From: Rhodococcus sp. (in: high G+C Gram-positive bacteria)
GTDB lineage: Bacteria > Actinomycetota > Actinomycetes > Mycobacteriales > Mycobacteriaceae
Reading direction: 5' to 3'
Assembly (NCBI RefSeq): GCF_023264675.1
Contig: NZ_JAHFVG010000011.1
Location: forward strand, 1-64,000
DNA: 64,000 nt
A program made the translations under genes and the position numbers. The notes beneath the pieces are model-generated. The model saw nothing but the letters and a program-made list of their open reading frames with translations, had not been told where the DNA came from and made no database searches. Of the stretch, positions 1 to 64,000 are shown one piece after another. Position 1 is the first letter of the stretch. Each line of letters begins with the position of its first letter.

Positions 1-816
1 ACCCTGTGGATCGCCGTCCGCGCAGCGAGTTCGCGCCGGGCACAGGCGCTGGGCATCGGCGTCGTCGCCATCTACCTCTGGACGCTGCTGTCGATGGCAG
101 CCACCGTCGCGGGCACCACCCTGCTATCCTTCCGTCTCGAATCAGTGCTGATCGTATTGCTTGGCGCTGCAGGAGTTTTCGGGTTCCTCGAAGGCTCGAA
201 GGCGATCTACCAAGCCGTGAACGAGCCGCCGAAGTTCAAGATCGCGGCCGTCGTCGTCGCGGCCGTCGGCGCACTGTCCTTCGCTCAGAACATTCCGCAG
301 GTCCTGCAATCGGAGATCACCGTCGCGTACTCCGATACGGACGGCGACGGTGTTCGCGCGGACAAGCGCCCACCGAGCGCAGTCTCCTACTACGGCGACA
401 TCGACGCCACGCTGACCGACCAGCTCGGCAAGCCCCGCGATCAGACGGTAGTGCTGACAGCGGACACGTCGTTCCTCAGCTACTACCCGTACTTCGGGTT
501 CCAGGGTCTGACGTCGCACTACGCGAATCCGCTCGCACAGTTCGACCGTCGAGCAACCGCCATCGAGGACTGGTCGAAGCTCGAGACTCCCGACCAGCTG
601 GTGGCTGCACTCGACAGCAGCGAGTGGCGCGCTCCCGACGCCTTTCTGTTCCGCCGGAGCGCCGACGGCTACACGCTTCGCCTCGCCGAGGATGTGTATC
701 CGAACGACCCGAATGTGCGCCGATACAGCGTCACATTCGACGAGGCTCTCTTCGACGATCCCCGATTCCAGATCACCGATATCGGACCGTTTGCGCTGGT
801 CACACGCACTTCTTAG
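1..816 (+). CDS. aftA: AftA, galactan 5-O-arabinofuranosyltransferase (3' part, cut by window start)
   Basis: This is the C-terminal part of the polytopic membrane enzyme that puts the first arabinofuranose on the galactan of arabinogalactan, using decaprenyl-phosphoryl-arabinose. Frame 1 is open from the first base. The visible residues give the end of one hydrophobic helix (around [13 protein letters not shown]), two more ([15 protein letters not shown] and [15 protein letters not shown]), and then a soluble domain of about 170 residues ending [15 protein letters not shown]. In the GT-C family this C-terminal domain is extracytoplasmic. Position upstream of emb genes matches Rv3792-embC. 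The internal ATG at 94 is not the true start, because the helices run through it. The catalytic N-terminal half is outside the window, so the call rests on the C-terminal domain and the context. Confidence 0.8.
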
Positions 817-851
817 GCAAATTCGATAACGTTCACGTAACGTTCACCGCG

Positions 852-2633
852 ATGATAAACACCGACCAGACTGTTCTCGAGCAGCCGCGGACGGCCCTGT
901 CGTCGAAAATCGAGGCCGCATCGTCGCGTCTTCACCGTGGCGACATGGCGGCTGCAGGGGCCTTCTCCCTCATTGCGTTCTTCGTGATGCAGGGCCAGTG
1001 GCGGAACCTCGGCAGCGGCTACCTGTACAACAGCGGCCAGGACCAAGCCATGTGGGAATGGTTCTTCTCCGTTGCCGCACACTCCGTGGCTCACCTCGAG
1101 AATCCGATGTCGAGCGACCTGCAGAACTACCCACTCGGTGTGAACCTGATGGCCAACACCGCGATGTTCGGGCTGTCGATTCCGCTGGCGCCGGTGACAC
1201 TGCTCTTCGGACCGACCGTCACCTGGGCCATCGCGCTCACCGCCGGCCTGGCCGGCACCTCGTTCGCGTGGTACTGGCTGTTCTCACGGACGGTGGGCGC
1301 CTCTCGCGCGTCGTCCGCGATCGGCGGCGCGCTGTGCGGCTTCGCGCCCGGCATGATCAGCCACGCCAACGGGCACCCCAACTTCGTCGTCCTGTTTCTG
1401 CTGCCCGTCATCGCCGGCCTCGTCGTCCGCATCGCCAAAGGTGAGGGTACGAAGAAGACCACCCTCGCTCTCGGTCTTGTCGTCGCCCTCCAGATCATGC
1501 TCGGCGAGGAGCCGCTACTGATCTTCGCGATTGCATTCGCAGTGTTCGCCATCGTCTACTACGCCGGTAGCCCCCGCAGCATCTGGCCCGCTCTGAAGAA
1601 CACCGCCGCAGCACTGCCGATCGCCGCCGTCATCGCGCTCGTACTCGTCGCCTATCCCCTGTACTGGCAGTTCTTCGGGCCGCAGAGCTACTCGTTCCTC
1701 GAACACGGCAACATGGGCAACGACGCCAAAGCCCTGTTCCAGTTCCCGTCGCAGTCCGTCGGTGGCGTCGCGACGCCGGGGCAGAACGTACGCATCAACG
1801 CCACGGAAGAGAATGCCTACTTCGGCTGGCCCGTTCTGGTGCTGAGCGGGGTGGCTGCGGTATGGCTGTGGCGATCCTCGCGTGCACGTGCCGCCGCGGC
1901 AACCGTCGTGGTGATGAGTGTTCTTTCTCTCGGTTCCGAGCTGTTCGTCGGAAAGAACGACGCCGACGTCGAACTGCCCTGGACCTGGCTCGCCGACAAA
2001 CCACTCGTCGAATCCGTCCTCGAAACACGTTTCGCGCTCGCTGCCGTCCCGCTCATTGCACTTCTGTTGGTGCTCGCGACGGACAAGGCGTTCAAGGGCG
2101 GCGTCCGGCCTGTTCCTGCGCTGTGGTGTGCCGGATTGGCATTGGCGCTCGTGCCGTTGGTTCCGACTCCACTCGACACCGTGTCCCGAACCCCGACGCC
2201 GTCGTTCTTCGCGAGCGGTGAATGGAAGAACTATGTCGACGACGGGTCGGTCGTCACCGTTCCCCTGCCTCGCCCCGAGGACGCACGTCCCCTGCACTGG
2301 CAGATCGATGCCGACATGGGCTTTCCGCTCGCGGGTGGCTACTTCGTCGGGCCGAGCGATTCCGAGGACAAGAAGGCAAAGTACGGCGCCGTCGATCGCC
2401 CGACCGCTCTGCTCCTCGGGTCGGTACTGAACTCGGGAACGGTGCCGGAGATCACCTCGGATCAGAAGGCCGATGCACGCGAGGATCTCCAGTTCTGGGG
2501 AGCCGACGTCGTCGTGCTTCAACCGGGGCGTAACAGCATCGCGCTGCGCGAGACCGTAGACGACCTGCTCGGTATCGACGCCGAGTATCACGACGGCGTC
2601 TGGATCTGGGACGTCCGAACGTTCGTCCGCTAG
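852..2633 (+). CDS. Polytopic GT-C-like membrane protein of unknown specificity
   Basis: This 593-residue protein has about ten hydrophobic helices and a soluble tail of about 150 residues (from around FFASGEWKNYVDDGS). After the first helix, an external-loop motif GQDQAMWEWFF, then the stretch NPMSSDLQNYPLGVNLMAN, is the region where GT-C glycosyltransferases carry their catalytic acidic residues. That topology and position suggest a polyprenyl-phosphate-sugar glycosyltransferase, but donor and acceptor are unknown. It starts 35 nt after aftA and ends 77 nt before the first emb gene, so it is probably co-transcribed with them. ATG 852 is chosen; no clear Shine-Dalgarno is seen, and ATG 945 (MAAAGAFSL) is an alternative. 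The same frame stays open upstream through aftA, but that part is an out-of-frame shadow. M. tuberculosis has nothing between aftA and embC. Confidence 0.6.
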   Translation: MINTDQTVLEQPRTALSSKIEAASSRLHRGDMAAAGAFSLIAFFVMQGQWRNLGSGYLYNSGQDQAMWEWFFSVAAHSVAHLENPMSSDLQNYPLGVNLMANTAMFGLSIPLAPVTLLFGPTVTWAIALTAGLAGTSFAWYWLFSRTVGASRASSAIGGALCGFAPGMISHANGHPNFVVLFLLPVIAGLVVRIAKGEGTKKTTLALGLVVALQIMLGEEPLLIFAIAFAVFAIVYYAGSPRSIWPALKNTAAALPIAAVIALVLVAYPLYWQFFGPQSYSFLEHGNMGNDAKALFQFPSQSVGGVATPGQNVRINATEENAYFGWPVLVLSGVAAVWLWRSSRARAAAATVVVMSVLSLGSELFVGKNDADVELPWTWLADKPLVESVLETRFALAAVPLIALLLVLATDKAFKGGVRPVPALWCAGLALALVPLVPTPLDTVSRTPTPSFFASGEWKNYVDDGSVVTVPLPRPEDARPLHWQIDADMGFPLAGGYFVGPSDSEDKKAKYGAVDRPTALLLGSVLNSGTVPEITSDQKADAREDLQFWGADVVVLQPGRNSIALRETVDDLLGIDAEYHDGVWIWDVRTFVR

Positions 2634-2710
2634 CGCACGGTGTCAGACCGGCTGCCCCGTTTCGCAAGCGAACCAGGCGCCGCCGCGGCCGTGCCCTAGC
2701 ATCGACAAGC

Positions 2711-5700
2711 GTGTCCACCGTTGCTGCTGCCTCACCCCGCCCGACTTCCCGAAACCCGGGATCACGCATTTCGGCAGGAGTCGTCGCCGTTGTCGCCGGC
2801 ATAATCGCCGTCCTGGCTGCAGTCCTGACACCGCTGCTGCCGGTCACCCAGGACGAGGCGTCGATCTCGTGGCCGCAGAACGGGACACTGAATTCGGTCG
2901 AAGCACCGTTGGTGTCCTACGCCCCACTGTCCCTCGACGCGTCGATCCCGTGCTCGGTGATCGCGACCGCCGCTCCCGGCACGCTCGTCCTGTCCACGAC
3001 AGCGCCTGGCGCGCCCGATGCACAGGGCGTCGGCCTCGTGGTGTCGCGTACCGAAGGCGGCCTGCAAGCGGTGCTGCGCGAGCGGGTACTGCTGACACTG
3101 ACCGATGCCCAGCTGGCGGACTGCTCCTCGGTGGACATCAGCTCGTCGGCGTCCGGTTCGACCGCGTCGGCGCCTGGCACGGACGTGACAGAGACCATCG
3201 ACGGCGATTCACGGCCCCAGACCGTCGGCGTCTTCACGGAACTTCGAGGCGCCGCACCTGCAGGCCTGAGCGTCGACGTCCAGATCGATTCGCGGTTCTC
3301 GTCGACCCCGACCGTGCTCAAGAAGCTCGCGATGGCAGCGGCCGTCCTCTTCACCATCATCTCGCTGATCGCGCTACACCGACTCGACCTGCGCGACGGT
3401 CGCCGTGGGCGTCGCTTCTTCCCCTCGCATTGGCTGCGCATCACGGTCGTCGACGCGATCGTCGTCGGTGTTCTCGTTGTGTGGCATTTCATCGGAGCGA
3501 ACACCTCCGACGACGGTTATCTGCTGACGATGGCCAGGGTGTCCGAGCATGCCGGGTACATGGCCAACTACTACCGCTGGTTCGGCGTGCCCGAGGCACC
3601 GTTCGGCATGCCGTACTACGACATGCTTGCCGCCTTCGCCAAGGTGTCGACGGCCAGCCCGTGGATGCGACTCCCCGCGCTGATCGCAGCGTTGCTGTGC
3701 TGGGCCGTGATCAGCCGTGAGGTGATACCGCGCCTCGGCCGGGCAGTGCGTTCCGACAAGGTCGCGATCTGGACGGCCGGTCTGGTGTTCCTCGCATTCT
3801 GGCTCCCCTACGACAACGGTCTGCGCCCCGAGCCCATCATCGCGCTCGGCGCGCTGCTGACGTGGTGCTCCATCGAACGTGCGATCGCGACCGGCCGGTT
3901 GCTCCCCGCAGCCGTCGCCGTGCTGATCGCCGCATTCTCGCTCGCGGCAGGCCCCACCGGTCTCATCTGTGTCGCCGCACTCCTGGCAGGCGGACGCCCG
4001 CTCGTGCGCGTCGTCATCGCCCGGGCCCGCGCCGTCGGGTTCGTGCCCGTGCTCGCCCCGATTGCCGCGTCGGGATTCGTGATTCTCGCCGCGGTGTTCG
4101 CCGACCAGACACTCTCGACGGTCATCGAGGCCACCAAGGCCCGCGCCGCCGTCGGACCGAACGTGCCGTGGTTCGACGAGCGGACCCGGTGGGATTCACT
4201 CATGGAGATCACGCCCGACGGTTCCCTCGCGCGTCGGTTCGCGGTGTTCGTGATGGTGCTGTGCGCGATCACCACCATCGTGGTGATGCTGCGCCGCGGA
4301 GGCCGCATCCCCGGGGTCGCGCTCGGTCCGTCGCGCCGCATCGTCGGTATCGTCGTCGGCGCGATCGCGTTGATGATGTTCACTCCGACCAAATGGACCC
4401 ACCACTTCGGCGTCTACGCCGGCTTGGCGGCATCTCTCGCCGCCGTCGCCGCGATCGCCGTCGCGTCGGCCACCCGCGACAACGCCCGCAACCGCACCCT
4501 CTTCACCGCTGCGGTGCTGTTCCTCACTGCACTCGCGTTCACCGGGTCCAACGGTTGGTGGTACGTCTCGAGCTACGGAATTCCGTGGTTCGACAAGCCT
4601 CCGATGATCGCGGGCAAAGGCTTCTCCACGATCTTCCTCGGACTGACCGTGCTGGCGCTGCTGTACGCCGGTTGGCAACATCTGCGAACGCCCTATCGAA
4701 CATCCACACGCTCGGCGCGATTCGGAGTCTCGGCGTTGACCGTGGTCGCAGCATTCGTGGTCTTGTTCGAGGTGCTCTCGTTCGTCAAGGGTGCCGTGGC
4801 GCAGTACCCGGCGTACTCGGTCGCACGCTCGAACCTGAACGCCCTCGCCGGCAACTCGTGCTCGCTCGCGAACGACGTTCTGGTGGAACAGGATCCGAAC
4901 GACTCGATGCTGACGCCGATCGACTCCTCCGTCGCGGACTCCCTCGCAGGACCCGACACCACCGGCTTCACCCCCGACGGCATCCCGAGCGACCTCACCG
5001 CCGACGCCGAGGACGTATCCCAGGAAAGCACGCGCGGGTTCAGCGACGACAAGGACTCCGACACCGATCAGCAAACCCCGACATCGGCCGGGTCCTCCGG
5101 TACCGAAGGTGGCACGACCGCCGAAACCGGCATCAACGGAAGTTCCGTCGCACTGCCGTTCGGACTCGACCCCTCGCGCACCCCGGTCCTCGGCAGCTAC
5201 GACGCCGACACCTCGGAACCCGCGACCCTGACCACCAACTGGTTCTCGTTGCCTGCCGACCCCGACGGAGACTTCATCGCGATCAGCGCCGCCGGTCGCA
5301 TCCGCTCGGTCGATTCGGACGGCATCGTCGCCTCGGGCCAGCCTCTGGAGGTGGAGTACGCGTCGGGCGATCAGGTGATGGGCCGAATCACGCCGATCGA
5401 CATCGGCCCACAACCGTCGTGGCGCAATCTCCGCGTACCGCTGTCGGACATTCCCAGCGGAGTGGACCGTATCCGCCTGGTCTCGACCGACTCCGACATC
5501 TCTCCGGACCAGTGGCTCGCCGTGACACCGCCGCGCATCCCGCGCACGATCCCGCTCGTCGACGTCATCGGACCCGACGTCCCGGTGATGCTCGACTGGA
5601 CCGTCGCGCTCGGCTTCCCGTGCCAACGTCCGTTCGACCACAAGGACGGCGTCGCCGAACTCCCCGAGTACCGCATCCTGCCGGACCGAAGCGGTGCCGC

Positions 5701-5929
5701 TGCGCACAGTCCGGTGATGGACGCATTCGGCGGTGGGCCGCTCGGCTGGCAGCAACTCGTCCTGTCGGCGCAGGTCGTCCCGACCTATCTGCGCGACGAT
5801 CTCGACCGTGACTGGGGTTCGCTCGAGCAATTCACCCCGCTCGACCCGAGCGCCACACCCGCGGAGCTCAGCGTCGGGACGGTCACCCGCAGCGGATGGA
5901 AGACCGAAGGACCGATCAGAGTTGGTTGA
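2711..5929 (+). CDS. Emb-family arabinosyltransferase (first of two)
   Basis: This 1072-residue membrane arabinosyltransferase (CAZy GT53) polymerises arabinan of arabinogalactan or lipoarabinomannan from decaprenyl-phosphoryl-arabinose. A first helix (about residues 20-40) is followed by a periplasmic domain, then a multi-helix membrane core, then a C-terminal carbohydrate-binding domain (from about residue 720). The motif TSDDGYLLTM places the key acidic pair at D267-D268. M274 aligns with the ethambutol-resistance residue Met306 of M. tuberculosis EmbB. The proline motif SPWMRLP is present. The start is GTG 2711. The linker GSSGTEGGTTAETG is low complexity. Assignment to EmbA, EmbB or EmbC cannot be made by eye, so no symbol is given. 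A paralogue follows 87 nt downstream. Confidence 0.93.
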   Translation: MSTVAAASPRPTSRNPGSRISAGVVAVVAGIIAVLAAVLTPLLPVTQDEASISWPQNGTLNSVEAPLVSYAPLSLDASIPCSVIATAAPGTLVLSTTAPGAPDAQGVGLVVSRTEGGLQAVLRERVLLTLTDAQLADCSSVDISSSASGSTASAPGTDVTETIDGDSRPQTVGVFTELRGAAPAGLSVDVQIDSRFSSTPTVLKKLAMAAAVLFTIISLIALHRLDLRDGRRGRRFFPSHWLRITVVDAIVVGVLVVWHFIGANTSDDGYLLTMARVSEHAGYMANYYRWFGVPEAPFGMPYYDMLAAFAKVSTASPWMRLPALIAALLCWAVISREVIPRLGRAVRSDKVAIWTAGLVFLAFWLPYDNGLRPEPIIALGALLTWCSIERAIATGRLLPAAVAVLIAAFSLAAGPTGLICVAALLAGGRPLVRVVIARARAVGFVPVLAPIAASGFVILAAVFADQTLSTVIEATKARAAVGPNVPWFDERTRWDSLMEITPDGSLARRFAVFVMVLCAITTIVVMLRRGGRIPGVALGPSRRIVGIVVGAIALMMFTPTKWTHHFGVYAGLAASLAAVAAIAVASATRDNARNRTLFTAAVLFLTALAFTGSNGWWYVSSYGIPWFDKPPMIAGKGFSTIFLGLTVLALLYAGWQHLRTPYRTSTRSARFGVSALTVVAAFVVLFEVLSFVKGAVAQYPAYSVARSNLNALAGNSCSLANDVLVEQDPNDSMLTPIDSSVADSLAGPDTTGFTPDGIPSDLTADAEDVSQESTRGFSDDKDSDTDQQTPTSAGSSGTEGGTTAETGINGSSVALPFGLDPSRTPVLGSYDADTSEPATLTTNWFSLPADPDGDFIAISAAGRIRSVDSDGIVASGQPLEVEYASGDQVMGRITPIDIGPQPSWRNLRVPLSDIPSGVDRIRLVSTDSDISPDQWLAVTPPRIPRTIPLVDVIGPDVPVMLDWTVALGFPCQRPFDHKDGVAELPEYRILPDRSGAAAHSPVMDAFGGGPLGWQQLVLSAQVVPTYLRDDLDRDWGSLEQFTPLDPSATPAELSVGTVTRSGWKTEGPIRVG

Positions 5930-6016
5930 CGGCACTTCGGATGAAACGGGCACCGTCCCGGTTTTCGTCCGGTGCGGATGCGGGAAACGGATCACTTTCG
6001 CATAACATCGTGAACC

Positions 6017-9000
6017 GTGCCCGACGCCGTGACAGATACATCCGCCGTGCCCTCCGCTCCGTCGCCGAAGGGTTCAGTGGTGGATCTGCGTTCCCAGGTG
6101 CGTACGACGCGGCTGGTTGCCATCGTCACCGGCCTGCTCGGTGCTTTCCTCGCGATCCTGACGCCGTTCCTACCCGTCGTGCAGACCACCTCGACCATTC
6201 AGTGGCCGGACGCGGGTTCCATCACCGACATCGACGCACCGCTCGTGTCGCAGGCACCGATCGATTTCACCGCGAGCATCCCGTGCTCGGCCGTCGACCG
6301 TCTGCCTGCTTCGGGGGGACTGCTGCTCGCGACCGCCCCCGCTCAGGGTGACGGAGCCGCTCTCAACAGCCTCTTCGTTCGGGTCAGCGAAGGCTCGGTC
6401 GACGTGCTCGACCGCAACGTCGTCGTCGCGTCGGCACCGCGTGCCGACGTCCAGGGTGCCCTCTGTGGCTCCATCGAGATCAACTCGAACATCGACACCA
6501 CCACCGCCGAGTTCACCGGGCTGGTCGACGACAAGGGCAACCCGCGCAGCGGCAGGCTCGACGGCGATCTCCGTCCCCAGGTCGTCGGTCTCTTCACCGA
6601 CCTCGACGGCGCCGCGCCGGCAGGCATGGCCGTCACCATCGACGTCGACTCGCGGTTCTCCTCGACCCCGACGATCCTCAAACTGCTGGCGATGATCCTC
6701 GCGGCCGTCTGCACCGTCATCGCGATGGGAGCACTCGGACGGCTCGACGGCATCGACGGCCGCGGCCACCGCCGCTTCTTCCCCTCGCACTGGTGGAAGT
6801 TCACCGGCGTCGACGTCACCGTCATCGGCGTGCTCGTCGGCTGGCATTTCGTGGGAGCCAACACCTCCGACGACGGCTACCTCCTGACGATGGCCCGTGC
6901 GGCCGAGAAGTCCGGCTACATGGCCAACTACTTCCGTTGGTTCGGCGTTCCCGAGGCGCCGTTCGGGTGGTACTACGACGTCCTCGCTCTCTTCGCCAAG
7001 GTCTCGACCGCCAGCCCGTGGATGCGTCTCCCCGCTCTGATCGCCGCCGTTCTGTGCTGGATGGTCATCAGCCGCGAGGTCGTCCCCCGTCTCGGTCGTG
7101 CCGTCCGCAAATCCAACGTCGCACTCTGGACCGGCGGACTCGTCTTCCTCGCGTTCTGGCTGCCGTACAACAACGGCCTGCGCCCAGAGCCCATCGTTGC
7201 CGTCGGCGCGCTGCTGACGTGGTGCTCGATCGAGCGAGCCATCGCCACCGGACGACTGCTCCCCGCAGCCTCCGCGTTCTTGATCGGCGCCTTCACGCTT
7301 GCCGCGGCGCCGACCGGACTGATGTGTGTCGCGGCTCTGCTCGCCGGTGCACGCCCGATGGCCCGCATCGTCGTTCGCCGTCACCGACTCGTCGGGACCC
7401 TTCCTCTTCTGGCCCCGCTCGCTGCCGCCGGATTCCTCGTCCTCGTCGTCGTTTTCGCCGATCAGACGTACGCGACCGTCATGGAGTCCACGCGCGTGCG
7501 CACCGCCATCGGCCCCAACGAGGCGTGGTACCAGGACTTCCTGCGGTACTACTACCTGTTCGTGCAAACCGTCGACGGCTCGGTGGCACGCCGCTTCGCC
7601 TTCCTCGCGATGCTGCTGTGCCTCTTCACCACCCTGTTCATTCTGTTGCGGCGCAGGCGAGTTCCCGGAATCGCCAACGGTCCGGCCTGGCGCCTCATCG
7701 GCGTCGTGTTCGGAACGATCTTCTTCATGATGTTCAACCCGACCAAGTGGACGCACCACTTCGGCTCGTATGCGGGCATTGCAGGCAGCCTCGCCGCGCT
7801 CACTGCCGTCGCGATCTCGGCGAGCGCCCTGCGATCGCGGCGAAATCGAACGATCTTCCTCGCCGGGCTGATGTTCGTTCTGGCACTGTCGTTCTCGGGA
7901 ATCAACGGGTACTGGTACGTCTCCAGCTACGGAGTCCCGTGGTTCGACAAGACCGTCTCGCTCGCCGGCAACCAGTCCAACACCCTGTTCCTCGTCTTGT
8001 TCGCTGCCACCCTGGCACTGGCCGCCTGGCAGTACCTACGAGAGGGATATGCACCACCTCAACCACGTGCCGGAACCGAACGAGGCAGGCGGATCAAGAA
8101 ATTCGCCGCGGCGCCACTGACCGTCATCGCAGGCCTGATGGTCCTGTTCGAGATCCTCTCCCTGGTCAAGGGCGCGGTATCGCAGTATCCGGCGTACTCG
8201 CTCGCGCGCTCGAACATCCAGTCGCTGACCGGAAACACCTGCGGCCTCGCAAACGACGTGTTGGTGGAATCCGATCCGAACTCCGGAATCCTCAACCCGA
8301 TTCCGGCGTCCTTCGACCCCGAAACCGGTCCGCTCGGCGGCGAGAGCCCGGCGGGCTTCACCCCCAACGGCATCCCCACCGACCTGAGCGCCGACGCCGT
8401 GGAAGTCAAACCCGGACAGGGCAACACCGATCAGCAGAGCGTCGGACCGGCCTTCGAGGAAGGCCAGAGCTCGGGTACGGGCGGCGGCATCGGAGCACAA
8501 GGCGTCAACGGTTCGACCGCAGCACTTCCGTTCGGACTCGACCCCGCCACCACACCCGTGCTCGGCTCGTACCAATCGAACATCCAGGAACCGGCGTCCG
8601 CGACATCGAGTTGGTACTCACTGCCCGAGCGCTCCGATTCCGCACCGCTCATCGTCATCTCCGCGGCCGGACGCATCCTGTCCTACGACGACACCGGGGC
8701 AATGACCTACGGCCAGTCGCTGCTCGTCGAGTACGGCACTCGCCAGCCCAACGGAACCGTCGACGTCAAGGGCACCTACCTACCGCGCGACATCGGGCCT
8801 GCACCGTCGTGGCGCAACCTCCGCATCCCCATCGCGGACCTACCCGCCGATGCCGACGCTGTCCGCATCGTCGCCAACGACCCCAATCTCACGGGCGATC
8901 AGTGGTTCGCGTTCACGCCGCCGCGGGTCCCGCAGCTCGAGAACCTCAACTCCCTCATCGGCAGCGAACAGCCCGTTCTTCTCGACTGGGCTGTGGGACT

Positions 9001-9328
9001 TCAGTTCCCGTGCCAGCGGCCGTTCGATCACCAATACGGCGTCGCCGAGGTACCCGGATACCGCATCCTCCCCGACCGCCCGCTCGCCGTCAGCTCCACC
9101 GACACCTGGCAGTCCGGCGACAACGGTGGCCCTCTCGGGTGGAGCGAACTGCTCGCCAAACCGGTCACAGTCCCGACGTACCTCAACCGCGACTGGGCCC
9201 GAGACTGGGGCTCTCTCGAACGGTACGAGCAGTACTACCCGGACGCCGTGCCCGCGACCGTCGAGACCGGCGAAGAAACCAGGTCGGGCTTCTGGACGCC
9301 CGGGAACTTGCGGGTGTTCGACAAGTAG
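6017..9328 (+). CDS. Emb-family arabinosyltransferase (second of two)
   Basis: This 1103-residue paralogue of the preceding gene has the same architecture: N-terminal helix, periplasmic domain, GT-C membrane core and C-terminal sugar-binding domain with FPCQRPFDHQYG near the end. The catalytic loop TSDDGYLLTM puts the acidic pair at D285-D286 and the Met306-equivalent at M292. NYFRWFGVPEAPFGWYYD resembles the EmbB/EmbC form, whereas the first copy has an extra residue here (PFGMPYYD). SPWMRLP is intact. The start is GTG 6017, the first start after the in-frame stop. It is the last gene of the plus-strand arabinan cluster, and a pair of palindromes follows its stop codon. Both proteins are expected targets of ethambutol. 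The subtype (EmbA/B/C) is left open. Confidence 0.93.
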   Translation: MPDAVTDTSAVPSAPSPKGSVVDLRSQVRTTRLVAIVTGLLGAFLAILTPFLPVVQTTSTIQWPDAGSITDIDAPLVSQAPIDFTASIPCSAVDRLPASGGLLLATAPAQGDGAALNSLFVRVSEGSVDVLDRNVVVASAPRADVQGALCGSIEINSNIDTTTAEFTGLVDDKGNPRSGRLDGDLRPQVVGLFTDLDGAAPAGMAVTIDVDSRFSSTPTILKLLAMILAAVCTVIAMGALGRLDGIDGRGHRRFFPSHWWKFTGVDVTVIGVLVGWHFVGANTSDDGYLLTMARAAEKSGYMANYFRWFGVPEAPFGWYYDVLALFAKVSTASPWMRLPALIAAVLCWMVISREVVPRLGRAVRKSNVALWTGGLVFLAFWLPYNNGLRPEPIVAVGALLTWCSIERAIATGRLLPAASAFLIGAFTLAAAPTGLMCVAALLAGARPMARIVVRRHRLVGTLPLLAPLAAAGFLVLVVVFADQTYATVMESTRVRTAIGPNEAWYQDFLRYYYLFVQTVDGSVARRFAFLAMLLCLFTTLFILLRRRRVPGIANGPAWRLIGVVFGTIFFMMFNPTKWTHHFGSYAGIAGSLAALTAVAISASALRSRRNRTIFLAGLMFVLALSFSGINGYWYVSSYGVPWFDKTVSLAGNQSNTLFLVLFAATLALAAWQYLREGYAPPQPRAGTERGRRIKKFAAAPLTVIAGLMVLFEILSLVKGAVSQYPAYSLARSNIQSLTGNTCGLANDVLVESDPNSGILNPIPASFDPETGPLGGESPAGFTPNGIPTDLSADAVEVKPGQGNTDQQSVGPAFEEGQSSGTGGGIGAQGVNGSTAALPFGLDPATTPVLGSYQSNIQEPASATSSWYSLPERSDSAPLIVISAAGRILSYDDTGAMTYGQSLLVEYGTRQPNGTVDVKGTYLPRDIGPAPSWRNLRIPIADLPADADAVRIVANDPNLTGDQWFAFTPPRVPQLENLNSLIGSEQPVLLDWAVGLQFPCQRPFDHQYGVAEVPGYRILPDRPLAVSSTDTWQSGDNGGPLGWSELLAKPVTVPTYLNRDWARDWGSLERYEQYYPDAVPATVETGEETRSGFWTPGNLRVFDK

Positions 9329-9365
9329 GGATTGTTTGCTGGGTGGTCTGATCCTCCCTTTTCGG

Positions 9366-9414
9366 CATGAATGGACCATCGCAACGGCTAGACGGTTGTG
9401 GTGGTCCATTCATG
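9366..9414. repeat. 49-bp palindromic repeat, copy 1
   Basis: The left arm is CATGAATGGACCATCGCAAC and the right arm GTTGTGGTGGTCCATTCATG, with a 9-nt centre GGCTAGACG. Pairing of the 20-nt arms is nearly complete (one mismatch and one wobble). The element starts 38 bp after the emb stop. The same element occurs at 9440, 10634, 10708 and 59078. Confidence 0.9.
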
Positions 9415-9439
9415 TTGAGGTGGACGGACTTTCATTCAG

Positions 9440-9488
9440 CATGAATGGACCCTTGTAGCCGCCTGACGGTTGTGATGGTCCATTCATG
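9440..9488. repeat. 49-bp palindromic repeat, copy 2
   Basis: Same length and arms as copy 1. The left arm is CATGAATGGACCCTTGTAGC and the right arm GTTGTGATGGTCCATTCATG. The left arm has diverged in its inner half, so the stem is shorter. It lies exactly 74 bp from copy 1 (start to start), leaving a 25-bp spacer. Both copies are followed by TTGAGGTGGA or CTGAGGTGGA. Confidence 0.9.
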
Positions 9489-9655
9489 CTGAGGTGGAGG
9501 GATCGATCGAACCCCTAGCACCGGTGACCGACAGTTTCGGTTCGATCGACGGTCGGCCAGGGCAAGTTGTCCACAACCCGAGCGAACATCCACAGGTCTG
9601 TCCCCTCGGCCTACTTCGACGAATTCGTGTCGGTCCCTGCTCGCACAGTGCGGTC

Positions 9656-10618
9656 ATGAAGAAGCCGGCATGGGCCAGATCGCCCCAATTACTCCACGAC
9701 CTCAGCACGCACGGGGTTGCAACGCGCGCCCAACTCCGTGAAGCGAAGGTGTCCGACAGCTCACTCACCGCGCGCACCCGACCGGGCGGTCCGTGGCAGC
9801 GCGTGCTCCCGGGCGTCTACCTGTTGCACAACGGATACCCGTCATCGTTGCAACGTTCCATCGCCGCTCTCGCCTACGGCGGCCCCGAATCCGTCGTCAC
9901 CGGTCGAGTCGGATTGGCAGCCTACGGTTACGCAAACGACGCGACGTCGAGCGAAGTGCACATCTTGATCCCGGCAGGTAGCCGTCGGGCATCGAAGTCG
10001 TTCGTGCGCGTGGAACGGACCTGGAGAATGCCCGACGCGATGGAGAAGGGCAGCCTCCGCGTCGCGCCTCTCGTACGCAGCCTCACCGACACCACACGCG
10101 CCGTGAAGACCGACGAACACTGCGTACAGCTCATTGCCGAGGTAGTTCAGCGCGGAGGCGTGACGATCGACGACATCGCACTCGAACTCGCCGAGGGTCC
10201 GCGCCGACACGGCGCTATCAGCAGACGGGTAATCGAGGAACTTCGCGACGACGCCCATTCGGTGGCCGAACTACAAGCTCAGAAGCTGTACGCCGAGAGC
10301 GGGCTGCCGCCGATGCAGCGCAATGTTGCCATCTACACGGAGTCCGGCAGGCTGCTGTGCATCACCGATAATTGGCTCGACATCGGTTTCTGCTGGGAGA
10401 TCGACTCCCTGGCTCATCACTTGTCGCCGGCCGACCACGCCAAAACCATTGCCCGACGCAACGACATGACCGGACACGGATTGATCGTCCTCTCACACCT
10501 GCCGCGGGACATCCGAGACAATCCCGCGAAAGTGCTCGCAGACCTCCAGTCGCACTACACGCTCGCGCTGGATCGGCCGTGTCCGCCGGTGACCGTTACC
10601 CCCCGTAACGACCGTTGA
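9656..10618 (+). CDS. AbiEi-like winged-helix protein with DUF559-like C-terminal domain
   Basis: This 320-residue protein of unknown function starts at ATG 9656 (MKKPAWARSP). The same frame is open back to 9494, but conserved family sequence begins only after this ATG. Residues about 8-60 form a winged-helix domain of the AbiEi-antitoxin type (QLLHDLSTHGVATRAQLREA, then GPWQRVLPGVYLL). A middle domain follows. The C-terminus carries D242, E248, D250 and a following HH (DIGFCWEIDSLAHH), which matches the DUF559/Vsr-like nuclease fold, where a D and an E-x-D precede the histidines. Many actinobacterial genomes hold several such genes without a toxin partner, and none is adjacent here. It is isolated between the emb and accD4 loci and bracketed by two palindrome pairs. 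Nuclease activity is inference. Confidence 0.65.
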   Translation: MKKPAWARSPQLLHDLSTHGVATRAQLREAKVSDSSLTARTRPGGPWQRVLPGVYLLHNGYPSSLQRSIAALAYGGPESVVTGRVGLAAYGYANDATSSEVHILIPAGSRRASKSFVRVERTWRMPDAMEKGSLRVAPLVRSLTDTTRAVKTDEHCVQLIAEVVQRGGVTIDDIALELAEGPRRHGAISRRVIEELRDDAHSVAELQAQKLYAESGLPPMQRNVAIYTESGRLLCITDNWLDIGFCWEIDSLAHHLSPADHAKTIARRNDMTGHGLIVLSHLPRDIRDNPAKVLADLQSHYTLALDRPCPPVTVTPRNDR

Positions 10619-10633
10619 CCGATTCCGTGCTCG

Positions 10634-10682
10634 CATGAATGGACCATCGCAACCGCCTGACCGTTGCCGTGGTCCATTCATG
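10634..10682. repeat. 49-bp palindromic repeat, copy 3
   Basis: The left arm is CATGAATGGACCATCGCAAC (identical to copy 1) and the right arm is GTTGCCGTGGTCCATTCATG. It starts 15 bp after the stop of the winged-helix gene, between two convergent genes. Confidence 0.9.
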
Positions 10683-10707
10683 CGGTCCGGATGCCACAGC
10701 GGTCCAA

Positions 10708-10756
10708 CATGAATGGACCATCACAACCGTCTAACCGTTGCGATGGTCCATTCATG
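10708..10756. repeat. 49-bp palindromic repeat, copy 4
   Basis: The left arm is CATGAATGGACCATCACAAC, the centre CGTCTAACC, and the right arm GTTGCGATGGTCCATTCATG. The 20-nt arms pair at every position, with one G-U wobble. It is 25 bp from copy 3 (74 bp start to start, as in the upstream pair) and 33 bp from the accD4 stop. Confidence 0.9.
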
Positions 10757-10789
10757 CCGAAAGGGGGGGGGAACTACACCAAGCGACGG

Positions 10790-12334
10790 TCAGATCGGCA
10801 GCAGGTGGTGCTTCCGCGGATTCTTGAAGACCTCTTTGTCCTTCAACAACTTCAGCGCCTTCCGGAGCTCGAGGCGGGTGCTCGACGGCTCGATGACGGC
10901 GTCGATGTACCCACGCTCGGCCGCGACCCATGGCGTCGCCACGTGCTCGTTGTAGAAGTTGATGAGCTGCTGACGCACGGCGGGCGCGTTGTCGCCCGCG
11001 GCCGCCAACTGCTTACGGCCGATGATGTTGACGGCACCCTCCGCGCCCATCACAGCGATACGTGCTGTGGGCCAGGCGAAGTTGATGTCGGCACCGAGCT
11101 GCTTGCAGCCCATGACCGCGTAGCCGCCGCCGTACGCCTTGCGGACGACGACGGTGATCTTGGGAACCGAAGCTTCGATGTAGGAGAACAGGAATCGTCC
11201 ACCGCGCTTGATGACGCCGACCTTCTCCTGATCGACACCGGGTAGGAATCCCGGGGTGTCGACGAGGAAGACCAGCGGGATGTTGTAGGCGTCGCAGATC
11301 CGGATGAAGCGCGCGGCCTTGTCCGATCCGTCGGCGTCGAGCGCGCCCGAAAGGTGCATCGGCTGATTCGCCACGATGCCGACCGACTTGCCGTCGACGC
11401 GACTCAGCCCCGTGAGGACGTTCGGTGCGATGCCCGACGACATTTCGTGGAACTCACCGTCGTCGAACAGGCGAAGGATGATGTCGCGCATGTCGTAACC
11501 GGCGTTGTCGGCGTCGGGCATGACCTTGTCCAGCAGAAGATCGGATTCGGTGATCTCCGGCTCCAAGCCGGGGTTCACGACGGGAGGGTCTTCCTGGCAG
11601 CTCGACGGCATGTAGCCGAGGTAGCTACGCACCCACTCGAAGGCAGCTTTCTCGTCGGCCGCGACGTGGTGGACGTTGCCGTACTCGGCCTGCTTGCGTG
11701 CAGACCCGAGGTCGTCGAGGCTGACCTCTTCGCCGGTGACGGACTTGATGACGTCCGGTCCGGTGACGAACATGTACGCCTCTTCGGTGGCGACCACGAC
11801 GTCGGTGTTGATCGGGGCGTAGACGGCGCCGCCTGCGCATTTACCGAGGATCACCGAGATCTGCGGACACATGCCGGACAGCGGCTCGTGACGACGCCCC
11901 AGTTCGGCGTACCAGGCGAGCGAGGTCACCGCGTCCTGCACACGAGCGCCACCGGAGTCGTTGATTCCGACCACCGGGCAGCCGACCCTGATCGCGAAGT
12001 CCATGATGCCGGCGACCTTGCGGCCGAACATCTCGCCGACCGTTCCGCCGAAGACGGTCTGGTCGTGGGAGAAGACGGCGACCGGGCGTCCGTCGACGGT
12101 GCCGTGTCCGGTGACCACGCCGTCGCTGTAGAGCGCCGTCGGGTCGTTCGGGGCTTTGACCAACGCGCCGATCTCGACGAAGCTGCCCGGATCGAGCAGC
12201 ATGTCGATGCGTTGTCGGGCACTGGGAATGCCCTTCTTGGCGCGTTTGGCGACGCCGACCTCACCTGCCGGTTCCTTGGCAAGTTCGAGATTGGCCCGCA
12301 GGTCGGCCAACTTTTCGGCGGTGGTACCAGTCAA
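10790..12334 (-). CDS. accD4: AccD4, acyl-CoA carboxylase beta (carboxyltransferase) subunit
   Basis: This 514-residue carboxyltransferase subunit works with a biotinylated alpha subunit encoded elsewhere. It carboxylates the long-chain acyl-CoA that becomes the alpha branch of mycolic acid and is condensed by Pks13. It aligns almost end to end with the M. tuberculosis Rv3799c family: [20 protein letters not shown] near the N-terminus, [28 protein letters not shown] (an oxyanion-hole glycine region), and [15 protein letters not shown] in the C-terminal half. The start is an unusual TTG at 12334, three nucleotides after the pks13 stop, which implies translational coupling. The N-terminal residues [10 protein letters not shown] fit the family, so this start is favoured over later ones. 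It is the last gene of the fadD32-pks13-accD4 operon. Palindrome copies 3 and 4 lie beyond its stop. Confidence 0.97.
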
Positions 12335-12337
12335 AAT

Positions 12338-15300
12338 TCAGGCTCCGGTTCTTGCAGACTCGATCTCGTCGAGCTTCTTCGTCATATGTGCGGCGATTCG
12401 TCCAATGTACGGCTCGTCGACGACCGCGAGATGGTCGCCTCCGATCTGAACGATCTCGAGATCCTTCACGTACGGTCCCCATCCGCCGTGCGGCTGACGT
12501 GTCCCGTGCGCGGGCTCGAGTGCGATGGCGTCGTCGTGATACTTGTCGGCCATGTACAGCGTCACGTGGCCGCCGTACTCCTTCAGCTCAGCAGTCTGAA
12601 TCGCACGGTTGTCCAGCCACGATGTGCGCTGGTGTTCGATGATTCCGCCGGGAATCTTCGCGCCGCTGAGCTTGACGAGATCCATGATGGTGCGGATCTG
12701 ACCCTCGTCGTCCGATTCGACGAGCTTGTCGTACGGGATCGGGTAGTCGACGCCGTAGGTCTTCTTCGCGAACTCCGCGTACCGCTCCCATCGGCGACGA
12801 ACCTCGTCCTTGGTGTCGGGAATCGGCTCGCCTGGCATCACGGTGTCCAGCAACCCGACGTAGGCGACCTCGATACCGAGGGCCTCGAACTGACGAGCCA
12901 CCGCGTAGGCCAGAACGCCGCCGAGCGACCACCCGACGAACACGTACGGTCCCTCGGGCTGGATCTCGCGAATCAGTGGGACGTACTCAGCGGCACGCAC
13001 GTCGATCGGTCCTTCGACACGCTCTAGCCCGTACATCGGAGTTCCTGCCGGCAGCTTCCGCAGCAGCGGCTCGTAGGCGACTGTCGATCCGCCGGCCGGA
13101 TGGAATACGAATACCGGTGTGGCCGTAGACCCTTCGGGCCGCACGCGCAGATTGCGGACGAGTCCGGTGATCTCACCGTCCTCGAGGTGCGGCCTGACTT
13201 TCTCCGCGAGCTGTTCGATGGTCTCCGAATCGAGGACGTCGTCGAAGCTGACCTCACCGCCTGCGCGTTCGGTCAACCGTGCCGCCAACTTCTCGGCGGT
13301 CTCGTCGTCGAGGATCGGAAGGGTGTTGAAGATGCCCTTGGCGGATTCCTTCGTCACCACAGCCCAGGTTGCGAAGGTCAGTCGCTCCGCCGCATCGCGT
13401 GGAGGCACGTCGGAACCTGCAGCCTCGGCAAATGCTTCCTTGCCGCTGAGATCGACCGGGGAATTCTGCGGCGTCACCGAATCCTGCGGTGCTGCAACCG
13501 GAGTCTCGGCGACAGCCTCTTCGACCGGTGCTGCCTCCATGGCCGGAGCCGCCTGCTCGGCAGCCTTCTCCGCCGCCTGCTGATCCGCCATCGCCTGAAC
13601 CTCTTCGCGGTTCTCGAGGGCGTAACGCAGGTACTTCTCGACCTCGAGCAGGTTGGCATCGCGCACGGCCTGCAGCTGCACGGTCGGGATGTCGAACTCG
13701 TACTCGACACGGTTCTTGATGCGCACGGCGCTGAGGGAGTCGAGTCCCAGCTCGATCAACGGAATCTCCGGCGGCAGGTCCTCGGGGGCGTAGCCCATGG
13801 ACTCGGCGACGATGATCGCGAGGCGATCTTCGAGCTTCTGGTTGCCACTGGGATCCCAGCGATCACCAAATGTCTCCACGACCTCCGGGAGTTCCTCCAT
13901 TGGCGAACTGGACGGTTCGACCACGGCCACAACAGGTTCCGGCAACGCCTCACCCGAGGACACCACGGCCTCGTGCAGCAGCACGAAGGTCGAACCCTGA
14001 TGCGAGTGCACCTGAACCGACGCGCCGCCGAGATGCGACGCCAGCGTGGTGACGACGGTTCCCGCGGTGGGAACTGCAGCGTGGGTCACCGAAACGCCGA
14101 GTGCGACCCCCGAGTACACCTGAGCTGCAGCGGCATTCACCAGATCGTCGAGCGAGGTGACCGCCGAGGCCTGGACCTCCCACACATACCGACCGTCGGG
14201 CAGTGCGACACGAGCACCGGGCACACGAGTGTTTCCCGACGAGCTCACGCGCGAGGACAGCCAGAACTCCTTGCGCAGGTAGGCAGTACGCGGGATTGCT
14301 GCATAACCGCCGTCGTCGAACAGCGTGGTCAGGTCGACAGCATGGCCGTGCACGTACAGCTGGGCGAGAGCCGACAGGAACGTCTCCGACTCGTCTTCCT
14401 TGCGCTTGAGCGTCGGAATCAACGTGGCGTCGGCAACCCCGGCCGCCCAGGCGGTCGCGGCGATGGACATCAACGCCACCGGATTCGGGGATAGCTCGAT
14501 AAACGTCGTATGCCCGTCGCCGACAGCGACATTGACAGCCTGAGTGAAGTTGACCGGGTGGCGCATGCCCTTGGTCCAGTACTCCACACCGTGGATCGGA
14601 TCGTGACCGACGCGGTAGTGCGCCTCCAGATCCACCGAGGAGTAGACGCCCGCCTTCAGAACACCCGGCTCGATTCCGGCGAGCTCGGCAGCGAGCTCAC
14701 CGAGCAGCGGATCGACCGCAGCCGTATGGCCCGCACCCTTGACGTCGAGAAGCCGCGCCATCTTGCCTGCCGCTTCGGCGACCTGGACGAGTTCCTCGAC
14801 CTGAGCACGGGGTCCGCCGACGGTGGTGTGCGTCGGTGCCGCGTAGACACACGGTTCCACGTCGGGGAACTGATCGGTCAGAGCCTTGACCTCGTCGGCC
14901 GAGTACTCGACGAGTGCCATCGCACCCTGCGACGCTGCGCCGAGTCCCTCTTGACCCTCGGCCAGCAGACGGGACCGTGCGTAGATGATCCGGACCGCAT
15001 CTTCGAGATTCAGACCGCCGGCAACGTACGCTGCGGCGACCTCTCCCATCGAGTGCCCGATCACAGCCGAGGCGTCGGCGCCGTGCGCGCGAAGTGTTGC
15101 CGCCAAGGCGATCTGGATGACGAAGATCGCGACCTGAGAGTTCTCGAACTCGTAGGTCTGCGAATCGTCGAGGATGATCTCCTTGATGGAGTACCCGGCC
15201 TCGTCGATCAGAAGTTCGTCGACCTCGTCCAGTGCTGCAGCGAAGATCTTGTTGGTGTTGTACAGGGTCGACGCCATCTTCCGATGCTGCGAACCGAACC

Positions 15301-17374
15301 CGGAGAACACCCAGACCGCGTCGTTGGCTGCGGGAGAGTCGGCCGAGAAGACACCGTGCCCGGGCTTGCCTGCAGCGATGGCACGCAGGCCGGTGATCGC
15401 TTCGGCGCGGGTGGATGCGAGAACCACTGCGCGCGAACGCCCGTGATTCCGTTTGGCGAGCGCACGACCGACGTCGGCGAGCGGCGTCGTGCTTCCCGCT
15501 TCGGTTTCGAGCCAGTCGGCCAGATCCGACGCAGCACGTTTACGGCGCGACGGAAGGGCGGCCGACACGGCAAGGACGACAGTCTCGGGAGCACCGGAAT
15601 CCGAAAGCTCCACCCCTTCCAGAATCTGCTCGGCCTCAGCAACCGGGTCGGTGGTCTCCACCTCGGACACCGGCGGAACACCTTCCACCAGAACAGCTTC
15701 CGGATCCACTGCGTCCGCGTCGAAACTCTCGGACGTCTCGTCGGCGACGTATTCCTTCAGAACGACGTGCGCGTTGGTACCACCGAAGCCGAAGCCCGAG
15801 ATACCGGCGACGGCCTTTCCGGTGTACCGAGGCCACTCGGCACCCTCGGAAATGACCTTCAGGTGCGCCTTGTCGAAGTCGATGTACGGGTTCGGACCCA
15901 CATAGTTGAGCGAGGCAGGCAGACGATTCTGCTGCATCGCGAGGACAACCTTGATCAGCCCTGCAGCGCCTGCCGCAGATTCGAGGTGCCCGAAGTTGGT
16001 CTTGGCCGAACCCAACAGTGCAGGCTTGTCCGCATCACGACCACGACCGACGACACGGCCGAGGGCGTCCGCCTCGATGGGGTCGCCGAGAATGGTTCCG
16101 GTGCCGTGCGCCTCGATGTAGTCGACTCCCGAAGGCGCGATGCCGGCGTCGCGGTAGGCGAATCGCAGTGCGTCGGCCTGGGCGTCGGGGCTCGGAGCCA
16201 GCAGTCCGTTGGAGCGCCCGTCCTGATTGACGGCCGATCCGGCGACCACGGCGAGGATGTCGTCGCCATCGCGCTTGGCGTCTTCGAGACGCTTGAGCAC
16301 GACGAGGCCACCGCCCTCGGAGCGGATCATGCCGTTGGCGTCGGACGAGAAAGCTTTGATCTTGCCATCGGGCGCAAGGACGCCGGTCTGACCGAAGCCG
16401 ACGGTGATGGGCGGAGCGAGCAACATGTTGACGCCGCCGGCGACGGCGAGGTCGGACTCACCGGTGCGCAGGCTGCGAACAGCCTGGTGCACTGCCACCA
16501 GCGAGCTCGAGCACGCGGTATCCACTGCAATGGACGGTCCGCGGAAGTCGTAGAAGTACGACACACGGTTCGCGACGATTGCCGTCGACGTTCCGGTGAG
16601 TGCGTACGGGTGCGCGTTGATGTCGCTGACCGCGAGGAGTTGGTAGTCGTTGGACGAGCTGCCGATGAACACACCGACCTGAGAACCCTTGATCGAGCTC
16701 GCCGGAATGCGCGCGTGCTCCAGCGCTTCCCAGGTGAGTTCGAGTGCGAGGCGCTGCTGTGGGTCGACGTTGACGACCTCGTTGGGCGACATCGCGAAGA
16801 ACTCGGCATCGAACGTCTTCACGTCATCGAGGTAGCCACCCTTGGTGACGGTGGCGTCGACGGCGGCCTTGATGGCCGGATCCGAGGTGAATTCTTCCCA
16901 GCGGCCCTCGGGAAGATCGCGGATTCCGTCGCGTCCCTCGTCGAGCAGGGCCCACATCTCCTCGGGCGTCGTGCCAGCTCCCGGGAAGCGCGTCGACACT
17001 CCGACGATGGCGATGTCGTGTGACTCGCCCGGCTGCAGACCCCGCGTGTAGAACGCGTCGTCCACAGCGCCTTCCGGCTCCTCGGGCTCGCCCTCGATGA
17101 TGATCTTCGCCAGCGACGCAATGGTGGGGTGCTGGTAGACCACCGTGGCCGTCAGCGTGACGCCGACCAATTCTTCGATCTCACCGGAAAGCGCAACCGC
17201 ATCTCGCGACGACAACCCGAACTCTTCCATCGGGCGATCATCGGAGATCAGGTCGACGGATTGCCCGGTGGCGTCGGCCACCCACTTCCGCAGCCATTGG
17301 CGAAGCTCGGCGACCGTGAGGTCCCCGCCGCCTTCGGCACGTTGGATTTTGTCGGTTTCTTGTTCGGACATCAC
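12338..17374 (-). CDS. pks13: Pks13, mycolic-acid condensing polyketide synthase
   Basis: This 1678-residue type I PKS performs the Claisen condensation that joins the meromycoloyl chain and carboxylated alpha chain, then releases the product onto trehalose. The order is ACP-KS-AT-ACP-TE. The N-terminal ACP has its phosphopantetheine serine at S55 (FGLSSRDAV). KS has C288 in TACSSS, with EAHGTGT and NFGHLESAAG following. AT has S775 in GHSMGE. The second ACP has S1213 in LGLDSLSAV. TE has S1483 in GWSLGG. It is slightly shorter than the M. tuberculosis enzyme, mostly in the linkers, one of which (about residues 1280-1330) is Ala/Glu-rich. The start is GTG 17374 or ATG 17371, the very next codon. 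It lies 40 nt after fadD32 and 3 nt before accD4. Confidence 0.98.
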   Translation of the reverse strand: MMSEQETDKIQRAEGGGDLTVAELRQWLRKWVADATGQSVDLISDDRPMEEFGLSSRDAVALSGEIEELVGVTLTATVVYQHPTIASLAKIIIEGEPEEPEGAVDDAFYTRGLQPGESHDIAIVGVSTRFPGAGTTPEEMWALLDEGRDGIRDLPEGRWEEFTSDPAIKAAVDATVTKGGYLDDVKTFDAEFFAMSPNEVVNVDPQQRLALELTWEALEHARIPASSIKGSQVGVFIGSSSNDYQLLAVSDINAHPYALTGTSTAIVANRVSYFYDFRGPSIAVDTACSSSLVAVHQAVRSLRTGESDLAVAGGVNMLLAPPITVGFGQTGVLAPDGKIKAFSSDANGMIRSEGGGLVVLKRLEDAKRDGDDILAVVAGSAVNQDGRSNGLLAPSPDAQADALRFAYRDAGIAPSGVDYIEAHGTGTILGDPIEADALGRVVGRGRDADKPALLGSAKTNFGHLESAAGAAGLIKVVLAMQQNRLPASLNYVGPNPYIDFDKAHLKVISEGAEWPRYTGKAVAGISGFGFGGTNAHVVLKEYVADETSESFDADAVDPEAVLVEGVPPVSEVETTDPVAEAEQILEGVELSDSGAPETVVLAVSAALPSRRKRAASDLADWLETEAGSTTPLADVGRALAKRNHGRSRAVVLASTRAEAITGLRAIAAGKPGHGVFSADSPAANDAVWVFSGFGSQHRKMASTLYNTNKIFAAALDEVDELLIDEAGYSIKEIILDDSQTYEFENSQVAIFVIQIALAATLRAHGADASAVIGHSMGEVAAAYVAGGLNLEDAVRIIYARSRLLAEGQEGLGAASQGAMALVEYSADEVKALTDQFPDVEPCVYAAPTHTTVGGPRAQVEELVQVAEAAGKMARLLDVKGAGHTAAVDPLLGELAAELAGIEPGVLKAGVYSSVDLEAHYRVGHDPIHGVEYWTKGMRHPVNFTQAVNVAVGDGHTTFIELSPNPVALMSIAATAWAAGVADATLIPTLKRKEDESETFLSALAQLYVHGHAVDLTTLFDDGGYAAIPRTAYLRKEFWLSSRVSSSGNTRVPGARVALPDGRYVWEVQASAVTSLDDLVNAAAAQVYSGVALGVSVTHAAVPTAGTVVTTLASHLGGASVQVHSHQGSTFVLLHEAVVSSGEALPEPVVAVVEPSSSPMEELPEVVETFGDRWDPSGNQKLEDRLAIIVAESMGYAPEDLPPEIPLIELGLDSLSAVRIKNRVEYEFDIPTVQLQAVRDANLLEVEKYLRYALENREEVQAMADQQAAEKAAEQAAPAMEAAPVEEAVAETPVAAPQDSVTPQNSPVDLSGKEAFAEAAGSDVPPRDAAERLTFATWAVVTKESAKGIFNTLPILDDETAEKLAARLTERAGGEVSFDDVLDSETIEQLAEKVRPHLEDGEITGLVRNLRVRPEGSTATPVFVFHPAGGSTVAYEPLLRKLPAGTPMYGLERVEGPIDVRAAEYVPLIREIQPEGPYVFVGWSLGGVLAYAVARQFEALGIEVAYVGLLDTVMPGEPIPDTKDEVRRRWERYAEFAKKTYGVDYPIPYDKLVESDDEGQIRTIMDLVKLSGAKIPGGIIEHQRTSWLDNRAIQTAELKEYGGHVTLYMADKYHDDAIALEPAHGTRQPHGGWGPYVKDLEIVQIGGDHLAVVDEPYIGRIAAHMTKKLDEIESARTGA

Positions 17375-17414
17375 TCACCAAGTTACGTGTCGAAGGAACG
17401 GGACGAGCGGTACG

Positions 17415-19313
17415 TCAGTCCGGCAGTTCCGCGTCGGGGAAAGCCTGCTGCTGGTAGCCGCCGCGGAGGGTGCCTTCGATGTAGGCAGCCTTGCAGGCGC
17501 GACGAGCGATCTTGCCGCTCGATGTGCGAGGAATCGAGCCCGCTGGAACCAGCAGGACGTCGCGAACCGTGACGCCGTGGCGTGCCGAGATCGCGGTACG
17601 GACCACGTCGGCGATGGGCTCGGGATCGGCCTTGCCTGCGCCTGGTGCGCGTTCGGCCACGATGACCAGCTGCTCGGAACTGTCGTCCGAGTCCTTGGTC
17701 AGTGCGGCACCGGCGAACTCGAAGACGACGTCGGGAAGCTGATTGAGCGGAACCGAGAACGCAGCGACGAAACCGGGACGCAGTGCCTTGCTCGATTCCT
17801 GCGCCGAGAACTCGAGGTCCTGCGGGTAGTGGTTGCGGCCGTCGACGATGACGAGGTCCTTCACGCGGCCCGTGATGTAGAGCTCTCCGTCGTGGTAGAC
17901 ACCGAAGTCGCCGGTGCGCATCCAGTTGCCGCCTTCGGGCGCGCCCTCGGCGTGTGACCCTGCCGGGATGCGGCTGACGAGCTTGTTGTGGAACGTTTCG
18001 GTGCTTTCGAGCTCACGGCCCCAGTAGCCCTGGCCGATGTTCTCACCGTGCAACCAGATCTCGCCGACGTGATCGTCGCCCTGCTCGGTCGCGGAGTCGG
18101 AATCGACGATGGCTGCCCACTGGCTACGGGCGACCGTTCCGGTGGAGACCTGAGGGATCGCGCCTGCGGCATCTCGGTCGACGACGACGAAGTTGCCTGC
18201 GTTGAGCTCGGTGCGATCGACGTAGACGACCTTGGCTTCGTCGGCGTGCTTGCTGGTCGAGACGAACAGCGTTGCCTCGGCCATGCCGTAGGACGGCTTG
18301 ATCGCCGACTTCGGCAGACCGTACGGGCCGAACGCGTCGTTGAACTTCTTCATCGACGTCGTCGTGACCGGCTCGCTGCCGTTGATCAGGCCGATGACGT
18401 TGGAGAGATCGAGGTGCTCGCCGTTCTTCGGCAGACCACGCGTGGCGGCGTGCTCGAACGCGAAGTTCGGAGCAGCGGCGAACGTTCCTGCACCGTCGGA
18501 GACAGCTGCGAGTTCCTTGATCCAGCGCCACGGCCGCTGCACGAAGGCACGCGGGCTCATGATGGTGATGTACTTGCCGCCCAGTGCGGGCAGGATGACC
18601 GTCAGCAGGCCCATGTCGTGGAACATCGGCAGCCACGTGACGCCGCGCGAGTCCTCGGTGATCTCCATGCTGTCGACCATCTGAAGCGCGTTGACGCCGA
18701 CCGCGCGGTGCGTGATCTCCACACCGGCGGGAGTACGCGTCGAGCCGGACGTGTACTGGAGGTATGCGATGTCGTCGAGCTTCGCGTCGTGCTCGGTCCA
18801 GGTCTCACCGACGCTGTCCGGGATCGCATCGACCGCGATGACGCGGGGACGCTCGGCGGCGGGAAGCACGCGGAAGAAGGTGCGGACTCCGGCGGCGGAG
18901 TTGGTGGCCGTGAGAATGGCCGTCGGCTTGCAGTCTCCGAGGACGGCGTGCAGACGATCGCTGTGGCCCGGCTCGTCGGGATCGAAGAGCGGCACCGCGA
19001 TGGTGCCCGCGTAGATGGCGCCGAAGAACGCGATGACGTAGTCGAGCCCCTGCGGAGCGAGGATGGCGACACGATCGCCCGGCTTGGTCACCTGCTGCAG
19101 ACGCGCTGCTACCGCGCGGAGTCGGGTGCCGAACTCGGACCAGGTCAGCTCATGGGCTTCACCGTCACGCTCACGCGAATAGTCCATGTACCGGTATGCC
19201 AGGGTGTCCGCGTTCTCCGCGACGTTGACCTCGACGTGGCGAACGAGCGTCTTGCCCTCCGCGATGACGATGTGGCCGTTCTCATCGATGTAGTCATCGA
19301 ATGTGTGGCTCAT
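17415..19313 (-). CDS. fadD32: FadD32, long-chain fatty-acyl-AMP ligase
   Basis: This 632-residue adenylate-forming enzyme activates the meromycolic acid as acyl-AMP and loads it onto the N-terminal ACP of Pks13. The P-loop-like motif [11 protein letters not shown] is at about residues 188-198. The later [17 protein letters not shown] and [19 protein letters not shown] are FAAL/ANL core motifs. Length fits the FAAL family. ATG 19313 ([15 protein letters not shown]) is chosen because GGAGGAG lies about nine nucleotides upstream. A longer frame reaches 19361, but its extra 16 residues are basic and not conserved. It is the first gene of the fadD32-pks13-accD4 operon and has its own promoter region between 19314 and the terminator at 19463. 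Confidence 0.97.
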
Positions 19314-19418
19314 TGTGTTCAATCTCCTCCGACGGGAATCCGCTGCTGCTGCACTCTTCAAGACGAGCGGCCCGCGTCCCGATTTTTCTTCGGCTCACGT
19401 TGGCGCCAAACAGCGTGA

Positions 19419-19447
19419 ATATTACTAGCTGGTAGCTAACTCGATAA
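19419..19447 (-). promoter_or_regulatory. Candidate fadD32 promoter with operator-like palindrome
   Basis: Read on the minus strand, TTATCG (19447-19442) and TAATAT (19424-19419) are 17 nt apart, about 105 nt before the fadD32 start. The spacer contains the inverted repeat TAGCT-ACC-AGCTA (19426-19438). The -10 is good and the -35 weak. The palindrome placed between them would suit a repressor such as a TetR-type acyl-CoA sensor. Assigned by eye only. Confidence 0.35.
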
Positions 19448-19462
19448 CCACTTCATCCAGAC

Positions 19463-19498
19463 CACATCGGGCTACCCCGCGAGGAGCGACCCGATGTG
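19463..19498 (-). terminator. Hairpin terminator after the F420-type oxidoreductase gene
   Basis: The perfect 9-bp stem CACATCGGG / CCCGATGTG encloses an 18-nt loop that contains a further GCT/AGC pairing. It starts 14 nt past the stop codon at 19513. There is no U-tract, as is common in high-GC actinobacteria. It would separate this gene from the fadD32 operon. Confidence 0.6.
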
Positions 19499-19512
19499 AG
19501 CACGTTCGGTGG

Positions 19513-20532
19513 TCACTCGCCTTTCAACAGTTCGATGACCGGTGCGAACGCTTCCATCTGTGTGGGGAAAACCCCGACATAAGACATCGTCGTTTTTTCG
19601 CGAACGTTACGAATCTGATCGGCGATCTCCTCGTATGTCCCGAATGCGAGGTACGGGGACGTCAAGATGTCCTCGACACTGAGCTTGACGTCCACGTCGA
19701 CGTTCGGGGGATAACCGTTGTCCAACGCAGCCAATGCCATCTCGGCCATCTGCTCGCGATCGTCGGTGACGACGATGGTGGTGATGGCCCAGTTCAGTTC
19801 GATCTCGTCGAAACGGTCACCGGCCGCCTTACGGATCAACTCGACCCGCTCGACGGTCTTCTCCAGTGTCATCCCCGACAGCTGGAGCTTGCCTTCCTTG
19901 GTGGTGCTCGGAACGACCGAGATGATGTCCGCGTACTTCGCAGCGAGTGCCAACATCCGAGGCCCACCGCCGCCGACGCAGATCGGGGGACGTGGACCCT
20001 GCCTCGGGCGAGGGCTGCCCTTCAAACCGGTGATCGTGAAGTGCTTGCCCTCGAAGTTGCACTCCTTGCCGCGAAGCAAGGTGTCGAGGATTTCGAGACT
20101 TTCTTCGAGCTTCTCGATGCGGATGCCGGGACGGTCGTAGGCGATGCCTGCCTTGTCGTACTCGTCGCGCATCCAGCCCGCGCCGAGGCCGAGTTCCAGC
20201 CGCCCACCGGACAGCACGTCGATGGTCGCAGCGTCCTTGGCCAGAATCGCCGGATGTCGGAAGCCGTTGGCGAGAACCGCCGTACCGAGACGAATCTTGT
20301 CGGTGGCCACCGCGAGGGCTCCGAGAGCCGCAATGGGCCCGACCTGGTTGCCGAGGTGATCCGGAATCATGAAGCTGTCGTAGCCGAGTTCCTCGGCCAG
20401 TTGCGCCAGCTTGATGAACTTGCGCGCCCCACCCTCCTCCGCATTTCCCTCTCCACCGGCGGCGAAGCGGAACTTGCGCAGCGCCGTCACGTGCCCATCA
20501 GCGGGCAGATCTGGGGCCTGGGCAGAACACAT
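19513..20532 (-). CDS. LLM-class F420-dependent oxidoreductase
   Basis: This 339-residue luciferase-like (LLM) TIM-barrel oxidoreductase resembles the TIGR03621 branch of coenzyme-F420-dependent enzymes. The supporting signature is FIKLAQLAEELGYDSFMIPDH near residue 40, then KIRLGTAVLANGFRHPAILAK, DVLSGGRLELGLGAGW and RPPICVGGGGPRMLALAAKYAD. Substrate is unknown. ATG 20532 is strongly supported by GAGGAG eight nucleotides upstream. It lies between fadD32 and the Culp6-type gene, which are neighbours in M. tuberculosis, and it has its own ribosome binding site and a terminator (19463-19498). It may therefore be a separate unit placed inside the mycolate locus. Use of F420 rather than FMN is family inference. 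Confidence 0.85.
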   Translation of the reverse strand: MCSAQAPDLPADGHVTALRKFRFAAGGEGNAEEGGARKFIKLAQLAEELGYDSFMIPDHLGNQVGPIAALGALAVATDKIRLGTAVLANGFRHPAILAKDAATIDVLSGGRLELGLGAGWMRDEYDKAGIAYDRPGIRIEKLEESLEILDTLLRGKECNFEGKHFTITGLKGSPRPRQGPRPPICVGGGGPRMLALAAKYADIISVVPSTTKEGKLQLSGMTLEKTVERVELIRKAAGDRFDEIELNWAITTIVVTDDREQMAEMALAALDNGYPPNVDVDVKLSVEDILTSPYLAFGTYEEIADQIRNVREKTTMSYVGVFPTQMEAFAPVIELLKGE

Positions 20533-20698
20533 GTATAGGTCTCCTCGGTGCAGGTTCGTCTGGACGGGCGTGGCTGGTCCAAGGCGTCACTCTATCTGCT
20601 CACGACGTGGGAATACACCTGCCGGGGTGTCCTACGACGACCTTTGTGCCGATTCCTCAGAGGCCAACACCGGCCTTGTGAGAACTCCATGCAGGGTG

Positions 20699-21664
20699 TC
20701 AGGAGTGCGGAATCACCGGTGCGGACTCGATCAGACCAGCCGCCCAACCCGCCGTCCACTGCGTCGCCGTCGTGCCCGCATCGTCGACGACGAAGCTGTT
20801 GTACGACGAGTGGACCGGGTTGCCTGCAGCGCCGACGAGGATGCCGATGCTCTGCGGAATGTTGCGGAGCGACAACCCTTCCGAGGGCGCGGTGCAGATC
20901 AGATCGCCCGCCGCACAGATCTGATTGACCTGCGCGTCGAGAGTTCCGAAACCACCCTGACGGGGACCGGTCATCGTGATGCCGGGGAAGTCGAGGCCGC
21001 CGAGTGCGACCTCGGCACCGACGCCGTCGACGGGCGGTCCGATGTCGCGCCCCGACGTACCGTCACGCCTACCGTCGGCGATCAGTGTCACTCCGAGAAC
21101 CTTGTCCGCAGCGACGGGACCGTTGCCTGCGCCGATGTCGGCGGCGATATCTCCCGCGATGACGGCTCCCTGCGAGAAGCCCGCAAGAACGTAGTTGGTC
21201 AGAGGGCAGTGTTCGCTTACCCGTGAGAGCTCGGCACGCGCTGCCGCAGCACCCTCGGTGCGAGAGTTGTTGTAGGACTGCTGACCGTCGGGCGGGAACG
21301 CGATGGGGTTCGAGAACTGCGCGACGTACGGCACGGTGTACACGGCCGCGCGGCCCGCATCGAACTGTTGCTGCAACGGCTTCGTGACGTTCAGCATCAA
21401 CGATGCCGGGTTTGCCGTCGGGTTGTAGGGATCGTCGCCGGCCGACGACTCCCACGTACCGGGGATGGACATGACGAACACGTCGGCGCAATCGGCAGGC
21501 TGAGACTGCGGCTGCTCGGGACCAGGGCCGGGCAACGGCGTCGGAACATTGTTCGGCAGCCGCCCGGCGAGCAGGTACCACAGCGCCACGATGATCAGCC
21601 CGAGGACGACCACCACGGCGAGCAGCTTCGGCAGCAACCTTCTGCGCTTGGTTCGATTAGCCAT
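20699..21664 (-). CDS. Culp6-type cutinase-like serine esterase (Rv3802c family)
   Basis: This 321-residue membrane-anchored alpha/beta-hydrolase of the cutinase-like family is related to the essential M. tuberculosis Rv3802c (phospholipase/thioesterase of the cell envelope). A basic N-terminus (NRTKRRR) and one hydrophobic helix (residues about 11-33) form a signal anchor, followed by a Pro-rich linker and the catalytic domain. The triad is visible: S164 in GFSQG, D254 in AAGDLIC and H285 in GNPVHSSYN. Cysteine pairs (C59/C153, C250/C257) fit the disulfides of cutinases. It starts 11 nt after the DUF732 lipoprotein stop, so the two are probably one transcript. It lies upstream of the F420-type gene and fadD32, as Rv3802c lies beside fadD32. 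Confidence 0.9.
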   Translation of the reverse strand: MANRTKRRRLLPKLLAVVVVLGLIIVALWYLLAGRLPNNVPTPLPGPGPEQPQSQPADCADVFVMSIPGTWESSAGDDPYNPTANPASLMLNVTKPLQQQFDAGRAAVYTVPYVAQFSNPIAFPPDGQQSYNNSRTEGAAAARAELSRVSEHCPLTNYVLAGFSQGAVIAGDIAADIGAGNGPVAADKVLGVTLIADGRRDGTSGRDIGPPVDGVGAEVALGGLDFPGITMTGPRQGGFGTLDAQVNQICAAGDLICTAPSEGLSLRNIPQSIGILVGAAGNPVHSSYNSFVVDDAGTTATQWTAGWAAGLIESAPVIPHS

Positions 21665-21675
21665 ATGGTTCGGCG

Positions 21676-22224
21676 TCAGCCCTTGCAGTACGTGTTCTGA
21701 GCGGCGGCAATGTAGATCTGCGCGGTCTCACCGGCTTGTTCGGCAGTGATCTGAGCCCCCGTCGCACTCGCCTCGACTCCGACGTTGGCGGTCACGAACG
21801 TCGAGATCTCGTCCGCGGGAACACCCTGCGACTGGGCCGAGCAGATGTAGGTCGCCGTCGACGTCGCGATCTCGCCGTTGCCGGCGACCGTGACGCCCTT
21901 GGCCTTCAGCTCGTCGAGAAATGCCTGGCCGCGGCTGTCGATCGGCGCTTCGGTTGGACCCGGGTAATCGTCCGGCACCGGCTGCGGCTGCTCGGGCGGA
22001 GCCGTCGCTGCCTCGCCGGGGCTGGTCGTGGGTGCCGGGGTGGTGCTCGACTCCGACGCCGACGCCGACGGCTGCGCCGACGTCGATTCGGCGGCGGTGG
22101 TGGTCGACGTCGTCGACGGTGAACCGGTGGCAGTCGAATCGTCGCTGCCGCAGGCCACCAGCAGTCCACCGGCCGCAAGCGCCAGTACGCCCATGGTCAG
22201 GGTTCGGGCCAGAGATGTTCGCAT
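21676..22224 (-). CDS. DUF732-domain lipoprotein
   Basis: This 182-residue predicted lipoprotein of unknown function starts at ATG 22224 (MRTSLARTLTMGVLALAAGG), whose signal peptide ends in the lipobox LLVAC (Cys about residue 26). A Ser/Thr/Pro/Glu-rich linker follows (about 27-85). The C-terminal part FLDELKAKGVTV...TYICSAQSQGVPADEIS matches the DUF732 pattern of small secreted mycobacterial proteins, with two conserved cysteines. The open frame reaches back to 22395, but the extra residues do not fit a signal peptide. It sits between the LGFP mycolyltransferase and the Culp6-type gene (11 nt to the latter), which suggests a role in the outer envelope. M. tuberculosis has fbpD here instead. 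Confidence 0.75.
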   Translation of the reverse strand: MRTSLARTLTMGVLALAAGGLLVACGSDDSTATGSPSTTSTTTAAESTSAQPSASASESSTTPAPTTSPGEAATAPPEQPQPVPDDYPGPTEAPIDSRGQAFLDELKAKGVTVAGNGEIATSTATYICSAQSQGVPADEISTFVTANVGVEASATGAQITAEQAGETAQIYIAAAQNTYCKG

Positions 22225-22318
22225 GATCAATCCAGTCCTAAGCATCTTTTGTTCCACGAGCCGAAGTTCCGAGTGACGGTACAGAGGCCCTCTGAGAAGA
22301 TTCTGAGTGCACCGACCC

Positions 22319-24205
22319 TCACGGAGCGATGGTGACCTTGCCGTCCTTGAACGTGATGATGCCGAACTGGAAGTTCTGCTGCACTCCGCCGCCATCCATG
22401 TCGAACTGATCGCTCGTCATGTAGCCGAGACGACCGCCCTCGTACCCGACGCTCTTCCACGCATCGAAAATTTCGCCGTTGCGGATCGCCCAGGCGCCGG
22501 TGATCGGGCTCCAGTAGATGTTGCCGCCCTCGAACTCGTTGAAGCGGCCACCATCCTTGATCGGGCCGAGCTCGCTGCTCTTCGGGAAGCCGAGTTGTCC
22601 GTTCTCCCAACCGAGTTGGCCGTACTTGCCGAGGATCATGCCCTGCACCGAATGGGTGCCCAGATCGGGGCTGAAGTACATCGCGCCGATCTCGAAGCCC
22701 TGCACAGCACCCGGCTTGGACGGGGTCGCGACCTCGTCGAGCACCGGGTAACCCAGCGGGCCCGACTCGTAGCCCTGGCGTGCCCACTCGTCGAGAATCG
22801 CGCCGCGAACAGCGTGAGCCCCGGTCTGCGGGGTGAAGTAGACCATGCCGTTCTGGAAGGCGTTGGCGCGTCCACGGCCGTCGGGAGTGCCGAATTCACC
22901 GGTCTTCGGGAAGCCGAGCGGTCCACTCGGTCCGCCCGAGCCCTGGTAGTTGCCGCCGATGGCGCCCGCGACGGCCTGAGCGCCGGTGTCAGGGGAGAAG
23001 AACACGCGTCCGAAGCGGAAGTCCTGCGCGCGGCCGCCTGCGACGTTGTACTCGGCCGTCAAGCAGTCACCGAGCCACGAGTTGGCTCCGGCGGTGTTGC
23101 CGATGGCGCCGGACACGCTGCACGACGGCTTGTCCGCCTCGACGTCGAGCGCACTGGCGAGCTGCGGCCAGAGCTGATGAAGCTCGAACTGCCAGTACTC
23201 CCACGTGTGCAGTCCCGACGGGCGATATACGACCTGTGCGGGGATGCCGAGCTTGTTGAGCTTGGTCGCGAAGGTCTGCGACGTGAGGCGAGCGAGAATC
23301 TCCAGGCCCATGCCCGCGTAGTTCGAGCTCACGCCGGGGATCCCCGACGGCGGGTCGTACGGGCCCGCGACGCCGTTGCCGCTGGAGACGTAAAGACTGA
23401 CGCCCTTCAGGTTCTCGGCAAGCAGGTACGGATCGTGCTGTGCCCACAGATCGTTGGTCGGCGCGCCCCACATTGCCTTGGAGTCGAACCCACCGGCGTC
23501 CTGCATCGCATACTGGATCGCCTGAGGCATACCGAGCGAAGTCGTGGTCAGAATGCCCGACAGAGATCCGGCGAACTTGAAGAAACCCTGGTTCCGCGCA
23601 GCGAGCATCATCGCGGACGTTCCGCCCATCGACAGGCCGACGACACCGCGGGTCTGGTTGGTGCGCCAATCCTTCTCCAGGATCGACGGGAGTTCCTTCG
23701 TCAGGAACGTCTCCCACTGGTAGTTCTTGCCGTTGTCCTGATCGACCCAGTCGGAGTAGAAGCTGGACTGACCGCCGACCGGCAGCACCACGTTGACGTT
23801 CTTGTCCGCGAAGTACGACTCGGCGTCGGTCTCGGCCGTCCAGCCGTTCTCCATGTCGGTCGCGCGAAGCCCGTCGAGCATCCAGACCGAGGGGAACGTG
23901 GCCTGCGGGTTGATGTTCCAGTCACGTGCCAACAGCAACTGCACCTGGATGGGCGTGCCCATCGACGGCGATTCGATCCACAGGGCCACGCGACGGTCCG
24001 ACAGCCAGTCCACGGAGGTGACCGTCGCCGCGGACGGCGCCTGCGTCGGAGCGGGAAGCGATGCGGCTACCGGCGTCGCCTGAGCGAGTCCCACCGCGCC
24101 GAAGGGCGAGAGCAAAGCGGCAGCGAGGACCACTGCGGTTGCTGTCCGCCGAGCCTGAATTCTCGCCGTGGAACGCCGGCCGAATCGAGCAAGCCCAGTG
24201 CGCAT
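22319..24205 (-). CDS. Mycolyltransferase (antigen 85 type) with C-terminal LGFP repeats
   Basis: This 628-residue secreted protein transfers mycolates between trehalose esters and the arabinan. Residues 1-42 form a signal peptide (basic start, then VVLAAALLSPFGAVGLAQA). The mycolyltransferase domain spans about 60-350, with S192 in GLSMGG, E302 and H333 in GLHTWEYW as the expected triad. From about residue 360 to the end, four to five repeats of about 50 residues carry LGFPKTGE, LGYPVLDE, LGFPKSSE and LGYMTSDQ cores. LGFP repeats are thought to fix proteins to the cell wall, as in corynebacterial PS1/CmtA. ATG 24205 is preferred (AGAGAG about nine nt upstream) over the longer frame to 24337. 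It is upstream of the DUF732 lipoprotein, 94 nt apart. Confidence 0.92.
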   Translation of the reverse strand: MRTGLARFGRRSTARIQARRTATAVVLAAALLSPFGAVGLAQATPVAASLPAPTQAPSAATVTSVDWLSDRRVALWIESPSMGTPIQVQLLLARDWNINPQATFPSVWMLDGLRATDMENGWTAETDAESYFADKNVNVVLPVGGQSSFYSDWVDQDNGKNYQWETFLTKELPSILEKDWRTNQTRGVVGLSMGGTSAMMLAARNQGFFKFAGSLSGILTTTSLGMPQAIQYAMQDAGGFDSKAMWGAPTNDLWAQHDPYLLAENLKGVSLYVSSGNGVAGPYDPPSGIPGVSSNYAGMGLEILARLTSQTFATKLNKLGIPAQVVYRPSGLHTWEYWQFELHQLWPQLASALDVEADKPSCSVSGAIGNTAGANSWLGDCLTAEYNVAGGRAQDFRFGRVFFSPDTGAQAVAGAIGGNYQGSGGPSGPLGFPKTGEFGTPDGRGRANAFQNGMVYFTPQTGAHAVRGAILDEWARQGYESGPLGYPVLDEVATPSKPGAVQGFEIGAMYFSPDLGTHSVQGMILGKYGQLGWENGQLGFPKSSELGPIKDGGRFNEFEGGNIYWSPITGAWAIRNGEIFDAWKSVGYEGGRLGYMTSDQFDMDGGGVQQNFQFGIITFKDGKVTIAP

Positions 24206-24411
24206 GATGGTGACTCTCTTTCGTTTGCTGCCGTCCATGACCGGCCCGACAAGCACGCGGACACAGACTTCTGTTGATCTCTTTTTACACGCGAACGACG
24301 CTCTCGCGGCCGAGACTCGCTGTGACTGATGATGCAATTGTTAATTGGACTGGTGACCGGCTTCGGGGTGCAGCAGCCCGAGTGGACCGCCGCCCGTCCC
24401 GGCCGGACGCA

Positions 24412-24448
24412 CGAATGCCGCCCTGCGAGAGAGGCAGGACGGCATTCG
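24412..24448 (-). terminator. Hairpin terminator after mycolyltransferase gene
   Basis: A stem of 14-15 bp with one mismatch (GAATGCCGCCCTGC against GCAGGACGGCATTC) and a loop of about seven nucleotides lies 22 nt past the stop at 24471. It suggests that this mycolyltransferase and the LGFP form are separate transcripts. Confidence 0.65.
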
Positions 24449-24470
24449 AGAAGTGCGGTTACCCGGGTGG

Positions 24471-25478
24471 TCAGGCGCCGAGAGCCCCGAGGATCTGACC
24501 GCGAGCCTTGAACAGCTCGGCCGACCAGTACGGCCATGCGTGAATTCCGTTGGCCGGGAAGTCGAACGTCGCCGGGATACCGAGCGTCGCCAGGCGGACC
24601 TGGAATGCGCGGCTGTTGGCGAGTGCAAGAGCTTCGAGAGCCATGCCGTTTGCGGTGTTGTAGAAGTCGATCGGAGCCCGAGGGTGATCGAATTCGCCGG
24701 GCAGGCCGCTGGCCGCCGAGACGTACAGCGACAGACCCTTGAGCTGCGGTGCGAACACGAACGGGTCGTTACGCAACCACGCCGGGCTCCACGGGGGTCC
24801 CCACATGGAATCGACGTTGAACCAGGACTGCGAGAGCATCGCGACACGGATGGCTTCGCGCATTCCGGGAGCGGAGATGTTCAGGTAACCCGAGAAGGAT
24901 CCGGCGAACTTGAACTGATCGCGGTGGTAGGCCGCCAACGTCAACGCAGCCGAGCCGCCCATCGAGATGCCGAGGACGCCGTTGTTGGTACGCGAGACGC
25001 CGTAGCCCTCTAGGTACGCCGGCAGATCCTGCGTCAGGAACGTCTCCCACTTGTAGGTGACTTCCTGGCCGTTGAGATTCGACGCCGCGTACCAGTCGCT
25101 GTAGAAGCTGGCCTGGCCGCCGACCGGCATGACGAGCGTGACGTCGTCACCGGCGAACTGATCCTGAGCGTTGGTCTCGAACGTCCAGGCGTTGCGGTCG
25201 TCGCGCGCCCGGAGTCCGTCGAGCAGGTAGAGCGCTGCACTGCCTCCGCGCGCGGCCCACTGGACCTGAACCTTGATGGGTCCCATCTCGGACGGAACCC
25301 AGAGGTCCTCGCGTCCACCGGCCGGAGCCTTGTGCACGATGGCGCTCGGTGCTGCCAATGCAGTAGCACCGCCCACCACGCCTGCAGCGATCGGAACGAC
25401 GAGAGCGGCGGCTCCCACACCCAGGAGGCGCTGTCGCCATCGGGGAGACAACCTCGGCTTACTGAGGCCAAATCGCAT
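24471..25478 (-). CDS. Antigen 85-type mycolyltransferase
   Basis: This 335-residue secreted mycolyltransferase (trehalose O-mycolyltransferase/esterase D family) has a signal peptide of about 42 residues ending GGATALA. Triad candidates are S172 (GISMGG), E282 (GMALEALAL) and H313 (GIHAWPYW). The substrate-site motifs YLLDGLRA and GGQASFYSDWY are present. It lacks the C-terminal LGFP tail. ATG 25478 (MRFGLSKPRL) is chosen: GAGAGAGAG lies just upstream, and the longer frame to 25601 adds unrelated acidic residues. It resembles the next upstream paralogue closely, including NISAPGMREA and WGPPW, so the two are probably a local duplication. It is flanked by hairpin terminators on both sides. 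Confidence 0.95.
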   Translation of the reverse strand: MRFGLSKPRLSPRWRQRLLGVGAAALVVPIAAGVVGGATALAAPSAIVHKAPAGGREDLWVPSEMGPIKVQVQWAARGGSAALYLLDGLRARDDRNAWTFETNAQDQFAGDDVTLVMPVGGQASFYSDWYAASNLNGQEVTYKWETFLTQDLPAYLEGYGVSRTNNGVLGISMGGSAALTLAAYHRDQFKFAGSFSGYLNISAPGMREAIRVAMLSQSWFNVDSMWGPPWSPAWLRNDPFVFAPQLKGLSLYVSAASGLPGEFDHPRAPIDFYNTANGMALEALALANSRAFQVRLATLGIPATFDFPANGIHAWPYWSAELFKARGQILGALGA

Positions 25479-25805
25479 GAATCGTGCTCTCTCTCGTTCT
25501 TCTGCGGTCTCCGCGTGGTGCGCGGCCCCCGGCATTCCAACAGGGCTGTCTTCGGCCCCGTCGGGCCGCAGTTCGGGTTTATCGAGTTGTAGCGCCCGCA
25601 CCCGAGTCGAGGACTCCGGTGCGGGCGCGCCGAATGGAGGTTATTCCAATCCGGAAGCAAGATGCAAAACTGTGATGTACAGCTCAGCTTTGGTTGCTGG
25701 CCGAGATCAGACTGTGACAGTAACCTGCAGAACCCCCGCTGACCATCCACTCGAGCTCGTGAATTCTCACAAACCTGGACGGTAGCGGGGGTTCGGTCGG
25801 GAAAC
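25479..25805. other. Intergenic region between two mycolyltransferase genes
   Basis: This 327-bp minus-strand leader holds the strong hairpin at 25592-25628 in its middle. The part between hairpin and start (25479-25591) must hold the promoter and ribosome binding site of the downstream gene. The 25629-25805 part is the 3' tail of the upstream gene and is relatively AT-rich near 25640-25710. No additional gene is seen. Confidence 0.55.
25592..25628 (-). terminator. Strong hairpin terminator between mycolyltransferase paralogues
   Basis: The 11-bp perfect stem GCGCCCGCACC / GGTGCGGGCGC continues past one C-C mismatch into GAGTC / GACTC, closed by a 3-nt loop GAG. It is one of the most stable-looking hairpins in the window. 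It lies 178 nt past the stop of the upstream gene. Confidence 0.75.
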
Positions 25806-26798
25806 TCAGCCGATGTTGGCGCTCAGGTCCGGCGCCATGATGTGCGCCTGTTCCTGCCAGTAACCCCACTGGTGGGTGCCGACGGACGGGAATGCGTATG
25901 TGACGTTGTTCGCACCGATACTCGCCATGCGGATCTGGAACGCACGGCTGTTCGCGAGCGCGATGGCTTCGAGGCCCATGCCGTTCGCGGTGTTGTAGTA
26001 GTCGATGAAGCTCTGCGGCCTGTCGAGGCCACCGGGCAGACCGCTACCGGCGAACACCCACACGCGCGTGCCGTTGTCACGCAGACGAGGCGCGAACACG
26101 AACGGGTCGTTGCGCAGCCATGCCGGATCCCACGGAGGTCCCCACATGGCGTCGATGTTGTAGCGGCCGGAGTCGAGGAGGGCGAGGCGCATTGCTTCAC
26201 GCATGCCGGGCGCCGAGATGTTCAGGTAGCCGGACAACGAACCCGCGTACGAGAACTGATCGGGGTGGTAGGCCGCGAGCGTCAGCGCCGCGCTGCCGCC
26301 CATGGAGATACCGACGACACCGTTGCGGTTGCGGTTGAACCCGAACTGGTTCGCGAGGTTGTCACGCAGGTTCTGTGTGATGAACGTTTCCCACTTGTAC
26401 GTCTGCTTCTGCCCGTTGAAGTTCGACGGTGCGTACCAGTCGGAGTAGAAGCTCGACTGACCACCGACGGGCTCGACGACGTTGATGTTCCACGACGCGA
26501 GGTACGCGGCTGCATCCGTCTCGTGCTCCCAGCCGGAGATGTCGTTGGTGGCACGCAGGCCGTCGAGCAGGTACACCACGCGGTTGGTGTTGCCGTCCGC
26601 CGCGAACCAGACGCGACTCTTGATCGGACCCATGCTCGAGTCCGTCCAGACGTCGCGAGCGCCCGGGTCGAAGGCAGCGTTCGCGGTCGCTGCCGATCCC
26701 GCTACCGCCAGACCGACCGGTAGTGCCACAGCCATCACCAGGGAAGTTACCACCCGGCGGAGGCGCCCCCCGGCACCCTTGTTCGTTCTAAACAGCAT
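25806..26798 (-). CDS. Antigen 85-type mycolyltransferase
   Basis: This 330-residue secreted mycolyltransferase starts at ATG 26798 (MLFRTNKGAGG), with GAGAGG about nine nt upstream. The longer frame to 26912 is not needed. A signal peptide of about 42 residues ends in ATANAAFDP. Triad candidates are S165 (GISMGG), E277 (GMGLEAIAL) and H309 (GTHQWGYW). YLLDGLRA, GGQSSFYSDWY and the fibronectin-binding-loop region are conserved. It is the closest in form to classic Ag85 of the three paralogues here. It is followed by a long 3' tail and hairpin, and preceded by a 208-bp AT-richer region (26799-27006) after aftB that probably carries its promoter. Confidence 0.95.
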   Translation of the reverse strand: MLFRTNKGAGGRLRRVVTSLVMAVALPVGLAVAGSAATANAAFDPGARDVWTDSSMGPIKSRVWFAADGNTNRVVYLLDGLRATNDISGWEHETDAAAYLASWNINVVEPVGGQSSFYSDWYAPSNFNGQKQTYKWETFITQNLRDNLANQFGFNRNRNGVVGISMGGSAALTLAAYHPDQFSYAGSLSGYLNISAPGMREAMRLALLDSGRYNIDAMWGPPWDPAWLRNDPFVFAPRLRDNGTRVWVFAGSGLPGGLDRPQSFIDYYNTANGMGLEAIALANSRAFQIRMASIGANNVTYAFPSVGTHQWGYWQEQAHIMAPDLSANIG

Positions 26799-27006
26799 GC
26801 AATTCGACCTCTCAGCAGTGTCGACGGACCGTAGGTGAAACCTACAGCCCGCCCGTATCAGCGGCGTGAACGAAGTCCCGAGGGTCCCCGCATTCACACA
26901 CATCTTTCGCATACATCGGCGAGAAGACGACCTCCGTTACTAAAACGAGATATCCCATCTTGGCGACGAAACGATATCGACGCAACTCGTCCGTCCGATG
27001 TACGAG

Positions 27007-28980
27007 CTAATTGTCCGCCTTCAATATCGGCGGTTCCAAACCACATCTTTGTATTTCGTATTCGGGAACACGATCGATTCGGTACCCCGAATAGAACAGC
27101 GATCTCTTGATGTTGCGGATGAAAAGATCTTTCGTCAGCGGAGCGCGATACGACGCGATCAGCTCCTGCGTATCCGGGCACGAGAGAGCCACCCTGGCCT
27201 GGGTGACCCAGTCCTCGTCCATGTACCAGGGCAGGAAAGGATGCTCCCCGACCAGCCCGAGGTCGGCTACCACCCAGTCCGGATACAGGTTCTTGTCGTG
27301 TCCGATCCGGCCGTTCTCGAGGCGCGCCGTGTGCGACGCCAGCGGATACGCCAGCCCCATCTGGTCGATGACTCTCACGTCCAAACCGACGTTCATGCTG
27401 GTCATGCCCAGATTGAGGAAGAAGACCGTATGGCCGGCGCCTCCCGGAGGAATCGGTAACGGTGGCGGCACGACGTCCCAGTAAGTGAACTGCGCGCTCG
27501 GGAGCAGCAGGCCGCCGTCGGGAGTGTTCTCGATGGCCTCGACCATCGGACGTATGCGCGGGTAGTCCAGGTAGTCACTGGCGAGAATCGGGTGCGCATG
27601 GCCGGTGTTCAACGCGTAGAAGGCACGTTCGTCGACGATTCCCGAACGTCCGACGATCGATCCCTGCGGCATACCGGTGGTGTTCGCGGCGAAGAATGCC
27701 CACACGACCGTGGTGATCCAGGCCACTGCTCCGATCGCAAAAATCACGATTCCTCTGATGCCGGAATTCCGGTTCGGAATTGTCAGCGGCAGCACCGAAA
27801 CCGGAAGAAGAATCGTGAACAGTGCAGGCAGGAGGGTTCGACCGTGCATGAAATCGCCACCGACACGCACGGCATACACCAGCGAAAGCGCGCCGCCGAC
27901 CAGGACGAACACGACGACGGCCGTCGGTGTCCTCAGGACGCGCTGGGCATCGGACACGGATCGCGGCAGGTTCGACGTTCCGACGCGGCCGATCGAGGCG
28001 ACACCGGCGATCAGAAGTACCACCAGAGGCAGCAGAAGCAGGTAGGGACCGAGCAGATTCCAGAGGTAGTCGAATCCCTGAGCCCACTTGGCGCCGCCTG
28101 CATCCTTGGACACCGCGGTGTTGGGATACGGGAGGCCGTAGTAGCCCATTCGCCAAATTTGGTACAGAACCGGAGTGGCTCCGGCAAAGGCGAACACCAG
28201 GAATCTGCTGAGCCAACTCTGGCGAGCGAGGAAGATCATCACCAACGCGAGGCCGGACATTATGACCAGCTCCGGGCGAACCAACGGCCCGAGACCTGCC
28301 CAGAACGAGAGGAACAACACCTCGACTCGGTCACCGCGCACGCCACGTGTGGGGACTTCGCGAGTGGCCCACCGGACCATGAGCAGCCACAGCACTGCGA
28401 TCCAGAAGATGACGAGACACGTTTCGAGCCCGGACGTCGCGAAGTCGCGAGCCGGTGGGACGGCGATGTAGACCAGCACGCCTGCCGGCAGGTATGCCAC
28501 TGCGCGGCCCGTGCGTGCGTAGTCGCCTCCGGCGCCTACCGCGCGCACACGGGCGCGGAGCGCATACGTTCCCCACATGGCGACGACCACCGCAGCCGTC
28601 GACAGAACCAAGGCGATGGTCAGGACGACGTACTCGAGGCGTGCATCACTGATCCAGCTGCCCGCGTAGACCAGGTAGGTCCAGATGGTGCTGGTGTTGG
28701 TTTCGACGCGTTCACCGGCGTTGAACACCGGCCCGTTGCCCGCGAGAAGATTCCTGACGGTTCGGAGAACGATCAAGCCGTCGTCGGCGATCCATCGTCG
28801 TTCCCACGCACCTGCCAGGAACAGAAGGCCGGTGACTGCGGCTCCGACGACGAATATCGCCGTCGTCAACCGGTTCGACGACCGGGAAGTCAGGTCCGAG
28901 GAGTCGGACGTTTCACCCGGCGACCCACTCTGTTCACCCGGCGACCCACTCTGTTCACCCGGCGACGTAGACAGCGACAC
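27007..28980 (-). CDS. aftB: AftB, terminal beta-(1->2)-arabinofuranosyltransferase
   Basis: This 657-residue GT-C membrane enzyme adds the terminal beta-linked arabinofuranose residues of arabinan that later carry mycolates (Rv3805c family). A first helix at about 38-58 is followed by the external motif WIADDGLIV with D66-D67 as the likely catalytic acids. About ten helices and a soluble C-terminal domain (from about residue 440) follow. The start GTG 28980 overlaps the end of ubiA by 26 nt. The N-terminus before the first helix is a short repeat, SPGEQSG twice and SPGE once, encoded by 21-bp DNA repeats. Order ubiA-aftB-mycolyltransferases matches M. tuberculosis. Confidence 0.95.
   Translation of the reverse strand: MSLSTSPGEQSGSPGEQSGSPGETSDSSDLTSRSSNRLTTAIFVVGAAVTGLLFLAGAWERRWIADDGLIVLRTVRNLLAGNGPVFNAGERVETNTSTIWTYLVYAGSWISDARLEYVVLTIALVLSTAAVVVAMWGTYALRARVRAVGAGGDYARTGRAVAYLPAGVLVYIAVPPARDFATSGLETCLVIFWIAVLWLLMVRWATREVPTRGVRGDRVEVLFLSFWAGLGPLVRPELVIMSGLALVMIFLARQSWLSRFLVFAFAGATPVLYQIWRMGYYGLPYPNTAVSKDAGGAKWAQGFDYLWNLLGPYLLLLPLVVLLIAGVASIGRVGTSNLPRSVSDAQRVLRTPTAVVVFVLVGGALSLVYAVRVGGDFMHGRTLLPALFTILLPVSVLPLTIPNRNSGIRGIVIFAIGAVAWITTVVWAFFAANTTGMPQGSIVGRSGIVDERAFYALNTGHAHPILASDYLDYPRIRPMVEAIENTPDGGLLLPSAQFTYWDVVPPPLPIPPGGAGHTVFFLNLGMTSMNVGLDVRVIDQMGLAYPLASHTARLENGRIGHDKNLYPDWVVADLGLVGEHPFLPWYMDEDWVTQARVALSCPDTQELIASYRAPLTKDLFIRNIKRSLFYSGYRIDRVPEYEIQRCGLEPPILKADN
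28912..28967. repeat. 21-bp tandem repeat across the ubiA/aftB overlap
   Basis: The unit TTCACCCGGCGACCCACTCTG (given on the plus strand, 21 bp) occurs at 28912-28932 and 28933-28953. A partial third copy runs 28954-28967. In aftB it encodes the heptad SPGEQSG. The third copy contains the ubiA stop codon, so the array could have grown from the gene junction. Confidence 0.85.
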
Positions 28981-29863
28981 CGACTACTCCGATCCACGCG
29001 AGGGCGAGTACCTGCAACACCCTGTCGCCGAGCGCGATCTCTTCGGGCTCACCGGCTTCTCCGCCGTCGACGTCGACCGCGTACCTGAGGATTGCGACGG
29101 TGAACGGGATCATCGAGATGGCGAACCAGTTGGTGTTCGTCTCGGCGTCTTGTTCGAAGGCCCACAGTCCATAGCAAATCACGACGGCGGTCGCGGAGAG
29201 CGTCCAGACGAACCGAAGGTAGGTCGTGGTGTAGTTCTCGAGCGATCTGCGGATCTTCGCGCCGGTCGCTTCGGCCAGCTGAAGCTCGGCGTAGCGCTTG
29301 CCTGCGGCCATGAACAGCGATCCGAAGGCCAGGATCAACAGGAACCACTGCGAGAGCGGAATCGATGCCGCAACGCCGCCGGCGATGCCTCGGAGCAGGA
29401 AGCCGGAGGAGACGATGCAGATGTCGAGGACGGCCTGGTGCTTGAGTCCGAAGCAGTAGGCGAGCTGGACGGCGATGTAGACGCCGATGACCAGTGCGAG
29501 CTGCCAGTTGGCGATGAACGAGAGTCCGATCGCGAGGCCGAGGCAGACCACGGACATCGCGTACGCCAGCTTGACCGGCAGCACGCCTGCAGCGATGGGC
29601 CGGAAGCGCTTGGTGGGATGCGCGCGGTCGGCTTCGACGTCCATGGCGTCGTTGACGAGGTAGACACCGGACGCTGCGAGGCAGAAGACGACGAACGCCA
29701 GCGCGACATGCAGCAGAACATCGCCCTCGGTCACCGAACCGGCCGCCAGCGGAGCTGCCAGTACCAGCACGTTCTTGACCCATTGACGCGGGCGAAGTGC
29801 CTTGATCACACCATCGGCAAGATTTTTCGGTGGGGCTCCGACGGCGGAGGCTTCCTCGCTCAT
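28955..29863 (-). CDS. ubiA: UbiA-family decaprenyl-phosphate phosphoribosyltransferase (DPPR synthase)
   Basis: This 302-residue intramembrane prenyltransferase of the UbiA superfamily is equivalent to Rv3806c. It transfers 5-phosphoribosyl pyrophosphate to decaprenyl phosphate, the first committed step toward decaprenyl-phosphoryl-arabinose. The metal/pyrophosphate motif NDAMDVEADRAHPTK is at residues 71-85, and a second Asp-rich motif lies near the middle (YCFGLKHQAVLDI). Eight to nine helices are apparent. ATG 29863 is preferred: AAGGAG lies seven nt upstream, and ATGA overlaps the stop of the PAP2 gene by four nucleotides. The open frame to 30196 is a shadow of that gene. Its 3' end overlaps aftB by 26 nt. 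Confidence 0.95.
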   Translation of the reverse strand: MSEEASAVGAPPKNLADGVIKALRPRQWVKNVLVLAAPLAAGSVTEGDVLLHVALAFVVFCLAASGVYLVNDAMDVEADRAHPTKRFRPIAAGVLPVKLAYAMSVVCLGLAIGLSFIANWQLALVIGVYIAVQLAYCFGLKHQAVLDICIVSSGFLLRGIAGGVAASIPLSQWFLLILAFGSLFMAAGKRYAELQLAEATGAKIRRSLENYTTTYLRFVWTLSATAVVICYGLWAFEQDAETNTNWFAISMIPFTVAILRYAVDVDGGEAGEPEEIALGDRVLQVLALAWIGVVGVAVYVAG

Positions 29864-30373
29864 TTGTCTCCTTCGAACTTGAGGACGGCAGCTGCGGACA
29901 AAGCGCCGAGCGCCGATCCTGCAAGTACATCTGTCGGGTAGTGGACGCCGAGAACGAGCCGCGACAGCAGCATCGGAGGCACTAAGACCGCTGGCAACGG
30001 TAGCCCGGTCAGTCGTCCGAGCAACACCGCGGCCGCTGTGGTCGAGGTGGCGTGGGACGACGGGAAGCTCAACTTGCTCGGTGTCGAGACGTTGATCCGA
30101 ACGGAAGGATCGTTGGGTCGGGGGCGACGGACAACTCGCTTGATGACGATCGACGCGGCGTGCGACCCGACGGCACCGACGGCCACCCCGGCCCACTGAC
30201 GCCCGCGAGGCTTGTCCAACGCTGCGCCGACGCCTGCGATGGCGACCCAGCCGAGCGCGTGCTCGCCGAAGTGCGACATGCCTCGGGCGACCGCGACGGC
30301 ACCGGGCGCCGAACCGATGGTCTTCTGCACCGTCTCCAGAATGCGTACTTCCGCTGGAGCGTCGGTCTGGTTC

Positions 30374-30396
<23 letters not shown>
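29860..30396 (-). CDS. PAP2-type membrane phosphatase (Rv3807c family)
   Basis: This 178-residue phosphatase of the PAP2 superfamily carries KRVVRRPRP (motif 1), SFPSSHAT (motif 2) and SRLVLGVHYPTD (motif 3), with four to five helices. In this operon its likely role is removing the 5-phosphate from decaprenyl-phosphoryl-5-phosphoribose, the step after UbiA. That function has been proposed for Rv3807c but is not certain. GTG 30396 (VSFVTRRKNQ) is chosen, because the frame further upstream lies wholly inside glfT2. It overlaps the glfT2 end by 23 nt and shares an ATGA junction with ubiA, so translation is probably coupled on both sides. Confidence 0.85.
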
Positions 30397-33681
<3,285 letters not shown>

Positions 33682-33685
<4 letters not shown>

Positions 33686-34437
33686 GGCACGAGTCGGCGC
33701 AGCAGGTAGGTATCCATGACCCAGCCGTGCTGCTCTTTCAGGGTCGCCCGCACCCGTTCGATCTCGTCGAGGACGTCATCGAGCGGGCCCGACACCAACT
33801 GTTCATCGACTGTCCCCAGGTTCGCACCCCAGTGGATGCCCCATATGCCCGTCCCGACCAGCTCGCGGCAGGCCACATTGCCGTCGAGCATCACGACGAT
33901 GTTGTCGGCGCCGCCGGCGACGTCCTTCAGCAGTGCCCGGCCGGTGGTGATGACGATGGGGCCGCCGATGCAGTTGAGAACGAGCTTGTGCGCCGCAGCG
34001 AGCATGGAGACACTGCTCACTCCGGGTGTGACGTCGTACTCGATGTCCAGGGTCCCGAAATCGCGGACTCGCTCGACGACGCGGATGGTGCTGTCGTAGA
34101 GCGCCGGGTCACCCCAGACGAGAAATCCGACGGTCAGCGCCGGATCGAGCGCGAGCAGCACCTTCTCGTAGGCGCGGGCACGGGCGTCGTGCCAGTCCAG
34201 GACGGCGGTGCCGTAATTGTCGGGCTTCCGGTCGCGCTCGGGATCGGGCACCTGGATCACGCGATACTCCCCCGGCACATGACGCGCGAGTATCTCGGTA
34301 CGCGCCTGCGCGAGATCGCCGACTCCTGCACCCTTGTCCGCGACGAGGAACACATCGACCGCACGGAGCTTGTCGATCGCCTGGACGGTGATCTGGTCCG
34401 GATGCCCTCCGCCGATCCCGACGAGGTGGATGTTCAC
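33682..34437 (-). CDS. cobF: CobF, precorrin-6A synthase (deacetylating)
   Basis: This 251-residue SAM-dependent methyltransferase of the aerobic cobalamin pathway adds the C-1 methyl to precorrin-5 with loss of acetate, giving precorrin-6A. The tetrapyrrole-methylase start LVGIGGGHPDQITVQAI is visible, with LVADKGAG (CobF-specific), FLVWGDPALYDST and DVTPGVSSVSMLAA. GTG 34437 overlaps the cobM stop as GTGA and is preferred. GTG 34452, five codons earlier, is possible. Presence of CobF indicates the oxygen-dependent corrin route. Three 33-bp repeats abut its stop codon. Confidence 0.92.
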
Positions 34438-35177
34438 GCGCGCGTCCGGCACGCGTCGTAAAGATGCGATTCGGCCCCGGGAGTCCGCCCGACCGCAGGC
34501 CCGACGAGGATGATGGCGGCCTGCTTCAGGCCTGCAGCCTCGACCTGGTCCGCGATGTCGGCGAGGGTGCCGGTGAGCACCAGCTCATCGGGTTTGCTTG
34601 CGTGGAACACCACCGCCGCCGGGCATTCGGGCCCGTAGTGAATGGTGAGTTCCTCGGCGATCACTCGAACGCGAGTGATCGCCAGATGCAGGGCGAGAGT
34701 GGACCCGGTTGCCGCGAAGTTGGCGAGCGCCTCGCCGTCGGGCATTGCCGTCGAGCGAGCCTGTGCACGCGTCAGGACGACCGACTGCGTGACCTCGGGC
34801 ACGGTCAATTCGACGCGCAGCGTTGCGGCGGCGGCGGCGTATGCGGGAACGCCAGGGGTCACATCCCAGGGGACGCTGTGGGCATCGAGCCGCGCGGACT
34901 GCTCGGCCAGCGCGGAGTAGAGCGAGGGATCACCGGAACACAGCCGGGCTACATCCTCGCCGCGCTGGTGAGCCGCTACGAGCTCGGCGGTGATCTGGTC
35001 GAGATCGAGCGCGGCCGTGTCGATCTTGCGGACGCCTTCGGGACAGTGCGAAAGGATCGCCTCGTCGATGTAGGTGCCTGCATACACGCACACTTGGCTG
35101 GATTCGAGAAGCCCCACGGCCCGAAGAGTGAGCAGGTCGGCTGCCCCGGGGCCGGCACCGATGAAGTGAACAGTCAC
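34434..35177 (-). CDS. cobM: CobM, precorrin-4 C11-methyltransferase
   Basis: This 247-residue tetrapyrrole methylase converts precorrin-4 to precorrin-5, the substrate of the next gene. Motifs are FIGAGPGAADLLTLRAVGLL, VYAGTYIDEAILSHCP, RLCSGDPSLYSALAEQ and DVTPGVPAYAAAAA, the usual CobM signature order. GTG 35177 (VTVHFIGAGPG) is chosen, and a TTG three codons earlier would also work. It overlaps cobF by four nucleotides. The 203-bp region to the divergent amidase gene shows no recognisable cobalamin riboswitch. Confidence 0.93.
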   Translation of the reverse strand: MTVHFIGAGPGAADLLTLRAVGLLESSQVCVYAGTYIDEAILSHCPEGVRKIDTAALDLDQITAELVAAHQRGEDVARLCSGDPSLYSALAEQSARLDAHSVPWDVTPGVPAYAAAAATLRVELTVPEVTQSVVLTRAQARSTAMPDGEALANFAATGSTLALHLAITRVRVIAEELTIHYGPECPAAVVFHASKPDELVLTGTLADIADQVEAAGLKQAAIILVGPAVGRTPGAESHLYDACRTRA

Positions 35178-35380
35178 AACGGTCAAGCGTAGGCGTAGTC
35201 ACGACTCGCCGAACCACCAGTCGATCCTCGACATGGCTAACTCTCAAGCTAAGGTTTACCCTTGTGTCGGATGGGGTTGATGTGACTCGTGTGACAAGAG
35301 TTTAGTCAGCCCGAAAGCAATTCGCAAGTCTGTTCGAATAAATACCGATCAGGCAGCAACAACAACCAGGGAGTACCGCC

Positions 35381-37486
35381 TTGCACCGTCGAACGAAGCC
35401 GTCGATCGTTCTCGGCGCTGTCGCCTTGCTTGCCGTCGCGAGTCCCGTGGCGGTTTACAGCATCTCAGGCGACACAGCGTCCACCGATGTTCGATCGGCC
35501 AACGAGACCACCCCTGTCACCGTGCCGACCAAGATCGTCGAAACAGCGCTGAACGCGGCACCGGACATCGTCATTCCCCTCCAGGAACTGACCGGTCTCC
35601 CCTTGCCGGACCTTCGCCTGTCCGATCTGAAGTACCTCCCCCTTCCGGACAACATCACGATCCCGCCGATCCAGATCCCCGAGATCCCGGGCCTGACGGT
35701 TCCCTCCCCGACCAGCCCGTCGGCACAGGCGCCGGTTCCGCCCCTGGCACGTCACGACGCTGCTGCTCCTCTCGCGGCCCCCGTCGATCCTTCGCAGCTC
35801 CCGGCTGGCGACGATCCAGGCGCGCCGCTCGGCGCCGTCGTGAAGGAACTGCGTCAGGACGATCCCTTCAGCATGGTTGCGTTGACGTCCACAGCGCTCG
35901 ACGGCGCCGTGGCGCAGGTTCGTCGCCAGCTCGACGACGGATCATGGGGCCCGTGGATCGCCACCGAGCCGATCGACACCGCGTCGAGCGACGCGGCTCC
36001 CGCGCCGGACAAGAAGGGCACCGAGCCCGTCTTCGTCGGGGCGACGAAGGCAGTCCAGATGCTGCTGACGCCGCGCCCGGACGCTGCGTCCGCGCCTGCG
36101 CCCGAGGTTGCCCCGGCCCCCGAAGCTGCGCCGGCACCTCAGCAGGATTTGGGATACACCCCGGCGTCGGTCTCGAAGCCGCTTCGTCAGCAGGATGCAC
36201 CGCTGGCCGATGCACTGTCCGACATCAGCGCGGTACTGATTCAGCCCGGTAGCTCCCCCGCTGATTCCGCCCTGGCCGACATCGCCACCCCGGTGGCGGG
36301 TAGTTCCGGACCCAAGGTCATTACCCGAGCGCAGTGGGGTGCCGACGAGTCCATTCGTTGCGCCACACCGACATACGACGACTTCCTCGGCGGTGCGACC
36401 GTGCACCACACCGCAGGCAGCAACGACTACTCCAAGAGCGAGTCGGCGGAGATCGTCCGCGCGATCTACGCCTACCACGCACAGACTCTCGGCTGGTGCG
36501 ACATCGGTTACAACGCACTCGTCGACAAGTACGGTCAGATCTTCGAGGGCCGCGCAGGCGGATTGGACCGACCGGTTCAGGGCGCGCACGCAGGCGGCTT
36601 CAACGAGAACACCGTCGGTGTCGCGATGATGGGCGACTACTCGACCGAAGCGCCGTCGTCGGAGACGCTCGACTCGGTGGGCAAGTTCCTCGGGTGGCGT
36701 TTGGGCAATGCCGGTCTCGATCCACACGGCGAGACCTCCATGACCAGCGAAGGCACCGACTTCACATTCGTCGGCAAGGGCCAAAGTGTCGATCTTCCGG
36801 TCATCTTCGCGCACCGCGACGTCGGAAACACCGCATGCCCCGGCGACGGTGCGTACGCGAAGATGGACGAGATCCGCGACATCGCCGCAGCCAATCTGGG
36901 CGGCGGAAGTACTGCGCCTGCTCCGTCGGTCGATACCCCGGAACAGACGACGCCGGACGCAGCAACTCCGTCCTCCCCCGGTACCGACGCGAGTAGCGCT
37001 CTCGGAGAGAATATTCCGGGACTCGTCGACGAACTGGTCCGTCTCGCCAGCTCCAACCCGATCGCTCAGAAGTGGATGGCCTCGGGCGGCGAAGCCGGAA
37101 CGCTCGGCACTCCGGTCAGCGGACTCGTCCAGGTCAAGGGCGGCGGCGAGGCTGCGCAGTTCGCCAACGGCTCGATCTTCACTTCCATTGCCGGACAAGC
37201 AGTTGCGGTAATCGGCAAGATCTTCGAGCAGTTCAAGGCGCTCGGCGGCGAGAACGGCGAACTCGGCTTGCCCACCACCGACGAGTACAAGGTTCCCGAG
37301 GGTCTGCGCACCGACTTCGAGAACGGCTCGCTGATCTTCAACGAGCTCACTGGCATCGTCACCACGGTCATCAAGACCTACAACGACACCTACGAGCAGG
37401 AGATGCAGAACCCCGTCGCGGCACCGGTCGAACCGGCACCCGTGCCCGAGGTAGCTCCGGCACCGGAACCCGCACCGGCCCCGTAG
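35381..37486 (+). CDS. Secreted PGRP/N-acetylmuramoyl-L-alanine amidase with LGFP-type repeats
   Basis: This 701-residue secreted cell-wall protein is related to M. tuberculosis Rv3811. Residues 1-30 are a signal peptide (KPSIVLGAVALLAVASPVAV). A Pro/Ala-rich region with a possible beta domain follows. Amidase_2/PGRP spans about 305-500, with zinc-ligand candidates H342, H478 and C486 (TVHHTAG and HRDVGNTACPG). Two LGFP-like repeats (LGTPVSG and LGLPTTDE, about 560-640) and a PAPVPEVAPAPEPAPAP tail complete it. It is expected to cleave the amide link between MurNAc and the stem peptide, or to bind peptidoglycan. The start is an unusual TTG at 35381 with GGGAG about nine nt upstream. It is divergent from cobM, and a 16-bp hairpin follows. 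Confidence 0.9.
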   Translation: MHRRTKPSIVLGAVALLAVASPVAVYSISGDTASTDVRSANETTPVTVPTKIVETALNAAPDIVIPLQELTGLPLPDLRLSDLKYLPLPDNITIPPIQIPEIPGLTVPSPTSPSAQAPVPPLARHDAAAPLAAPVDPSQLPAGDDPGAPLGAVVKELRQDDPFSMVALTSTALDGAVAQVRRQLDDGSWGPWIATEPIDTASSDAAPAPDKKGTEPVFVGATKAVQMLLTPRPDAASAPAPEVAPAPEAAPAPQQDLGYTPASVSKPLRQQDAPLADALSDISAVLIQPGSSPADSALADIATPVAGSSGPKVITRAQWGADESIRCATPTYDDFLGGATVHHTAGSNDYSKSESAEIVRAIYAYHAQTLGWCDIGYNALVDKYGQIFEGRAGGLDRPVQGAHAGGFNENTVGVAMMGDYSTEAPSSETLDSVGKFLGWRLGNAGLDPHGETSMTSEGTDFTFVGKGQSVDLPVIFAHRDVGNTACPGDGAYAKMDEIRDIAAANLGGGSTAPAPSVDTPEQTTPDAATPSSPGTDASSALGENIPGLVDELVRLASSNPIAQKWMASGGEAGTLGTPVSGLVQVKGGGEAAQFANGSIFTSIAGQAVAVIGKIFEQFKALGGENGELGLPTTDEYKVPEGLRTDFENGSLIFNELTGIVTTVIKTYNDTYEQEMQNPVAAPVEPAPVPEVAPAPEPAPAP

Positions 37487-37500
37487 GTCCGATCGAACCT

Positions 37501-37536
37501 CGATGCCCCGCACACGAACGCGTGTGCGGGGCATCG
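37501..37536 (+). terminator. Strong hairpin terminator after the amidase gene
   Basis: The perfect 16-bp stem CGATGCCCCGCACACG / CGTGTGCGGGGCATCG with loop AACG lies 14 nt after the stop codon. No T-tract follows. It can act for the plus-strand amidase transcript and, being symmetric, also against the opposing HAD transcript. Confidence 0.85.
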
Positions 37537-37542
37537 TCGTAA

Positions 37543-37746
37543 GCACCCGGCCCACCACACAAACGCACGTGCTTTCGCGCAGAACCAGCGGCGGCACCCG
37601 GCCCACCACACAAACGCACGTGCCTTCGCGCAGAACCAGCGGACGCACCCGGCCCACCACACAAACGCACGTGCTTTCGCGCAGAACCAGCGGCAGCGCT
37701 CGGCCCCCCACGCAAACGCACGTGCTTTCGCGCAGAACCGGAACCA
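37543..37746. repeat. 51-bp tandem repeat, four copies
   Basis: Units start at 37543, 37594, 37645 and 37696. The shared core includes CGGCCCACCACACAAACGCA followed by CGTGCTTTCGCGCAGAACCA. Copies 1-3 are nearly identical and copy 4 differs in its first third. They fill most of the space between two convergent genes. A minus-strand frame through them (KARAFVWWAGC-like units) is an accident of the 51-bp period and not proposed as a gene. Confidence 0.85.
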
Positions 37747-37774
37747 GAACCAGCGGCGGCAGATCAGCGCCGCG

Positions 37775-38602
37775 TCACCACCAGCGTTCGAGGACCCTCG
37801 CGACACCGTCGTCCGCGTTGCTGGCGGTCACCTCGTCGGCCGCGGCGATGGCCGCGGGATGCGCATTGCCCATGGCAACACCGAGGCCGACCATCTCGAG
37901 CATCGGTACATCGTTGGGCATGTCGCCGAAAGCGGCGATATCGGCGGCTTCCACCCCGAGACGATCGGCGACGATCTTCAGTCCCGACGCCTTGCTGACC
38001 CCGGGCGCGGAGAGTTCGATCAGACCGTTGTCGGTGGAGAACGTGAGGTCGGCTCGGCCGTCGAGAAGCGGTTCGATCGCGGCAACCATGGCGCCGCTGG
38101 ACATGCTCGACAGTCTGATCAGGAGCTTCACTGCCGGGACGTCGAGGACTTCGCTCTGCGAGACCTCGGTGTTGTCGGGGTTGAGCCAGGCGTGCTCGTA
38201 TCCGGGGGAGCTGACGAACTGCGGGGTCGCGGCGTCGTGCGCGGTGGCGCCGACGCGTTCTGCCGCGAGACCGCATCCCGGCAAGGCCCGGTAGGCGATG
38301 TCGGCGAGCCAGTGCAATGTCTCGCTGGCCAGTACCTGCGCATCCAGGATTCGATCGGTTGCGGCGTCGTAGATCACCGCACCGTTGGCGCACACGCACA
38401 TCGGCGCGAAGCCGAGGTCGTCGACAACCGGCGCGATCCAGCGTGGTGGTCTGCCGGTCGACAGTACGAAGGGGGTGCCGTCGCCGATCATCGTGAGAAC
38501 GACTCGGCGCGTCCGCTCACTGACCCTGTCGGTGTGATCGAGCAGGGTTCCGTCGACATCGCTGGCGACAAGACGTGGCTGAGGATGAGAGGTGGCAGGC
38601 AT
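37775..38602 (-). CDS. HAD-superfamily (Cof-type) hydrolase
   Basis: This 275-residue phosphatase-like protein of the Cof/IIB HAD branch (Rv3813c-like) has motif I DVDGTLLDH with D15 and D17, motif II Ser/Thr in LSTGRPP, a cap domain in the middle, and motif IV GDMPNDVPML near the C-terminus. The substrate is unknown; sugar phosphates or flavin phosphates are typical. ATG 38602 (MPATSHPQPR) is the best start. In-frame codons up to 38890 lie within the divergent NRPS gene and are rejected. It is convergent with the amidase gene and divergent from the NRPS with 137 bp between them. Confidence 0.85.
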   Translation of the reverse strand: MPATSHPQPRLVASDVDGTLLDHTDRVSERTRRVVLTMIGDGTPFVLSTGRPPRWIAPVVDDLGFAPMCVCANGAVIYDAATDRILDAQVLASETLHWLADIAYRALPGCGLAAERVGATAHDAATPQFVSSPGYEHAWLNPDNTEVSQSEVLDVPAVKLLIRLSSMSSGAMVAAIEPLLDGRADLTFSTDNGLIELSAPGVSKASGLKIVADRLGVEAADIAAFGDMPNDVPMLEMVGLGVAMGNAHPAAIAAADEVTASNADDGVARVLERWW

Positions 38603-38646
38603 TGCTGCACATTCTGCCCTAGACGCAGGCATCCACGGATCCCACG

Positions 38647-38680
38647 CCACCCAAGGTGGGGAAAGTCCACCCCCACGGTG
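38647..38680. promoter_or_regulatory. Nested inverted repeats in the HAD/NRPS divergent region
   Basis: CCACC (38647) - GGTGG (38655) - CCACC (38667) alternate with 3-nt and 7-nt gaps, followed by CCACGGTG (38673-38680). A further palindrome ACCCGCGGGT lies at 38691-38700. The 137-bp region must hold both divergent promoters, so an operator is plausible. No -35/-10 could be assigned. Confidence 0.35.
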
Positions 38681-38739
38681 CACGCTTACCACCCGCGGGT
38701 TCGTGTCGGCGCCGCCCCGATCGGACGAACGTTGTCGCC

Positions 38740-41700
38740 ATGGAATTCGACGACGCACAGGCAACGCTCTTCCCGCTGTCGGCTGCTCAGCGCGGAATCT
38801 GGTTCGCTCAGCACTTGGCGGGTGATGTGCCGATCTCCATCGCCCAGTTCGTCGAAATTCACGGCAACCTCGACGTCGAGCGCCTGACATCAGCGGCGAT
38901 GACCGCGGGCCGTGAGTTCGGGACCGGCTATCTCAGGCTGGTCGAGGTCGACGGTCACCCCATGCAGACCGTTGACCCGACCGTCGACGACTCGGTGCCG
39001 TACCTCGATCTTCGCGCCGAGACGGATCCCGTGGCCGCAGCCCATGCCTGGATGTTCGACGAGTACTCCGCGCCGATCGACCCACTTCGCGACCGTCTCG
39101 TCTCGATGGCCGTCCTTCGCGTCGGCGAGGCCCGTACATTCTGGTACTCGCGGATCCATCACATAGCCCTCGACGGCTATGGAGCGATGACACTGTTGAA
39201 GAGATGCGCCGAGCTCTACACCAGTGGTTCCGACGCCCCTGCCAGCCGCGCCGACGATCTGAAGTGCATCGTCGACGCCGACGAGCTGTACCGAGCATCG
39301 GACAGATTCCACGCGGACCGTGATTACTGGTCGAACCATCTCGCCGGGCTTGCCGACCCGGTCAGTCTCGCCGGTAGAGCCGCACCGGCAGGAGCGCACC
39401 CTCGCGTGCACCGAGGCGAGCTCGACGAATCGCTCACCTCTCGTCTCGAAGCTGTGTCCGTGGAGGTCGATTCCAGCGTTGCACCATTGACGGTCGCGGC
39501 GTTTGCCGCCTATCTCGCTCGCGCCACCGACAGCACCGAAGTCACCCTGAGCCTGCCGGTATCGGCCCGCACCACGGCAGCGTTGCGCCGGTCGGGCGGC
39601 ATGGTGGCCAACGTGGTGCCGCTACGGCTTCGCCTCGGGCCGACCACGTCGGTCTCCGAACTGGTACGCGATGCCCAGCTCGAACTCACCGGAGCACTGC
39701 GCCGCCAGCGGTACCGCCAGGAGGACATCGCCCGTGACCTGGGGGCACCGGCGTCGGGGTTCGGGCCATCGGTGAACATGATGATGTTCGACACTCGAAT
39801 CATGCTGGGCGAGTTCGTCGGCCGACTCCACGTTCTCACGTCGGGCATGATCGACGACCTGTTCGTCAACGTCTACCCGGGGATCGGCGGCTCCAGTACG
39901 CACATCGACTTCCAGGCAAATCGCAAGCTCTATTCGGCCGACGATCTCGCACGCCATCATCGAGCTTTCCTGGCTTTCCTGACGCGCTTCCTCGAGAACC
40001 CGTCGGCACCCGTCATCGGGCTGTCCATGACCGACGACGATGCCGTACTCCGCGGGCGCGAAAGCGTCTCTCCTCGTACACTTCCCGATATTCTTGCGGC
40101 CGCCGTGGCGCGGAACCCCGAGGGAATTGCAGTCTCGACAGCCGGCGGGGACACCCGCTACCGGGAGCTGGATGCGCAGTCCAACCGGCTTGCCCGCTCG
40201 CTCATCGCCCGGGGCGCCTGCATCGAAGGCACTGTTGCCGTGATGATTCCGCGATCGACTGCTTCGATCGTCGCGATGTGGGCAGTGGCGAAAACCGGAG
40301 CGGCCTTCGTACCCATCGACCCGAGTTACCCGGCCGAACGCATCGACTACCTCCTGAACGATTCCGATGCACGACTGATCGTCGATGCCGAGTTCATGAA
40401 TGCGGACCACACTCACTACTCCGACGCGCCTGTGACCGACGCGGACCGGAGTGCCTCGATTCGTCCGAGTAACGCCGCGTACGTCATCTACACCTCCGGC
40501 TCCACCGGGCAACCGAAGGGCGTGGTGGTCAGCCACCACGGGTTGGCCGATCTGGTCGCCGACGGTATCGACCGACTCGAGGTCACCGAGACCTCCCGTC
40601 TGACGCACGCCTACTCACCCAGTTTCGACGCCTCGCTGTCCGAACTACTCCTCGCGTTCGGCGCGGCCGCGACGGTCGTCGTTGTTCCCCTTGGCGTCTA
40701 CGGCGGTGACGAATTGACGAAACTGCTACGGGCACAGAGTATTACTCACACCGATGTCACCCCAGCCGTACTGGGAACACTCGATGCAGGCACACTCCCC
40801 CAACTGACCCATGCAATCGTGGGTGGCGACGCCTGCCCGCCGGAGCTTCTCGCCCGGTGGGCAGGCGAAAAAACTTTGATCAACGGCTACGGGCCGACCG
40901 AGATGACGGTGACGTCCACGTACAGCCGGCCGATGACGCCCAGCGGACCCGTCACGATCGGGGAACCCATTGCGGGCACCTCGGCCGTGGTCCTCGACCG
41001 CTGGCTTCAGCCCGTCGCCGACGGCTCCACCGGTGAGCTCTATCTGTCGGGCGCCGCAATGGCGCGCGGGTACCACCGCCGCGCTGCCGTCACCGCCTCG
41101 CGCTTCGTCGCCAGCCCCTTCGCCGCGGGCGACCGGCTCTATCGCACCGGCGATCTCGTGCGACGAACCGCGGACGGGCAGTTGGACTACCGGGGCCGCA
41201 GTGACTTCCAGGTCAAAATTCGCGGCTTCCGGATCGAACTCGGCGAAGTCGATGCAGCACTCCATGCCGCCGCACTCGACTCGGGGCACGATCTCGCGTT
41301 CGCGATGACGGTCGGTCACCGAACGGACTCGGGTGCAACGGTTCTGGTGTCCTATGTCCAGGGCTCTCACGTCGACACCGCGGAAATCGGGAAGAATCTC
41401 GATGCGGCCCTTCCCGCCTACATGGTGCCGTCGTCGATCATGGTGCTGGAGTCGGTCCCCCTGACATCGGCAGGAAAAGTCGATCGCCGCGCGCTTCCCG
41501 CGCCGATCTTCGCTGCTCACGCAGGGTCGCGGAAGCCGTTCACGCGCAACGAGATCATCGTCGCCGGACTGTTCGAGCATGTACTGGGCGCTCGGAACGT
41601 GGGCGCGGACGACAGCTTCTTCGCGCTGGGCGGCGACAGTATCGTCTCCATCCAACTCGTCTCACGTGCCAAGGCCGCCGGTCTGGTCTTCACCGCACGA

Positions 41701-44700
41701 GACGTGTTCGAACGCAAAACTGTTGCAGGACTGGCAGAAATCGCCACCGCTGTCGAAGCTGCGCCGATCCTCGCCGAACTCGACGGCGGTGGCATCGGCA
41801 ACGTGCCGATCACCCCGATCGTCGCCGAGATGGTCGCTGCGGGCAACTTCCGCACGTACAGCCAAGCGGTGCTGATCAGCCTCCCGGCAGACGTGACGGA
41901 CGACGCCCTGCGCGCGGCGACGCAGCAGGTCATCGACCATCACGACGCACTGCGCTCTCGGTTCACCGCCGGGCACGACATCCTCCCCCGAGGGTCGGTC
42001 GGTGCAGCCGACGTATTCACCGCAACAACAGTCGATCTCGATGCAGCATTGAACTCTGCAGCGAACCGCCTCGACCCCGGCGCCGGCAGGGTGATCCAGC
42101 TCGCCCGGGTGGACGACCGCCTGTGGATCGTGCTCCATCACCTGGCCGTCGACGGGGTCTCCTGGCGAATACTCCTCCCCGATTTCGCGGCCGCGGTCAG
42201 CGGCGTCGCCCCGGCCCCGATCGGAACCTCACTCAGGCGCTGGGCGCACGGTCTCGCCGACGCGGCCGCGGACAGGATCTCCGAGTTGCCGCGGTGGACC
42301 GAGATCGTCGACACGCCCGATCCACTCCTCGCATCCCGCACCCTCGACGTGGAGATCGACACCGTCTCCACGAGAGCTGAACTCGTCGTGGCGATTTCCA
42401 CCGAAGTAACCGAGACAGTGTCGACCACTCTTCCCGATCGATTCGGGTGCGGACCGAACGATGCACTGCTCACCGCCCTCGCCCTTGCAGTCGCCCGGTG
42501 GAGAACGCGGAGCTCGATCTCGGTGCTCCTCGAGGGCCACGGACGAGAGCAGCAGGTGGTTCCCGGCGCCGATCTGTCCCGCACACTCGGCTGGTTCACG
42601 ACGGTCTTCCCCGTCGCTCTCGATCTCGCCGCCGTGGATCTGCTCGACGCCTTCGCCGGCGGCCCCGCAGCAGGTGCTGCGCTCAAGATCGTCAAAGAAC
42701 ACCTGGCCGCAGTTCCCGATCACGGGATCGGTTACGGCATGCTTCGGCACCTCGGTGGCGCAGCTGAACTGGTGGGAACACCGCAGATATCGTTCAACTA
42801 CCTCGGCCGGGTGCACACGGCGAGCGCCACACCGTGGATGCCGATGCGGTTCGCCTCGCACGCCGACGCGGCCATGCCGCTGGCAGCGCCGATCGACATC
42901 AACATCGTTGCCCGGCAGCACGACGCGGCCACCGAGTTCGAGGCGACCTTCGCCTACGCCGGACTCATGTTCGACCGTAGCGACATCGGTGAACTCGCGC
43001 TTCTCTTCCAACGTGCCCTCGAAGCCCTCGCCGTGCACGTCGCGTCGGAGACCGGGACACGGCACACCCCGTCGGACTTCCCTCTTGCCGCGACGACGCA
43101 ACAGGACATCGACGACTGGGAGGACGAGTTCCCCTCGCTCACCGACGTCTGGCCGCTCTCACCGTTGCAGGAAGGCCTTCTCTTCCACGCCGTGTTCGAC
43201 GCCGACGGCCCCGACAGCTACATCGTCCAGTCCATCCTGACACTGGCCGGTACCGTGGATGCCGGCCGGCTGCACGACGCTGCCCAAGCGCTCGTCGATC
43301 GCCACGACAACCTCAGAGTTGCTTTCCGCGAACGCGATTCGGGACCGCGCCAGATCGTCCTCGACCAACTCGACGTCTCGTGGACCGAGACCGACCTTCG
43401 CGAGCACGAGGACATCGGGGCTTCGATCGAGAGCATCCTGGAAGCGGACCGGGCCACACGGTTCGACATGGCAACACCGCCGCTCATGCGTTTCGCACTG
43501 ATACGCACGGCCGAGGACGGCTACCGACTGCTCATGACCAATCACCACATCCTGCTCGACGGTTGGTCGACGCCGTTGCTGGTACAGGAACTGTTGACGC
43601 TGTATGCGGCGTTCGACGGAATCGGCGGGATCGGCGGGATCGGCGGCATGCGTCCCGCGCGTTCCTACCGCGAGTACCTCGGCTGGCTGGCGGAGCAGGA
43701 TCGCAACGCCTCACGCTGCGCCTGGCAGAACGCACTGGCCGGGGTTGAGGCACCGACGCTGGTATCTCCGGACGCGCGACTGACCGCGGATACTGCGTCC
43801 GGCGAACATTCTCGTTCGCTCGGCCCCGACGTCACGGCTGCAGTGCACGCTCTGACCCGTACCCACGGCATCACCGTCAACACAGCCATCCAGACGGCCT
43901 GGGCGATCATGTTGTCCTCGCTGACCGGAGCCACCGATGTCGTGTTCGGTGGAACCGTGTCCGGTCGCCCGCCTGCGTTGGCCGGAGTCGAGGAGATGGT
44001 GGGACTGTTCATCAACACCGTCCCCGTCCGCGTCGATCTCGATCCGCGAGAAACCGCGGCCCAGTTGATGACTCGCGTACAGCAGGAGCAAGCGCAACTC
44101 CTCGACCACCAGTACGTTGGTCTCGCCGAAATCCACGAATTGGCCGGGCTGCCGGAGCTGTTCGACACGATGACGGTCTTCGAGTCGTATCCGGTGGATC
44201 GCCAGGCTCTGGCCCAATCGCTCGATCTCGCCGGAATGCGCGTGCTCGATGCCGAGGGCACCGATGCGACACCATATCCGCTCAGCCTGTTGATCATTCC
44301 GGGAGAGTCGATTCAGATCACGCTCAAATATCTGACGGCGGCAATCGACGACGCTCGCGCCGAGCACGTGCTCGATCGGCTCGTCTCACTGTTGGCCCAG
44401 TTGTCGGCCGAACCCGATATCCGGATGACCTCACTGACGCTGCACGCCGCACCGCAGATCCACGGACGTCCCGGTGTTCCGGCGCGCACCTTCGCCGAGA
44501 TTCTCGCCGATTCCGTAGGCCGCCACGGTGATCGTGTTGCCGTCCGGTTCGAAGGAACCGACACCACTTACCGCGAGTTGGACCGGGCCTCGGATCGGCT
44601 TGCGGGCGAGCTGAGACCCCACGGCGCTCGGCCGGAAACGTTTGTTGCGCTGGCAATTCCTCGATCGCTCGACTCGATGGTGGCGATGTGGGCCGTGGTC

Positions 44701-47700
44701 AAGACCGGCGCTGCCTTCGTTCCGATCGATCCGAAGCTGCCCGCCGAACGAATCGATCGTATGCTGGCGGACTGTGGCGCGCGGATCGGGCTCACCGTCG
44801 CCGGGGTCCTCCCCGACCTCGCAGCGGACGTGATCTGGCTCGACGCATCCCCGGATCGGTTGCCGACACTGCGGGACCGACCGGTGCCGACCCCGACGCA
44901 TCTGGACAATCTTGCCTACGCCATCTTCACGTCCGGCTCGACCGGCACGCCGAAGGCCGTCGCCGTCTCCCACCGAGGACTCGCGAACTTCGTTGCGGCA
45001 CAGACCGAGGAGTTTCGGGTGGACGCGGATTCACGTGTGCTGCACTTCGCCTCGCCCAGCTTCGACGCCTCCATCTCCGAGGCCCTGATGGCCTTCGCCA
45101 ACGGTGCCACACTCGTCATCGCGCCACCGTCGGTGATGGCAGGCGACGACCTCGCCGCGATCATCGAGACCGAACAGGTCTCCCACATGGTCATCACGCC
45201 TGCCGCACTGGCGACGGTCGATCCTCTTCCCTGCGTGCGGGTGCTCGCCGTCGCCGGTGAGGCACCGAGCCACGACGTCATCGAACGGTGGTCTGCCGGG
45301 CGGACCATGCTCAACCACTACGGTCCGACCGAGTTCACCATCTGGGCAACGGGTTCGGAATCCATGACGACTGCCAGCGCGGTGGACATCGGTGTCCCCG
45401 TCCTCGGTGCGTCGGCGATGATTCTGGACGGCTGGCTGCGGCCGGTCGCCGACGGTGTAGCCGGTGAGCTCTACCTGGCAGGCCCCGCTCTCGCACGGGG
45501 ATATCTGAATCGGCCGGACCTGACGGCCACACGATTTGTCGCCGATCCCCGGCGCCCCGGCCGGCGCCTGTACCGCACCGGTGATGTCGTGCGCTGGGAC
45601 GGCACGAGCCTGCACTACCTGGGACGCGCCGACTTCCAGGTCAAGATCCGTGGGTTCCGCGTCGAACTCGGCGAGATCGACGCGGTGCTCACCGGACGCG
45701 CCGAGGTCGACTTCGCCGTCACGATCGCCGCAGTGGGCCCAACCGGGGATACGGTCCTGGTCTCGTACGTACTCGCCGCCCAGGGCACAGCGGTCGATAC
45801 CGAGGCGCTCCGCCACCATGCGGCGGATCGGCTGCCCGGATACATGGTGCCCAGCGTGATTCAGGCTCTGGAGTCGATTCCGCTCACGCCGGTGGGCAAG
45901 CTGGACACGAAGGCGTTGCCTGCTCCCGATTTCGCCGGTCGACACCGCCCCTACCGGTCACCGCGGACGCCGGTGGAGCAACTCGTCGTCGACGTCTTCA
46001 TCGACGTACTCGGGCTCGCCACAGTCGGCATCGACGACTCGTTCTTCGACCTCGGTGGCAACTCCCTCGTCGCCACGCGGGTTGTGGCACGGATCAATCT
46101 GGCTGCCGGTTCCGCCGTAGCGCTGCGCGATCTCTTCGAAGCTCCGACACCTGCCGCCCTGGCGACGCGCATCGATCGCGACGGCGACGTACATCCACGG
46201 CGACGCCATCTCGTCGCCGCTACCCGCCCCGATGCCGTGCCCCTCTCGTTGGCCCAGCAGCGCATGTGGTTCCTCAACCGATTCGACGACGCTTCCGCGG
46301 CCTACAACATGCCGATGGCTCTCGAGCTGAACGGAAGTCTCGACGTCGACGCTCTCAGCAGTGCGGTAAACGACGTACTCTCCCGTCACGAGGTGCTGCG
46401 GACGGTATACCCCCAGACCGACGACGGCCCCGTGCAGATCGTGCTACCTCACGATCCGACCAGGTCACTCGAGATCATCGACGTCGGCGCGGACGACGTG
46501 GCCTCCTGCATCGCAGGATTGGCGGCAGCGCCCTTCGATGTCACCGCCGAGGTTCCCGTTCGCGTTGCACTGCTTCGTTTGACCGAAGACAGGCACGTGA
46601 TCGTCATGGTCATGCACCACATCAGCGGTGACGGCTGGTCGATGGGCCCGCTGGCGCGCGATATCGTGGTCGCCTACTCCGCTCGTCGGCTCGCCGCACA
46701 GCCTCGGTGGACACCGCTGCCGATTCAGTACTCGGACTTCGCTGTCTGGCAGCGCCAGTTGCTCGGCGAGGAAACCGACGACGCCTCGATCGCCAGCACT
46801 CAGATCGCGTTCTGGACCGCGGAACTTTCCGATCTGCCCGACGTGATGGAATTGCCGAGCGACCGACCGCGACCGGCACAGCTCTCCTACCGCGGCGGGA
46901 GAGTGCCTTTCGCCATCGACTCCGCAGTGCACCAGCGATTGGCCGCCTGTGCGCGCACCCACGGCACGTCGACATTCATGCTGCTGCACAGCGCCTTCGC
47001 GGTAATGTTGGCGCGTACCGCGGGAACTCACGACGTGACCGTCGGCAGCCCCGTCGCCGGCCGAGGCGAGCAAGCACTCGACGACCTGATCGGCATGTTC
47101 GTCAATACCGTTGTCCTGCGCAGCCGGATCGATGCCGCGATGCCGTTCTCCGAGTTCCTGGCTCAGACGCGCGAGTCCGACCTTCAGGCATTCGCCCATG
47201 CCGATGTTCCCTTCGAGCGCATCGTCGAAGTACTCGCGCCTCGCCGCTCCACCGCGCGCCATCCCCTGTTCCAGGTGGGATTCTCCTTCGAGAATTTGAT
47301 GCCCACTTCGGTCGAACTACCAGGGCTGAGTGTATCCCAGGTCGAACTCGACTCCAGCACATCGCAGTTCGATCTACATCTCATCGTGGTCGAGTCACCC
47401 GACGCCGGAATCGACGGATGGTTCACCTACGCCGAGGACCTGTTCGACGCCTGCTCGGTCGAAGCGCTGGGCGAGAGGCTTCATCGGGTGCTCGACGTCG
47501 TGCTCGCCGATCCCGACATCGCACTCGGCGATATCGATCTTCTCGGCGAGGACGGACGCGATCGAATCCTCCACGACTGGAACGACACCCACCGTCCGAT
47601 GGCAGCGGCGACACTCCCCGAGCTGATCGACCGCAGACCCGTGATCGGCCGCGACGCCCCGGCGGTGATGATGGACGGTACGTCGGCGACAGTGACCCAC

Positions 47701-50166
47701 GAGGAATTCGATACCAGGTCGAACCGGCTCGCACGCTACCTCGTCGGACTCGGGGCAGGCCCGGACACTCTCGTCGCGCTTGCGATGTCACGGTCGATCG
47801 ACCAGGTGATCGCGATGGCAGCCGTCGTGAAGGCAGGTGCCGGGTATGTGCCCGTCGACCCGAGCCATCCCGTCGAGCGAACTGCCCTCGTTCTCGATTC
47901 TGCTGCGCCGCTGTGCGTCCTGACCACCAGCCTGGACGCATTCGACGGAGCCATCCCGGTGGATCGACTCGATCTGCGCGACGTCGACGCCTCCCCGCTC
48001 ACCGACGCCGACCGCCTCGCACCACTGCATCCCGACAACATCGTCTACGTGATGTACACCTCGGGGTCCACCGGTCGCCCGAAAGGCGTCACCCTCACCC
48101 ACCGGGCCGTCATCAACCAGCTGCTGTGGTTCGCAAGCGAATACGACGTCGACGCCGACGATCGGTTCCTGGTGATCACCCCCGCGACCTTCGACGTGTC
48201 GGTCTGGCAGTACTGGACGCCACTCGTCACCGGCGCAGCCCTCGTACTGCACCGGCCCGGTCCGTTGGAGCCCGCTCAGGTGCTGCGTACCGTTGCCGAC
48301 CAGAGCATTTCGATCCTCTCGACGGTGCCGTCGGTGCTCGACGCCCTTCTCACCGAAGACGCACTGCTCGAGTCCGATCGCCGCGCGGGGGACTCACTCC
48401 GACACGTCGTCGCCATCGGCGAGGCACTGCCTGCCACCGTCGCCGGCCGAATGTTCGACGGTCCGGCGCTGCACAACCTGTACGGCCCCACCGAGGCCGC
48501 CGTGTCGGTCACCGCTCACCGCGTCGACCCGGCCGACGAGACACCGAGCGTTCCGATCGGCAAGCCCGAGTGGAACACTCAGGTATACGTCCTGGACGAG
48601 CGACTCCATCCCGTTCCGGTCGGCGTGCCCGGCGAGCTCTACATTGCCGGTGATCAACTCTCCCGCGGATACTACGGGCGACCGGACATCACCTCCGAAC
48701 GCTTCGTGGCCAACCCGTTCGGCGAACCGGGCTCCCGGCTGTACCGCTCGGGAGACTTGGCAGCGTGGAATCGCGCAGGACATCTGGACTACATCGGCCG
48801 AACGGATTTCCAGGTCAAGCTTCGCGGATTCCGAATCGAGCTGGGAGACATCGAGTCCGCGCTGCTGCGAATAGCCGGGGTGCGCCGAGCGGTCGTGGTC
48901 GCGTCGCGAGACGAACACGGAGACCGTCTGGTGGCATACGTCGTCGGCGATACGGAAGCCGCGTCGATCATCCCCTCACTCGGACGTCTTCTGCCGTCGT
49001 ACATGGTTCCGTCGATCGTCGTGGCATTGGACGAGCTACCGCTCAACGTCAACGGCAAGGTCGACCGCGGACGACTCCCGGCTGCGGTGTCCACCCCGAC
49101 GGTGTTCCGCGCCCCCCGATCTGCGACGGAAGTTGCTGTGGCCGAGTCGTATGCGGCGGTACTCGACCTCGACAATGCCATCGGTGCCGGCGACGACTTC
49201 TTCGATCTGGGTGGCAACTCTCTCCTCGCTACCCGAGTTGCCGACGCGTTGCGCACCCGGCTCGGCTGCCAGGTTTCGGTCGCCTGGATGTTCGGCGCAC
49301 CGACGGTCGAAGCATTGGCGCGAACGATCGACGCCGCCGACACCACGAGCGCGGCCGGCAGTCCCTTCGACAGTGTGCTTCCGCTTCGAACCACAGCGCC
49401 GAGGACCACGGGGAGGGAAGCACCGCTCTTCTGCATCCACCCTGCCTCCGGGTTGGCATGGTGCTATGCAGGCCTTGCTGCAGTGTTGGAGGAGAACCGC
49501 GGTGTGTACGGCATCCAGTCTCCCGAATTGACCGGTGCCGAGACACCCGAGCATCTCGACGACGTCGTGGATCTCTATCTTCAGCAGATCCGCGCCGTGC
49601 AGCCGCACGGCCCGTACAACCTGCTGGGCTGGTCGTACGGCGGGTTCGTCGCGCATGGCATTGCCGCCCGGCTTCGCGAGGTCGGCGAGCAAGTCTCGTT
49701 GTTGGCCATGCTCGATCCCGATGTCGGGTCGTGCACGCTGGTGCCACCGGAGCCGCTCACCGCCGGTGAATTCTTCGACGAGTTCGCCCCCGTTCTCGGG
49801 ATCGACGGTTCCGGCGACACGGTCTCCGTGGACCAGGCGGCGGCGCGGGTGCGGGACGCACTCGGCACCGACGCCGTCGACGGAGTTCATATCGAGAGGC
49901 TCGCCTGCTCGTACAACAACGCACTCCGCCTGCTGGCGGGGTACAGGCCACCGGTGTTCGACGGCGATGTCGTGTTCTTCAGCGCGAGAACCGAGGACGG
50001 CAACTCCGCAGCAGCCGCGAGTTGGGCTCCGTTCGTCACCGGCCGCGTTGCCGACCATCCGGTGGACGCCATCCACGATCGAATGATGGATTCCGAATCA
50101 CTACAGGCTGTTTCGGCCGTACTTCGGCCCTACCTTCACACTCCGACGTTCGCCGCAGCGTCCTAG
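38740..50166 (+). CDS. Trimodular non-ribosomal peptide synthetase (C-A-T-E / C-A-T / C-A-T-TE)
   Basis: This 3808-residue assembly line should make a tripeptide-derived product whose first residue is D-configured. Module 1 has a condensation domain (HHIALDG at H140), A ([11 protein letters not shown] from Y584), T (LGGDS, S967) and epimerisation (HHLAVDG at H1133, plus EGHGRE and FNYLG). Module 2 has C (HHILLDG at H1602), A ([11 protein letters not shown] from F2063) and T (S2442). Module 3 has C (HHISGDG at H2626), A ([11 protein letters not shown] from Y3106), T (S3494) and a type I thioesterase (GWSYGG, S3632). A condensation domain at the very N-terminus suggests acylation of the first amino acid. 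ATG 38740 is used; an upstream GTG-type start at 38656 is less likely. The exporter genes follow 16 nt later. The product is unknown. Confidence 0.93.
43621..43647 (+). repeat. 9-bp in-frame repeat in the module 2 condensation domain
   Basis: ATCGGCGGG occurs three times (the last copy ends GGC), encoding IGGIGGIGG between the helix after HHILLDGWS and the PARSYREYL motif. It is a likely slippage site, in a loop that tolerates length change. Confidence 0.8.
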
Positions 50167-50182
50167 AGAAACGAGACGAGCC

Positions 50183-51145
50183 ATGACCACCGAACTGTCG
50201 ATCGAAGTAACGGATCTGCGCAAATCATTCGGCCAGGTTCACGCCCTGCGCGGAATCGACTTCGCCGTCGAACGTGGCGAGGTGCTCGCCGTACTCGGCC
50301 CGAACGGGGCAGGCAAGACGACCACGGTCGGAGTGCTCGCCACGCTCGTCACTCCCGACGGCGGCTCGGCACGCGTCGAGGGACACGATGTGCGCGAGGA
50401 TCCCGCAGCCGTCCGGGCTTCGATCATGTTGACGGGCCAGAATGCATCGCTCGACGAGACCCTGACCGGCTACGAGAATCTCGTGATGTTCGCCCGCCTC
50501 ATGGGGTTACGACGTCGCGCCGCGAAAAAACGCGCCGAGGAATTGCTGGGCGAGTTCGACCTGACCGACGCCGGAGATCGCCGCGTCGGGCGCTATTCCG
50601 GCGGGATGCGCAGGCGAATCGACATTGCGTGCGGCCTTGTCGTTCCGCCGAAGGTCGTCTTTCTCGACGAACCGACGACGGGCCTCGACCCCCGCAGCCG
50701 ACAGGCAGTGTGGGACTTGGTGGACGGGTTCGCGGCGCAGGGAATCACGACACTGCTCACCACTCAATACCTCGAGGAGGCCGATGTACTCAGCGATCGG
50801 ATAATCGTCGTCGATCACGGCGTCGTCGTCGCCGAGGGCACATCCGCGGAACTCAAGGCCCGAACCGGCGGGAGTTTCTGCGAAGTCGTGCCTCTGCATC
50901 CGCACGATCTACAGGCCGTTGCAGACGTACTGAGGACGATGTTTCCCGGAGGCTTCGTGTTCGACCCCGCCTCGGATCGGGTATCGGTTCCGGCCCCCGG
51001 CGGTGCCAGGACTCTGACCGAGGTGTTGCGCAGGCTCGACGAGGCGAATCTCGAACTCGTCGACATCGCGTTGCGGAGACCGTCGCTCGACGAGGTCTTT
51101 CTGTCGCTGACCGGCGTACCAGCGCCCGAAAAGGTCGCGTCGTGA
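50183..51145 (+). CDS. DrrA-like ABC transporter ATP-binding protein
   Basis: This 320-residue ATPase of a DrrABC-type exporter has Walker A GPNGAGKT (residues 39-46), signature YSGGM (138-142), Walker B VVFLDEP (158-164) and an H-loop region replaced by TTQYLEEAD, as in the DrrA family, where Gln is common. The C-terminal domain of about 90 residues includes RRPSLDEVFLSLTG, typical of DrrA. ATG 50183 is preceded by GAGACGAG. It lies 16 nt after the NRPS stop and overlaps the next gene by four nucleotides (GTGA), so the exporter is almost certainly co-transcribed with the NRPS and probably exports its product. Confidence 0.93.
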   Translation: MTTELSIEVTDLRKSFGQVHALRGIDFAVERGEVLAVLGPNGAGKTTTVGVLATLVTPDGGSARVEGHDVREDPAAVRASIMLTGQNASLDETLTGYENLVMFARLMGLRRRAAKKRAEELLGEFDLTDAGDRRVGRYSGGMRRRIDIACGLVVPPKVVFLDEPTTGLDPRSRQAVWDLVDGFAAQGITTLLTTQYLEEADVLSDRIIVVDHGVVVAEGTSAELKARTGGSFCEVVPLHPHDLQAVADVLRTMFPGGFVFDPASDRVSVPAPGGARTLTEVLRRLDEANLELVDIALRRPSLDEVFLSLTGVPAPEKVAS

Positions 51146-51918
51146 CCGCGCCCGTCCGGTCGTCGGGCGGACAGTGGTGGGTGTTGTCGGCACGTACGAT
51201 CCGAACCTCGGTTCGCGGAGGCGAACTGGTGACGGCACTGGTCGCGCCCGCGGTGTTCACCATCGGCTTCTATGTGCCTCTACAGAAGGTGATCTCGCTC
51301 TTCGGCAACGGAGTAGGCAACTTCGCACAGTTCCTGATGCCGCTCATTGCCTTGCAGGCCATCGCCTTCACGGCGATTTCCGCGGCCTTCCTCGCCGCCA
51401 CCGACGCTGTCGACGGTATCAACACACGGTTCGCGTCCATGCCCATATCGCCCGCGGTTCCGTTCGCTTCACGTATTGCCACCGGTGTGGTCAAGTGCGC
51501 CGTGGCGTCGGGATCTGCGGCGCTCTGCGGGTACGTCATCGGTTTCAGGTTCTCCGGCAACGCCGTTCACCACGTGCTCTACGCGGCGGTGCTCGCACTG
51601 ATCGCGGTTGCGCTCATCGTCGGTGCCGACCTCGTCGGAACTGTGTCCACAAGCCCCGAGGCAACAACGCAGATCCTGATCCTGCCGCAGCTGATCCTCG
51701 GAATGTTGTCGAGTGGGTTCGCTCCCGAGGATCAATTCCCCGAGTGGGTACAACCTTTCGTCCGCAATCAGCCCGTCTCGCAGTTCACCACGGCACTACG
51801 CGGCCTGGCGGACGGCACTGCCACACCACACTCCATCATCCCTGCGCTGCTGTGGATCGCGGGCCTGCTGCTCGTCTGCGTTCCGCTGTCCCTTCGAACG
51901 AATACGAGACGACCATGA
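51142..51918 (+). CDS. DrrB-like ABC transporter permease
   Basis: This 258-residue ABC-2 type membrane subunit has six hydrophobic stretches (first about 34-52, last about 233-250) and the family features SSGFAPEDQFPEWVQPFVRNQPVSQ near the C-terminus. GTG 51142 overlaps the stop of the ATPase gene. Its own stop overlaps the next gene as ATGA. The open frame further upstream is a shadow of the ATPase gene. It forms the transmembrane channel together with the next gene product. Confidence 0.9.
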   Translation: MTAPVRSSGGQWWVLSARTIRTSVRGGELVTALVAPAVFTIGFYVPLQKVISLFGNGVGNFAQFLMPLIALQAIAFTAISAAFLAATDAVDGINTRFASMPISPAVPFASRIATGVVKCAVASGSAALCGYVIGFRFSGNAVHHVLYAAVLALIAVALIVGADLVGTVSTSPEATTQILILPQLILGMLSSGFAPEDQFPEWVQPFVRNQPVSQFTTALRGLADGTATPHSIIPALLWIAGLLLVCVPLSLRTNTRRP

Positions 51919-52697
51919 CCGAGAATGCCCCCTCCGTACTGGTACCTCAGACTCTGATTCAGAGCCACCGGTTGATACGGCACCTGTTCCGCGACCCGAT
52001 GACGCTGGTGCAATCCATCGTCTACCCGGCAATCATGCTCGTCATCCTCGATATCGTTCTGGGACAGCAAGTTTCCGCATTTTCGGGGAGTAGTTCCCTG
52101 TACGGAACGGTTCCGATGATCGCGTTGCTCAGCGCCATGTTGGGATCGGTCGCGGGCGCGGTGACGCTCGGACGAGAATGGGACGCCGGGATTCTGGCAC
52201 GGTTCTGGGTCCTGCCCATCCACCGCCTCTCGGCGCTCACCGCACGCGTGAGCGCCGAGTCGGCGCGCATTCTGGCCACGACGCTCGTCCTCACGACGGG
52301 CGGTCTCGCACTCGGGTTCAGGTTCGAGGGTTCATGGAGATCGACTCTGCTGTTCCTGGCGGTTCCGCTGATGTTCGGAATCCCGTTCGCCACCGCCGTC
52401 ATCGCCGCGTCCTTCGTTCTCGGAAAGACAGCGCTGGTGGAATCGGTGTCTCTGCTGTGCTCACTCTCGATGTTTCTGAGCCCGGGTTTCGTTCCGCTCG
52501 CGGCCTACCCGCGCTGGGTCCAACCGTTCGTCGAATACCAGCCGATGAGCTGTGCAATCGAGGCGATGCGCGCGCTGGCGCTGGGAGAACCCGCCGGCAC
52601 CGCAGTTGCTCGCGCAGGGGCATGGTCGGCAGTCGTCTTCGCTGTCGCCGTCGTACCTGCCCTGCGCGGTCTACGGCGTGCGACGCAGCCGCGGTGA
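51915..52697 (+). CDS. DrrC-like ABC transporter permease
   Basis: This 260-residue second ABC-2 type permease has six helices, with SPGFVPLAAYPRWVQPFVEYQPMS matching the C-terminal motif of its partner. The N-terminal cytoplasmic segment includes HRLIRHLFRDPMTLVQS. ATG 51915 lies in the ATGA overlap with the preceding permease. The much longer open frame starting at 51174 is not real. Order ATPase-permease-permease equals drrABC, whose best-known members export lipids (PDIM) and anthracyclines. It is the last gene of the NRPS transcript, 93 nt before the sigma-like gene. Confidence 0.9.
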   Translation: MTENAPSVLVPQTLIQSHRLIRHLFRDPMTLVQSIVYPAIMLVILDIVLGQQVSAFSGSSSLYGTVPMIALLSAMLGSVAGAVTLGREWDAGILARFWVLPIHRLSALTARVSAESARILATTLVLTTGGLALGFRFEGSWRSTLLFLAVPLMFGIPFATAVIAASFVLGKTALVESVSLLCSLSMFLSPGFVPLAAYPRWVQPFVEYQPMSCAIEAMRALALGEPAGTAVARAGAWSAVVFAVAVVPALRGLRRATQPR

Positions 52698-52790
52698 CCA
52701 CTGTCCGGTACATCGCCGCCGATCTGTGACAGCGCTTCATCCAGATTCCGCATAGACTCCATGGCGGTACTTCGGGGAGGGAGGCTCGCC

Positions 52791-53894
52791 ATGGACGACG
52801 CAAAAATAGTCACTGCGTTGACAGACGGCGATCTCTCGGCGCTCGGTGATGCCTACGATCGGTACGCCCAGCGACTCTTCACCTACGCGAACGCCCTGCT
52901 CAGGGACGAACACCTCGCCGCCGACGTGGTCCACGACTCGATGCTCATCGCGTCGCAACGCATCGGGAAACTGCGCGAGCCCGACCACTTCCGTTCCTGG
53001 CTGTACGCCGTCGTCCGCTCCGAATGCCTTCGGCAGCTCGCTCTCACCAAGACGAACGTCTCGTTCGACGGGGACGTCGGCCTCACCGCCGCCGAACTCG
53101 AATCTTCTGCCCTGAACTCCACCGACCTCGAGATACTCGAACTCGCGGTCCGACACGACCTCGATATCGCCGAGGTTGCCGCGGTGCTCCGCGTCGGTAT
53201 GCGCCGTGCGAGCAGGCTGACCTCCCGGGCAGGCACTCGACTGGAACGATCTCTGCCGGTCGGCCAAGGTCCGTCGGCCGCACCACTGGCAGCAGTTCCG
53301 TTCTGGTTGCGCGATCTCGTCGTCGCCGACGCCCAGGTGAGCTTCGAACTCGACTCGATGGCACGGCGCATCGATCCACTCGACCGTGCCGGCTTTCCGC
53401 AGCCGAACAAGCAGAGAGTTGCCGGACACGCGCCCCAGGGCGTCTGGGTCGGTGCTGCCGGTGCCGCCGTGGTGGTGGGTGTCGGCGTCGGATTGATGTT
53501 GGTCGGGCCGGCGAAGATACAGTCGCCGCTTCCCGCACAGTTCGTCGACGCACCGGCGACACCGGTGCTGCTTTCCGCTTCCCCACCATCTCCGGCGGCG
53601 CCGGCCCAGCTTCGGGCACCGCAGAGCCCCGCCGACGAACAGATTCCCGATGTTCACGAGTCGGTGGACCCCCTGCCGGTCCCGCTCCCGGTGACCCCGC
53701 CGCCCGTGACCCCACCGCCCGCGGGCCCACTCAGTACCTCCCCCGTCGTCGTACCGACCACGACGCCGGTACTACCGACCACCGAGGTGCCGGTGGTCAC
53801 CACCACCGTTGCACCAGCACCGACCACGACGACGACCTCGACGCCGCCTCCCGTGCCCTCGACTCCGACTGTCTCCCCGGAATCTCCGCCCTGA
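52791..53894 (+). CDS. ECF-type sigma factor fused to a transmembrane segment and Pro/Thr-rich tail
   Basis: This 367-residue protein has sigma-70 region 2 at about 14-85 (DAYDRYAQRLFTYANALL, DHFRSWLYAVVRSECLRQ) and a region 4-like helix-turn-helix at about 112-152 (LEILELAVRHDLDIAEVAAVLRV). A linker and one strong transmembrane helix (217-238) come next, then about 130 residues rich in Pro, Thr and Val (PVTPPPVTPPPAGP) with no cysteine-rich or zinc domain. The tail should lie outside the membrane. ATG 52791 has GGGGAGGGAGG seven to eight nt upstream, an unusually strong site. An in-frame ATG at 52761 lacks one. The layout implies a membrane-held transcription factor released by proteolysis or a sensor. 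Target genes are unknown. Confidence 0.75.
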   Translation: MDDAKIVTALTDGDLSALGDAYDRYAQRLFTYANALLRDEHLAADVVHDSMLIASQRIGKLREPDHFRSWLYAVVRSECLRQLALTKTNVSFDGDVGLTAAELESSALNSTDLEILELAVRHDLDIAEVAAVLRVGMRRASRLTSRAGTRLERSLPVGQGPSAAPLAAVPFWLRDLVVADAQVSFELDSMARRIDPLDRAGFPQPNKQRVAGHAPQGVWVGAAGAAVVVGVGVGLMLVGPAKIQSPLPAQFVDAPATPVLLSASPPSPAAPAQLRAPQSPADEQIPDVHESVDPLPVPLPVTPPPVTPPPAGPLSTSPVVVPTTTPVLPTTEVPVVTTTVAPAPTTTTTSTPPPVPSTPTVSPESPP

Positions 53895-53957
53895 CCCGTG
53901 TCGCCATCGGGTCCACTCCTCCCTCTTGTGAAGGTAACGACGAGTGAGGACGGCCCC

Positions 53958-54077
53958 ATGAAGCACATCCTGAGCGTCCTTCGGCGCTACGCCCGCCGCG
54001 GCGCCGACCGCTGCAACTATCTCGACGAACACGCAGAACGCCTGGTCATGCCCTCCGACGTGCGAGGAGCTCACTGA
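53958..54077 (+). CDS. Small basic protein of 39 residues (hypothetical)
   Basis: This short frame begins MKHILSVLRRYARRGADRC and ends MPSDVRGAH. GAGGA lies seven nt before ATG 53958, and most third codon positions are G or C, as in neighbouring genes. The N-terminal 15 residues are a plausible amphipathic basic helix; the rest is acidic/neutral with one Cys. It starts 63 nt after the sigma-like gene and ends 44 nt before the CPBP protease gene, on the same strand. No family is recognised. Confidence 0.45.
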   Translation: MKHILSVLRRYARRGADRCNYLDEHAERLVMPSDVRGAH

Positions 54078-54121
54078 AGTTTCCGAGGACGCACTCAGGA
54101 ACAATCCGTACACTCGGCTGA

Positions 54122-54865
54122 ATGCTCATGACGAAGGACGCTGCGACCGCTGAACGGTGGCGAGGTTTTCACGCCTATCTCGACGTCGCGATCGTCGTTC
54201 TCGTGCTGGTCGGCACCAATCTGATCGCCCACTTCACGACGGCATGGGCCAGCATCGCGACGGTCCCCATCGCCGCGGTTCTGCTGGTGGCGCTGACGCG
54301 GCGGCGCGGGCTCGGCTGGTCCGAGCTCGGCCTGTCACCGAAGCAGTGGAAGACCGGCTCTCTCTACGCGCTCGGCGCCGTCGGCCTCGTGGTGACCGTC
54401 GTCGCCATCGGCGCGTTGTTGCCGATCACTCGACCGTTCTTCATGGCGGACCGCTACGCCACTATTTCCGCGGCTCTCGTCGCGTCGATGATCGTCATAC
54501 CGTTGCAGACCGTCATTCCCGAAGAGCTCGCGTTCCGCGGTGTACTACACGGCACTCTCGGACGGATCTACGGTGCTCGCGGCGTGTTCGCCGCTGGGTC
54601 GTTGCTGTTCGGTCTGTGGCACATCGCGTCCTCGCTCGGTCTGACGGCGGGCAACGTCGGACTCTCCGGCTTCCTCGGCGGCGGCGTGTTCGGTCAGGTC
54701 GTCGGAATCGGTCTTGCCGTGTTGGCCACCGCGGGCGCAGGCGTCGTGTTCACGTGGCTGCGGCGGCGGAGCGGTAGCTTGATCGCCCCCATCGCGCTGC
54801 ACTGGTCTCTCAACGGAATCGGCGCCCTCGCCGCGGCCCTCGTGTGGCACGCGTCGGTGAGCTGA
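54122..54865 (+). CDS. CPBP-family intramembrane metalloprotease
   Basis: This 247-residue membrane protein of the CAAX-protease/bacteriocin-processing (CPBP, Abi) family has about seven helices. Motif 1 EELAFRG gives E134, E135 and R139. Motif 2 GLWHI gives H167. Motif 3 ALHWSLNG gives H227. These residues form the metal site of Rce1-type proteases. The start is ATG 54122 or ATG 54128, two codons later. Downstream of the membrane-spanning sigma-like protein, it is a candidate for releasing that protein, though this is inference. Its last 56 nt overlap the end of the opposite-strand acyltransferase gene. Confidence 0.85.
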   Translation: MLMTKDAATAERWRGFHAYLDVAIVVLVLVGTNLIAHFTTAWASIATVPIAAVLLVALTRRRGLGWSELGLSPKQWKTGSLYALGAVGLVVTVVAIGALLPITRPFFMADRYATISAALVASMIVIPLQTVIPEELAFRGVLHGTLGRIYGARGVFAAGSLLFGLWHIASSLGLTAGNVGLSGFLGGGVFGQVVGIGLAVLATAGAGVVFTWLRRRSGSLIAPIALHWSLNGIGALAAALVWHASVS

Positions 54866-55607
54866 TCTCGCGCTCCTGCCGGCGTTTCGACGCCTCGGCT
54901 TCCTCGATGACGGCAGCTTCTTCTCGCGTGGGTGCGCTACCTCCCAGGCGCGAAGGGACCCACGGCGCGCCCGCTGGATGCCCGTAGCCCTCCTGCGCCG
55001 CCGTCAGGGCAAGGGAGAGCGCATCACGTAGATCGCTGGTGAGTTGATCGGGAGTTCCAACCGGATTCAGCGGCTCGCCGACGGCGATGTGGATCGGAAA
55101 CCGATGCCGTCCCAATGCCTTCGGGATGTCTTTGGTCATGATGCGCTGCGATCCCCAGATCGCTACCGGCAGGATCGGCACACCGGCTTCGAGGGCCATC
55201 CGCGCGGCGCCCGATTTGAACCGCTTGAGCTCGAAGCTGCGACTGATGGTGGCTTCCGGATAGACGCAGACCAGTTCGCCGTCCATGAGCGACTGGACCG
55301 CCGCCGAATAAGACTCGGCCCCGGCCTCGCGATCCACCCCGATCGCCTTGCAGTGCCGCATCAGGAATCCGACGATCGGGTTGGCTTCGAGCTCCTTCTT
55401 CATCATGTAGCGAACGCGCCGCTTACCTTGTCGTGCAACAAGTCCGACCTGCATGAAGTCGAAGTATCCGGTGTGATTGACCGCCAGAACGACGCCGCCG
55501 GTGCGCGGAATGTTCTCGGTTCCGCGATACGTGATCTGCAGCCCTTGGACCGCCGAGATCGATCGCACCAGCCCTGTCAGAACGGCGTACACCGGTTCGC
55601 GCGACAT
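54810..55607 (-). CDS. PlsC-type 1-acylglycerol-3-phosphate acyltransferase
   Basis: This 265-residue membrane-associated acyltransferase has the catalytic motif NHTGYFD at residues 44-50, the glycerophosphate-binding region YPEATISRSFELKRFKSGAARMA and a later PVAIWGSQR. It probably acylates lysophosphatidate or a related glycolipid precursor (Rv3814c-Rv3816c group). ATG 55607 is chosen, two nucleotides after the stop of the upstream paralogue. The frame reaching 55913 is its shadow. The Arg-rich C-terminus (RGPRRGRRFR) is read antisense to the CPBP gene, with 56 nt of tail-to-tail overlap. Confidence 0.88.
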   Translation of the reverse strand: MSREPVYAVLTGLVRSISAVQGLQITYRGTENIPRTGGVVLAVNHTGYFDFMQVGLVARQGKRRVRYMMKKELEANPIVGFLMRHCKAIGVDREAGAESYSAAVQSLMDGELVCVYPEATISRSFELKRFKSGAARMALEAGVPILPVAIWGSQRIMTKDIPKALGRHRFPIHIAVGEPLNPVGTPDQLTSDLRDALSLALTAAQEGYGHPAGAPWVPSRLGGSAPTREEAAVIEEAEASKRRQEREISSPTRATRGPRRGRRFR

Positions 55608-55609
55608 GA

Positions 55610-56374
55610 TCAGCCCTGCTTCTTCGCCTCTCGCGCAGCCGCTTTGGCAGCTGTTCTCGCAGCGGCATCCTCGGTGTCGAGCTTGTCCGCTTCTTCCAGG
55701 GTCGGTGCACTTCCGCCGAGGCGGGCAGGAACCCAGTAGGCGCCGGGAGTGTGCTCGTACCCTTCCTGCAGCGCGAGCAACATCGCCTGCATCGTGGTGT
55801 GCAGTTTTTCGGTGAGCTCGCTCGGCGGCCCGACCGGATCGATCGGCTTGCCGACGGCAATCGAGATGGGAGTGTTGGTGCGCCCCAGTCGCTTCGGGAA
55901 TCCCTTGGTCCACACACGCTGAGCGCCCCAGATGACCGTCGGGATGATCGGTACCCCCGCCTCGATGGCCATGCGCGCCGCACCCGACTTGAATTCCTTG
56001 ATCTCGAAGCTCCGGCTGATGGTCGCCTCGGGATAGACACCGACGAGCTCACCCTTGCGGAGATCGGACACCGCCGCCTTGTACGACTCGGCGCCTGCGC
56101 CGCGGTCGACGGGGATGTGCTTCAGCGAGCGCATGATGGGCCCGGAGATCTTGTTGTCGAAGACCTCCTTCTTCGCCATGAAGCGGATGTACCGCTTGAC
56201 GCTGCGCGGAGGGAGACCCGCGTACGTGAAGTCCATGTAGCCGGTGTGATTCACAGCGACGACAGCACCCCCGGTCGCAGGGATGTTTTCCTCCCCCTCG
56301 ACCTTGAACTTCAGGCCTTGAGAAGCGAAGACCACGCGGGCAATGCCGATGACGGATCGATAGACGGGTTCCAC
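55610..56374 (-). CDS. PlsC-type 1-acylglycerol-3-phosphate acyltransferase (paralogue)
   Basis: This 254-residue paralogue of the next gene has NHTGYMD at residues 42-48, YPEATISRSFEIKEFKSGAARMA and PTVIWGAQR. The C-terminus is Ala/Lys-rich (AAARTAAKAAAREAKKQ), a likely amphipathic helix. The start is GTG 56374 (VEPVYRSVIG). The two genes are transcribed together with a 2-nt gap. Substrate choice between the paralogues cannot be told from sequence. Confidence 0.88.
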   Translation of the reverse strand: MEPVYRSVIGIARVVFASQGLKFKVEGEENIPATGGAVVAVNHTGYMDFTYAGLPPRSVKRYIRFMAKKEVFDNKISGPIMRSLKHIPVDRGAGAESYKAAVSDLRKGELVGVYPEATISRSFEIKEFKSGAARMAIEAGVPIIPTVIWGAQRVWTKGFPKRLGRTNTPISIAVGKPIDPVGPPSELTEKLHTTMQAMLLALQEGYEHTPGAYWVPARLGGSAPTLEEADKLDTEDAAARTAAKAAAREAKKQG

Positions 56375-56449
56375 AGTCGGCTAGCGTAGTCGCATCGGGC
56401 TGTAGCGAAAAGGACGCTCGGGAGAAGACATGGTGGGGGTTTACTGAAC

Positions 56450-57289
56450 ATGAGTTCGCTTCGCAGTATCGGCATGACCGCAGTCGGGCTGTCGGTGGCA
56501 GTTCTGCTGCTCACAGCCTGCGAGGGAGACGGCCAACAGGGGATACCCACCGAAACGAAATCTGCCCCGACCACCACCACAGCAACCACCAGCCCGGAGG
56601 CGCCGGCCACGAGCACCACCGTCGCCCCTCCCCCCGGCCCAGCCGTCGGAGATGTTCCGCGCAATCCGCAGGCTACGCAGGCACTCCGCGCGTTCGTGAC
56701 CGACCTACAGGCCGGAGGAGTCCCGGCGGTGACGCCGAAGTGCTGGACGGTCCCGCCGAGCGAGATTCCGCTGCAGTACGGCGACGTTCCCGCGATTCTC
56801 GACGCCGCCGCGGCGCCGGGCATCGACGGTCAGTACGCCGTGACCTGGACCGGGCCGGTTGCGACCATCTCCGTCAAGCGCAGCGAGATCGCATCGGGAT
56901 ACGCCTGCCCCCGCGTGTACCCGACGGGCACCGAACCGGTGTTGGCGGACGTCGATGCCAATTACACCGTCGAGCGCTACCTCGGACGGTTCACCGGCAC
57001 ACCGGTGAACCCCGCCGACCTCGAAGGTGACTACCCACTCGTGTGCGACACCCGGCCGATTTGGGACCCTCAGGGCACCGGAGCGCCGACGGCGGCGCCT
57101 CTCGCGAACAATCCCGGCCGGCTCACCGGGTCGGCGTCGTACGATCCCGCCAGCGTGTACGTCGCCTTCACCGACGGCGACTACAAGACGGTGTACGTCG
57201 ACGTCACCGATGTGTCGGGGTTCGAACAGAATCGGGTGTTCACCTTGACCGTTGCGGCCAACGGCTACTGCATCGGCGATATCGCCTGA
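56450..57289 (+). CDS. Secreted lipoprotein of unknown function
   Basis: This 279-residue lipoprotein has a signal peptide of about 24 residues ending in the lipobox LLTAC. A Thr/Ala/Pro-rich linker (about 32-64) and a two-part domain follow, with conserved-looking cysteines (KCWTVPP, YACPRVYP, LVCDTRP, GYCIGDIA) that could form disulfides. No enzyme motif was recognised. It is divergent from the PlsC pair with 75 bp between. Its stop codon lies at the first base of a 33-bp tandem repeat, and its last 25 nt overlap the end of the opposing AraC-type gene. Confidence 0.7.
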   Translation: MSSLRSIGMTAVGLSVAVLLLTACEGDGQQGIPTETKSAPTTTTATTSPEAPATSTTVAPPPGPAVGDVPRNPQATQALRAFVTDLQAGGVPAVTPKCWTVPPSEIPLQYGDVPAILDAAAAPGIDGQYAVTWTGPVATISVKRSEIASGYACPRVYPTGTEPVLADVDANYTVERYLGRFTGTPVNPADLEGDYPLVCDTRPIWDPQGTGAPTAAPLANNPGRLTGSASYDPASVYVAFTDGDYKTVYVDVTDVSGFEQNRVFTLTVAANGYCIGDIA

Positions 57290-58131
57290 GTGGAGCCTGC
57301 GGAATGAACAGAGTCGGCCTGAGTGGAGCCTGCGGAATGAACAGAGTCGGCCTGCGCGGCATACCTGGTGGGCGACATGCCGACTATCGCCGTGAAGTCA
57401 CGCACCAGATGCGCTTGATCTGCGTAGTCGAGCTCGGCGGCGAGCGCGGCCCAGTCGACGGTTCCCGACGCCCGTGAGGTCGCTTCGTGCAGGCGGTACC
57501 GCCGGATGACCCAGGCGGGCCCGAGACCGACGTAGTCCGCGAACAGCCGGTGCAGGGTGCGCACACTCAGATGTAGGTGTTGCGCCAGATGCGATGCTCG
57601 CGTGAACGATCGATCCTTCTCCAGCAGCGACACCGCATCGGCGACGACGACGATGTTCGGGTCGAGCTCGGCAGGCGGCTCGATGGCATCGACCAGCACG
57701 CGTACCGCCTGCGCCGGATCGTCCGTCGCAGCGACCTGCTCGCCCGCGACGGTCCACGCGCGCGGAGCCGGGGCCAGACCATCGACGATGGAACTGACCG
57801 GGCCGTCGAGGAACGGGGCGATGCCGCCCGGCTTGAATCGGATGCCGATTGCCCGGCCCGTTCCGGCGAGACTGCGATCGAACCGGGATTTCTGCGGCCC
57901 CCACAAACGGCCGCCGTCGGCCTCGACGACGAAATTCGCCGCGGGATGCGGCAGTACCGACTGCAGATACGGAGGCCGGTCGCCCCTGTCCCAGCGGACC
58001 ATCCAGATCCACGACACATACGGCGCCAGGCTCGTAGGCGGATCCCAGCGCCGGAAGTCGAAGTCTCCGTCGGGTGCCGTGTGCAGCACGCCGCGGGCCG
58101 TGTCGAGCCGCTCGGACGGTAGATCAACCAT
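57265..58131 (-). CDS. AraC-family transcriptional regulator
   Basis: This 288-residue regulator has an N-terminal sensor-like domain (about 20-165, DUF6597-like, including YVSWIWMVRWD and FVVEADGGRLWGPQ). The C-terminal AraC/XylS DNA-binding domain has two helix-turn-helix units (ASHLAQHLHLSVRTLHRLFADYVG and WAALAAELDYADQAHLVRDF, then GMSPTRYA). ATG 58131 is chosen. The frame to 58614 runs into the divergent DUF3224 gene and is rejected. Its last 30 or so residues (ADSVHSAGSTQ twice, then AISPMQ) come from the 33-bp repeats, so the C-terminus is an extension. It is divergent from the DUF3224 gene with 60 bp between. Confidence 0.85.
   Translation of the reverse strand: MVDLPSERLDTARGVLHTAPDGDFDFRRWDPPTSLAPYVSWIWMVRWDRGDRPPYLQSVLPHPAANFVVEADGGRLWGPQKSRFDRSLAGTGRAIGIRFKPGGIAPFLDGPVSSIVDGLAPAPRAWTVAGEQVAATDDPAQAVRVLVDAIEPPAELDPNIVVVADAVSLLEKDRSFTRASHLAQHLHLSVRTLHRLFADYVGLGPAWVIRRYRLHEATSRASGTVDWAALAAELDYADQAHLVRDFTAIVGMSPTRYAAQADSVHSAGSTQADSVHSAGSTQAISPMQ
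57289..57354. repeat. 33-bp tandem repeat (two perfect copies)
   Basis: The unit starts AGTGGAGCCTGCGGAATGA at 57289 and at 57322. The two copies are identical over all 33 bp. They encode ADSVHSAGSTQ at the end of the AraC-type gene, and the first copy begins at the last base of the lipoprotein stop codon. Core and period are shared with 33593-33685. Confidence 0.9.
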
Positions 58132-58191
58132 GCCTACAAGCCTGGCACGATTCTTCAATCGACGCCCGGGCCATTTTTCTACTCTCGGAAC

Positions 58192-58596
58192 ATGATCACA
58201 GAAACGCAGTCGGAGTTCGAGATCTCCAGCTGGGACCAACATCCGTACGACAGCGCCTACAGCGTCCCCGGACGCGAATTCGCGAAGGCGACCGTACGCA
58301 AGACCTTCACCGGAGCGCTCGCCGGGACGTCGGTCGCCGAACTCATGACGGTCGGGCAGGGCGAGGGCCGCGGCTACCTCGCCACCGAGGAGTTCGACGG
58401 CACGCTCGACGGCAGGTCCGGCGGTTTCGTCATGCAGCACGGCGGAATCGGTGACAGCGAGGGCGCCGAGTCGTTCGGGGAGATCCTGCCCGGTTCGGGA
58501 ACCGGCGAACTCGTCGGGATTCGCGGAAAGGTGGCGTATCAGCACGACGAGTCGGGTGCCAGGGTCACCCTTACGTACGAGCTCCGCGTACGGTGA
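58192..58596 (+). CDS. DUF3224-family protein
   Basis: This 134-residue small soluble protein matches the DUF3224 family by FEISSWDQHPYD, then KTFTGALAGTSVAELM and GYLATEEFDGTLDGRSGGFVMQHGG with GSGTGELVGIRG. The fold is a small beta-barrel of unknown function, in the allene-oxide-cyclase-like group. It is divergent from the AraC-type regulator with a 60-bp shared promoter region, which makes it a likely target. It is followed 21 nt later by a small membrane protein gene. Confidence 0.85.
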   Translation: MITETQSEFEISSWDQHPYDSAYSVPGREFAKATVRKTFTGALAGTSVAELMTVGQGEGRGYLATEEFDGTLDGRSGGFVMQHGGIGDSEGAESFGEILPGSGTGELVGIRGKVAYQHDESGARVTLTYELRVR

Positions 58597-58617
58597 CCCC
58601 CTGGGGAGGTTCATCGA

Positions 58618-59043
58618 ATGACACTGGGCGTCGATTCCAAGGTTCTACTGCTGCTCGCCGGGCTGATCCTGCTGTGGGCACTCGCGCTCGGGGTGTGGAA
58701 ATTCCGTCAGATGGCGACGTCGCCGACGGCGTTGGCCCATCCGTACGTGGACATCGCCCACCGGGCAGCGCTGATGTACTCGTTCGCGACGCTGATCCTG
58801 GCCGCACTCGCTGAATTTTCCGGCTTTGCGACGGCAGTGAACCTCATCGCCGGGCTGGTGGTGACGCTCTTCTTCGTCGCGGCGATCGGCAGCTACATGG
58901 TTCACGGGGTGTTGAAGGACACCGACAACCAATTCGAGAACCCGGTGCACGGCACGCACGCGTTCATGTGGACGTTGGTAGTGGCGGAGATCGGCGGCAC
59001 GGGTGTGTTGGTCGCGGGATTCGTGGTGGGGCAGTTTTTCTGA
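58618..59043 (+). CDS. Small four-helix membrane protein (hypothetical)
   Basis: This 141-residue hydrophobic protein has four predicted helices (about 9-27, 48-66, 72-92 and 116-138) and a short internal loop with HGVLKDTDNQFENPVHG. The start ATG 58618 has GGGGAGG about nine nt upstream. No family function is recognised. It is 21 nt after the DUF3224 gene, so probably co-transcribed. Palindrome copy 5 follows its stop by 34 bp. Confidence 0.7.
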   Translation: MTLGVDSKVLLLLAGLILLWALALGVWKFRQMATSPTALAHPYVDIAHRAALMYSFATLILAALAEFSGFATAVNLIAGLVVTLFFVAAIGSYMVHGVLKDTDNQFENPVHGTHAFMWTLVVAEIGGTGVLVAGFVVGQFF

Positions 59044-59077
59044 TCGTTCACTCGGGTTTTCTGGGCGTTCACTCCGG

Positions 59078-59126
59078 CATGAATGGACCATCACAACGCC
59101 TAGCCGGCTTGAATGCGCCATTCATG
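59078..59126. repeat. 49-bp palindromic repeat, copy 5
   Basis: The left arm CATGAATGGACCATCACAAC is identical to copy 4, and the right arm CTTGAATGCGCCATTCATG is more diverged but keeps the outer CCATTCATG. It lies between convergent genes, 32 bp from the permease stop at 59158. It is a single copy here, with no partner 74 bp away. Confidence 0.85.
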
Positions 59127-59157
59127 CCGCCGGCCTGGACCCGAAACCCCCCAGTGA

Positions 59158-61074
59158 TCAGCCGACGTGCACATTCGGACGACGCCCGACATCCGGCTCC
59201 GCGCGTCGCAACACCTCGCGAGTCACCGGCGCCACCTCGCCGACGCCGATGAACAGGAACCTCAGCAAATTCACCAGCGGGTTGCCTTCGGACCACTCGA
59301 AGTACACGTCCGGCTTGACGTCGGTGGTGTCGCGGATCATCAGCAGAACGGCGGCGATCGAGTTCGGTACGGCTGCGGCATCGACCCAGAGGACTCGATA
59401 GTCGCCGCGCTGGCGTCCGTGCACCAGAAGGGCCGTCGAGAAGTCGGAGGCATCCTTGATGTTGGCTTCCAAGAACAGGATTGGATCGGCCTCGGGGATG
59501 TGGCTGTCGGCCCGCTGCTGCGCTTCCTTCGCGGCATAGGCACCGATGTCGAGGTTGCGCGAATCGTGGCAGACCACCTGGATCCGACCTTGCTTGGCCG
59601 CGTCCTCGATGAACTCCAACGCCTTCTCGTCGAATTCGACCGAGGTGGAACGCAATTCGAAGGACCTCGTCACCCTCGACCAGAACGAGACCACCAGAAT
59701 CGCCAGAATGAAGAACGATGCCACCTTGACGCCGTCGGGACGCTCGAAGATGTTGGCCACCGTGGTGTAGACGAAAATCGCTGCCACGAGCGCGAACAGC
59801 CAGACCCTCCCCCGCTGACCGTGCCGGGCCGCCGACAAGGTGACCGCCACCGACGCCGACGTGATGAGCACGAGAACACCCGTCGCATAGGCGGCGCTCT
59901 GGGCGTCGACACTGGCCTTGAAGTAGATCGTCACGACGAAGGCGATCACCGCGAACACGAGGACCAGCGGGCGGACCGCGCGCGCCCACTCCGGTGCCAT
60001 TCCGTATTTCGGTAGATAACGCGGCACCAGGTTGAGCAGACCCGCCATCGCCGACGCCCCGGCGAACCAGAGGATCGCGATGGTGCTGACGTCGTAGACC
60101 GTTCCGAATATCTGGCCGAGATATTCGTGCGCCAGATAGGACAGCGCCCGCCCGTTGGCCTGGCCGCCGTTCTCGAATTCCTTCTCCGGGATCAGAATCG
60201 TCGTGATGATCGACGACGTCAGCAGGAAGCCGCTCATGATCAACGCAGCGGTGGTGAGCAGCCGTTTGGCGCCTCGAATACGTCCGGCGAGCTGGTCTGC
60301 GGAGTTGCTGGAGATCTGCGGCATCACCGCGACGCCGGTTTCGAATCCGGACAACCCGAGGGCCAGTTTCGGAAACACGATGAGCGCGACGGCGATCATC
60401 ATCAGCGGATTGCTGTGTTCGGCGGTCAGCGCGTTTCGCCAGTCGGTGACGAGCGACGGGGCCTGCGCTATCTCCCAGAACCCCACGACCACGACCACGA
60501 GGTTGAGCGCCAAAAACGATCCGACGAGAGTGACGGCGATGCCGATCGCCTCGGTGAAACCCTTGAGGAAGACTGCGGCGAGCAGAGCGAGAAGCACCAG
60601 CGTGATTATTACCTGAGCACTACCCAATCCTGTTGGTGAAAAAGGGTTTTCGACGACGTGTGCCGATGCATCCGCCGCCGACAGGGTCATCGTGATGAGG
60701 AAGTCGGTGGCCGCGAAACCCAGCAGAACGAGTACTAGCAGCTTCCCGCCCCACTTCGGCATCAACTTTTCCAGCATCGCGATCGAGCCCTCGCCGTGCG
60801 GACTCTCCCTGGCCACACGTCGATACACCGGTAGTGCCCCGAACAGTGTCAGCAGGATCAGCACGACGGTTGCCAGCGGCGCGAGAGTGCCTGCGGCGAG
60901 GGCGGCGATGCCCGGTTGGTAGCCGAGAGTGGAGAAGTAGTCCACACCCGTCAGGCACATGACCTTCCACCACGAGTGCGTGTGCTCGACCTTGGTCGGC
61001 TTTCGGTACGGCCCGAGATGTCCCGACGGCTGCTCGGTGATGTCATTGAGTAGCCACGACCGCAGACGCACCAT
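59158..61074 (-). CDS. APC-superfamily permease with C-terminal cytoplasmic domain
   Basis: This 638-residue transporter has about twelve helices in residues 40-450 and a soluble C-terminal domain of about 180 residues (from around [24 protein letters not shown]). The first helices contain [20 protein letters not shown], the unwound-helix region of APC-type amino-acid or potassium transporters, and later [14 protein letters not shown]. The substrate is not predictable. ATG 61074 ([11 protein letters not shown]) is preferred. The frame to 61128 would overlap the divergent NADH dehydrogenase start. The 52-bp gap between the two starts should contain both promoters, or they overlap the coding ends. 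Confidence 0.8.
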
Positions 61075-61126
61075 CAGCAGAGCGTAAACCCGCCGAAGCA
61101 CTTCGAGCGCAACTACTGTGGAACCC

Positions 61127-62377
61127 ATGACTCACGTGGTGATAGCCGGTGCCGGACTCGCCGGAATTGCATGCGCACACGAGCTGGGACGCAAAGGCGT
61201 CGACGTCACGATCATCGATCGCAACGACTACCACCAGTTCCAGCCGCTGCTGTACCAGGTCGCGACCGCACAGCTCCCCGCCGCGGACGTAGCGAGGCCG
61301 TTGGCGTCGATCTTCGAACGTCTGGATTCGGTGCGGGTGGTGCAGGCCGAGATCACCGATCTCGACTTCGCCGCTCGCTGTGTGACGGCCGGGGGCGAGC
61401 GGATCTCGGGTGAGCATCTGGTGCTCGCCGCGGGCGCAACCGCCAACTTCTTCGGAACCCCGGGCGCCGAGGAATACTCGTTCCCGCTCTACTCCGTCGA
61501 GGACGCCGAGAAGCTCCGTCACCACGTCAGCGACCTGCTGAAAGGTGAGCACGACCCGCTGGACGTCGTCATCGTCGGCGGCGGCCCGACGGGCGTCGAG
61601 ACTGCGGGAGCGTTCGCGGAACTGTTCACCGCGCTCCGCAAGATGGATCACCCCGGCGGGCGCGGCGAGGCGTGGCTCGTCAATCACGGTCCGGCGCTAC
61701 TGGCACCGTTCAGCGACAAGTCGCACGAGTACGCGCACGACAAACTCGTCGAACACGGCGCGAAGGTCATGCTCGGAGTCGGTGTGAAGTCCGTCGATGC
61801 CGACGGCGTCGCACTCAGCGACGGGTCTCGGATCGCCTCGCACACCGTCATCTGGGCGGGAGGCGAATCTGCGTCACCGATCGCCGGAACGGGCGGAAGC
61901 ACGCCAGGGCACGGTGGCCGCATCGACGTGCTCGCCGACCTCACCGTCCCGACGTTCGACGAGGTCTATGCCGTCGGCGATGTCGCCAATATCCCGGACG
62001 TCGATGGAAAGACGTTGCCGCAACTGGGTTCCGTCGCCCAGCAGGCCGGACTGTGGACGGCGCAGAACATTCTGCTCGCGCGCAAGGGCAAGCCCAAGAA
62101 ACCCTTCGCCTACAAGGACAAGGGCATCATGGCGATGATCGGTCGCGGCGCTGCCGTCGCCGAGGTGGGAGCTCATCGCCATCAGGTCGAGGGTCCGCTG
62201 GCGTTCGCGGCGTGGCTCGGCGTCCATGCAGCGCTGCTCAGCGGCGCCCACAGCAAGGTCGACGCCTTCCTGTCCTGGGCATGGGACTACTTCGACAGCG
62301 ACCACTCCGCGATCGTCGAATGCCACGGAGATCCCAAGCGGATCGCGTGGTCGGACGACGTGAAGCCCACGATCTAG
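61127..62377 (+). CDS. Type II NADH dehydrogenase (NDH-2-like flavoprotein)
   Basis: This 416-residue FAD enzyme oxidises NADH and probably reduces menaquinone without proton pumping. The FAD Rossmann motif [14 protein letters not shown] is at about residue 7. The second [16 protein letters not shown] is at about 152 (NADH). [11 protein letters not shown] near 283 is the FAD-ribityl site, and [10 protein letters not shown] follows. The C-terminus has an amphipathic segment with FLSWAWDYF that can sit on the membrane. ATG 61127 ([10 protein letters not shown]) is chosen over GTG 61118 (VEPMTHVV). Quinone use is family inference; a ferredoxin-like or NADPH role cannot be excluded. Confidence 0.85.
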
Positions 62378-62390
62378 TGCGGCTCCGCCG

Positions 62391-62436
62391 CCCGTGTGCG
62401 CGTGGTCGGTACCCGCCGCTACTACGCGCACACGGG
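62391..62436. terminator. Bidirectional hairpin terminator between convergent genes
   Basis: The 12-bp perfect stem CCCGTGTGCGCG / CGCGCACACGGG encloses a 22-nt loop. It sits 13 nt after the NADH dehydrogenase stop and 5 nt before the serS stop, so it serves both. The sequence just before it resembles that near 33530. Confidence 0.8.
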
Positions 62437-62440
62437 TGCG

Positions 62441-63694
62441 TCAGCGCAGAACGTCCGTCCCGACGAACGGAATCAGAGCCTCGGGGACGCGAACGGTGCC
62501 GTCGGCCTGCTGGTGATTCTCGAGGATCGCGACGATCCACCGTGTGGTGGCGAGGGTGCCGTTGAGAGTCGCGGCGATCTGCGGCTTGCCGTTCTCGTCG
62601 CGGTAGCGAACACCGAGGCGACGGGCCTGGAACGTGGTGCAGTTGGACGTCGACGTCAGCTCGCGGTACGCGTTCTGCGTCGGGACCCAGGCCTCGCAGT
62701 CGTACTTACGGGCCGCCGAGGAACCCAGATCTCCGCCGGCCACATCGATGATCCGATACGGAAGTTCCACTGCTGCAAGCATCTCGCGCTCGAACTCCAG
62801 CAGCTTCTTGTGCTCGGCCGCTGCGTCCTCCGGCTTGATGTACGAGAACATCTCGATCTTGTCGAATTGGTGGACGCGGATGATGCCGCGAGTGTCCTTG
62901 CCGTAGCTGCCGGCTTCGCGGCGGAAGCACGACGACCAGCCTGCGTAGCGCTTCGGGCCCTCGGACAGGTCGATGATCTCGCCCGAGTGGTAGCCGGCGA
63001 GCGCGACTTCCGACGTCCCGACGAGATAGAGGTCGTCGGCTTCGAGCCGATAGATCTCGTCGGCGTGGGCGCCGAGGAAGCCGGTTCCTGCCATGATCTC
63101 GGGCCGCACCAGCACCGGCGGGATCATCATCGTGAACCCGTTCTTGACGGCCTTCTGCGCAGCGAGCTGCAACATGCCCTGCTGAAGAAGAGCGCCGTAA
63201 CCGGTCATGAAGTAGAACCGCGAACCCGACACCTTCGCGCCGCGTTCCATGTCGATCAGGTTCAGCGACTCACCGAGCTCGAGGTGGTCCTTGGGCTCGA
63301 AGTCGAACGTCGGGATCTCGCCGACGGTCTCGAGCAGAACGAAATCTTCTTCGCCGCCTGCAGGAGCGCCGTCCTCGACGATGTTGGAAATCTTGCGCGC
63401 TGCGGCGTCGAGTGCGGCATCGGCCTCGTTCTGCGTCGCCTCGGCTGCCTTGACCTTGGCAGCGAGCTCGGACGCCCCGGTCAGCAATGCCGGGCGCTCG
63501 TCGGGAGATGCTTTTCCGACGAGCTTGCCGAGTGCCTTCTGCTCGGCGCGAAGCTGATCTCCCGCCAACACCGCGGCACGACGAGAGGAATCGGCCTCTA
63601 GCAGCTTGTCGACCAGACCGGGGTCTTCGCCGCGGGTGCGCTGCGAAGCACGGACAACGTCAGGGTTCTCGCGGAGGAACTTGAGGTCGATCAC
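62441..63694 (-). CDS. serS: Seryl-tRNA synthetase
   Basis: This 417-residue class II aminoacyl-tRNA synthetase charges tRNA-Ser (and tRNA-Sec where present). The N-terminal coiled-coil tRNA arm spans about residues 28-105. Motif 2 [21 protein letters not shown] is at about 260. The motif 3 region, with [20 protein letters not shown], is near 380, and the conserved [19 protein letters not shown] is visible. GTG 63694 ([14 protein letters not shown]) is the family start. The 34 in-frame codons upstream are not conserved. It lies 50 nt after the ankyrin-repeat gene and converges on the NADH dehydrogenase. Confidence 0.98.
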
Positions 63695-63743
63695 GGGGAC
63701 GAACTCTACTTGTCGCCAGGCCGCGAGGTCTTCCCGCGTCTCC

Positions 63744-64000
63744 TTACGCCCCGAGCAACCCCAGGTAGTCCTCGCGTCCGAACATGCGAGCTGCATCGAT
63801 CGCCGACGGGTGCCCGCCGTTGGGGTCGGCGCCGCCGTCGACGAGTGCTTTCACGACGTCGTCCTCACCTTTGAAGACGGCTCCTGCCAGCGGAGTCTGC
63901 CCCTTGTCGTTGGGACGATTCACATCCGCACCCTTGCCGACCAGGGCAGCAACCGTCGCAGCATGCCCGTGATACGCCGCAAGCATGACGAGGGTGTCGC
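63744..64000 (-). CDS. Ankyrin-repeat protein (5' part outside the window)
   Basis: The last 85 residues of a protein with ankyrin repeats are visible: [27 protein letters not shown] and [31 protein letters not shown], then a short cap ending LGLLGA. The frame continues through the window edge (DTLV before the internal Met at 63986), so that Met is not the start. It is probably a small cytoplasmic protein-binding protein. It precedes serS by 50 nt on the same strand. Confidence 0.8.

Follow-up and report, generated by a model that had tools for sequence, protein, structure and literature searches.

The REP and BIME families of palindromic repeats are usually regarded as mobile and place-changing. 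The BIMEs of Escherichia coli have short and long linkers and are located 3' of genes; binding by gyrase, Pol I or IHF is reported of BIME/REP elements, and gene conversion is said to have been proposed for REPs. In the available part of one source, BIMEs are described as short, dispersed and regularly spaced palindromes, which are protein binding sites made of alternating units (PMC2817692). The REPINs of Pseudomonas, which occur together with RAYT, are intergenic palindrome doublets at preferred distances, and 93% of the pairs are inverted according to the accessible portion of PMC3116915. The CGTC-tagged REPs are palindromes downstream of genes, found in convergent and unidirectional gaps and lacking a dedicated transposase, as described in the available sections of PMC3733652; the main text of that paper contains 0 mentions of Rhodococcus, Mycobacterium or Actinobacteria. 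A Rhodococcus family of the sort reported here was not described in the literature searched on repeats, uptake words and terminators, as far as the accessible parts of these sources go.

The window (the whole stretch of 64,000 nucleotides analysed) comes from Rhodococcus, a genus with biotechnology use. The initial annotation had described four 49-bp palindromes in it as two pairs, and both coordinates and distances were confirmed exactly; the start-to-start distance is 74 bp in pair 1 and in pair 2. The palindromes, a further copy and the neighbouring genes are as follows.

6017..9328, + strand: arabinosyltransferase gene (embB-like) that precedes pair 1.
9366..9414, - strand (assigned from the loop core): first 49-bp palindrome of pair 1, soon after the embB stop codon.
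9415..9439, no strand: 25-bp spacer of pair 1, akin to the other spacers after orienting.
9440..9488, orientation ambiguous (- in one assignment, + in another): second 49-bp palindrome of pair 1, with a left arm of the CCCTTGTAGCC type.
9656..10618, + strand: gene for a 320-aa protein between pair 1 and pair 2, found beside accD4 in 18 of the 20 relatives fetched.
10634..10682, + strand: first 49-bp palindrome of pair 2, with convergent genes on either side.
10683..10707, no strand: 25-bp spacer of pair 2.
10708..10756, + strand: second 49-bp palindrome of pair 2, with the end of the accD4-like gene 34 bp away.
10790..12334, - strand: accD4-like carboxyl transferase gene, running towards pair 2.
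59078..59126, - strand: fifth copy in the window, a single 49-bp element of the same family, with convergent genes on either side.

Pair 1 has embB before it and the 320-aa gene after it, both on the same strand, i.e. a co-directional context; pair 2 lies between the 320-aa gene and the convergent accD4-like gene. The 320-aa protein shares 49-84% identity among relatives and has no Pfam or NCBIfam match. The arms of the four palindromes had been said to pair over up to 20 bp. The paired stretches measure 20, 22 and 23 bp (roughly 90% pairing) in three elements, and the fourth pairs perfectly over 16 bp. The 12-mer CATGAATGGACC, with at most one mismatch, has 9 matches in the window against a shuffle mean of 0.21. 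In the fifth copy, one arm is of the ATGGCGC type, which is also present in relatives.

These palindromes are part of a dispersed family, wider than first reported. In the 6.38-Mb window genome (hereafter G000; other G numbers denote relatives), 35 palindromes of exactly 49 bp were found with at most three mismatches, compared with 0 in the reversed control, and the exact 12-mer CATGAATGGACC occurs 52 times, compared with once in the reversed control. The 12-mer is rare outside the palindromes. A profile search of the stretches fetched around the 12-mer matches gave 37 elements in G000, and an alignment-based model gave 74 matches in the whole genome when both strands were counted. A pure chance origin is therefore ruled out by the 12-mer, 49-bp palindrome and window shuffle and reversal controls. 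The 49-bp unit is quasi-palindromic and comprises a pair of inverted half-sites together with a loop core of the TCTGACCG type. A copied block with conserved flanks, which might have explained the second pair, was not seen; the outer flanks of the clusters differ beyond a short T-rich or CCGAAA stretch.

Other palindromes were also observed. Rearranged variants, CWTGAATGGTCCATTCATG-N11-CATGAATGGACCATTC with a short palindrome per arm, are present at gene ends (L005:2995-3043 and L017:5656-5704). A second dispersed family, CATGTGAGTGG...ATAGC...CCACTCACATG, occurs at L055:14036-14081 (G000:C69:78036-78081) and has species spellings in regions of G034, G007, G028 and G008, several of which are flanked by GCTTCGC/GCGAAGC-like letters. 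Moreover, a long palindrome GTTGACAGTGTGCTGTCAGC...GCTGACAGCACACTGTCAAC at L058:13106-13152 (G000:C69:137106-137152) has relatives in regions of G034 and G028, and looks like an operator or recombination site.

The family is located 3' of genes, and divergent gaps are avoided. Gene context was assigned by a crude codon-score ORF caller that overlooked the 320-aa gene in part of the genomes. On this basis, 237 elements in 19 genomes comprise 111 in convergent gaps, 105 with a single sense strand, 5 in divergent gaps and 11 inside a called ORF; the background gaps of at least 60 bp (n=317) include 65 convergent and 78 divergent ones. Of the 23 clusters of G000, the caller put 15 between convergent genes, 7 between co-directional ones, 1 within an ORF and 0 between divergent genes; pair 1 is wrongly among the 15 convergent clusters and is really co-directional, the 320-aa gene having been overlooked. 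Most elements start no more than about 40 bp past a stop codon. Housekeeping genes have the palindromes at their ends; the flanking genes with NCBIfam matches include those for serine hydroxymethyltransferase, the glutamate synthase small subunit, dihydroxy-acid dehydratase, methionyl-tRNA ligase and topoisomerase I. That the flanked genes form a regulon was rejected; among the 20 + 5 proteins scanned, the matching ones are mixed housekeeping proteins and some match nothing. Strong clustering at the origin was likewise rejected, as only a modest ori-proximal excess was found in G028 and G010 (KS p 0.006 and 0.014; p 0.07 and 0.15 in a half-chromosome test), and the location of core genes may account for it.

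The regular spacing of the window pairs recurs elsewhere. When pair spacings were tabulated across the genome and its relatives, preferred values returned. The 78 neighbour distances below 200 bp in the DNA covered from the 19 genomes include 74 bp 40 times, 64 bp 11 times, 65 bp 6 times and 75 bp 3 times (64/65 bp making up 17 of the 78), and the remainder are rarer values; two 30-bp distances were taken for two readings of one palindrome. For example, the 14 pairs of G000 have spacings of 74 bp (8), 75 bp (1) and 65 bp (5). In G028, which has other arm sequences, the values are 74 bp (15), 75 bp (2), 64 bp (2) and 67 bp (1), and in G010 they are 74 bp (10) and 64 bp (1). The pair spacing is 74 bp in most species sampled and 63-64 bp in the group of G008, G015 and G025. 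Neighbours are mostly arranged head to tail, with the same orientation in 69 of the 78 cases, although orientation is weakly defined in near-perfect palindromes.

The rarer values tend to agree with 74 bp in helical phase. Species compared at one and the same locus have spacings about a turn apart (65/74/64, 65/74 and 64/74). Among the spacings outside 63-65 and 74-75 bp, counted once per orthologous group, 14 of 17 lie within a quarter turn of the 74-bp phase at a period of 10.5 bp (p ~0.006; two of the 14 are 76 bp), in a test weakened by the relatedness of the species and by several values (95-100) that come from one orthologous array. When unique distances were tested less strictly, 1 of 20000 random sets was as good. 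A period of 10.0-10.5 bp fits best and one of 11 bp less well, in better agreement with B-DNA than with an RNA duplex. Distances of 67, 99 and 100 bp are out of phase, and the phasing is imperfect, since 65 bp corresponds to about 6.2 turns and not to a whole number.

The spacers had been described as not alike. This is true of a raw reading of the + strand; once the spacers are oriented by the loop, however, a consensus emerges and unrelated spacers are ruled out. The mean pairwise identity of the loop-oriented 25-bp spacers (n=19, some from orthologous loci) is 0.41, compared with 0.275 in the null and 0.30 as the largest null value, and within G000 (n=8) it is 0.51 against 0.26 expected. 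Because the spacers have a consensus of their own, the repeat unit extends past the palindrome, 74 bp may be an inherited unit length, and the fixed length is partly shared ancestry of this unit. Pairs could arise or vanish by local duplication or deletion of 74 bp. The proposal that the fixed spacing reflects a protein on one face of the DNA is thus only partly upheld. The spacing does recur genome-wide and across species, and other spacings tend to differ from 74 bp by whole turns, in keeping with such a protein; the shared spacer sequence, the 6.2 turns of the 65-bp pairs and the RNA role considered below all count against it.

Relatives of the family were compared at the level of sequence and of place. 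Of the 37 genomes of the genus, 4 (G000 among them) have palindromes that differ from CATGAATGGACC...GGTCCATTCATG by at most one mismatch, and two of the other three match contigs of Rhodococcus sp. G-MC3 and KRD197. At orthologous gaps, other species have dialects of their own: CATCGATGG in G007, CTTGAATG...CATTCAAG in G028, G010 and G006, and GTCAATGGACC...GGTCCATTCAC in G008 and its kin. A gap-free alignment of 48 hand-picked elements from several dialects has 49 columns, six of them invariant. The model of these 48 elements (E 0.001) matched 30 of the 37 genus genomes and none of the other 7; among 201 genomes drawn from the bacterial family, 17 had matches, 7 of these belonging to four other genera, with a maximum of 26 matches per genome. 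The accD4 gap has no element in G004, and in G026 and G003 it has palindromes that were not grouped by the profile. In the post-embB gap of G029 and G032 (L046 and L048), tandem copies, three to four in number and nearly identical, recur about every 95-100 bp and are a recent local amplification, and in that of G019 (L042, read reversed) a GC-rich GGGTTTCGG-like repeat upstream of the element is apparently amplified flank DNA.

The places are widely shared. Elements were found at the orthologous place of at least 20 of the 23 G000 clusters in G028, at least 18 in G034 and at least 14 in G007; these are lower bounds and not rates, as the DNA was partly fetched around elements and flanks were found for 21, 19 and 14 clusters, respectively. 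One G034 locus tallied as missing (84290) does have an element. A single orientation is seen in the accD4 gap throughout the six species examined. At the shared places, the orientation relative to G000 is the same in 18 of 18 cases in G034; in G007 (n=14) there are 10 same, 1 reversed and 3 mixed, and in G028 (n=20) 8 same, 7 reversed and 5 mixed. Orientation is therefore not kept everywhere: it holds against G034 and largely against G007, and fails against G028. The mismatch with G028 points to turnover rather than simple change in place; since places are more stable than orientation, replacement at the same place, or flipping via the symmetric form, must be allowed for.

Copies within one genome change in concert into a species dialect. 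The identity at inner positions is 0.73-0.74 among the copies within G028 and within G007, compared with 0.55 and 0.62 (up to 0.63) for their orthologs against G000, all identities in this comparison being raised by the use of the best of elements and orientations. With G034, which shares the dialect of G000, orthologs agree somewhat better than other pairs do (0.79 vs 0.73). Dialect changes affect both half-sites (columns 2/48, 4/46 and 5/45), and the covariation score is 0.261 against 0.139 in shuffles, with 0 of 500 shuffles as high. The counts of pairs altered on both sides (12 vs 11.2) and of pair types (31 vs 28.9) do not stand out from shuffles. Base-pair compensation within genomes was rejected as a general feature, being mostly near chance at the inner arms with few exceptions, such as columns 10/40 in G007 (20 seen, 10.4 expected).

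The dialects have in common their length, outer half-sites, loop core, place and spacing, and for this reason a DNA-bound complex is preferred over an RNA role or a neutral homogenised repeat. The keeping of place while the spelling differs suggests that something in the cell reads the palindromes. We tentatively favour the interpretation, which falls a little short of probable, that they are BIME-like DNA sites at gene 3' ends, bound in helical register by a protein. A putative sequence-specific and probably dimeric DNA-binding protein would sit on each dyad, and the two dyads of a pair, about whole helical turns apart, would face one way. Such a complex might work where transcription ends, as a boundary or as an aid to topology or termination, comparable with what has been proposed for the gyrase-binding BIMEs of E. 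coli. The elements of the window species also fold into strong hairpins at mRNA 3' ends, and these may have a further function as RNA. More speculatively, a candidate trans-acting factor could read the phased pairs of 49-bp dyads at housekeeping 3' ends and co-evolve with its sites, dozens of places being kept as dialect and spacing (by one turn) turn over in concert, in place or by replacement.

Among the rivals, the most serious one, though less probable than the favoured reading, holds that the elements act as RNA. Tandem 3'-end hairpins would end transcription with no need of a U-tract, NusG or Rho perhaps assisting, or would block 3' exonucleases, and in convergent pairs each hairpin would serve the nearer gene. 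The location directly past stop codons agrees with this, as do the fold energies of single elements in the window (-27 to -42 kcal/mol) and the mean fold z of -7.2 in G000 and -7.0 in G007; the hairpins of G021, G029 and G032, however, are weak (-1 to -2). The sense RNA folds better in 9 of 9 G000 elements with one sense strand and was more stable in 16 of 19 elements of a smaller first set, but over all genomes (n=105 single-sense elements) the bias is gone (52 vs 45, p 0.24). A general sense-strand rule was thus rejected, and is kept within this rival because of the 9 of 9 in G000. Convergent pairs of all genomes (n=36) favour the nearer gene, as expected (22 vs 7, p 0.002), although transcription-linked mutation could likewise yield a sense bias. 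A canonical intrinsic terminator was also rejected, as the hairpin is present and the U-tract is not: T-runs of at least 4 occur in 0 of 122 flanks of 61 elements, and of at least 3 within the next 10 nt in 1 of 122; T-runs of at least 4 are, however, rare next to the other hairpins of these regions too (6 of 124). A terminator scan limited to loops of 3-8 called none of the four elements in the two window pairs. No known structured RNA family of Rfam 15 matched at the gathering score in positions 8900-11300 of the window (best E 0.083, 25.8 bits vs a gathering score of 70). Moreover, terminators require neither a common sequence nor a set spacing.

An origin of the palindromes as REP/MITE-like repeats, selfish or neutral, is unlikely. 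A lost or unrecognised transposase would have spread them, gene conversion or overwriting of older copies would have homogenised them within each genome, and the spacing would be no more than an inherited unit. The copies are dispersed, their within-genome identities exceed those of cross-dialect orthologs, each genome has its own spacer consensus, and the mixed orientations in G028 would be expected. Local tandem copies are consistent with such spreading, for example two identical units at C52 and the arrays of G029 and G032, as are the patchy matches in four other genera and the empty accD4 gap of G004. Against this, no Y1 transposase (PF01797), the only type searched, was found in 36 of the 37 genomes, G031 being the one positive, compared with 5 positives among 14 controls. 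The gene is absent from G000, and a RAYT-driven REPIN was rejected on this ground. A plasmid- or phage-borne repeat was rejected as well, pair 2 (137 bp) having no plasmid or phage match at E 1e-5. Neutral spreading also sits poorly with the sharing of at least 20 of 23 places with G028, whose dialect is different, and does not predict phase-related spacings.

A role as DNA uptake or self-recognition words, held in step by a receptor like the DUS dialects of the Neisseriaceae, is highly improbable: species dialects do differ at many loci together, and DUS too form paired inverted words near terminators in the available part of PMC3630211, but about 37 copies are found here against thousands of DUS in the same partial source, the 12-mer hardly occurs outside palindromes, and a fixed 49-bp length and spacing would be needless for uptake.

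Since the places are common to species while the sequences of the copies shift together, function and homogenisation can be separated for study. Orthologous loci with differing dialects and one-turn differences in spacing form a natural experiment; if a binder of the favoured DNA sites exists, the dialects offer a direct route to finding it.

Compared with the described systems, the Rhodococcus family shares with DUS (accessible part of PMC3630211) the species dialects of a repeated word, and DUS also form inverted pairs near terminators; it differs in its few copies, fixed 49-bp dyads and phased pairs, with the 52 exact 12-mers nearly all within palindromes. Like the CGTC-tagged REPs, it consists of palindromes 3' of genes, between convergent or unidirectional genes, and has no dedicated transposase; the CGTC-like letters, however, are in the loop of the Rhodococcus element and not at one end. 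It resembles REPINs in having intergenic palindrome doublets at preferred distances, whereas REPIN doublets are inverted, the Rhodococcus pairs are direct and G000 has no Y1/RAYT gene. The family is closest to REP/BIME, which are also dispersed intergenic palindromic units at gene 3' ends with regular spacing. In contrast to the alternating units of BIMEs (available part of PMC2817692), the Rhodococcus units are 49 bp long, stand head to tail in 69 of 78 cases and occupy places common to species.
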